A stretch of DNA of 35,843 nt, taken from positions 1 through 35,843 of the forward strand of contig JAVBXO010000074.1 of assembly GCA_030824535.1 (NCBI GenBank), written 5' to 3'. Positions 1 through 35,843 of the stretch are shown piece after piece. Under the pieces are notes generated by a model, which saw only the letters and a program-made list of their open reading frames with translations, searched no databases and had not been told where the DNA came from. This stretch comes from Azonexus sp. GTDB taxonomy: Bacteria > Pseudomonadota > Gammaproteobacteria > Burkholderiales > Rhodocyclaceae. Every line of letters starts with the position of its first letter. The first letter of the stretch is position 1. A program made the position numbers and the translations under genes.

Positions 1-55
1 CGGCGGTCGACCTTCATTTTTAGCCATTTTTCGGCCACTTTCAGTCACCGCCGCC

Positions 56-1120
56 ATGGAAGCACTCATCGAAACCCTGGGCGAAAAAACCGCCATCGCC
101 CTCACCGGCCTCGTCATCGGGCTGTTGTTCGGATTTTTTGCGCAGCGTTCGCGCTTCTGCCTGCGTTCCGCCTGCATCGAATTCTGGAATCGCGAAGGCA
201 GCGCCAAACAGGCGGTCTGGCTTTGTGCCTTCGCCGCCGCCGTGATCGCCACGCAGGTCTTCATCACCCTCGGCTGGCTCGATGTTTCGCAGGCACGCCA
301 ACTATCGGCCACCGGCAGCCTTTCCGGCGCGTTGCTCGGTGGACTGCTTTTCGGCATCGGCATGATCCTCGCGCGCGGCTGCTCATCACGCATGCTCGTG
401 CTGGCGGCCAATGGCAATCTGCGGGCGCTGCTCGCCGGGCTGATTTTCGCCGTCACCGCGCAAGCCTCGCTCAACGGCATTCTTTCGCCCGCGCGCAGCT
501 GGGTTTCCGGCTGGTGGACGATTGCCGGCGGCAGCGCCCGCGATCTGCTGGCGACAGCGCACCTCGGCCACCTTGGCGGCATCGTCTTCGGCCTGCTCTG
601 GCTGATTGGCGCCGTCTGGTTCATTCGCCGCAGCCGCATCCACCATCACGAATGGCTGTTCGGCCTGGGCGTCGGCCTGATGGTCGCCTGCGCCTGGCTC
701 GCCACCTACCAGATCAGCACCCAGAGTTTCGACATCATCCCGGTGCAAAGCCTCTCCTTCACCGGCCCTTCGGCCGACATGCTGATGCTTGTGCTGTCGC
801 CCCCCGGCCAACCCTGGGATTTCGACATCGGCCTGGTCCCCGGCGTCGTCCTCGGCTCCTTCCTCGCCGCACTGATCGGCCGCGAATTGAAGCTCGAAGG
901 CTTCAAGGACGGTCAGAGCATGCGCCGCTACATTGCCGGCGCCGTGTGCATGGGCTTCGGCGGCATGCTCGCCGGCGGCTGCGCGGTCGGTGCCGGCGTC
1001 TCAGGTGCCGCCATCTTCGCCCTCACCGCCTGGCTGACGCTGATCGCCATCTGGCTCGGCGCCGGGCTGACGAATAAACTCGTCGACCGTCGTCATTCCC
1101 AAGCGCCCCAGACACCCTGA
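56..1120 (+). CDS. YeeE/YedE-family sulfur-compound transporter
   Basis: Integral membrane protein of 354 residues in the YeeE/YedE (DUF395, sulphur transport) family, whose characterised members carry thiosulfate across the inner membrane through a relay of conserved cysteines. The family signatures are visible: RSRFCLRSAC with Cys35, ARGCSSR with Cys109, and AGGCAVGAG with Cys309, each in a hydrophobic segment. The chain is hydrophobic almost throughout, and its two halves resemble each other as in the family. The ATG at 56 is used because the N-terminus then matches the family, but no clear Shine-Dalgarno sequence precedes it. The next gene starts 4 bases after the stop, so the two are probably co-transcribed. 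A TusA/YeeD-like partner is not seen downstream; one could lie beyond the left edge. Its place a few kilobases from the sox operon suggests thiosulfate or sulfur import, which is inference. Confidence 0.85.
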   Translation: MEALIETLGEKTAIALTGLVIGLLFGFFAQRSRFCLRSACIEFWNREGSAKQAVWLCAFAAAVIATQVFITLGWLDVSQARQLSATGSLSGALLGGLLFGIGMILARGCSSRMLVLAANGNLRALLAGLIFAVTAQASLNGILSPARSWVSGWWTIAGGSARDLLATAHLGHLGGIVFGLLWLIGAVWFIRRSRIHHHEWLFGLGVGLMVACAWLATYQISTQSFDIIPVQSLSFTGPSADMLMLVLSPPGQPWDFDIGLVPGVVLGSFLAALIGRELKLEGFKDGQSMRRYIAGAVCMGFGGMLAGGCAVGAGVSGAAIFALTAWLTLIAIWLGAGLTNKLVDRRHSQAPQTP

Positions 1121-1124
1121 AGCC

Positions 1125-1865
1125 ATGATCAAAGCCATCCTCACCGGCCACACGCGCGGTCTCGGCGCCGCCCTGCGCGACGAACTGCTCGCCCGCGGCA
1201 TTGCCGTCCTCGGCCTCGCCCGCCAGCGCGCCGCCGAACAGCCACAACTGCAACAACACCTCATCGACCTCGGCGACAGCGCCACCCTCGCCACCTGGCT
1301 CGCCGGCCCGGCACTTGCCAATTTTCTCGCCGACGCCACGCAAGCCCTGCTGATCAACAACGCCGGCACGCTGCAGCCGATGGGGCCGGCCGGTATGCAA
1401 GACAACGCCGCCCTCGCCCGCGCCATCGCCCTCAACGTCGCTGCGCCGCTGCTGCTGACCAACAGCTTCATCGCCGCCAGCGGCCACCTTGCCGACCGGC
1501 GCATCCTGCACATTTCCAGCGGTGCGGCGCGCAACGCCTACCCCGGCTGGAACGCCTACTGCGCCGGCAAAGCCGCCCTCGACCGCCACGCCGAAGCGCT
1601 CAAGCTCGAAGCCGCCCCCGGCCTGCGCATCGCCAGCCTCGCCCCCGGCGTCATCGACACCGACATGCAAGCCGAAATCCGCGCCAGCGACGCCACCGCC
1701 TTCCCGCTACGTGACCGATTTGTCGCGCTCAAGGCCGGCGGGCAACTCAGTTCACCGACCAGCGCCGCCAAATCTGCGGTCGACCACCTTTTAAGTGCCA
1801 ATTTCGGCGAGAAGGTGCTGGTGGATGTGCGGGAGTTGGGGGGAACCGGAGAGGCACTCCCCTAA
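1125..1865 (+). CDS. Short-chain dehydrogenase/reductase (SDR)
   Basis: A 246-residue classical SDR-fold oxidoreductase. The N-terminal nucleotide-binding motif is TGHTRGLG (residues 7-14), followed by the structural NNAG motif at 78-81, the catalytic serine in HISSGAAR (Ser131/132) and the YxxxK pair Tyr145/Lys149 in AYCAGKA. Length is normal for the family. The overall shape resembles sepiapterin-reductase-like or YciK-like SDRs that probably use NADP(H), but the substrate cannot be read from sequence. It starts 4 bases after the YeeE-type gene and so is probably in its operon; nothing in the protein ties it to sulfur chemistry. Confidence 0.85.
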   Translation: MIKAILTGHTRGLGAALRDELLARGIAVLGLARQRAAEQPQLQQHLIDLGDSATLATWLAGPALANFLADATQALLINNAGTLQPMGPAGMQDNAALARAIALNVAAPLLLTNSFIAASGHLADRRILHISSGAARNAYPGWNAYCAGKAALDRHAEALKLEAAPGLRIASLAPGVIDTDMQAEIRASDATAFPLRDRFVALKAGGQLSSPTSAAKSAVDHLLSANFGEKVLVDVRELGGTGEALP

Positions 1866-1991
1866 GGCGCCCTTCCCTGCCGGGTCTTCAATTTGGCATA
1901 AATTCCCCGTGAAATCGTTCGGCATGCCAGCTATCATCAACTATGCAGTCATGATGAACAGCACAGCATCAAGCAGCCAAACCAACTTTGG

Positions 1992-4538
1992 ATGGTGGCG
2001 AACGAGGAGACGATGATGCCTAAGCCCCCAGCGAATGCTATGAGCGAATCTGCGCCAATTGGCAACCCATCCCAGGAAAGTTTGCTCTGGTACGGCCGTG
2101 CCATGGAGCATCTGGTCGAGATCGTGCAGCAGTTATCCCTAGCCCGCGACCTGAACAAGGTCATGGAGATCGTCAAGCATGCCGCCCGCGATCTCACGGG
2201 CGCGGATGGCGCAACCTTTGTACTCCGCGATGGCGATCTGTGTCATTACGCCGACGAGGATGCCATCAGCCCGCTGTGGAAAGGGCAACGCTTCCCGATG
2301 AACATCTGCATCAGCGGCTGGGCCATGCTGAACCGCCAGCCAGCAGTCATCGAGGATATTTATGCCGATCCGCGCATCCCCGCCGATGCTTACCGCCCCA
2401 CGTTCGTCAAAAGTCTGGTCATGGTGCCGATCAGGACTATCGACCCGATTGGCGCCATCGGCAACTACTGGGCCCACTCCTGCCGCCCGACAGCGGAGCA
2501 GCTAAAAATCCTTCAGGCGCTGAGCGACACGACCGCGGTGGCCCTCGAAAACATCCGCCTCTATGGTGAGCTCGACAAGCGAGTGAGAGAACGGACTGCG
2601 GAGCTGGAAACCATCCTCAACAATGTCCAGGCCGGGGTCGTTTTCGCCAGCGCGGGCCAGATCTTGCGCGCCAATCCCAAGGCTGCCGAACTGTTCGGCT
2701 TTAGCAGCGCCGCGCATTTTGCCGGCCAGCCCTTGCCCGCCCTGCTGCCCCTTACCGGCGTTGAACCCTGCGCCAGCGAACCCGGGGATACCCAGGCAGC
2801 GGAGCGTGTTTTCGACACGGAACTGGAACTGGAATGCCAGGACGGTGGCCGCTTCTGGGCTCACGTCATCGGCCAACCGCTCGATCCCGCCATTTATCCC
2901 CAGGGTGCAATCTGGCTGATCGAGGACATCAGTGCCAGCAAGGAAAAGGAAAGCCTCCTCGTCCGCATGCGGGAATCCGCCGAAGCTGCCACCCAGGCGA
3001 AGAGCGCCTTCCTGGCCAGCATGAGCCATGAAATCCGGACGCCGATGAATGCCATCATCGGCATGACCCATCTGCTGCGTCAATCCCCCCTGGACGACGA
3101 ACAGCGGCAGCGCCTGCGCAAGATCGACTCGGCCGCCTACCATCTGCTGTCGATCATCAACGACATTCTCGACCTGTCAAAGATCGAAGCCGGCCGCATG
3201 GAGTTCGAGGACATCGATTTCGCCTTGGGCGAGGTGCTGGACCACACTTTTTCCATGATCGGTGAAGCGGCGAAAAACAAGGGTTTGGCGGTCCTGGTGG
3301 ATTACGACAACGCACCGCTCTGGTTGCGTGGCGACCCTGTCCGGCTACGCCAGGGCCTGCTCAATTACGCCGGCAACGCCATCAAGTTCACCGAGCGCGG
3401 CAGCATCGTGTTACGCGCCAGGCTGGAAGCAGAAGACGGCGACCTGCTCCGCATCCGCTTCGAGGTTGGCGACACCGGCCCCGGTATCGCCCCCGAGGTC
3501 AAGGCCAAGCTCTTTGAAGCCTTCGAGCAAGGCGATGTCTCAACGACCCGCCGCCATGGCGGCACCGGCCTCGGCCTGGCCATCACCCGCCGCCTGGCGC
3601 GCATGATGGGCGGTGATGCGGGGGTCACGAGCGAGCCCGGCAAGGGCAGCACCTTCTGGTTCTCGGCACAACTGCACCGTGGCCAGGGCGCGGGCCAGAA
3701 GCTCGAAGCGGCGCGCAAGCTGGATGCCGCCGATGAACTGATCCGCAGCCGTGCCGGCGCCCGTATCCTGCTCGCCGAAGACAACGAGATCAACCGCGAA
3801 GTGGCGCTTGATGTGCTGCAGGCCGTCGGCCTGATCGTGGACACGGCGATTAATGGTCATGCCGCTGTCGAAATGGCGCGCGCCCATCCCTACGACCTGG
3901 TCCTCATGGATGTCCAGATGCCGGAACTCGATGGCCTTGAGGCCACGCACCTCATCCGCAAGTTGCCAAACTGGCGAGGCATCCCCATCCTGGCGATGAC
4001 CGCCAATGTTTTCGAGGAGGACAGGCGAAATTGTCTGGCCGCCGGCATGAACGATTTCATCTCCAAACCCTTCGACCCCGACCTGCTCTACGGGGCGCTC
4101 CTGCAATGGTTGCCGCCGAAGACAAACGCCATGAAGGCGACCGCCCCCCAGCCGCTCCCTACTGCAAACACCCTGGAAGCGTCGCTGCTGGTGGTCGAAG
4201 GGCTCGATCTGGTGCAAGGCCTGGCCATGCTGGGAAACCGCTGGCCGCTCTATTTGCGCACCTTGACCCTGCTGGCGGACAAGCATGGTCAAGATCCGGA
4301 ATACTTGCGCCGGGCTGTCGCGGAAAACGACACCGCTGGCATGCGCAGCCTCGCCCACACCCTCAAGGGAGCGGCTGGAAGCCTGGGCGCCCGCAGCGTC
4401 AGTCAGGCCGCCGAGGATTTGCTCGCCGCCGCGCACCGGGAAGAGCGCGATCTCTCCCGGCACGCCTTACACCTGGCTACGACGCTGGAAAAGCTCGTCG
4501 AGCAACTGCACCGGATACTGCCGGCAGCGGCCAACTGA
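1992..4538 (+). CDS. Orphan hybrid sensor histidine kinase (GAF-PAS-HisKA-HATPase-REC-HPt)
   Basis: Cytoplasmic-looking hybrid kinase of up to 848 residues without membrane segments. Order of domains, numbered from base 1992: GAF (about 45-190), a short coiled coil, PAS (about 208-320), HisKA with phospho-acceptor His346 in the [10 protein letters not shown] motif, HATPase ([17 protein letters not shown]), a receiver domain with Asp640 in [11 protein letters not shown], and a C-terminal HPt with His789 in [11 protein letters not shown]. This is a complete internal phosphorelay with no output domain, and no cognate response regulator is adjacent. The start is probably ATG 2013 or 2016 instead of 1992, because GAGGAGA at 2004-2010 sits just before them. 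It converges on soxB with only 77 bases between. A role in sensing linked to sulfur metabolism is possible from location only. Confidence 0.9.
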
Positions 4539-4615
4539 CTTCTGTGGTCGACTGCCGGCACCAAGCCATTTTCAGCAGGCAGTCACTCGTCAATGTCGGG
4601 TAACAAGCACGGCTG

Positions 4616-6337
4616 TCAGGCAATCCCCGGATTCCCCGCTGCACCCTTCAAGGTCGGCAGGTTCAAATTGACCGGCTTGACGGTCTTGATGTCGCGCAGG
4701 TATTCAGCCACGACTTCCCAGATCGGTGCGCCGACGCCCTTGGCTTCTTCCGAGACTGGTGCCCAGCCGGCGACCTTGTAGGTCTTGGCGGGGTCAATCG
4801 GCTGGCCCTTGAGCATCATGTTCTGGATGCGCTGGCCCATTTTGGCGGTCGGATCGCAGGTCCATTGCAGGCCGCCAACGCGCACCATGTCACCGCCCTG
4901 CTGATAGTAGGGGTCGGGGTTGAACAGGTTGTCGCAGACGTCTTCGAGCACGGTCTTGATCATCTCGCCGCTCATGTTGGTGACTGTCGTCCATGGGTAG
5001 GTAATCGCCGTCTGGTCGAGCACGTGTTCCATCAGGATGGGCTGACCGGGCAGCAGCGAGGTCCCCCAGCGGAAGCCGGGCGAGAAGGCGATTTCGGCGT
5101 CCTTGACCTTCATCAGTGAGTCGAGGATGACCTGGTCGAAGGTGCCGTTGAAGTTGCCACGACGGTAGAGCAGGCCTTCGGTGACGGCGAGCTTTTCGTT
5201 GAGCTTGGACAGGTAAGGCGCGCGCGCCTTGTCGATCAGCGTCTGCATGGCCTTGTCGGCGGGCAGCAGGTTGGCAAAAACAGGCAAGAGCTTGTAACGG
5301 AAGTCGGCGATCTTGCCGTTCTTCACGTCAAAATCGAGCACGCCGAGGTACTTGCCGTTGGAGCCGGCATTGGTCACCAGCGTCTGACCGCCGGCGTTCT
5401 TGACGACGACCGGGGCGGGCATGCCGTCGTGCGTGTGGCCGCCAAGGATGGCGTCGATGCCTTTGACGCGCGACGCCATCTTGAGGTCGACGTCCATGCC
5501 GTTGTGCGAGAGCACGACGACGACCTGCGCACCAGCGGCGCGGGCTTCGTCGACGGTCTTCTGCATATTCTCTTCCTGGATGCCGAAGCTCCAGTTCGGC
5601 GTCTGCCAGCGCGGGTTGGCAATCGGCGTGTAGGGGAAAGCCTGGCCGATGATGGCAACCGGCACGCCGCTCATGTTCTTCATCACGAAGGGCTTGAACA
5701 CGGCATCGCCGAAGTCGGTGGTCTTGACGTTCTGGGCGACGATGTCGATCTGGCCGGCGAAATCCTTTTCTTCGATTTCCTTGACCCGGGCTTCGCCGTA
5801 GGTTGATTCCCAGTGCAAGGTCATGACATTGACGCCGAGCGCCTTGCAGGCGTCGACCATGTCCTGGGCATTCGACCACAGCGCCGTGCCGGAACCTTGC
5901 CAGGTGTCGCCGCCGTCAAGCAGCAGTGCGCCGGGACGGTTGGCCTTCATGCGTTTGACCAGCGTTGCCAGGTGCGCAAAACCGCCGACCTTGCCGTAGG
6001 TCTCGGCGGCTTTTTCAAAATTCAGATAGGTGTAGGCGTGCGCTTCAAGGCTGTTCGGCTTGAAGCCAAAGTGCTTGAGCAGATTGTCGCCAACGAGGTG
6101 CGGCACCTTGCCGAACTGCTCGCCAAAACCGAGGTTGACGTTGGGTTCGCGGAAATAAATCGGCAGCAGCTGGGCATGGCAGTCGGTGATGTGCAGCAGG
6201 CTGACGTTGCCGAATTTCGGCAGATCATAAAGTTTGGCAGCGCCCTTCTCGGCCAGGGCCAGTTCGCTGTGCAGGGACATGCCGCCAGCAGCAGCAACGG
6301 CCAGCACCTGGAGGAATTCGCGACGATTCATGCTCAT
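4616..6337 (-). CDS. soxB: SoxB, sulfate-releasing thiol esterase of the Sox system
   Basis: Periplasmic dimanganese enzyme of the 5-prime-nucleotidase/metallophosphatase family that hydrolyses the sulfonate from cysteine-S-thiosulfonate carried on SoxY, releasing sulfate. Visible metal-site motifs are HITDCHAQ (Asp52, His54), DGGDTWQG (141-148) and a later GGHTHDG. A twin-arginine signal is seen at the N-terminus (NRREFLQ followed by a hydrophobic stretch to about residue 30), as expected for export with folded metal centres. The start at 6337 (573 residues) is preferred over 6361 because AGGAA lies six bases upstream. It is the last gene of the sox operon and is separated from soxX by a REP-like inverted repeat. 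Confidence 0.97.
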   Translation of the reverse strand: MSMNRREFLQVLAVAAAGGMSLHSELALAEKGAAKLYDLPKFGNVSLLHITDCHAQLLPIYFREPNVNLGFGEQFGKVPHLVGDNLLKHFGFKPNSLEAHAYTYLNFEKAAETYGKVGGFAHLATLVKRMKANRPGALLLDGGDTWQGSGTALWSNAQDMVDACKALGVNVMTLHWESTYGEARVKEIEEKDFAGQIDIVAQNVKTTDFGDAVFKPFVMKNMSGVPVAIIGQAFPYTPIANPRWQTPNWSFGIQEENMQKTVDEARAAGAQVVVVLSHNGMDVDLKMASRVKGIDAILGGHTHDGMPAPVVVKNAGGQTLVTNAGSNGKYLGVLDFDVKNGKIADFRYKLLPVFANLLPADKAMQTLIDKARAPYLSKLNEKLAVTEGLLYRRGNFNGTFDQVILDSLMKVKDAEIAFSPGFRWGTSLLPGQPILMEHVLDQTAITYPWTTVTNMSGEMIKTVLEDVCDNLFNPDPYYQQGGDMVRVGGLQWTCDPTAKMGQRIQNMMLKGQPIDPAKTYKVAGWAPVSEEAKGVGAPIWEVVAEYLRDIKTVKPVNLNLPTLKGAAGNPGIA

Positions 6338-6365
6338 ATCAATTTCCTGAAAAATAGTCATTGCT

Positions 6366-6430
6366 CCGTCGTCCCCGCGCAGGCGGGGACCCAGTCGGCG
6401 GCTGGATTCCCGCCTACGCGGGAATGACGG
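6366..6430. repeat. REP-like inverted repeat between soxX and soxB
   Basis: Two arms of about 29 bases, 6366-6394 and 6402-6430, are near-perfect inverted copies separated by 7 bases. Each arm contains its own small palindrome (CCCGCG, one base, AGGCGGG or near copy). The layout resembles the dispersed extragenic palindromes common in betaproteobacteria. It fills most of the 112-base gap between soxX and the soxB start, so the RNA would fold strongly between these two cistrons. Confidence 0.85.
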
Positions 6431-6449
6431 GGATTGCTGGCATCGATGA

Positions 6450-7097
6450 TCAGTCCTTATTGACCGGCGATTCCGGGTCGATCAGGAAGGCGACGATGTG
6501 GGTGATCTGCTCCGGCGTCAGCCAGCCATGCAGGCCGAAGCGCGGCATGTTGGTACAGGCGGTGAAGGCGTTGGAGTTGTACACCTTGTCGTAGGCGTAC
6601 TTGACCATCTCCGGCGAATTGCCACGGATCTTGCCAAAGTGTTGCAGGCTGGGGCCGATGGTGCCGTAGGCGATTTCCTTCTTCGCCAGTTGGTGACAGG
6701 CGTAGCAGTTGCCACCCTTGAGGCGTCCCGGCGGGTCGGGCTGGATGAAGCCGACGTGACCACCAGTACCGACGGCAGCAAGCTTCTCGCCTTCCTTCCA
6801 GTTGCCCATCAGCTTGCCGCTGGCCGGGTACTTGATGGTCGCCATGTTGGCTTTTTCGAGCTGCTGACCGATCTTGCGCGGCGGGTTGTCGCGATAGGTG
6901 CCGCAGGTCTGCATCGTTTCGTCCTGCATCAGGCGCAGCTTCCATTCCTTCGGTCCATCCTCGCGGAAGGAGGCGCGGAATATCTGTTCGGCGTCGTCGG
7001 CATACTTGCCACCGGGTGCTTCGACCGGCTTGCCGGCGAAGCTGAGGCTGCTCAGTGCTACGGTGCACAGGCCAAAAAGGGCAATTTTCAGTTTCAT
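6450..7097 (-). CDS. soxX: SoxX, c-type cytochrome subunit of SoxXA
   Basis: A 215-residue exported monoheme cytochrome c. With SoxA it forms the heme complex that joins thiosulfate oxidatively to the SoxY cysteine. A Sec signal peptide covers about residues 1-21, and the heme site is CYACH (Cys131, Cys134, His135). A methionine in the later TNMPRFG segment is the likely distal ligand. It is of the longer SoxX type with an N-terminal extension of about 90 residues before the cytochrome fold. GAGGGGAA precedes the ATG. It lies 13 bases downstream of soxA, so the two subunits should be translated together. Confidence 0.95.
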   Translation of the reverse strand: MKLKIALFGLCTVALSSLSFAGKPVEAPGGKYADDAEQIFRASFREDGPKEWKLRLMQDETMQTCGTYRDNPPRKIGQQLEKANMATIKYPASGKLMGNWKEGEKLAAVGTGGHVGFIQPDPPGRLKGGNCYACHQLAKKEIAYGTIGPSLQHFGKIRGNSPEMVKYAYDKVYNSNAFTACTNMPRFGLHGWLTPEQITHIVAFLIDPESPVNKD

Positions 7098-7110
7098 GTT
7101 ATTTCCCCTC

Positions 7111-7926
7111 TTAGCGCTTGATTCCCGGCGTTTCCATGACGGTGCCGGTCGCAGTTTTTTGCAGGTAGGTTTCCAGCGCGATGATCGAATCAGCCAGATA
7201 GTTCGGCTCGGGCCAGCGGGCCTGACGCATGCAGTCGATCAGACGGCGCTGCATCGTCCACACCGTACCCTGCGAGACGCGATAAGACGGCCAGGTTTTC
7301 ATCGCAAAACCAGCGCCTTCCTGGGTAGTCAGATTGCCGAGCTCCTGCAGGCGGATGCGCTTGCCTTCCTGTCCATGGCAGATCGAACAGGAAAAATCCT
7401 GCGGGCCGGAGCGACGATAGAAAATGTACTCACCCATTTTCGCCATCTTCGCTTCTTCGGGATGCGTCGCCGGCACCTTGATCTTCATGCCGTTCGACTT
7501 GGCGCCAATAAAGGTGACCAGCGCCTCGATGTCGGAATCCTTGCCCGGCTTGGAGTACCACTGCTTGGTCGCTTCAGCCAGGGTGAAGCCTTGCAGGGTC
7601 ATCATGCAATGCACGAGACGGGACTCGACGTCCATGACCTTGTTGGTGTCCTTGAAATATTTCGGCAGGCTGGCGTAGGCGCCTTCGAGCTTGCCCGGCC
7701 CCTGACCGAGGTCACACTGTTCGAGCGAGGCATTCTTCGGGCCACGCTTTTCCAGCCACAGGCCTTCGCCCTTGACCTCGAACAGATCGGCCGGATTGCC
7801 ATCGGCCAGTGCTTCGCGATATTTCGCGAGCTCATCGGCAATCTTGCTGTCCTGAGCCAGCGTGCTGCCAATGGAAGCGACAGCCAGAACCACAGTGGCC
7901 AGCGCTTTGAGTGAAACTTGAGTCAT
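7111..7926 (-). CDS. soxA: SoxA, c-type cytochrome subunit of SoxXA (monoheme type)
   Basis: Catalytic subunit of SoxXA, 271 residues with a Sec signal peptide of about 24. The single heme motif is CSICH (Cys180, Cys183, His184). Cys232 in LIDCMRQ matches the cysteine ligand that becomes the persulfide-modified active-site thiolate. The other heme site found in diheme SoxA is absent; Cys71 and Cys107 remain and are expected to form a disulfide, as known for monoheme SoxA. The start at 7926 is preferred over an upstream ATG at 7953 because GGAGGAG lies directly before it and the signal peptide then begins properly. Confidence 0.96.
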   Translation of the reverse strand: MTQVSLKALATVVLAVASIGSTLAQDSKIADELAKYREALADGNPADLFEVKGEGLWLEKRGPKNASLEQCDLGQGPGKLEGAYASLPKYFKDTNKVMDVESRLVHCMMTLQGFTLAEATKQWYSKPGKDSDIEALVTFIGAKSNGMKIKVPATHPEEAKMAKMGEYIFYRRSGPQDFSCSICHGQEGKRIRLQELGNLTTQEGAGFAMKTWPSYRVSQGTVWTMQRRLIDCMRQARWPEPNYLADSIIALETYLQKTATGTVMETPGIKR

Positions 7927-7963
7927 TGCAACTCCTCCGGGGTATTGCAGCAAAAATATTGCC

Positions 7964-8007
7964 GCAAAAAGAACGGCAGTCGCGGTCTGCGCCGCGTTGC
8001 TGCCGTT
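7964..8007 (-). terminator. Terminator-like hairpin inside the sox operon, soxZ/soxA gap
   Basis: On the minus strand AACGGCAG (8007-8000) pairs with CTGCCGTT (7979-7972), the stem continues with CGCGG/CCGCG after a small bulge, and the hairpin is followed by CTTTTT. This has the form of a Rho-independent terminator although it stands between soxZ and soxA in the same operon. It could act as an attenuator reducing soxAXB relative to soxCDYZ, or stabilise the 3-prime end of a processed RNA. Confidence 0.55.
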
Positions 8008-8022
8008 TGCACGCGCACTCGC

Positions 8023-8334
8023 TTAATTGATGACCGCTTCGTCGGTACGGCTGTCGCCCTTGTTGTCCTTCCAGGACACGACAACCTTGTCACCCTTGGC
8101 GCCGCCCTTGAACTTGAAGGCGAGGTAGGGATTCTTGGAAACGGACGGGCCGAACTCGGCAGCCAGCACAATCTTGTCGCCCAGCTTGGCGGTCAGTTCG
8201 GTGATGAACCAGGCCGGAACAACCGCACCAGCGGCATCCTTGCGCTGGCCGGTTTCCATTTCGTGGCTGATCAAGGCCTTGATTTCAGTAACGCCGTCCT
8301 TGTTGGCGGCGCGGATTTTCATCGGATTGCCCAT
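8023..8334 (-). CDS. soxZ: SoxZ, partner of the SoxY sulfur carrier
   Basis: Small 103-residue immunoglobulin-fold protein that forms the SoxYZ complex holding the growing sulfur intermediate in the periplasm. Its length and segments such as VTEIKALISHEMETG and NPYLAFKFKG are typical of SoxZ. It has no signal peptide, as expected, because it is exported with the Tat-signal-bearing SoxY. AGGAG seven bases upstream supports the ATG at 8334. It is separated from soxY by 101 bases containing a heptamer repeat, an unusually large gap for this otherwise tightly linked pair. Confidence 0.96.
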   Translation of the reverse strand: MGNPMKIRAANKDGVTEIKALISHEMETGQRKDAAGAVVPAWFITELTAKLGDKIVLAAEFGPSVSKNPYLAFKFKGGAKGDKVVVSWKDNKGDSRTDEAVIN

Positions 8335-8344
8335 TTGATGCTCC

Positions 8345-8430
8345 TAGTTGTTAGTTGCTAGTCATTAGTCGCTAGCTATTGATCGCGGGTGTTGTCGTTG
8401 CTAATAACTAACTACTAGCAACTAGCAACT
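8345..8430. repeat. Heptamer-periodic inverted repeat between soxY and soxZ
   Basis: TAG recurs exactly every 7 bases at 8345, 8352, 8359, 8366 and 8373, giving units such as TAGTTGT and TAGTTGC. After a 25-base spacer, CTA recurs every 7 bases at 8401, 8408, 8415 and 8422 (CTAGCAA units). The two halves are inverted copies: bases 8346-8375 match the reverse complement of 8401-8430 at 24 of 30 positions. The composition is AT-rich compared with the flanking genes. It could fold into a long hairpin between two co-translated cistrons. Confidence 0.85.
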
Positions 8431-8435
8431 GTTTC

Positions 8436-8903
8436 TCAGCCGCCGCAGCCACCCAGGGTGACCTTGATTTCCTTGGTCGCCATGAAGAACTTGCCGTCCG
8501 ACTTGACCAGGGCGTAGATGTTCGAGGTCTGGCCCATCTTGACGCGCGTCTGGATGTTGGCTTCGGTGCCTTCCGGCAGCGTGAAGCTGGCGGCCAGGGC
8601 GTTCGGGTTCTTTTCGATGAGGATCGCGACCATGGTCACGTTCGGCAGCGAGGTGGCCACGCCCACCGGCACGACGGCGCCGTTTTCGGCGATGTCCGGA
8701 CCGGTAACCTGGACGTCCTTGCTGTCAGCCGGCGCGCCGGCGCCCATGGCCTTGAGCGTGTCAGCCATGCTCTTGGCGTCGAAGGCTGCCTTGTTCCAGT
8801 CGGCCAGGGCCATGCCCGGGGTGATGATGCCGGCGGCAGCCAGCACGGAAAGAAGCGCGGCACCTGAGCCGGTCTTCAGTACATTGCGACGTTGATTGTT
8901 CAT
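8436..8903 (-). CDS. soxY: SoxY, sulfur-carrier protein
   Basis: Periplasmic carrier of 155 residues whose C-terminal swinging arm binds the sulfur intermediates. The last five residues are GGCGG, the invariant SoxY carrier motif, with Cys153 as the attachment site. The N-terminus carries a twin-arginine signal (RRNVLKTG then a hydrophobic stretch). The start at 8903 is chosen over 8951 because GAGGAG lies just upstream and the Tat signal then begins at residue 5. It begins 23 bases after the soxD stop. Confidence 0.97.
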   Translation of the reverse strand: MNNQRRNVLKTGSGAALLSVLAAAGIITPGMALADWNKAAFDAKSMADTLKAMGAGAPADSKDVQVTGPDIAENGAVVPVGVATSLPNVTMVAILIEKNPNALAASFTLPEGTEANIQTRVKMGQTSNIYALVKSDGKFFMATKEIKVTLGGCGG

Positions 8904-8926
8904 AACTTCTCCTCTCAGAAATTGAA

Positions 8927-9973
8927 TTACTTGGCGCCGGAAAGAATCCACTTGACCAGCGTCTTGATGTCCTCATCGGCCAGATGGCCATTCGGCGGCA
9001 TCGGAATCGAACCCCAGGCACCAGCGCCGCCCGCCTTGACCTTGGCGACCAGCTTGCCTTCAGCATCGGGCTGCCCCGCGTAGCGCGTCATGACTTCGTT
9101 GTAGCCGGGGCCAACAATCTTGCTCTTCATGCCATGACAAGCCATGCAGCCGCTCTTGGTCGCCAGTTCCATGGTAGTCGCTTCCGCGGCCTTCTTGGCG
9201 GCTTCCGGACCGAGCGTACGGGTGCCGCGCACCGGGCCGAAGCTGCGGTACTGCTCAGCCAACTCCCCGTGGGCGGTACGAGCGTACTCCGGCAAGGTCG
9301 AACCGATCAGGACTTCCGGCTTGCAGTTCTTCATGCAGGCCTTGTTGTCCGTATCCGGCTTGCCACCATTGCCGATGCCGCCCTTCTTGGCCGATGCGCC
9401 CGGCCACATGCCGTGGTCGGTGGTCATGCCGTTGCGGTTGGGCAGCAGCTTCTGGACGTCGCCAATGTTCTTGTCGGACAGCGTGAAGTCACCCGGGACG
9501 ATTTCCTGCAGATTCAGCAGGTAAGCCAGGATGGCGTAAACCTCGTCCGGCTTCAGCGACTTCGGCGCGGTCCACGGCATGGCGCGCTGGATGTAGTCGA
9601 AAACCGTCGAAATCGTCGACACCTTGGTGAAGGTCGTGCGCTGCGGCAATTCACCGGAGGACAAGCCCTTGACGCGCCCGGTCTTGATGTCGTCTGCCGT
9701 CGTGCCACCGGCCAGCGGCGTGAACACTTCGTTCGACTCGCCAAAGGAGCCATGGCAAGACGCGCACTTTTCCTCGAACAACTCATTGCCGCGCTCGACA
9801 TTGCCCGATCCCTTGGGCAAGCCCTTGAAATCCGGACGCACGTCGATGTCCCAGGCCTTGACCTCAGCCGAGGTAGCCGGACGGCCGACGCCCTTGAAGC
9901 TGTCAAAAGCGAATGTTGCGGTCGACGCCCCCACAAGGGCCAAAACCAGAATCGATTTAGAGAACCTGGACAT
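8927..9973 (-). CDS. soxD: SoxD, diheme cytochrome subunit of the SoxCD sulfur dehydrogenase
   Basis: A 348-residue exported diheme cytochrome c that takes electrons from the molybdenum subunit SoxC. Heme motifs are CASCH (Cys70-His74) and CMACH (Cys276-His280), each in its own cytochrome domain, with a linker holding a cysteine pair (Cys213, Cys217) that recurs in the family. A Sec signal peptide covers about residues 1-23. The start at 9973 is preferred over 10144, which would add 57 arginine-rich residues that do not look real; GGGGAG lies just upstream. The gene overlaps the soxC end by 17 bases, indicating translational coupling. Confidence 0.95.
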   Translation of the reverse strand: MSRFSKSILVLALVGASTATFAFDSFKGVGRPATSAEVKAWDIDVRPDFKGLPKGSGNVERGNELFEEKCASCHGSFGESNEVFTPLAGGTTADDIKTGRVKGLSSGELPQRTTFTKVSTISTVFDYIQRAMPWTAPKSLKPDEVYAILAYLLNLQEIVPGDFTLSDKNIGDVQKLLPNRNGMTTDHGMWPGASAKKGGIGNGGKPDTDNKACMKNCKPEVLIGSTLPEYARTAHGELAEQYRSFGPVRGTRTLGPEAAKKAAEATTMELATKSGCMACHGMKSKIVGPGYNEVMTRYAGQPDAEGKLVAKVKAGGAGAWGSIPMPPNGHLADEDIKTLVKWILSGAK

Positions 9974-11303
9974 TTGTAATCTCCCCGCTTTCAACCACTT
10001 TCCAGGACTGGATTGCATTGTTGTGATAGATCGACTTGGTGCCGCGCACCTTGCGCAGTTGGCCGTAGGTCGGCTGCACAAAGCCAGTTTCGTCAATCGC
10101 GCGCGATTGCAGGATCGCCGGCTTGCCGTCCCAGACCCAAGCAATATTGAAACGGGTCAGCGCCTTGTTCTGCACCGGACCTTCGATACGCGCGGTCTGC
10201 CAGTTGATGCCACCGTCGAAGGAGACATCGACCTGCTTGATCTTGCCGCGACCGGACCAGGCGACGCCGGAAACGTTGTAGAAGCCCTTGTCGAGCAGGG
10301 TCTGGCCGCCAGACGGGGTGGTAATGACCGACTTGGCTTCCTGGATCGAGGTGTATTGACGATGCAAACCGTTCGGCTGCAAGTCGATGTAATGCACGGC
10401 CTCGTCCTTGGTCGCGTAGGGCTGGTCACCGACTTCGATACGGCGCAGCCACTTGACCCAGGACACGCCCTGCACGCCCGGCACGACCAGGCGCAGCGGA
10501 TAGCCGTTTTCCGGACGCAGCATTTCGCCGTTCATGCCGTAGGCAACGAAAACTTCGCCGGACTCGACCATTTCCATGGGAATGGTACGGGTCATCGACG
10601 AGCCGTCAGCGCCTTCGGCCAGCACATAGCGGGCCTTCTTGTAATCGACGCCGCAATCTTCGAGCAGCAGCTTCAGCGGCACGCCGGTGAATTCCGAGCA
10701 GGAAAGCATGCCGTGCGTGTATTGCACGGTCGGCACGGCGACGTTGCCCCACTCCAGGCCGGTATTGGCACCGCATTCGATGAAGTGAATGCGCGACACC
10801 GACGGCAAGCGCATCAGCTCGTCCATGGTGTAGACCTTGGGCTTTTTGAGCAGCGAATCGTCGGAGCCGTTGATCATCAGGCGATGACGTGACGGATCGA
10901 TGTCGTGCCAGCCCTGGTGATGGCGCTCGAAATGCAGACCGGACGGCGTGATGATGCCGAACAGGCCTTGCAGCGGGCAGAAGGAAACCGAGGCACCGCC
11001 AACGCGGGCCAGACCCGGCGACTCGCGGCGCAGCAGCTGGCTCTCGTACTTCGACGGCATGCCGTAGGGACGGGTTGCCACGGGCTGACCGAGCGAGGTC
11101 GACCATTCCGGCAGAGTCAGGATCGCCGGATCACCTTCGCTGGCACGCGCGGCCAGCGGTGCAGCAATCGCTGCGCCAGCGGCAAGGAAGCTCTTGCGCA
11201 GGAAATCGCGCCGACCGGCGGCGACGGCCTTGACTTGTTCTTCCGACAGGAAGTTTTCCGGAGCGGGCCGCAAACGCCCCGGTTTATTGACGATATCACC
11301 CAT
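9957..11303 (-). CDS. soxC: SoxC, molybdenum-cofactor subunit of the SoxCD sulfur dehydrogenase
   Basis: A 448-residue protein of the sulfite oxidase family. SoxCD oxidises the sulfane sulfur on SoxY by six electrons, allowing complete thiosulfate oxidation to sulfate. The Mo-coordinating cysteine is Cys177 in HFIECGANTG, and the C-terminal dimerisation domain of the family is present. A twin-arginine signal (RRDFLRKSFL, residues 31-40) comes after an N-terminal extension of 30 residues, a SoxC habit. GGAGGGGAG precedes the ATG. It starts 5 bases after the upstream regulator gene stops, so the regulator is the first gene of the operon. Confidence 0.96.
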   Translation of the reverse strand: MGDIVNKPGRLRPAPENFLSEEQVKAVAAGRRDFLRKSFLAAGAAIAAPLAARASEGDPAILTLPEWSTSLGQPVATRPYGMPSKYESQLLRRESPGLARVGGASVSFCPLQGLFGIITPSGLHFERHHQGWHDIDPSRHRLMINGSDDSLLKKPKVYTMDELMRLPSVSRIHFIECGANTGLEWGNVAVPTVQYTHGMLSCSEFTGVPLKLLLEDCGVDYKKARYVLAEGADGSSMTRTIPMEMVESGEVFVAYGMNGEMLRPENGYPLRLVVPGVQGVSWVKWLRRIEVGDQPYATKDEAVHYIDLQPNGLHRQYTSIQEAKSVITTPSGGQTLLDKGFYNVSGVAWSGRGKIKQVDVSFDGGINWQTARIEGPVQNKALTRFNIAWVWDGKPAILQSRAIDETGFVQPTYGQLRKVRGTKSIYHNNAIQSWKVVESGEITNVQVL

Positions 11304-11308
11304 AAGGA

Positions 11309-11671
11309 TTACTCCCCTCCACTTATCAATTTGGCTTGCTGCAAGGATTTGTTACCGACAACACCGAGAAAATCCCCCAGGTCGCGACTGGCGACGGTGA
11401 TGCTGACTGTTCGGCAAATGTCGACAAAATTCGGATCGATGACGCGATAGAGCACGGAATTGCCTTCCCGGCGCCGATCCAGCACGCCGGCCCGATACAG
11501 GATGTTCAGATGGCGCGAGACATTGGCCTGGGTCAGGCCGATCTTCTGCACGACATCATTGACCGGGCGCTCTTCAGCACACAGACAGGACAAAATGCGC
11601 AAACGCGTCGGGTCGGCCAGCAACCCGAAGTAATGCGCCACCTGCTCGAAAACCCGCTGCGTCTCGTCCAT
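11309..11671 (-). CDS. ArsR-family transcriptional repressor of the sox operon (SoxR/SqrR-like)
   Basis: A 120-residue winged-helix regulator. The recognition region is VVQKIGLTQANVSRHLNILYRAGVLDRRREGN, with the ArsR HTH and wing clearly visible. Cys29, Cys31 and Cys86 are placed so that one of the first pair and Cys86 could form the reactive dithiol known in BigR/SqrR-type persulfide sensors; which pairs is inferred, and no metal-binding ELCVCDL motif is present. It is first in the sox operon and probably represses itself and soxCDYZAXB until reduced sulfur is present. The Shine-Dalgarno sequence is weak, which fits low expression. Confidence 0.88.
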   Translation of the reverse strand: MDETQRVFEQVAHYFGLLADPTRLRILSCLCAEERPVNDVVQKIGLTQANVSRHLNILYRAGVLDRRREGNSVLYRVIDPNFVDICRTVSITVASRDLGDFLGVVGNKSLQQAKLISGGE

Positions 11672-11698
11672 AACTTGTTTTGATTTTGATCAATAATC

Positions 11699-11727
11699 AC
11701 TGTATAACTATATACGTATATCGTCAA
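11699..11727 (-). promoter_or_regulatory. Predicted sigma-70 promoter of the regulator-sox operon
   Basis: On the minus strand TTGACG (11727-11722) and TACAGT (11704-11699) are separated by 17 bases, a good sigma-70 arrangement 28 bases before the regulator start codon. The spacer contains a perfect 12-base palindrome, placing a bound repressor directly under RNA polymerase. Confidence 0.55.
11710..11721. promoter_or_regulatory. Candidate operator, palindrome ATATACGTATAT
   Basis: A perfect 12-base AT-rich palindrome lies inside the predicted promoter spacer upstream of the ArsR-family gene. ArsR-family repressors bind short AT-rich inverted repeats in this position, so it is the best candidate site for the adjacent regulator. 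Confidence 0.55.
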
Positions 11728-11736
11728 CTTCGAATA

Positions 11737-11753
11737 TTGTTGCAATGCAACAA
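11737..11753. promoter_or_regulatory. Second palindrome in the sox/fcc divergent region
   Basis: TTGTTGCAATGCAACAA is a perfect inverted repeat with 8-base arms around one central base. It is upstream of the sox -35 box and between the two divergent transcription units. It could be a second operator or an activator site; the binding protein is unknown. Confidence 0.45.
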
Positions 11754-11859
11754 GCGTATTCGTGGAAAGCTAATTACACATTGGTCGATGCCAGCCAGCG
11801 GCGACGACGATAGAATCGACCGAGCCAATTCTTGGATAACATTCAGAGGAGATGTGAAG

Positions 11860-12165
11860 ATGAAGCTGTTTGCCCCCATCGCGGCACTTTGCCTGCTGGC
11901 TGCTGCCAGCAGCGCCCAGGCCGCCGATCCGAATCTCGGTCGCAACCTGGCCGCCACCTGCGCCAACTGCCACGGCACCAACGGCAATGCCGTCAAGGGC
12001 GCCGGCATCGATGCCCTGTCCGGCATGCCCAAGGACAAGACCCTGCAGAAGCTCGCCGACTTCAAGAGCGGCGACAAGCCGGCCTCGATCATGCACCAGA
12101 TCGCCAAGGGTTACACCGACGAGCAGCTGGATCTGATCGCGACCTACTTCGCCGCACAAAAATAA
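11860..12165 (+). CDS. Monoheme c-type cytochrome, partner of the sulfide dehydrogenase flavoprotein (FccA/SoxE type)
   Basis: A 101-residue exported class I cytochrome c with one heme site, CANCH (Cys34, Cys37, His38), and a signal peptide ending near residue 21 (SSAQA-AD). The start at 11860 is supported by AGAGGAG upstream; the longer in-frame ORF from 11680 adds residues without a signal-peptide character. The flavoprotein gene starts 12 bases later, so this is very probably its electron-accepting subunit. Diheme FccA proteins are about twice this size, so this is the small monoheme version. It diverges from the sox operon and probably shares control with it. Confidence 0.88.
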   Translation: MKLFAPIAALCLLAAASSAQAADPNLGRNLAATCANCHGTNGNAVKGAGIDALSGMPKDKTLQKLADFKSGDKPASIMHQIAKGYTDEQLDLIATYFAAQK

Positions 12166-12177
12166 AGGGAGACCAAG

Positions 12178-13455
12178 ATGATGCTGATGAAACGACGTGA
12201 TTTCCTGAAGGTCGGCGCGGCAGCCAGCGCCATGGCTTCGCTCTACGGCTGTGCCGGCGGTGGCAAGGCCAGCGGCCATGTGGTCGTCGTCGGGGGCGGC
12301 TACGGCGGTGCGACAGTCGCCAAGTACCTGCGCATGTGGAGCGAAGGCGGCGTGCAGGTCACGCTGATCGAGCGCAACCCGAGCTTTATCTCCTGCCCGA
12401 TTTCCAATCTGGTCATTGGCGGCCAGAAGACCATGGAAGACATCACCGTCAGCTATGACGGCCTGAAGAGCAAATGGGGCGTGCGCGTCATCCAGGACGA
12501 AGTTGCTGCGGTCAACGCCGAAAAGAAGACGATTTCCCTGAAATCGGGCAGCAGCCTGAGCTACGACCGCCTAGTGCTGTCACCGGGTGTCGATTTCATG
12601 TGGGACGAGATCCCGGCACTCAAGAGCGCCGACGCCCAGGGCAAGATCCTCCACGCCTGGAAGGCCGGCCCGCAAACCGTCGCCCTGCGCAAACAACTCG
12701 AAGACCTGAAGGATGGCGGCACCTACGCCATTTCCATTCCGAAAGCGCCTTACCGCTGCCCGCCCGGTCCCTACGAGCGCGCCTGCCTGGTGGCCAATTA
12801 CTTCAAGCAGAGCAAGCCCAAGTCCAAGGTCGTCATCCTCGACGCCAACGAAGATGTGATGTCGAAGAAAGGCCTGTTCACCAAGGCCTGGAGCGATCTG
12901 TACAAGGGCATCATCGAGTACCGCAACAACAGCGAGGTCAAGGACGTCGAAGTCGCCAGCAACACTGCCATCCTCGAATTCGACAAGTTCAAGGCCGACG
13001 TGCTGAACATCATCCCGCCGCATCGCGCCGGTGACATCGCGCACAAGTCGGGCATCAAGCTGATCAACAACCGCTGGGTGGACGTCAATTGGCTGTCGAT
13101 GGAATCGACCAGCACACCGGGCATCCACATCCTCGGCGACGCGATCTTCCCGGCCCCGACCATGCCGAAGTCCGGCCACATGGCCAACCAGCACGGCAAA
13201 CTCGCCGCCGCGGCGATCCTTAACCAGCTCGCCGGCCATGAACCGAATCCGAACCCGGTGGTGATGAACACCTGCTACAGCTTTGTCGACAGCAAGAACG
13301 TCATCCACGTTTCGTCGGTGCACCAGTACGACGCCGCGACCAAGACCGTGCAACCGGTCAAGGGCGCCGGTGGCGTTTCGGCTGCACGTAACGAACTCGA
13401 AGGCAAGGTAGCACTGGGCTGGGCCAAGAACATCTGGGCCGACATGCTGGCCTGA
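12178..13455 (+). CDS. fccB: Flavocytochrome c sulfide dehydrogenase, FAD subunit (FccB/SoxF)
   Basis: Periplasmic FAD enzyme of 425 residues that oxidises sulfide and passes electrons to the cytochrome encoded just before it. A Tat signal (KRRDFLKVGAAAS) starts the protein, the FAD-binding glycine motif is VVVVGGGYGG (35-44), Cys73 in FISCPISNLVIGG corresponds to the cysteine that holds FAD covalently in characterised FccB, and Cys194 (YRCPPGPYE) and Cys366 (NTCYSFVD) correspond to the redox-active disulfide. Length fits the family. GGGAG precedes the start; ATGs at 12181 and 12187 are also possible. A strong terminator follows. Confidence 0.95.
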   Translation: MMLMKRRDFLKVGAAASAMASLYGCAGGGKASGHVVVVGGGYGGATVAKYLRMWSEGGVQVTLIERNPSFISCPISNLVIGGQKTMEDITVSYDGLKSKWGVRVIQDEVAAVNAEKKTISLKSGSSLSYDRLVLSPGVDFMWDEIPALKSADAQGKILHAWKAGPQTVALRKQLEDLKDGGTYAISIPKAPYRCPPGPYERACLVANYFKQSKPKSKVVILDANEDVMSKKGLFTKAWSDLYKGIIEYRNNSEVKDVEVASNTAILEFDKFKADVLNIIPPHRAGDIAHKSGIKLINNRWVDVNWLSMESTSTPGIHILGDAIFPAPTMPKSGHMANQHGKLAAAAILNQLAGHEPNPNPVVMNTCYSFVDSKNVIHVSSVHQYDAATKTVQPVKGAGGVSAARNELEGKVALGWAKNIWADMLA

Positions 13456-13473
13456 TCAGTATTTCCCGAGCAC

Positions 13474-13505
13474 AAAAAAGCCGCGAGCAATTCGCGGCTT
13501 TTTTC
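13474..13505. terminator. Bidirectional Rho-independent terminator
   Basis: AAAAGCCGCGA and TCGCGGCTTTT pair around a short loop, with runs of A before and T after. It ends the fcc unit on the plus strand and can also serve the converging cytochrome c4 gene on the minus strand. Confidence 0.9.
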
Positions 13506-13546
13506 ATGGTCGACCGCAGATTCAGAAAATCTGCGGCGAAATCAGC

Positions 13547-14161
13547 TTACTCGAGTGTCGCGATGTACTCGGCGACGGCATTGCGTTCCAGCTCGGTGAG
13601 CTTGGAGGCGACGGTATGCATGACGGCATTGTCGTTGTTGCGCTCACGCGAGTTGAACTGCTTGAGCTGATCCTCGACATAACGCGGATGCTGGCCAGCA
13701 AGGCGCGGCAATTGCGGCGTCCCCAGGCCTTGCGGACCATGGCAACTGGCGCATGCCGGCAGACCACTGAACTGGTTGCCGCGGTTGAAGATGTATTTGC
13801 CGACCGCCAGCAATTCCGCATCCTTGACCTTGCGCCCACCGAACTTTTTGGCTTCGAAATACGCCCCGAGCGCCTTCATCTCGAGCGGCGTCAATTCCTC
13901 GGCCTGCGGCTTCATGGTGTCGCTCTTGCGCTTGCCGGACTGAAAATCGGCCAGCTGACGCGCGATGTACTCGGAATGCTGACCAGCCAGGCGCGGAAAA
14001 ACCGGGCTGGCCGACTCGCCTTCGAGGCCGTGACAAAGGAAACAGCGCCCGGAAACGATTTCCTCAGCCCGCGCCAGATCGACCTTGTCGGCCGCTACCG
14101 CAGTAAAGGAAAACGCTGCGGCACAGGCCACCGTCAGCAAATACGAACCCAGCTTGTGCAT
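13547..14161 (-). CDS. Diheme cytochrome c4-type protein
   Basis: A 204-residue exported cytochrome made of two homologous class I domains. Heme sites are CFLCH (Cys40-His44) and CASCH (Cys137-His141), each followed by the c4-typical segment PRLAGQH and a later methionine region (DTMKP; NAVMHTVA) that would supply the axial ligand. Cytochromes c4 carry electrons in the periplasm to terminal oxidases, which would suit electrons from Sox and FccAB. The start at 14161 gives a normal signal peptide; a longer ORF from 14185 adds eight residues. The gene is leftward, converges with fccAB at a shared terminator, and lies 63 bases downstream of dut. Confidence 0.9.
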   Translation of the reverse strand: MHKLGSYLLTVACAAAFSFTAVAADKVDLARAEEIVSGRCFLCHGLEGESASPVFPRLAGQHSEYIARQLADFQSGKRKSDTMKPQAEELTPLEMKALGAYFEAKKFGGRKVKDAELLAVGKYIFNRGNQFSGLPACASCHGPQGLGTPQLPRLAGQHPRYVEDQLKQFNSRERNNDNAVMHTVASKLTELERNAVAEYIATLE

Positions 14162-14179
14162 GTCCCGCCCCTTATATAA

Positions 14180-14207
14180 AAGCAAATCATTAAATCGTAA
14201 TTTGCTT
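14180..14207. repeat. AT-rich inverted repeat upstream of the cytochrome c4 gene
   Basis: AAGCAAAT (14180-14187) and ATTTGCTT (14200-14207) are perfect inverted copies around a 12-base AT-rich centre. It fills much of the gap between dut and the cytochrome gene, where an AT-rich TATATAAG lies on the minus strand. It may be an operator for the cytochrome gene or mark the left edge of the acquired island. Confidence 0.5.
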
Positions 14208-14224
14208 ACACCCTCCTTTCAAGC

Positions 14225-14689
14225 TCAGGCGTGACCGGTACTGCCGAAACCACCGGTACCCCGCTCGGTTTCAGTCGAGAACTCATCCGTAAAATGCAAT
14301 GCAACCTGCATAACAGGTTGGAACATCAACTGAGCGATGCGGTCACCAGGCTCAACATGGAACGGCTTATCGCCATCGTTGGCCAAGATGACGCAAATTT
14401 CGCCGTGGTAATCCGAATCAATGACACCGATGCCTTGGGCTACGCGAATTCCGTACTTTAACGATAACCCGGAACGCGAAGCCACTACGGCGACAAGCCC
14501 AGGGTCCATCATGTTGAGAGCAATCCCGGTCTCAACCAACAAGCGCCCTCCGGGCAAAATTGTGACGCCCCCTTCCAGGCAAGCACGCAAGTCCATAGCA
14601 GCAGAACCATCAGTTGCATAGGTAGGAGTGGGAATGCTGTTACCCAGCAACGGGTTGACGATTTTGGCTTCAATACGACGTCTGAACAT
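14225..14689 (-). CDS. dut: dUTPase (complete, divergent type)
   Basis: Trimeric-type dUTP diphosphatase of 154 residues, converting dUTP to dUMP so uracil stays out of DNA. All five motifs are present: [11 protein letters not shown] (26-36), [11 protein letters not shown] (71-81), [11 protein letters not shown] with catalytic Asp91 and Tyr94, GDRIAQ (115-120), and [10 protein letters not shown] (143-152). The motif II-III region ([11 protein letters not shown]) differs from the GHKHGIVLGN form usual in gamma- and betaproteobacteria and resembles phage, plasmid or Gram-positive types. G+C is lower than in housekeeping neighbours, except near the 3-prime end. GAGGAA precedes the ATG. It lies 63 bases after the helicase gene and is probably co-transcribed. 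See the native dut stump at 19552-19587. Confidence 0.95.
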
Positions 14690-14752
14690 GTTTGTTCCTC
14701 AAAAAATAACTGGAGCTCTCTATAGCGCGAGAAACTATGCGCTGCCACAACT

Positions 14753-17700
14753 TCAAGCGGACATTGACTCCAAAGTGCCCTCATTACCTGTCAGCGCAGA
14801 TTCACCCCCCTCATCCTTTGCTTCATCCGGCGGAAACGCTACAACCTGCCTGGACTCAACATGAATACTGGTAACCGGGGCTTCAACGCAACTCGGGTGG
14901 ATCCCGTGAACTTCCAGCGTCTCAATCAGGTCACGGACGACATCCTCCTTGTGGAGCACGAATGTGGAAGCAAAACATCGCCAGAAGCGCCAGCCGGCCC
15001 GCTCCAGAATGCGCTGCCGACGCATATCGCTATCCCACTGGTCGGGACCATGGTAACGGTCACCATCACACTCAATTGCCAAGCGGCTATCAGCATCACC
15101 CTCGACAACCATATCCAGCCGATAAGAACCCACCGGGACCTGAGGAATGACACGATAGCCTCGCTCCACCAAGAGGTCGAATACCTCACGCTCAAACGGC
15201 GACTCGCAGCGCTCCCGTAGGTTATCTAGCTCCTCTTCCCCTTGGAAGAACGGCGCCTGAAAGTGCTGAATCAACTTCGAGCGCAACTGGTCAGCCTGGC
15301 TCAACTCTTCTGTCTGAAGACTGCGGACCAAGTACATCCGGTCTCGAGCCCGAGAGGCGGCCACGTTGAAGCGCTGGGCAACCATCTCCTGAGTCTGAGC
15401 ATGTGCGTGCCCTGGGGAAGCAACCATGGACAGAAACATGATGTCTCGCTCTTTGCCCTGAAATGTCCGCGCATCACCGCATGTAATTTTGTACTGAGTG
15501 ACCACCTGCTCACCCAGTTCTTCGTTGAGCATTTGCATGATCTTCAAGGCCTGTTCATTCCCTAGCAGCGAGACAACACCAATCGTGCGGCCATCAAAAA
15601 TACGGTTTTCAACGATGGCCCTAATCTCATCAACGATGAAACGAGCCTCAGGCAAGTTGATGTCCTTGTTGCGATAGCCATCGATCACATAGACGTCCAC
15701 AAGCGGTGGGTCCAGGCGCTCAGAGGCCTTTGGCATCCTCAGAGGCTTCAACTCATGGTTGTAAAACTCTCGCTTCGAATACTCGATGATAGGAGCGACA
15801 CACCGAAAATGCTCCCGGAGCATCACGGCGCTCTTGGCAAACACCACCTTAAACAAGTCGTAGATGGACCGCTCAGGGGTCATCTGCGAACGGTAAATGT
15901 CGACTTGATTAGCCAAGAAGCGAGCCATCAGATTCCTGATCTTCTCTTCCTCAAGACCAACACCTTCTGGAGAGACCTGCTTGTCATCACCAACCACCAG
16001 GATTTTCTTGGCCCGGAGAATTGCCGGAAGTGCTGTCAAGTCAGACTGAGAAGCCTCATCAATAATCACTAGATCGAAGCAACCGAAGCTTGCGGGCAGC
16101 GATTCGCAAATTCGGTAGTGCGGCATAATCCAGCACGGAATCGCGCCATTGGCACGTTCAGCCGCAAAGCGGGCATCCTGACGGTAGCGCCCAGCACGGA
16201 TACCCGTGCCCTTCCCAATCTTCTTGATGGCCGAGCGATACGCTTCAAGCGCGGCGCGAACATCGGGTGTCGCGTTTTCAGCCAGCTTCAACCAAGTCCG
16301 CTTGTTAACGGCCTCTTGATATAGCTTCGACAGGTCGCTTTCAAGGTCCATACGAAGCTTGGACAAACGCTTCAACTCATGGCGGCCATCAATTTTGTCG
16401 ACGAAGTTCACCAGCCTGCACAGGCGCCAGACTTCACGCCAATTATCTGGCAGCAAGGCATCATGAGCGCCTGGATGCGCCTCTTTGCGAAGCTTCATCG
16501 CCCATTGCTTTGCCCCGGATGCCTCAATCTGCTGAGTAACCTCTGCGACGGTTTTGAGGCTGCCAGCAAGACCTTGAATTCGACGGAGCTCTTCCACCAG
16601 CTTCGACCAAGCGGTCTGGATGTCGATCTCAGAAGCGTCTGGGTTACCAAGGCGCCTGTTCAGGAATTCACGCAGCTGTTCGGTAATATCACCCTCGCAA
16701 CCGAACAACGCCTTCAGGAACGACTCCTTGACCACCCATGTTTCCGCCAGGCGATGGCGCGTAAGGTGGTGCTGGAGAATTGTCTCAGCCTCCCAGAGCA
16801 GCTCTTTGGAATACGGCGTCTGACCTGCTTTCTGCCACGACGGGAGCAAAAGCTGAACGGCACATGCGACTTCGGCCTCGTCCGTGATACTCAAGGCCAC
16901 CTTGCTGTACAGGTCGATGGTCATGCCGGCCGCAACCAAGCGGTCTGGTTTGGGCTCAAACCGGGGCAGCGAAATCTCGTCGGCCAATGTATTCCAGCGC
17001 ACAAGCAGTGCCTTGCACTGCTGCTGGAACTTGAGGAAGTGAAGAACATGTTCCCAATCTGCCACGGAGGCCGGCTTAGCGCTCACCACCACCACGGAGT
17101 CGAGAATTCGCTTTTGCTCTGCCTTACCGAACATGCCAGCTAACCCAAACGGCTTCTTGCCCTGCGCCAGATTTGAGACGGCCTCTACCAGTTCAAGATT
17201 GGACTCGAATCCCTCTGAGAGCGCTACTGGTTTTGCCAAGAATTGCTTCCGTGCATCAAGTGCGGCGAGGACTTCGTCTTTCAAGGTCAGGAACAAATCC
17301 AGAATTTCATTCTTTGAACTGCGCCGCAGGTACTGCTGCAGCCCATTCGTCCAGGCCTGTTGGACGTTATCAATTTCTTGTAGCAACAACCGAAGGTTGG
17401 ATATCTTCGAAGCCGCAGTCATGGCAGCCTTGACTGTTTCCTGCGTCGTGCTGACAAGCCTTGGCACCACACCATCCGATTCCTGAGTCTTCAGCTCTGA
17501 AAGGCGAGACAGGTCCAGATGCACCTGCAGAAGCCTTCCCGTCTCGGGGAAGTCGGCAATTTGAGGAATCCTCTTGCCTAGATACGCAAGGTCAGCACCC
17601 AACGTCAGCCTTACATCCCGTAAAGCCGAAATCTCCTTGTTCCCGAACTGCGGCCGGTGCTGCTTGTCGATGGTCAGCGTATCTGGGAACCAAGCCACCT

Positions 17701-19393
17701 CCTGGCGATTTACTGCCACCTCTTCTGCAACTTCAACAGGTGTCAGCGACTCATTGTCAATCTGGAGCTTATCGAGGTTCATCCGAGCCCAATTGGAGAT
17801 TTCCTTGTCTGCCTTGGAAATTCGACCGTGCAACGAGTCTATTTGACCATCGATTTGCTCGATTTCTCGACGATAGGCCGCACGGTCAATCCGTGTAACC
17901 TCGGCGGCAATCTTGTTGATGGCGAACTCGAATTGTTTCATTCCCTCTGCTTCACTGGTCAGCAGACTAATGGCCAAGGGTCGAATCGACTCGGGTAGCT
18001 TTTCCTGCAGAACAGAGAGTGCTGGGTCCTTCATCGAAGTAACGAGAACCCGCTTGCCCAGCGCAAGGTAATGGCAGATTACGTTGGCAATAGTGTGTGT
18101 TTTACCTGTACCAGGGGGCCCCTGGACAACCACGCCATCATGAGCCTCAAGCATCTGAACAATCTGGACTTGCTCATCGTTGTAAGCCTTGGGGAAGTAG
18201 AGCTCGGAAACCTTGCCTGAGCCATTCCCGCTACCACTGACAACAGATAGCCCTCGGAATGGCGGTAGAGAAACCTCCTCATTGGCTGAAGATGGCTCGG
18301 TAACCAACGCCATAACAGCCTCAGGCAGTGCACCTAACCCATCCCCTGCACGCAGAGTCGCCTCGAAGCGCTCCAAGTCTTGAACGAGCAAGTTGCTGGT
18401 ACGTGGACGAGCTAACAGCACCCATGTGTCAGTCATGATCAGGTTCTCGCTAGCCTTAGGTAGGCCGCGGTCATCTGCCGTTGTCTGTGTCGGCCAGTAG
18501 GTGCCGGAAGCATCCAGGAATGTTGCTGCCGACCTTAGTAGCGGCTCGAAAGTGCTGGGCTCGAACGGATTCAGGACCCCACCAGTCGACTCAAAGAACT
18601 TCTTGCTAGTATCAACAAGTTTGGCCACGCCCGGATTGTCCATGGAGGCGTAGATGTCGACCTCTAAACGAGGCTCAGATGAACGCGGCCGAATCTCGAG
18701 CGCCATCGTTTTCTCGTTGAGAGAAATTTCGACGAGCTGAGTCAGCAGAGGATATGTCAGGGTGCCATTTGGTAGCCCCCAAATAGCAATACCTACGCCC
18801 CACACAAACTCAAGCTGGGAGTCTACTAGGTTGCCCTGCATTTTCTGGGAGAGCATGAACAGTTCTGAGTACAAGGCGATACTCTTGCGAACCTCTTTTT
18901 CACGCTCAGCCCAAGGACGCCAAACGACCTCAAGGTAAGACTTGAGTTGGGCCTTGAGAATTTCTTGGTCTGGAAATTCATCCAGTGCAATAACAATGGG
19001 CTCAACCTTCTCTTTGCCCCTCTCTGTCTCGGCCCCGTGCTCGGCATGAGCCTCAACCGTGAGTGCACCAACTTCAATCAGTGCTTGGCGAACGACATGA
19101 GTCTTGAGAGTGGGCTCCTTGGTAGGCGCCTGCGGCAAGTCAATCCACAGCGCTAAGAGCTTGCTTTCAGGGGCTGGCGGGCGGCTTTCGTGAAGGCGCT
19201 CAAGGTGAAGCCAGACCTCATCGAGCTCGGCCTCCTGGCCGTTGAATGTAATTCCTGGCAGGCCTTTGATTCTCTCTTCAATGCGCGTGAAGTCTTTGTG
19301 CTGGGAGAGATTCTGCAAAGGCGTCTTCTTTAGCAGGGCCGTTTGTTTTGCAAACTCAATAAGAGCTACAAGCCGTTCGTTTTGGAGGTTCAT
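14753..19393 (-). CDS. SF1 UPF1-like helicase fused to a Vsr-like PD-(D/E)XK nuclease; candidate defence protein
   Basis: A 1546-residue protein. The N-terminal 400 residues are not recognised. The helicase core has Walker A GPPGTGKT (425-432, Lys431), Walker B VIIDEASQSD (Asp1112/Glu1113), motif III VVGDDKQVSP, motif IV-like LREHFRC, motif V DARTFQGKERD and motif VI QRFNVAASRARD, typical of COG1112/UPF1-type SF1 enzymes. About 650 residues with coiled-coil character separate Walker A and B. The C-terminus (about 1395-1500) is a restriction-endonuclease-like fold: Glu1401/Glu1403 in SPFERE, Asp1427 in RLDMVV and Glu1441-Cys-Asp1443 in IECDGDRYHG, followed by RRQRILERAGWRFWR, resembling the REase_MTES_1575/Vsr group. 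Combined helicase-nuclease proteins of this kind are frequent in defence islands; function here is inferred. An in-frame TAA lies 15 bases upstream, fixing the ATG; the Shine-Dalgarno is weak. Confidence 0.85.
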   Translation of the reverse strand: MNLQNERLVALIEFAKQTALLKKTPLQNLSQHKDFTRIEERIKGLPGITFNGQEAELDEVWLHLERLHESRPPAPESKLLALWIDLPQAPTKEPTLKTHVVRQALIEVGALTVEAHAEHGAETERGKEKVEPIVIALDEFPDQEILKAQLKSYLEVVWRPWAEREKEVRKSIALYSELFMLSQKMQGNLVDSQLEFVWGVGIAIWGLPNGTLTYPLLTQLVEISLNEKTMALEIRPRSSEPRLEVDIYASMDNPGVAKLVDTSKKFFESTGGVLNPFEPSTFEPLLRSAATFLDASGTYWPTQTTADDRGLPKASENLIMTDTWVLLARPRTSNLLVQDLERFEATLRAGDGLGALPEAVMALVTEPSSANEEVSLPPFRGLSVVSGSGNGSGKVSELYFPKAYNDEQVQIVQMLEAHDGVVVQGPPGTGKTHTIANVICHYLALGKRVLVTSMKDPALSVLQEKLPESIRPLAISLLTSEAEGMKQFEFAINKIAAEVTRIDRAAYRREIEQIDGQIDSLHGRISKADKEISNWARMNLDKLQIDNESLTPVEVAEEVAVNRQEVAWFPDTLTIDKQHRPQFGNKEISALRDVRLTLGADLAYLGKRIPQIADFPETGRLLQVHLDLSRLSELKTQESDGVVPRLVSTTQETVKAAMTAASKISNLRLLLQEIDNVQQAWTNGLQQYLRRSSKNEILDLFLTLKDEVLAALDARKQFLAKPVALSEGFESNLELVEAVSNLAQGKKPFGLAGMFGKAEQKRILDSVVVVSAKPASVADWEHVLHFLKFQQQCKALLVRWNTLADEISLPRFEPKPDRLVAAGMTIDLYSKVALSITDEAEVACAVQLLLPSWQKAGQTPYSKELLWEAETILQHHLTRHRLAETWVVKESFLKALFGCEGDITEQLREFLNRRLGNPDASEIDIQTAWSKLVEELRRIQGLAGSLKTVAEVTQQIEASGAKQWAMKLRKEAHPGAHDALLPDNWREVWRLCRLVNFVDKIDGRHELKRLSKLRMDLESDLSKLYQEAVNKRTWLKLAENATPDVRAALEAYRSAIKKIGKGTGIRAGRYRQDARFAAERANGAIPCWIMPHYRICESLPASFGCFDLVIIDEASQSDLTALPAILRAKKILVVGDDKQVSPEGVGLEEEKIRNLMARFLANQVDIYRSQMTPERSIYDLFKVVFAKSAVMLREHFRCVAPIIEYSKREFYNHELKPLRMPKASERLDPPLVDVYVIDGYRNKDINLPEARFIVDEIRAIVENRIFDGRTIGVVSLLGNEQALKIMQMLNEELGEQVVTQYKITCGDARTFQGKERDIMFLSMVASPGHAHAQTQEMVAQRFNVAASRARDRMYLVRSLQTEELSQADQLRSKLIQHFQAPFFQGEEELDNLRERCESPFEREVFDLLVERGYRVIPQVPVGSYRLDMVVEGDADSRLAIECDGDRYHGPDQWDSDMRRQRILERAGWRFWRCFASTFVLHKEDVVRDLIETLEVHGIHPSCVEAPVTSIHVESRQVVAFPPDEAKDEGGESALTGNEGTLESMSA

Positions 19394-19394
19394 C

Positions 19395-19406
19395 AGAAAG
19401 CTTTCT
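19395..19406. promoter_or_regulatory. Palindrome directly before the helicase-nuclease start codon
   Basis: AGAAAGCTTTCT is a perfect 12-base palindrome one base upstream of the ATG, overlapping where the ribosome binding site must lie. It could be an operator or an RNA hairpin limiting translation. Confidence 0.35.
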
Positions 19407-19551
19407 TATGTGCCATGAGCGACAACGCAAGCATGACGGCCAAGGCCAGGAGCACCCACTCAAGTGACCGAACTATCTATCAAGAACTGTGGAAAAGTAT
19501 CAAACAGAGGCTGAAGAATGGACAAACATTCCGCAGGCTAACTGACGCGCT
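19407..19551. other. Non-coding junction segment of the island
   Basis: These 145 bases separate the helicase-nuclease gene from the native dut stump. They should contain the promoter of the helicase gene, but no convincing -35/-10 pair was found on the minus strand. A plus-strand frame, ATG 19415 to a stop at 19603 (62 residues, SDRTIYQELWKSIKQRLKNG within it), runs through the junction into coaBC; it has no ribosome binding site and is not recognised. It may be a decayed gene fragment carried by the island or chance. Confidence 0.4.
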
Positions 19552-19587
19552 TCACTTACCGAGAATCTTGATATCAATGCGCTGCAT
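19552..19587 (-). pseudogene. dut: 5-prime stump of the native dut gene
   Basis: Immediately after coaBC, the stop and a new start overlap as TGATG (the shared base is 19587). The frame reads [11 protein letters not shown] and then TGA. The first nine residues match the way betaproteobacterial dUTPases begin (M-x-x-I/V-D-I/V-K-I-L, usually continuing D-x-R). The coaBC-dut order with start/stop overlap is a common arrangement in these bacteria. The frame departs from dut after Leu9, at about 19558-19561, which therefore marks the right junction of the inserted DNA. The match is short, but position, overlap and sequence all agree. Confidence 0.75.
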
Positions 19588-20780
19588 CAGTCTTTTCCTT
19601 TGAGCATTTGGGCGATGTGTTCAATCAGTTGGCGTGCCAGCACCGATTTGGACGCCAGCGTCAGCGGGTGGGAACCGGCTTCGTCGAACAGCACGATACG
19701 GTTGTCGTCACCCCCGAAGCCGTCCTGGATCAGGTTGCCGGCGATCAGCGGGATATTCTTCTTGCGCCGCTTGGTCTGCGCATATTCTTCAAGATTGCGG
19801 CTCTCGGCAGCAAAGCCGACGCAGAACGGGCCATTTTTCAAGGCTGCAACTTCCGCCAGGATGTCCGGGTTTTCGACCAGCTCAATCGGCGGAATCCCGC
19901 CCGTATCCTTTTTCAGCTTGTGTTCGGCAGCATTGGCCACGCGATAGTCAGCCACTGCCGCAACGCCAATGAAAATATCAGCCGTCGCCGCCTGCCCCAT
20001 CACTGCCGCATGCATTTCCAGCGCACTGCGCACATTAATGCGGTCAACCCCCTGCGGCGAGGCAAAACCAACCGGCCCGGAAACCAGCGTGACCCCGGCC
20101 CCGGCATGCCGCGCCGCGCGGGCAATGGCGTAGCCCATGCGCCCGGAAGAAAGATTGGTGATGCCGCGTACTGGATCGATGGCTTCAAAGGTCGGGCCGG
20201 CGGTCAGCAGCAACTTGCGCCCGGCCAGCACCTTGGGTGCGCAAAAGGCGATGACTTCCTCGGCGATCTGCTCAGGCTCGAGCATGCGCCCGGCGCCCAC
20301 TTCGCCACAGGCCTGTTCGCCGCTGGCCGGGCCGAGCACGATGACGCCATCGGCACGCAATTGCGCAACATTGCGCTGTGTCGCCGGGTTTTCCCACATC
20401 TGGCGATTCATTGCCGGCGCCACCAATAAAGGACAGTTGCGCGCCAGCACCATGGTCGCCAGCAAATCGTCGGCCATGCCGTTGGCGATGCGCGCCAGGA
20501 AATCGGCCGAGGCCGGCGCAATAACGATCAGGTCGGCCTGGCGCGACAGATCGATGTGGGCCATGGCATTGGGCATGCGCGCATCCCACTGATCCAGGTA
20601 AACCGGCTTGCCGGACAGCGCCTGAAAAGTCGTCGCGGTCACGAAATGCGTCGCTCCCTCGGTCATCGCCACCTGCACATCCGCCCCCTGCTTGCCCAGC
20701 AGGCGCACCAGCTCGGCGGCCTTGTAGGCGGCAATGCCGCCCGTCACCCCGAGCACGACGCGTTTGTCATTTAATTCCAT
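19587..20780 (-). CDS. coaBC: Bifunctional phosphopantothenoylcysteine decarboxylase/synthetase
   Basis: A 397-residue cytoplasmic enzyme for two steps of coenzyme A synthesis: CTP-dependent coupling of 4-phosphopantothenate to cysteine and FMN-dependent decarboxylation to 4-phosphopantetheine. The N-terminal CoaC part shows [11 protein letters not shown], His75, PAMNRQMW with Asn125, and [13 protein letters not shown] with Cys158. The C-terminal CoaB part starts near residue 187 with [24 protein letters not shown] and includes AAVADYR and the KLKK segment. Its length is normal and the gene is intact. It is divergent from radC, and its stop codon overlaps the ATG of the native dut stump, which shows the ancestral coaBC-dut coupling. 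Confidence 0.97.
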
Positions 20781-20781
20781 T

Positions 20782-20798
20782 GTCTTATTCGCTAGAAT
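20782..20798 (+). promoter_or_regulatory. Conserved promoter-like block upstream of radC
   Basis: GTCTTATTCGCTAGAAT ends in TAGAAT, a plausible -10 box 30 bases before radC. A near-identical 17-mer (one difference) occurs at 21536-21552 upstream of rpmB. No good -35 is seen for this copy. Confidence 0.4.
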
Positions 20799-20827
20799 GG
20801 GAACCTGTTCATTCTACTGGAAAGCCC

Positions 20828-21508
20828 ATGGCGATCACCGACTGGCCGGCGGGCGAACGCCCGCGTGAGCGGCTGCTGGCGCATGGCCCGGAAGCCCTGT
20901 CCGATGCCGAACTGCTGGCGATTTACCTGCGTGTTGGCGTGCGCGGCAAAAGTGCCGTCGATCTGGCCCGCGACCTGCTGATCCGCTTCGACGGCCATCT
21001 GCCGGCGCTGGTCGAAGCCTCCCTGAGCGAACTGGCTACCGTGCACGGCATCGGCACCGCCAAGGCCGCCCAGTTGAAAGCCAGCTTCGAACTGGCTCGC
21101 CGGGCGCTGAATCAGGAAATGCGCCAGCGCGACGGCCTGAATTCCCCCGGTCAGGTCCGCGACTGGCTGCGACTGACGCTTGGCGCGCGCCCCATGGAAG
21201 TGTTCATGGCGCTGTGGCTCGACGCCCAGAACCGGCTGTTGAAAGCCGAGGAATTGTTTACCGGCACCCTGACCCAGACCTCGGTTTACCCCCGCGAAGT
21301 GGTCAAATCGGCGCTGGCGCACAATGCTGCGGCAGTCATCCTGGCCCACAACCACCCATCCGGGGTGGCCGAACCCTCGAGCGCCGATGAGATGCTGACA
21401 CGCAATCTGAAAACCGCGCTGGCGCTCGTAGACGTCCGCCTGCTCGACCATTTCATCGTTGCCGGTAGTGCCCCGCCACTGTCCTTTGCCGAACGTGGTC
21501 TGCTGTGA
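20828..21508 (+). CDS. radC: RadC family JAMM/MPN-domain protein
   Basis: A 226-residue RadC protein (DUF2466). The N-terminal third contains a UPF0758-type helix-hairpin-helix region ([20 protein letters not shown]), and the C-terminal JAB/MPN domain has the metal site HNHPSG followed by the SxxD of EPSSADEM. Despite the name, a direct role in DNA repair is not established. The start at 20828 ([17 protein letters not shown]) fits the family; the longer frame from 20780 would overlap the coaBC start. The gene precedes rpmB-rpmG, a common neighbourhood in proteobacteria. Confidence 0.93.
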
Positions 21509-21522
21509 TTCCAAAAAAACAC

Positions 21523-21552
21523 TTGATATTTAGTGGTCTTATTCGCTAAAAT
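21523..21552 (+). promoter_or_regulatory. Sigma-70 promoter of rpmB-rpmG
   Basis: TTGATA (21523-21528) and TAAAAT (21547-21552) are 18 bases apart, directly after radC and 36 bases before rpmB. The -10 region is within the 17-mer shared with the radC upstream region. Confidence 0.75.
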
Positions 21553-21588
21553 CGCGGGCTTTCTTCTAGCGAATTCTGGAGCACCATC

Positions 21589-21822
21589 ATGGCGCGAGTC
21601 TGCCAAGTCACGGGTAAAGGCCCGATGGTTGGGAACAACGTTTCCCACGCCAATAACAAAACGAAGCGCCGCTTCCTGCCGAACCTGCAGTATCGTCGCA
21701 TCTGGGTCGAAAGCGAAAACCGCTTCGTGCGTCTGCGCGTATCTAACGCCGGCCTGCGTCTGATCGACAAGAACGGTATCGATTCCGTTCTGGCCGACCT
21801 GCGCGCCCGCGGCGAAGTCTGA
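21589..21822 (+). CDS. rpmB: Large-subunit ribosomal protein bL28
   Basis: A 77-residue basic protein with the bL28 start [21 protein letters not shown] and the motifs [12 protein letters not shown] and [15 protein letters not shown]. The size equals that of proteobacterial L28. TGGAGC lies upstream of the ATG. The rpmG gene follows after 19 bases, giving the usual rpmB-rpmG operon, which ends at a clear terminator. Codon choice is GC-rich and typical of a highly expressed native gene, in contrast with the island to the left. Confidence 0.98.
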
Positions 21823-21841
21823 TTAAGTAAGGATATATAAA

Positions 21842-22009
21842 ATGGCTAAAGGCGGTCGCGAAAAAATCAAGCTGGAATCCACTGCGGGTACCGGTCACTT
21901 CTATACCACCTCCAAGAACAAGCGCACGACGCCTGGCAAACTGGAGTTCATGAAGTACGACCCGAAGGCACGCAAGCACGTTGCCTACAAGGAAGTGAAG
22001 CTGAAGTAA
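21842..22009 (+). CDS. rpmG: Large-subunit ribosomal protein bL33
   Basis: A 55-residue protein beginning [13 protein letters not shown] and ending in VAYKEVKLK, with the bL33 core [20 protein letters not shown]. It lacks the CxxC zinc ligands, so it is the zinc-independent (C-minus) form found in most proteobacteria. AAGGA is upstream of the ATG. It is second in the rpmB-rpmG operon. Confidence 0.98.
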
Positions 22010-22032
22010 TTCAGTCTTCTCCAGCTTTCGAC

Positions 22033-22061
22033 AAACCCGCCTTTCGGCGGGTTTTGTTTTT
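22033..22061 (+). terminator. Rho-independent terminator after rpmG
   Basis: AAACCCGCC and GGCGGGTTT pair around TTTC, followed by TGTTTTTT. It ends the ribosomal protein operon and stands before the convergent dsbB gene. Confidence 0.92.
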
Positions 22062-22074
22062 TCAGCGGCTTTTT

Positions 22075-22566
22075 TCAGGCGTGGCGTTTTGCCAGCAAGC
22101 CCACGTAAGCGATGATCCCGGCAAAAACCAGCGCCGACCAGTTGGCCATCGACAAATCAAACATCTCCCACTCCCGACTGGTACAAAAACCGGTCGCCAG
22201 GAACCAGGACGGCGCCTGCATGCCGAGCCAATCCACCAACTGCTCGATCAGGTTCGGATCGCTATAGCTGCACTCTGTCGCCAAGGCCGGAAAAGCCTGC
22301 ATCCAGGATTGATAGGCCGCAACGCCAAAACCCAGCCCGGCCAGACCACCGATCAGTGCCAGCCATAACAGGCGCACACAGGGCCAGACAAAGCCCAGCG
22401 CGCCCAAAGCACCAATCGACAAATACAGAACCCGCTGAAAGATGCATAAGGGACAGGGCGCCAGACGATACATTGCCTGCAAATCCATGCCCAGCAGCAC
22501 CAGCCCAAAACAACCGACAGCCAGCGTGGCAAACCAGGCCCGGTCAGGTACATTCGACCAATTCAT
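22075..22566 (-). CDS. dsbB: Disulfide bond formation protein B
   Basis: Inner-membrane protein of 163 residues with four hydrophobic segments that reoxidises periplasmic DsbA and hands electrons to quinone. Both redox pairs are present: Cys38/Cys41 in APCPLCIFQR in the first periplasmic loop and Cys99/Cys128 in the second (ATECSYSD; TGFCTSREW). AGGAA lies before the ATG. It diverges from the two-component operon. No dsbA is adjacent. Periplasmic disulfides are relevant to the many cytochromes here, but no direct link is shown. Confidence 0.94.
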   Translation of the reverse strand: MNWSNVPDRAWFATLAVGCFGLVLLGMDLQAMYRLAPCPLCIFQRVLYLSIGALGALGFVWPCVRLLWLALIGGLAGLGFGVAAYQSWMQAFPALATECSYSDPNLIEQLVDWLGMQAPSWFLATGFCTSREWEMFDLSMANWSALVFAGIIAYVGLLAKRHA

Positions 22567-22684
22567 GTTTTATTCCTGCGATCAAGACAAGTGGGAATTC
22601 TAACCGCCATTTGAAAAAGCCCCCAAAATCGCCGTTCACCGCAACAAGGTAGACCCGCGCTGACAGGGCCGTTAAGATTGCCGG

Positions 22685-23389
22685 ATGAGCACACGCATCC
22701 TTCTTGTCGAAGACGACCAACGCCTGGCCGAACTGACGGCCGAATATCTCTCCAAAAACGACTTCCAGGTCAGTATCGAGCCGCGCGGCGACACTGCCGA
22801 AGCGCGCATCCTGAGCGAAAAGCCGGATCTGGTGATCCTTGACGTGATGCTGCCCGGCAAGGATGGCTTCGAAGTTTGTCGCGCCATCCGCCAGCAATAT
22901 CGCGGGGTTATCCTGATGCTGACCGCCCGCGACGAGGACTTTGACCAGATTCTCGGTCTGGAGATGGGTGCCGACGACTACATCGCCAAACCGGTCCAGC
23001 CGCGCGTGCTGCTCGCGCGGATCAAGGCCCTGCTGCGCCGCCTGCCCACCAGCACTGAAAGCAGCAGCAACGATACGGAAACGATGACTTTCGGCCAGTT
23101 CCGCATCAGCCAGGCCACGCGCACGGCCTCACTGGCCGGCCAGAGCATCGACCTGACCACTGCCGAATTTGACTTGCTGTGGTTACTGGCTTCACACGCT
23201 GGCAACGTCCTGTCGCGTGATGACCTGCTGCAGGAATTGCGCGGCATCGGTTTTGATGGCCTCGACCGCTCGATTGATGCCCGCATCTCCCGCCTGCGCA
23301 AGAAGCTCAACGACGACCCGGAAAACCCGACGCGCATCAAGACCGTGCGCGGCAAGGGTTACCTGTTCAGCAAGCATGACTGGAACTGA
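22685..23389 (+). CDS. OmpR/RstA-type response regulator
   Basis: A 234-residue regulator. The receiver domain shows the acidic pair Asp10/Asp11 (VEDDQ), phospho-acceptor Asp53 (LVILDVMLPG), a conserved Thr in MLTARD and the switch Lys in YIAKPVQP. The C-terminal winged helix (about 130-232) contains LTTAEFDLLWLLASH and SIDARISRLRKKL, closest in style to RstA. The kinase gene starts 14 bases before this gene ends, so the two are translationally coupled. The Shine-Dalgarno sequence is weak. Signal and targets are unknown. Confidence 0.93.
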   Translation: MSTRILLVEDDQRLAELTAEYLSKNDFQVSIEPRGDTAEARILSEKPDLVILDVMLPGKDGFEVCRAIRQQYRGVILMLTARDEDFDQILGLEMGADDYIAKPVQPRVLLARIKALLRRLPTSTESSSNDTETMTFGQFRISQATRTASLAGQSIDLTTAEFDLLWLLASHAGNVLSRDDLLQELRGIGFDGLDRSIDARISRLRKKLNDDPENPTRIKTVRGKGYLFSKHDWN

Positions 23390-24812
23390 ACCGGACAAGA
23401 ACAGCGCCGCCCATCCGGAGGCTAACCAGGGCCTGGCCCGCTCGCTGTTCCGGGCCTCGCTGCCACGCTGGGGCGGCGGGCGCTACAGTCTCTCCAAGCT
23501 GTTCTTCAATTTCTACCTGCTGGCCATGGGCTCCTTCGTTGCCATCGCCTTCACCGCCGACTTCGTCATCTCGACCGCCCAGCGCGGCATTACCGACGAT
23601 TACGCCCGCCGCTTCATGCGCGGCACGATCACGCTGATCGAGGACGAGCTATTTCGTCACCCGCGCAACAGCTGGCAAAAGCAGATCGAGCAAATCGACG
23701 ACAAGTTCTCCTATCACCTCGACATCGTCGAGCGCATGACCCTGGACAAGGTGCTGACCGCAGCGCAAGTCAGCAAACTCGACGCTGGTGATATCGCCAT
23801 CGACCATGATGGCGACGTGATGTATCACCGCCTCGGCACCAGCAGCAAGGTCCTCGTCGTCGGCCCCCTGGCCTCCAGCCGCAATCCGGAACTCAAGGAC
23901 CGGCTGCCACTGGAACTGCGCCTGCGCCTCTTGACCTGGAGCCTGACCGGGCTGATTTTCGCCATTGCGCTATGGTTCTGGATCCGCCCCGTCTGGCGCG
24001 ACCTCGAAACCCTGCGGCAAACCGCCCGCGACCTCGGCGATGGCCATTTCGATACCCGCTCACCCGCTGCCCGCACCCAGCTCTTCGCGCCGCTGGCCGA
24101 CACCATGAACAATATGGCTGAACGCATCCGGCAATTGCTGGCCACCCACCGCGAACTATCCTGCGGCATTTCGCATGAATTGCGCACGCCGATCGCTCGC
24201 ATGCGCTTTGCCCTCGAGATGCTCGCCGAAACCAGCGAAGCTGACGAACGCGAGCGACTCTGGGCAATGATGGAAGCCGATCTTGACGAACTCGACCAGC
24301 TCATCGACACCAGCCTGACCTACGCCCGTTTCGAGCGCGAGGCGCCGGCCGCACACTTCTCCAGCGTGCATTTTGCCGAGTGGCTGAGCGATGAAGTCGA
24401 CGCTGTTCGCCTGCTCGGACGCCAACTCGAAGTGAACGTCGACGCCACGCAGCTGCCCGAGAATCTGTACATCGATCTGGATCGCAAGGCCATGCCCTAC
24501 GCCCTGCGCAACCTGCTGCGCAATGCCTTCAAATATGCCAGCAAAAAAATCCAGGTCAGCGCCGAACTGGCTGGCGAGCAAATCCTGATCCACGTGGACG
24601 ATGACGGGATAGGCATTCCGCCGGAAGAGCGCGAACATATCTTCTCGGCCTTCACCCGCCTCGACCGCTCACGAGACCGCTCCACCGGCGGTTATGGCCT
24701 CGGTTTGGCCATTGCCCGGCGAGTGCTGGAACTGCACGGCGGCAATGCCACAGCCGATGCTGCGCCATTGGGTGGGGCGCGCTTCACGCTCTGCTGGAAA
24801 GCCCACCAGTAG
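23376..24812 (+). CDS. RstB-type sensor histidine kinase
   Basis: Membrane-bound kinase of 478 residues. The first membrane segment is near residues 45-70 (LFFNFYLLAMGSFVAIAFT), a periplasmic sensor follows, the second membrane segment is near 190-210 (SLTGLIFAIALWFWIRPVW), then HAMP, HisKA with His267 in ISHELRTPIARM, and HATPase with NLLRNAFKYA, HVDDDGIGIP and GGYGLGLAIARR. The start at 23376 overlaps the regulator by 14 bases; longer in-frame starts read through the regulator and are unlikely. The pair forms a self-contained two-component system of unknown stimulus. Confidence 0.92.
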   Translation: MTGTEPDKNSAAHPEANQGLARSLFRASLPRWGGGRYSLSKLFFNFYLLAMGSFVAIAFTADFVISTAQRGITDDYARRFMRGTITLIEDELFRHPRNSWQKQIEQIDDKFSYHLDIVERMTLDKVLTAAQVSKLDAGDIAIDHDGDVMYHRLGTSSKVLVVGPLASSRNPELKDRLPLELRLRLLTWSLTGLIFAIALWFWIRPVWRDLETLRQTARDLGDGHFDTRSPAARTQLFAPLADTMNNMAERIRQLLATHRELSCGISHELRTPIARMRFALEMLAETSEADERERLWAMMEADLDELDQLIDTSLTYARFEREAPAAHFSSVHFAEWLSDEVDAVRLLGRQLEVNVDATQLPENLYIDLDRKAMPYALRNLLRNAFKYASKKIQVSAELAGEQILIHVDDDGIGIPPEEREHIFSAFTRLDRSRDRSTGGYGLGLAIARRVLELHGGNATADAAPLGGARFTLCWKAHQ

Positions 24813-24820
24813 GCATCGGC

Positions 24821-24843
24821 GTGACGCTGTTACACAGCGTCAC
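24821..24843 (+). terminator. Hairpin after the two-component operon
   Basis: GTGACGCTG (24821-24829) and CAGCGTCAC (24835-24843) pair perfectly around TTACA, 8 bases after the kinase stop. There is no T run, so it may be a weak terminator or an RNA 3-prime stabiliser. Confidence 0.45.
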
Positions 24844-24920
24844 TCAAGATCAATTCCGGTTACCTCGTTGCCACTCAGCGAGCACAGACGCCTTGCCGGC
24901 GCACTTGCATAATGCGAGTC

Positions 24921-25070
24921 ATGCCAGAAAACGAAGCCCATCAAGAGGACAACAAGGAAATGAAAGACATGAACATCCAGGAATTCATCGCAGCGACCCG
25001 CCAATATCTGTTTGATCAGGCCTCGGTCACCACCCAGCACGCCACTGCCAGCATTTCGCAGGGCTACTGA
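24921..25070 (+). CDS. Small hypothetical protein, first of an overlapping pair
   Basis: A 49-residue frame from ATG 24921; an in-frame ATG at 24912 would add three residues, while starts at 24960 or 24969 (33-residue MNIQEFIAATRQYLFDQ...) are better placed behind AAGAGG or AAGGAA. The product is soluble-looking, with a short acidic head and an amphipathic middle, and is not recognised. The main support is that its stop overlaps the start of the next tiny ORF as TGATG, and that a strong terminator follows the pair. It lies between the RstB-type gene and a convergent TonB-dependent receptor. Confidence 0.45.
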   Translation: MPENEAHQEDNKEMKDMNIQEFIAATRQYLFDQASVTTQHATASISQGY

Positions 25071-25246
25071 TGGCTTTCGCGGACAACCTGCCGATTAGCG
25101 AATCCATTGGTGTATTCGTTGGCGTTACAGGTTTTGACTGGCTCGCCGAAGGGCAAGCCGAACCGCTAAAAGCCGCCATTACCGCCATCGCCGCTGGCGC
25201 CATTATCGCCATTGCCCGCAGCCTGCTTAAAAACCGCAAGCGTTAA
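25070..25246 (+). CDS. Small single-pass membrane protein, unknown function
   Basis: A 58-residue protein starting with ATG 25070, overlapping the preceding stop (TGATG). Residues about 33-53 (LKAAITAIAAGAIIAIARSL) form one membrane helix, followed by a basic tail LLKNRKR, so the C-terminus should be cytoplasmic. The N-terminal half (PISESIGVFVGVTGFDWLAEGQAE) is mildly hydrophobic and glycine-containing. It was not identified. Size and charge pattern recall holin-like or small membrane regulators, but this is only resemblance. It is followed by two hairpins, the second with a T run. Confidence 0.5.
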   Translation: MAFADNLPISESIGVFVGVTGFDWLAEGQAEPLKAAITAIAAGAIIAIARSLLKNRKR

Positions 25247-25260
25247 ACGATTTACCCTCC

Positions 25261-25284
25261 TCTCGAATACCCCCCGATTCGAGA
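25261..25284. repeat. Hairpin TCTCGAAT/ATTCGAGA
   Basis: Perfect 8-base arms at 25261-25268 and 25277-25284 surround an 8-base C-rich loop. It comes just before the terminator at 25295 and could be a processing or regulatory hairpin. Confidence 0.5.
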
Positions 25285-25294
25285 ACTCCCTGTT

Positions 25295-25323
25295 ACCCCG
25301 CCCTTGTGGCGGGGTCTTTTTTT
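25295..25323. terminator. Rho-independent terminator
   Basis: ACCCCGCC and GGCGGGGT pair around CTTGT and are followed by CTTTTTTT on the plus strand. It ends the small-protein unit; the convergent receptor gene stops 13 bases further on. Confidence 0.9.
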
Positions 25324-25335
25324 GTCAGTCAGTGC

Positions 25336-27489
25336 TCAAAAGCTGAACCCGACACTCAGCCACTGCATTTTGTTGGCAATGCGCAAAGTCTGACGACCTT
25401 CCTGATCCCCGTTGATAGCCTGCATGGTATAGGCGACTTCGCCACGTACGCCCCCCACTTTGAACGGTTTCGCCAGCCGCCAGTCGATTCGTTCCGCCGG
25501 GGCAATCGGGTCACCGTTACGCCGCCAGCGCATCGACTTGTTGCGGAAATACATCAGCGACATCTGCATTTCCCAGGGCAATTGCTGAATCAACATTGCT
25601 GACTGCGTACGCATCGGCGCCGATTCGCGCGTCTGGCGGGAAATCTTTTCTACATTTTCCCCTGTGCTTTCCGCAATGAGCGAAGGATCCGTCAGGTTGG
25701 CGTCAATCGCAACAATCGCATTGCTGTAGATCAGGCGCGTGCCCTCCAACGGCCGCCAGCGTAACTGGTATTCGTAGCCCCGGATTCTGACCTTCTCCAG
25801 ATTGATCGCGCCATCCGCCCGACCATAGGGGAAAATGGCATTGCCCAGCGCCGGATTCGTGGTTGCCAGATTACGGGCAAAAGTTGAGTCCTGGTCGTCC
25901 GCCATCGTTGCCGGCAAGGCCAGCGGCACGATCAGGATGCGATTCGGAATGCGCTCGACAAAGGCCCGGACGTCGGCGCTAGCCTGCAAGGCCTTGAACT
26001 CACCCAGATAGCCGAGTTCAACACTGTCAATTCTTTCCGGCTGAACGCCCTGTGCCAGGTAATCGATATTCGTCAGCCCCGTACCCAGGGTGTCCGTCTT
26101 GCGCACCATGCCGGAAGCTTCATAAAGGCTGGGGGTACGATGTGCCCGGGATAGCACCAGGCGCAGGGTATTTTCCGGCGTCAGATGATAGCTGGCGCCG
26201 AGTCGCGAATCGAACATCCAGCCACTGATGCTGTCGTTTTCCAGGCTGCCGCCAAGATTGAGGAGCCAGTCATCCTGGGGACGGTATTCAAGATTGCCAA
26301 AAGCCCGATAATTGCCGCGATGTTTCCATTCTGACGTGGAAAACTGCGCTGGCGAGTAAAGTGAAATATCCTTGGCGCCCAGCCCCCACATCGCCCGGAT
26401 ATCCTTCATGGGCTGCAAGCGGTGCTCGAACTCCAATTCATGCGTCCGGGAACGGCCGCCCGGATCGTAGGCCTGAAAATAGGAAACCGATTTGGGGGAT
26501 GCCAGATTGGTGTCGAACTTGACCTGCTGCTTGTAAGGACCGTAAGCCCAGTCTTCGACAAAGGCGTAACGCAGCTTGACCTCCTCCTGCGCATCGAGCA
26601 CACGCCGCCATTGCAAGGCCAGCGCCGTCGAGGTCTGCTCCAGCGTGCGCAGGGGGTCATTCACCGGACTACCGGGGCGGCCATACAAGGAAACATCGCG
26701 GGAACGCGCCGCCGAAAACTGCAGGTCATCGCTGTCATTCAGTTGATGATCAACCCGCAGGTCGAATAATTGCGACTGCCGGCTGTCCGGCGCATAAGTC
26801 CATTGCCCGCTATAAGAGCCCTTCTGAAAACCATCGTCCTCGAGCGCCTTGTAGGTAAAACGGATATTCGAGTTTTCGTTGCCGCCACCCCAGCGCACGG
26901 TCTGGTCGCGGATGCCGTTGTTGCCATGATTGGCCGAAAACAGCCAGCCCTTGGTCAGCGACGGATCAAGGGTGATGATGTTGATCACCCCCATGAAGGC
27001 ATTGGAACCGTAGGAAACCGTATTCGGACCGCGCGTCACTTCGATCCGGTCAATGTTTTCCATGGCCACTGGCAGCAGATTCCAGTTCACCCCGGACTTG
27101 AACAAGGTCGAATATTGCGAGCGACCATCGATCAGCACCTGCACGCGCGGGCCGTATTCGTCGCTGTTCATGCCGCTGTTCAGACCATGATAGGTGACGA
27201 TGGCTGGATCCTGATTATGCGAGGTCACCTGGAAACCCGGCACTAGGCGGAGCAGATCCTCGACCGTGCGCATGCCGGAAGCGCGGATCATTTCCTGGTC
27301 GATGATCGTCACCGCTGCCGGCGTTTCCGACAGACGCTGCGGCAAACGGCTGACCGACGCGACCATCGGCAGATCCTCGTCAAAAAACAGATCGCCCTTG
27401 GCATCCGCGCACGGCTGCCAAAAAACCACCGGTAGCGCCAGCAACAATCGCCGGCAGGCCCGAGCCCCCTCAAGCTTCTTTTTCGCCAC
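25336..27489 (-). CDS. TonB-dependent outer membrane receptor
   Basis: A 717-residue receptor of the plug-and-barrel class. After a signal peptide (to about residue 30) comes a possible TonB-box area (DLPMVASVSRLPQ), then the plug: TPAAVTIIDQEMIRASGMRTVEDLLRLVPGFQV and VQVLIDGRSQY, ending in RIEVTRGPNTVSYGSNAFMGVINIIT. The rest is a beta-barrel with aromatic-ended strands and a C-terminal Phe. Substrate is unknown; no siderophore or cobalamin genes are near. The start codon is GTG and lies inside the end of the MscS-type gene, overlapping it by 20 bases, with a G-rich Shine-Dalgarno (GGGGGG) within that gene. This coupling of a receptor to a channel gene is unusual. Confidence 0.9.
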   Translation of the reverse strand: MAKKKLEGARACRRLLLALPVVFWQPCADAKGDLFFDEDLPMVASVSRLPQRLSETPAAVTIIDQEMIRASGMRTVEDLLRLVPGFQVTSHNQDPAIVTYHGLNSGMNSDEYGPRVQVLIDGRSQYSTLFKSGVNWNLLPVAMENIDRIEVTRGPNTVSYGSNAFMGVINIITLDPSLTKGWLFSANHGNNGIRDQTVRWGGGNENSNIRFTYKALEDDGFQKGSYSGQWTYAPDSRQSQLFDLRVDHQLNDSDDLQFSAARSRDVSLYGRPGSPVNDPLRTLEQTSTALALQWRRVLDAQEEVKLRYAFVEDWAYGPYKQQVKFDTNLASPKSVSYFQAYDPGGRSRTHELEFEHRLQPMKDIRAMWGLGAKDISLYSPAQFSTSEWKHRGNYRAFGNLEYRPQDDWLLNLGGSLENDSISGWMFDSRLGASYHLTPENTLRLVLSRAHRTPSLYEASGMVRKTDTLGTGLTNIDYLAQGVQPERIDSVELGYLGEFKALQASADVRAFVERIPNRILIVPLALPATMADDQDSTFARNLATTNPALGNAIFPYGRADGAINLEKVRIRGYEYQLRWRPLEGTRLIYSNAIVAIDANLTDPSLIAESTGENVEKISRQTRESAPMRTQSAMLIQQLPWEMQMSLMYFRNKSMRWRRNGDPIAPAERIDWRLAKPFKVGGVRGEVAYTMQAINGDQEGRQTLRIANKMQWLSVGFSF

Positions 27490-28768
27490 AGCACCCCCCC
27501 TTAGTCTGGCTGTTCAGCACCCTAACTTCCCTTTGCGGGAAGGGAATAATCACCCCATTATCCTTGAAGCTTTTCCAGATGGCGAGATTGACATCAGAAA
27601 GGATATTACCCTTGCCGGCATCCGGATCAGCAATCCAGAAGCCCAGTTCGAGGCTGATGCAACTGTCGGCGAACTGCGTCAGGAAGACCTTCGGCGGCGG
27701 CTCGGCCAAGACCCGATCCTGGGCCGTGGCGGCGGCAACCAGCAGGCGCATGGCCAACTCAAGGTCACCGTCATAGGACACGCCGACCGTCGTCGTCAGG
27801 CGCAGGCGGCTGTCGGAATAGGTCTGGTTCTGTACCGTCGAACTGATCAGGGTTTCGTTCGGCACGATGTACTCGGTGCCGCCTGCATGTTTGAGCACGG
27901 TATAACGGGTGGTGATCTGCGTAACCTCACCAGCATCAGCGCCGATCTGGACGATGTTGCCGATACGGATCGAGCGATCCAGCAGGATGATGAAGCCCGA
28001 CACGTAATTGCTGGCGATTTTCTGCAAGCCGAAGCCCAGACCAACGCCCAGGGCCCCGGTAAATACCGACAACGCAGTCATGTCGATGCCGACCAGCGAG
28101 AGACTGAGCAGAATGGCGAAGACCGTCAGCACAGCCTTGGAAATCCGCACCCCGACAATGCGCAGATTGCCATCAAGCGTATCGAGCCGCATCAGGCGCG
28201 CCTCGATGATCCCGGCCACCCATAGCGCCAACACCACGGTCAGGAAGACGGTCACGATGGCGCGCAGGACTATCCACAAGTCGACATGCTGGATGCCGAC
28301 CTTGAACTCGACCTGCTCCAGCGCATCGATGACATAGGGCGCGAGATCAGTGATGTAGAGCGCCAGCCAGCCCCAGACCAGCGCTGCGATGATGCGCTCC
28401 CAGGCAGTCAGCCAGGCAGCTCTCGGGAAAGCCTGACGGAATACGAAAACCACGCCGCGTACCAGGGCCATCGAGCCGAGCAGCGGCAGGGCAATTTTCA
28501 GCAGATTGACGTGAAAGAAGGGTTTGAGCGCCAGGCGCATGGCAGCAACCAGAATCATGCCGGCCAGCGGAAAAATCAGCCGGCCACCGGCATCGCCAAA
28601 GCGCCCGGCACCTTCTTCGTGGCGGCTACGCCACCAACGCGCCAGCACGGCCGCCAGCCCCAGGCAGCCCAGCAGGGCCAAGACCTGCCAGATGAAATTC
28701 GGGTCGCTAACATCAGCCCACAGATCGAGGATCAGGCGTAGCGCCGGATCCTTGCTGGCCGTGCTCAT
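27470..28768 (-). CDS. MscS-family mechanosensitive ion channel
   Basis: Inner-membrane channel of 432 residues, larger than E. coli MscS because of extra N-terminal membrane helices (about six before the pore). The pore-lining helix and beta-domain signature is GALGVGLGFGLQKIASNYVSGFIILLDRSIRIGNIVQIG (238 onward, shown by its key GLGFG and NYVSG groups), followed by the C-terminal domain with VPNETLIS and FPQREVRVL. The C-terminus GGCCGEKEA is cysteine-rich and unusual. It overlaps the upstream methyltransferase gene as ATGA (4 bases) and the downstream receptor by 20 bases, so the three form one coupled unit. Confidence 0.9.
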   Translation of the reverse strand: MSTASKDPALRLILDLWADVSDPNFIWQVLALLGCLGLAAVLARWWRSRHEEGAGRFGDAGGRLIFPLAGMILVAAMRLALKPFFHVNLLKIALPLLGSMALVRGVVFVFRQAFPRAAWLTAWERIIAALVWGWLALYITDLAPYVIDALEQVEFKVGIQHVDLWIVLRAIVTVFLTVVLALWVAGIIEARLMRLDTLDGNLRIVGVRISKAVLTVFAILLSLSLVGIDMTALSVFTGALGVGLGFGLQKIASNYVSGFIILLDRSIRIGNIVQIGADAGEVTQITTRYTVLKHAGGTEYIVPNETLISSTVQNQTYSDSRLRLTTTVGVSYDGDLELAMRLLVAAATAQDRVLAEPPPKVFLTQFADSCISLELGFWIADPDAGKGNILSDVNLAIWKSFKDNGVIIPFPQREVRVLNSQTKGGCCGEKEA

Positions 28769-30027
28769 GCGCGTTTTTCCAGCACCGCCGCAAAGAAACC
28801 GTCGGTGTTGTGGCGCTGTGGCAGCAATTGCAGCATGTCACCTTCAATCGCGATGCCCTGCCGGGCCAGAATCGCCGCCGCCGGCTGCAGCACGAAATCC
28901 GGATGCGCCGCCAGGAAAGCCTCGACCACGGCGCGGTTTTCTGCGGTCAACAGGCTGCAGGTGGCATAAACCAGACGGCCGCCCGGGCGCACCAAGGTTG
29001 CGGCGCTGGCCAGAATATTCGCCTGCAGCGTCATCAGTTCCGCCACTGAAGCTTCGCTCTGTCGCCATTTCAGGTCGGGATTGCGGCGCAGCGTTCCCAG
29101 CCCGGAACACGGCGCGTCGACCAGCACGCGGTCGGCCTTGCCGGCCAGGCGCTTGATCTTCAGGTCGCGTTCGTGTTCGATGCGGCCCGGATGAACATTC
29201 GACAAGCCCGAACGCGCCAGGCGCGGTTTGAGATTGGCCAGGCGCTTGTCGGAGACATCGAAGGCATAGAGCCGGCCGGTATTTTTCATCAAGGCACCGA
29301 GCAGCAGCGTCTTGCCGCCAGCGCCGGCACAGAAATCGACGACCATCTCGCCACGCTTGGGTTCAAGCAACACGCCAAGCAACTGGCTGCCTTCATCCTG
29401 AACTTCGAAAGCGCCTTCGATAAACAACGGATGCTTGCTCAGCGCCGGCTTGTCGCGCAGGCGGATACCCAGTGGCGACCACGGCGTAGGCTCGGCGGCC
29501 AGACCTTCGCCGCGCAATTTCTCCAGAACGGCCTCACGATTGCCCTTCAGGGTATTGACCCGCAAATCAAGCGGCGCCGGCTGGTTCAGCGCGCGTGCCA
29601 GACCGACAATGTCTTCGGCGGCAAACTGCTCCGCCAGACGTTCATACAGCCAGTCCGGCAAATCGCAGGCCACCGCCGGCGGCATGTCGGCCTCGCTTTT
29701 ACCCCGGACGCCGCCCAGCCACTCTTCCTCGCTGGCCTTCAGCACCGGCGTCAGTTCGCGCTGGTTCCAGCCGCGCAGCAGCACCAATGCCGCCAACAGC
29801 AACTGGCGCACCGTCGCCCGGCCGCCACAACGGGCTTCGAGGCTACGCTTGCGGCGCAATACGGCAAATACCGTTTCGGCGACAAAACCCCGGTCGGCGT
29901 GACCCAGCTGGCGGTGCTCGCGGAAATAATGCGACACCACCGCATCGGCCGGATGGGCAAAATTCAGCACCTGGGCAAGAACGGCTTCGGCGTGGGCAAA
30001 CAGGGCGGGCGTAAAACGGGCTTTCAT
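28765..30027 (-). CDS. RsmB-type rRNA (cytosine-C5)-methyltransferase
   Basis: A 420-residue RsmB/NOP2 family enzyme that methylates cytosine C5 in RNA using S-adenosylmethionine, probably C967 of 16S rRNA. An N-terminal NusB-like helical region (1-130) leads to the catalytic domain: SAM-binding DFCAGAGGKT (231-240), DAPCSGLGTLRRNPD with Cys307, and YATCSL with Cys357, the two cysteines of the mechanism. The start at 30027 gives a normal N-terminus. Its usual neighbour fmt is not present; purN lies two genes upstream. It is the first gene of the coupled rsmB-like/mscS/receptor unit. Confidence 0.9.
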   Translation of the reverse strand: MKARFTPALFAHAEAVLAQVLNFAHPADAVVSHYFREHRQLGHADRGFVAETVFAVLRRKRSLEARCGGRATVRQLLLAALVLLRGWNQRELTPVLKASEEEWLGGVRGKSEADMPPAVACDLPDWLYERLAEQFAAEDIVGLARALNQPAPLDLRVNTLKGNREAVLEKLRGEGLAAEPTPWSPLGIRLRDKPALSKHPLFIEGAFEVQDEGSQLLGVLLEPKRGEMVVDFCAGAGGKTLLLGALMKNTGRLYAFDVSDKRLANLKPRLARSGLSNVHPGRIEHERDLKIKRLAGKADRVLVDAPCSGLGTLRRNPDLKWRQSEASVAELMTLQANILASAATLVRPGGRLVYATCSLLTAENRAVVEAFLAAHPDFVLQPAAAILARQGIAIEGDMLQLLPQRHNTDGFFAAVLEKRA

Positions 30028-30068
30028 GGCATTCCTGAAAAGAAGAGAGCGGCAGATCGCGAGCGGGC

Positions 30069-31061
30069 TTAGGGGGCCTGATCCTCGGCGCTGCCAATGG
30101 CGGTCACCAGCTGTTCAAAGCTGTCGCCTTTTTTATCGGTAAAGCGAATTTTAACCGGCAAGCGGTAACGATCGAGCGCAATCCAGATTTCCGTGACGTT
30201 CTCGGTCATCGCCCGCAAATGCAGGGTGCGGAAATGGCCGGCCGGCGTCTCCAGTTCTTCCTCGCCCAGCGAGTCCAGCGCATAACGTTCATACTTCTTG
30301 CCGGTCATGACGCCGATCACCGCGCCCTGCTCCGGCGCGGCCAGATAGGCCAGCTGGTAATTCAGCGACAGGATGTCCTGACTGCCCGGCGAAATTTCGC
30401 GAACGCTGCCGTCACGCGCCAGACGGACGACGCCAGCGGGCCAGTCGAAATCGGCGTTTTCATTGCCATCTCGACCGTTTTTCAGCGTCCGATAGCTGTC
30501 CGGTTCAAGACCACGCGCCGTCAGCCGCCCCCGGCTTTCGTTCTCGAAACGCAGCGACTTGAACAAGGACACCAGGCCGGTGGTTTCCATCATTCCCTGC
30601 AGGCGATAGTGGCCGTCGGCGGTAAATTCCCAGCGATGTTCGGCTCGCCCGACATAAAAACCCTGGCTGCCCATAGACACTACATAACGAATCACGCCCT
30701 GCGCCGGAAAACGGGGTTTGGCCGGTGCAGGCGGCGCCGGCAGCACCACTTCTGCGGTCGACGGCTCTGGCGAGGCATTTTCCACAGATGCTGCTGGCAC
30801 GCCGGGCGATGCAGCTGGCGCCAATGCCTGCGGGGAAACGCCAGGCACAGCGCTGCTGGCTGGCAACGGGCGTTTCGTCGTAGCCGCTTTTGTTTTGGGC
30901 AAAGCGGCTGCAGCCGGTGGTGGCGGCGGCAAGGGGCGCAGTTCGATGTTCAAGGCCTGCGGCTCGGGATCATTTCCCGGCAATTCAAAGTCAGCGCCGA
31001 ACAGCGCCGCCGCATGCAGCGCCAGAGAGCCGATCAGCGCCGCCAGCAGGCCTATCGGCAT
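30069..31061 (-). CDS. DUF3108 domain periplasmic protein
   Basis: A 330-residue protein anchored by an N-terminal hydrophobic helix (LLAALIGSLALHAAALFG), followed by a Pro/Ala-rich linker (about 45-115) and a DUF3108 domain (about 120-325; VSMGSQGFYVGRAEHRWEF and ITGKKYERYAL-like segments). The N-terminus plus linker resembles the layout of TonB-like proteins, but there is no TonB C-terminal domain. DUF3108 proteins are usually found near purN/purM in betaproteobacteria, as here, 6 bases after purN. Function is not established. Confidence 0.85.
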   Translation of the reverse strand: MPIGLLAALIGSLALHAAALFGADFELPGNDPEPQALNIELRPLPPPPPAAAALPKTKAATTKRPLPASSAVPGVSPQALAPAASPGVPAASVENASPEPSTAEVVLPAPPAPAKPRFPAQGVIRYVVSMGSQGFYVGRAEHRWEFTADGHYRLQGMMETTGLVSLFKSLRFENESRGRLTARGLEPDSYRTLKNGRDGNENADFDWPAGVVRLARDGSVREISPGSQDILSLNYQLAYLAAPEQGAVIGVMTGKKYERYALDSLGEEELETPAGHFRTLHLRAMTENVTEIWIALDRYRLPVKIRFTDKKGDSFEQLVTAIGSAEDQAP

Positions 31062-31067
31062 CGCGCC

Positions 31068-31715
31068 TCAGCGCAACTCGGGCGAGCGCAGCAGGCTGTC
31101 GTCACGCAATTCGGCCGCCAGGCGCACCTTGCCATCGACCAGCGTCAGCTTGTCTTCGGCAAACCAGCGCACGGCCTGCGGATAAATCTGGTGTTCCTGA
31201 CGCAGCACGCGCGCCGACAAACTACTTTCGTCATCACCATCGAGCACCGGCACGGCGGCCTGGATGACCACCGGCCCGTGATCGAGTTCGGCGGTCACGA
31301 AATGCACCGTACAGCCGTGGATGCGTACGCCCTCGTCGAGCGCCCGCTGGTGCGTATGCAGGCCGGGGAAGGACGGCAACAACGAGGGATGGATGTTGAG
31401 CAGCCGGCCCTCGTAATGGCGCACGAAATCCGGCGTCAGGATGCGCATGAAACCGGCCAGGATCAGCAGGTCCGGGGCAAAAGTGTCGATGCATTCAGCC
31501 AGCGCGGCATCGAAAGCCTCGCGCCCGGCAAAGGCCTTGTGGTCGATGTAATGCGTCGCGATGCCGGCGCGGGCAGCCGTTTCCAGCCCCTGAGCGGCGG
31601 GCCGGTTGCTGATCACGGCAGCGATATTGACCGGCAGCGTGCCGGCATCGCGGGCGGCAATCAGGGCTTCCATATTGCTGCCGCGACCGGAAATGAGGAT
31701 GACGATATTTTTCAT
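31068..31715 (-). CDS. purN: Phosphoribosylglycinamide formyltransferase
   Basis: A 215-residue purine synthesis enzyme transferring a formyl group from 10-formyltetrahydrofolate to glycinamide ribonucleotide. The phosphate-binding motif ISGRGSNMEAL (9-19), LAGFMRILTPDFV, and the catalytic triad Asn107 and His109 (LNIHPSLLPSFPGLHT) and Asp145 (AELDHGPV) are present. Length is normal. It is co-directional with the DedA gene upstream (42-base gap) and the DUF3108 gene downstream (6-base gap). Confidence 0.96.
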   Translation of the reverse strand: MKNIVILISGRGSNMEALIAARDAGTLPVNIAAVISNRPAAQGLETAARAGIATHYIDHKAFAGREAFDAALAECIDTFAPDLLILAGFMRILTPDFVRHYEGRLLNIHPSLLPSFPGLHTHQRALDEGVRIHGCTVHFVTAELDHGPVVIQAAVPVLDGDDESSLSARVLRQEHQIYPQAVRWFAEDKLTLVDGKVRLAAELRDDSLLRSPELR

Positions 31716-31757
31716 GGCAAAAGCTTTACCGGTAATGAATCAGGGCCGGATGGCCCT

Positions 31758-32402
31758 TCAGGCGGAAGCCCGGTGTTTGATATAGCCGATGGCCACCGGC
31801 AGGAAGGACAGGGCGACGATGCCGACGATCAGCAGCGACAGGTTCTGCTTGACCCAGGCGGTGTTGCCCAGCCAGTAACCGGCCAGACACAGGGAAACCA
31901 CCCAGGCCAGCGCGCCGATCACATTGAACAGCGTGAAGCGCGCCCAGGACATTGCGCCGATGCCGGCAACGAAGGGGGCAAAGGTCCGGAACAGCGGCAG
32001 GAAACGCGACACCACCAAGGTTTTGCCGCCATGCAATTCATAAAAGGCATGGGTTTTCTGCAAGGCGGCCTTGTTGAACAGGCGCGAATTTTCCCAATGG
32101 AAAACCTTGGGGCCGAGCATGCGCCCGATCTGGTAATTGACGCTATTGCCGATTACCGCGGCCGCTGTCAGCACGCCAATCAAGATGCCGATATCCATGC
32201 CCCCCTCACCCAGCGCCGCCAGCGCGCCAGCGACAAACAGCAGCGAATCGCCAGGCAGGAAGGGAAAGACAACAAAACCGGTTTCGGCAAAAACGATGAA
32301 AAACAGGATGCCGTAAATCCATATTCCGTACTGCTGGACCAGCACCGCCAGGTGCTTGTCGAGGTGCATCAGGAGGTCAGCAAATTGAGTAAGGAGTTCC
32401 AT
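31758..32402 (-). CDS. DedA/SNARE-associated family membrane protein
   Basis: A 214-residue inner-membrane protein with the DedA signatures ETGFVVFPFLPGDSLLFVAGALAA near the N-terminus and VSRFLPLFRTFAPFVAGIGAMSW with the essential arginines in the middle. The family functions in lipid flipping and membrane-potential homeostasis. There is no clear Shine-Dalgarno before the ATG at 32402. It diverges from mutL with 43 bases between the start codons. Confidence 0.9.
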   Translation of the reverse strand: MELLTQFADLLMHLDKHLAVLVQQYGIWIYGILFFIVFAETGFVVFPFLPGDSLLFVAGALAALGEGGMDIGILIGVLTAAAVIGNSVNYQIGRMLGPKVFHWENSRLFNKAALQKTHAFYELHGGKTLVVSRFLPLFRTFAPFVAGIGAMSWARFTLFNVIGALAWVVSLCLAGYWLGNTAWVKQNLSLLIVGIVALSFLPVAIGYIKHRASA

Positions 32403-32433
32403 GCAGGGCGCCGGGCTTTGATCGAGGGCGCAT

Positions 32434-32439
32434 TATAAT
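32434..32439 (+). promoter_or_regulatory. -10 box very close to the mutL start
   Basis: TATAAT ends 6 bases before the mutL ATG. No matching -35 is seen. Transcription from it would begin at about the start codon, giving a leaderless mRNA. Confidence 0.4.
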
Positions 32440-32445
32440 CTGCCC

Positions 32446-34266
32446 ATGCCGACCATCGCCCGCCTCCCCGACCTCCTGATCAGCCAGATTGCCGCTGGCG
32501 AAGTCGTTGAAAGACCCGCTTCCGTCCTCAAGGAACTGCTCGAAAACTGCCTCGATGCCGGCAGCAGCGCCATCCAGGTGCATCTTGAAGAAGGCGGCAT
32601 CAAGCTCATCCGCATCACCGACGACGGCTGCGGCATTGCCAAAGATGAACTGGCACTGGCGCTGACCCGCCATGCGACCTCGAAAATCACCAGCCTCGAC
32701 GACCTCGAACAGGTCAGCACCCTCGGTTTTCGCGGGGAAGCGCTGGCCTCGGTCGCCTCGGTCGCCCGCCTGACGCTGACCAGCCGCGAACGTGGCGCGG
32801 CCCATGCCTGGAAACTGCGCGCAGAAGTTGAAGCCGAACCTGAGCCGGCAGCACTGATGGCCGGCACCGTCGTTGAAATGCGCGACCTGTATTACAACAC
32901 CCCGGCCCGGCGCAAATTCCTCAAGTCCGACAGCACCGAGTTCGCCCACTGCGCCGATGCCGTCAAACGCCTGGCGCTGACCCGCCCGGATGTCGCGATC
33001 AGCCTGACGCACAATGGCCGCAACCTCTTCCAGCTGGCGCCAGCCGACAGCACCCGGCGCATCGCCGACATTCTCGGCGACGACTTCATCGGCGCCGCGC
33101 GCGCCATCGACGCCGTCGGCGGACCGCTGACCCTGGCTGGCTTTGCCATCGACCCGACCCGCGCCACCGACACCAAGGACGGCCAGTACGTTTTCGTCAA
33201 TGGCCGCTTCGTGCGCGACAAGGTCATCAGCCACGCGCTGCGCGAAGCCTATCGCGACGTGCTGCACGGCAGCCGCCAACCGGCCGTCTGCCTGTTCCTG
33301 AACCTTGACCCGGCCCTGCTCGACGTCAATGTGCACCCGGCCAAAACCGAAGTCCGCTTCCGCGATTCGCGGGCGGTGCATCAATTCGTCTTCCATGCCA
33401 TCCAGCGCAGCCTCGCCGCACCGGTGCAGGCCGACGCCACGGTGTCGCTGATCGAACGCCCGACTTTTGCGGTCGACACCTCAAAACCGGCCATTTCCAG
33501 CCCGGCCGTCAGCCATTATTCGGTGCCGACGCCGCAGTTTCAGAGCACACTGGGCATCGCCGAACCGGCCAGCGCCAGCTACCTGGCCTTCGCTCGCGCC
33601 GCCCAGGGCATTCCGCAAGCCGCCGCCCCGCGCGCCGAAATCGCACCGCAATTTCAGCCCGCTGGCAGCGTCGACCGCGCCAGCCCGCCGCTCGGCTATG
33701 CGCTGGCACAACTGCACGGCATCTACATCCTTGCCCAGAACGCCCGTGGCCTGATCCTCGTCGACATGCACGCAGCGCACGAACGCATCCTTTACGAAAA
33801 ACTGAAAACAGCCTTCGACAATCAGCAGATCGCTACCCAGGCGCTGTTGATTCCCGCCGTCTTCTCGGCCGACCCGCTCGATGTCGCCGCCGTCGAAGAA
33901 CACAGCGAAGCGCTCGCCGACCTCGGTTTCCAGATCGCCCCGCTCGGCCCCAATCAACTCGGCGTGCGCGCACTGCCGGCCCTGCTGCAATCGGGCGACC
34001 CGGTGGCGCTGGCGCGCTCGCTGATCGCCGACCTGCGCGAACACGGCGTCACCGAACTGGCCACCGCCCGGCGCAATGAATTGCTGGCAACCATGGCCTG
34101 CCACGGCGCAGTGCGCGCCCGCCGCCAGTTGAGCCTGCCGGAAATGAATGCCCTGCTGCGGCAAATGGAAGACACCGAACGCGCCGGCCAGTGCAATCAT
34201 GGACGCCCGACCTGGAGTGAACTGAGCCTGGCGCAGCTCGACAAACTCTTCCTGCGCGGCCAGTAA
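32446..34266 (+). CDS. mutL: DNA mismatch repair protein MutL
   Basis: A 606-residue GHKL ATPase linking MutS recognition to strand incision. N-terminal motifs are ELLENCLDAGS (ATP/Mg site), DDGCGI, ATSKI and GFRGEALASV. After a low-complexity linker (about 330-410), the C-terminal domain has DMHAAHERILYE starting at Asp440. This fits the endonuclease motif D-x-H-A-x2-E-x4-E with Met for Gln, as in other MutH-lacking bacteria such as Neisseria, so MutL itself probably nicks DNA. There is no Shine-Dalgarno sequence between the TATAAT and the ATG. Confidence 0.97.
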   Translation: MPTIARLPDLLISQIAAGEVVERPASVLKELLENCLDAGSSAIQVHLEEGGIKLIRITDDGCGIAKDELALALTRHATSKITSLDDLEQVSTLGFRGEALASVASVARLTLTSRERGAAHAWKLRAEVEAEPEPAALMAGTVVEMRDLYYNTPARRKFLKSDSTEFAHCADAVKRLALTRPDVAISLTHNGRNLFQLAPADSTRRIADILGDDFIGAARAIDAVGGPLTLAGFAIDPTRATDTKDGQYVFVNGRFVRDKVISHALREAYRDVLHGSRQPAVCLFLNLDPALLDVNVHPAKTEVRFRDSRAVHQFVFHAIQRSLAAPVQADATVSLIERPTFAVDTSKPAISSPAVSHYSVPTPQFQSTLGIAEPASASYLAFARAAQGIPQAAAPRAEIAPQFQPAGSVDRASPPLGYALAQLHGIYILAQNARGLILVDMHAAHERILYEKLKTAFDNQQIATQALLIPAVFSADPLDVAAVEEHSEALADLGFQIAPLGPNQLGVRALPALLQSGDPVALARSLIADLREHGVTELATARRNELLATMACHGAVRARRQLSLPEMNALLRQMEDTERAGQCNHGRPTWSELSLAQLDKLFLRGQ

Positions 34267-34301
34267 GCCCCCTTCAACCAGGACCACACGAGCTTTTCCC
34301 A

Positions 34302-35384
34302 ATGCCCGACCTGAAAATCCTTGGCCTTCCCTGGTGGAGCCTGCTCCTGCCCCCCACCGCCTGCCTGCCGCTGCTGGCCGGCGGTGCCGGCGGCAGCTGG
34401 CCGCTCCTGCTGCTGATTGCCACCTGCCTGATCGCTGCCGTGCTGGTCGCGGTCTTTCATGCCGAAGTGGTTGCCCACCGTATCGGCGAGCCGCTGGGCA
34501 CGCTGGTGCTGGCCCTGGCCGTGACCATCATCGAAGTCTCGCTGATCGTTTCGATCATGGCTTCCGGCAGCGAACAAGCCGGCACCCTGGCCCGCGATAC
34601 GGTGTTCGCCACGGTCATGATCATCTGCAATGGGGTCGTCGGCCTGTGCCTGCTCGCCGGTGCCATCCGCCACCGCATCATCGCCTTCAATGTTGAAGGC
34701 ACCGGCTCGGCGCTTTCCGTGCTTACCGCACTGACGACGCTGACCCTGGTCCTGCCCGAGTTCACCACCACCAGCCCCGGCCCGACCTACAGTCCAGCGC
34801 AAATGCTTTTTGCCGGCCTGATGTCGCTATTGCTTTACGCCGTCTTTGTCTTCGTTCAGACCATTCGCCATCGCGACTTTTTCCTGCCGGCAGGGGATGC
34901 CGACGAAGCGCATGAAACGCCACCGACGCTGACGACCAGCCTCAGCAGTTTTACGCTGCTGATCATCGCCCTGATTGCCGTCGTCGGCCTCGCCAAACAA
35001 CTGGCGCCAGCCATCCAGCACGCCGTCAGCGCCGCCTCGGCGCCACCCTCGGTGGTCGGCATTGCCATCGCCCTGCTCGTCCTGCTGCCGGAAACCTGGG
35101 CCGCCCTGCGCGCCGCGCTGCGCAACCGCATGCAGATCAGCCTCAATCTGGCGCTCGGCTCGGCGCTGGCCACCATCGGCCTGAGCATCCCCTGCGTCGT
35201 GGTGGTTGCCCTCTGGCTCGACCAGCCGCTGGTTCTTGGTCTGCCGGCCAAGGAGCTGGTGCTGCTCGCACTGACGCTGGTGATCAGCACCATGACCCTG
35301 GCCAGTGGCCGGGCGACGGTCTTGCAAGGCGCAGTGCATCTGGTGCTTTTCGCCGCTTTCCTCTTTCTTGCCATCGTTCCCTGA
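34302..35384 (+). CDS. ChaA-type cation/proton antiporter
   Basis: A 360-residue inner-membrane protein with about 11 hydrophobic segments in two inverted halves, the CaCA superfamily layout. The ChaA-like alpha repeats are visible as [28 protein letters not shown] in the first half and [18 protein letters not shown] with [15 protein letters not shown] in the second, each with an acidic residue for ion binding. ChaA exchanges Na+, K+ or Ca2+ for protons; the ion used here is not known. It is placed between mutL and miaA, genes that are often adjacent, with only 35 bases from mutL, so it may be co-transcribed. Confidence 0.88.
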
Positions 35385-35443
35385 AGGGCGTTTTTCCGGA
35401 CAACCGGCAAGGCGCCGCCCGCCACGTGTTAGCATTCGCCGCC

Positions 35444-35843
35444 ATGAAAACCCTACCGCCCGCCATTCTGGTCATGGGCCCGACCGCTTCGGGCAAGACC
35501 GCCGTCGCGATGAAACTGGCCGAACGCTTTCCGGTTGAACTGATCAGCGTCGATTCAGCGCAGGTCTTTGTCGATATGAATATCGGCACCGCCAAGCCCA
35601 ATGCCGAGACGCTGGCCGCTTACCCGCACCGCCTGATTGACCTGATCAGCCCCGAGGAAAACTACTCGGCCGCCCGTTTCCGCAGCGACGCACTGGCAGC
35701 GATGGCCGAGATCACTGCCGCCGGCAAGGTGCCGCTGCTGGTTGGCGGCACGATGCTGTATTTCCGTTCCCTGCTCAATGGCCTGGCCGATCTGCCGCAG
35801 GCCGACGCCGACTTGCGCGCCGCCATTGACGCCGAAGCCGCCA
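35444..35843 (+). CDS. miaA: tRNA dimethylallyltransferase, 5-prime part
   Basis: The first 133 codons of miaA, cut by the window end. The product transfers a dimethylallyl group to N6 of A37 in tRNAs reading UNN codons. The Walker A motif is GPTASGKT, followed by ISVDSAQVF (usually DSAxVY), [28 protein letters not shown] and [15 protein letters not shown], all typical. Its place after mutL, apart from the intervening antiporter gene, is the common proteobacterial arrangement. Confidence 0.96.

Follow-up and report, generated by a model that had tools for sequence, protein, structure and literature searches.

Probable in-place replacement of native dut by a foreign dUTPase gene with helicase-nuclease cargo in Azonexus

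The coaBC-dut locus and its truncated frame

The window, the whole 35,843-nucleotide stretch of Azonexus sp. DNA analyzed here, comes from a MAG of 451 contigs with a recorded completeness of 88.47%. Its minus strand carries coaBC (19587..20780; Pfam DFP and Flavoprotein; up to 89% identical in relatives), the native left neighbor of dut, followed by an 11-codon frame (19552..19587), an unstranded spacer of 166 bases reaching from the last native base to the next gene (19394..19559), a gene for a 1546-residue helicase-nuclease protein assigned with Pfam (14753..19393), a dUTPase gene of 154 residues that we call dut2, recognized by NCBIfam models, a tree and a block comparison (14225..14689), and a cytochrome c gene (13547..14185; Pfam Cytochrom_C), which is the native right neighbor of dut in this group. 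On the plus strand, opposite to the cytochrome c gene, lies a gene for flavocytochrome c sulfide dehydrogenase (12178-13455). According to the window's gene list and Pfam, only the helicase gene and dut2 lie between the two joints described below, with a G+C content of 54.1 and 53.5%, respectively, vs 61.3% in the remaining window; 158 bases separate the stop of the 11-codon frame from the start of the helicase gene.

The coaBC stop codon TGA occupies positions 19589-19587 of the minus strand, and its final A is the first base of ATGCAGCGCATTGATATCAAGATTCTCGGTAAGTGA, the 11-codon frame that runs from 19587 to 19552 and is joined to coaBC by this TGATG-type overlap. For comparison we used the best 80 of the 402 coaBC loci found, 78 of which have an ordinary dut no more than 370 bp behind coaBC, the exceptions being the loci L074 and L055; the same one-base TGATG-type overlap with coaBC is present in 53 of the 78. 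The first 28 bases of the frame (19560-19587) agree with the 78 native dut starts at 19.7 positions on average and at 25 in the best case, whereas the next eight (19552-19559) agree at 2.2 positions on average, which is chance level. At the protein level, M1, I4, D5, K7, D10, R12, and L13 are invariant in the 51 nearest native starts (L031-L083 minus two replaced loci). The frame carries the commonest native residue at positions 1, 3, 4, 5, 7, 8, and 9, a minority form at position 6 (I, as in 4 of the 51) and a residue absent from all 51 at position 2 (Q), and departs from native dut at positions 10 (G for D), 11, and 12 (stop for R). Position 19560 is the last base that fits native dut, and the break follows directly, at codon 9/10.

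The comparison confirms that the first 28 bases of the frame, hereafter the stump, are the start of the native dut. A first-pass annotation of this DNA had described a broken native dut start behind coaBC, opened by TGATG and interrupted after codon 9 at about 19558-19561, and each of these points was borne out. Its expectation that relatives would have dut behind coaBC likewise held (78 of the best 80 of 402 loci), and, rather than an 11-codon frame conserved in the absence of inserted DNA, those 78 loci have an ordinary dut. Separately, at L085, L089, L090, L094, and L097, where 205-370 bp separate coaBC and dut, a short frame begins on the coaBC stop.

The foreign dut and the missing native body

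The product of dut2 scores above the curated family cut-offs of both NF001862 (167.8 bits, cut-off 103) and TIGR00576 (149.2 bits, cut-off 102.55), by which it is predicted to be a dUTP diphosphatase; solved dUTPases match the protein down to 2e-43, and the end motif GGFGSTG is present in the alignment. It is 46% identical to a native dut, and dut2 and native dut form separate clades with support of 100/100 in a 24-row tree that omits the dut2 genes of G739 and G790. The gene lies 4.86 kb from the stump, in agreement with the first-pass annotation, which had placed a different, complete dut 4.9 kb away at the other end of the inserted DNA.

A dUTPase was found in 376 of 395 genomes of the family, and the genome to which the window belongs (a MAG, 88.47% complete) yielded none besides dut2. 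Among the family matches listed, the dut2 clade comprises, besides the window, only G081 (83% identical) and G076 (74%), the next match being 54% identical. Members of the clade occur in three of 76 genomes of the genus (those of the window, G470, and G026; E up to 1e-55) and in five of 399 genomes drawn from the order, the window counted. In G511 dut2 stands immediately behind coaBC, and in G790, G739, and G708 it follows by about 0.1, 0.2, and 0.8 kb, in the last case after another open frame. Since dut2 thus lies behind coaBC in other lineages of the order, it is an ordinary chromosomal dut there; in G081 and G076 it lies away from coaBC. A phage or plasmid source was rejected, at the sensitivity of these searches: all matches in 2083 phage and 290 plasmid records are less than 60% identical, and 11 loci on viral contigs reach at most 48%. 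In G081, the relocated dut2 has genes for a BrnT-type toxin and a CopG-type antitoxin at a distance of about 2 kb (L187:11661-12180, minus strand; Pfam).

From codon 10 onward the native dut is missing from the window, and the remaining 140 or so codons were not found on the far side of the inserted DNA. In a comparison by 15-codon blocks, which took in 17 of the 78 native duts and seven dut2 genes (those of G739 and G790 omitted), the DNA of the window's dut2 on average resembles other dut2 genes more closely than it does native dut; this holds for each block up to codon 150, for example 0.81 vs 0.51 at columns 90-105. The last four codons, a short stretch, are closer to native dut in the window (0.76 vs 0.60) and only there, the same codons being non-discriminating in L074 (0.61 vs 0.62) and G026 (0.77 vs 0.76). 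Straight after the dut2 stop, the bases CTTGAAAG..GTAAGCAAATTACGATTTAATGATTTGCTTTT are those found downstream of native dut in L066, L095, L036, and L057, and the foreign stretch therefore ends at or shortly before the stop; the right joint probably sits in the conserved GGFGSTG codons, which are alike in both genes. Close behind dut, a cytochrome c gene more than 60% identical to that of the window is present in 23 of the 80 loci, with four further loci ending too early to judge, in keeping with the synteny that the first-pass annotation had anticipated.

Because the body of native dut is gone and native sequence continues from the dut2 stop, the locus has undergone a replacement in place, with cargo, and the earlier idea that an insertion broke dut gives way to this one, as distal native dut is lacking. 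Our main reading, to which we assign a probability of roughly 0.78, is that a xenologous dut, borne on a fragment that also carried the helicase-nuclease gene, took over the position of the native dut. As in xenologous displacement in place, a gene of a foreign clade occupies the native position, and a native copy was not found in the genome (88.47% complete). Gene displacement in situ, as in mosaic operons, is the replacement of a native gene by a xenologue within a conserved gene order. Similarly, the xenologue here occupies the position of native dut and gene order is kept, although in this case cargo came along and the old start remains beyond it.

A history in two steps, in which dut2 arrived beside native dut, the redundant native gene decayed and the helicase gene was inserted later, seems improbable to us. 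While dut2 can settle elsewhere, as its position away from coaBC in G081 and G076 attests, and the helicase gene moves without it (G129, below), the native bases right at the dut2 stop argue that dut2 took the place of native dut, and both duts were seen together at none of the 80 coaBC loci (the best 80 of 402).

Cargo, spacer, and recurrence in the genus

The 1546-residue protein comprises a superfamily 1 helicase (AAA_11, AAA_12) and a C-terminal MTES_1575/DUF559 nuclease domain (Pfam), and among solved structures the best it matches, weakly, are Upf1-type helicases. ProA, Hhe, and PDC-S37 likewise have a restriction-like nuclease region at the C-terminus of a superfamily 1 helicase; unlike members of the anti-phage families ProA and Hhe, the window's protein falls far below the curated cut-offs (205.5 bits against 1500 for ProA, NF058533; 152.9 bits against 2000 for Hhe, NF042953), and membership in either was rejected. 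Its best PADLOC match is PDC-S37, itself a candidate family. Relatives are common in the order: at E 1e-300 they are present in 27 of the 399 genomes, the 26 besides the window at 40-54% identity. In the IMG/VR viral collection a single relative was found, on one contig (L200:8001-12557; 53%).

The helicase of L074 shares 93.8% protein and 90.3% DNA identity with that of G129, a genome of another genus in which the gene lies at an unrelated place; the G129 copy (85% identical) is away from the dut locus, with no dut in the 18 kb read around it, and the 19 kb read around dut2 in G081 and G076 contain no helicase. The pair was seen in the window and L074 only, and a helicase-dut unit traveling together across genera is not supported; the helicase cargo also moves without dut2, as in G129.

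Twelve bases before the G129 helicase gene lies a 169-residue gene (L144:11036-11545, minus strand), whose product has two CxxC pairs and a hydrophobic C-terminus and whose best zinc-ribbon match is below the Pfam cut-off. The helicase-side end of the window's spacer matches the last bases of this gene and the short gap behind it (local alignment score 37, maximum 26 in 500 shuffles). The 169-residue protein is a possible lost partner of the window's helicase; its gene is intact beside none of the other helicase loci read, and a weak match (26%, E 4e-11) lies behind another large helicase, at L141. Searched whole in 149 genomes, the spacer matched its own genome only. Its plus strand contains an open tail (19474-19545) that ends in YLSRTVEKYQTEAEEWTNIPQAN and a stop, for which no relative was found, and which is perhaps the end of a lost gene. 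Since the spacer holds the end of another gene as well as this open tail, the left joint seen today may differ from the first one, and the spacer shows a left side that, to judge from these remnants, was rearranged at least once more. Of the base-level view of the disruption offered by the first-pass annotation, the break at codon 9/10 stands, while the joint now seen is possibly not that of the original event.

The two loci without an ordinary dut extend the observation to other members of the genus; all three replaced loci come from MAGs. At L074 (G470 C6) the order is coaBC, TGATGCAC, the helicase gene (84% identical in amino acids to the window's), dut2 (90%), and the cytochrome c gene, and the left joint falls in codon 2-3 of native dut, a few bases ahead of the helicase start, which leaves a stump shorter than that of the window. 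At L055 (G026 C267), coaBC is followed by TGATCGACCGTATCGG, an 18.5-kb secretion/RTX cluster, dut2, and a pntB-like sequence (so named by our own reading) that is also found downstream of native dut in L071 and L068. The remnant TGATCGACCGTATCGG matches native starts at 14 of 20 bases, vs a maximum of 12 at 100 control offsets. The cargo of G026 is on the opposite strand and encodes an outer-membrane efflux protein, HlyD, two ABC transporters, and, beside these secretion genes and between coaBC and dut2, a 3758-residue frame with RTX repeats (L207:8204-19480, joined coordinates). The left joints differ among the window, L074, and G026.

Ahead of dut2, a stretch of about 50 bases is common to the window and L074 (score 63, shuffle maximum 24) and absent in G081, G026, and G076; the helicase-dut2 pair of the window and L074 therefore has one origin, by descent or transfer. 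DNA identity between the two loci is nearly the same for coaBC (76.7%), the helicase gene (76.6%), and dut2 (78.1%), which fits common descent of the whole locus. A first tree of coaBC and radC covered 72 of the 80 loci and the window (eight loci lack a long enough coaBC or radC), and topology tests used 39 rows, namely 38 of the 72 loci, hand-picked for spread, plus the window; this host tree is built on these two genes alone, both of which adjoin the locus. The window, L074, and L055 fall in three places of the tree and a single host clade is rejected (AU p = 0.00013). A host clade of only the window and L074 is not rejected (p = 0.129), even though the tree groups L074 with L073 (96/86), a locus that has native dut. 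In the dut2 tree, the window and L074 as one clade have p = 0.074, the dut of G081 stands beside that of L074 (95/81), and a single clade of all three dut2 genes is not rejected (p = 0.212). Of three conceivable independent replacements only two are firmly separate, given p = 0.129 for the host clade of the window and L074; the genus has thus seen two such events at a minimum and perhaps a third.

The same data bear on a two-sided homologous exchange, in which the end of coaBC, the stump, the helicase gene, and dut2 were taken as a block from a member of the genus already replaced. The helicase-dut2 junction common to the window and L074 (the 50 or so bases scoring 63 vs 24) and the unrejected host clade of the two (p = 0.129, despite the pairing of L074 with L073 at 96/86) are in its favor. 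Such an exchange would nonetheless merely shift the original event to another genome, and the window and L074 differ in their left joint; we give it little chance.

Route of entry and significance of the dut replacement

The comparison of loci shows the replacement, its joints, and its recurrence; we infer from it a route of entry and a selection, and the functions of both genes are predicted. The route that we tentatively favor, at somewhat less than even odds, is anchored at one end, with a homologous right end and an illegitimate left joint. On its right, the fragment would be anchored by recombination in the conserved GGFGSTG end of dut, where the old and new genes are alike; on its left, an illegitimate joint within the opening codons of the old dut would complete the entry and delete the body of the native gene (about 0.4 kb). 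The dut gene is essential in Escherichia coli, and cells lacking dUTPase would not be expected to survive. Going by the title of a study, dut is reportedly also essential in Mycobacterium smegmatis (PMC3360063). Only joints that leave the incoming dut intact would therefore survive, and the neighboring gene would ride along.

Homology-facilitated illegitimate recombination, in what the excerpted account describes, brings in about 1 kb and removes about 1 kb on average, in most cases at microhomologies of 3-10 bp, and is very rare in E. coli conjugation (PMC3240628). As in those events, recipient DNA between the two ends is lost here, the native dut being absent from codon 10 onward; one end probably lies in shared sequence, and its counterpart in unlike sequence. 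Measured against the sizes given in that account, however, the insert here is larger (about 5 kb in the window and 18.5 kb in G026) and the deletion smaller (0.4 kb) than 1 kb each (PMC3240628). The right joint, placed in the last dut codons, can be discerned in the window over a short stretch, and the same codons do not discriminate in L074 and G026. A ComEC-type gene is present, which permits competence and does not show it.

Alternatively, dut may have been split after codon 9 by an island that had its own integration machinery and supplied a rescue dut, the machinery and the distal native dut being lost later; we regard this as unlikely. In addition to the stump and the dut at the far end, a precedent speaks for such an island: as excerpted, the report on Pseudomonas putida KT2440 describes a 65-kb, integrase-bearing, prophage-like island that splits tmk, with both segments remaining, and that supplies a replacement kinase of another family, dNMPK, whose function was tested (PMC10653934). 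On the other side, no integrase is found among the genes between the joints (gene list, Pfam), no tRNA gene in the window, and no direct repeat that pairs the fragment ends, so that none of the marks of an integrase-borne island (integrase, tRNA site, flanking direct repeats) is seen. One inverted pair near both ends, 19 nt long and 79% complementary, resembles chance among 20 pairs. Moreover, distal native dut is missing, native bases restart at the dut2 stop codon, and the left joints of the window, L074, and G026 are unlike one another. A role for the 11-codon frame in its own right, as a functional leader or small gene, which its completeness and its coupling to coaBC might suggest, has a negligible chance, given that it matches native dut to codon 9 and not beyond and that the other replaced loci do not retain it.

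The tmk island is the closest precedent for the dut replacement as we read it: in both cases, to the extent that the excerpted report covers it (PMC10653934), a gene of nucleotide metabolism is broken in its own locus, the incoming DNA supplies the function through a gene at its edge, and the arrangement is present or absent among related genomes. Compared with that account, the dut locus has no visible integrase, it has lost the body of the native gene, an orthologue has come in and is joined close to the native 3' end, the event recurs in the genus with different cargo, and function is predicted from sequence. In the first titles and abstracts listed on the coaBC-dut operon, or on dut together with islands or transfer, no account of a dut replacement was found, the nearest case being tmk.

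Whether dut is a repeated, integrase-free entry point for foreign cargo in the genus, with the captured dut acting as both anchor and retention device, we consider doubtful on these data. If so, accessory cargo, here a helicase-nuclease gene or a secretion/RTX cluster beside a foreign dut, would become fixed, as the joint destroys the native dut and the newcomer can no longer be lost. Searches for islands usually rely on integrases and tRNA sites, whereas the helicase-nuclease gene and, in another species, the secretion cluster seem to have entered by way of a conserved housekeeping gene, leaving a base-level scar. If this is general, a foreign orthologue on one side of newly acquired genes and a stump of its predecessor on their other side would be a searchable sign of integrase-free entry, and the same role could fall to other short genes whose 3' end is conserved.
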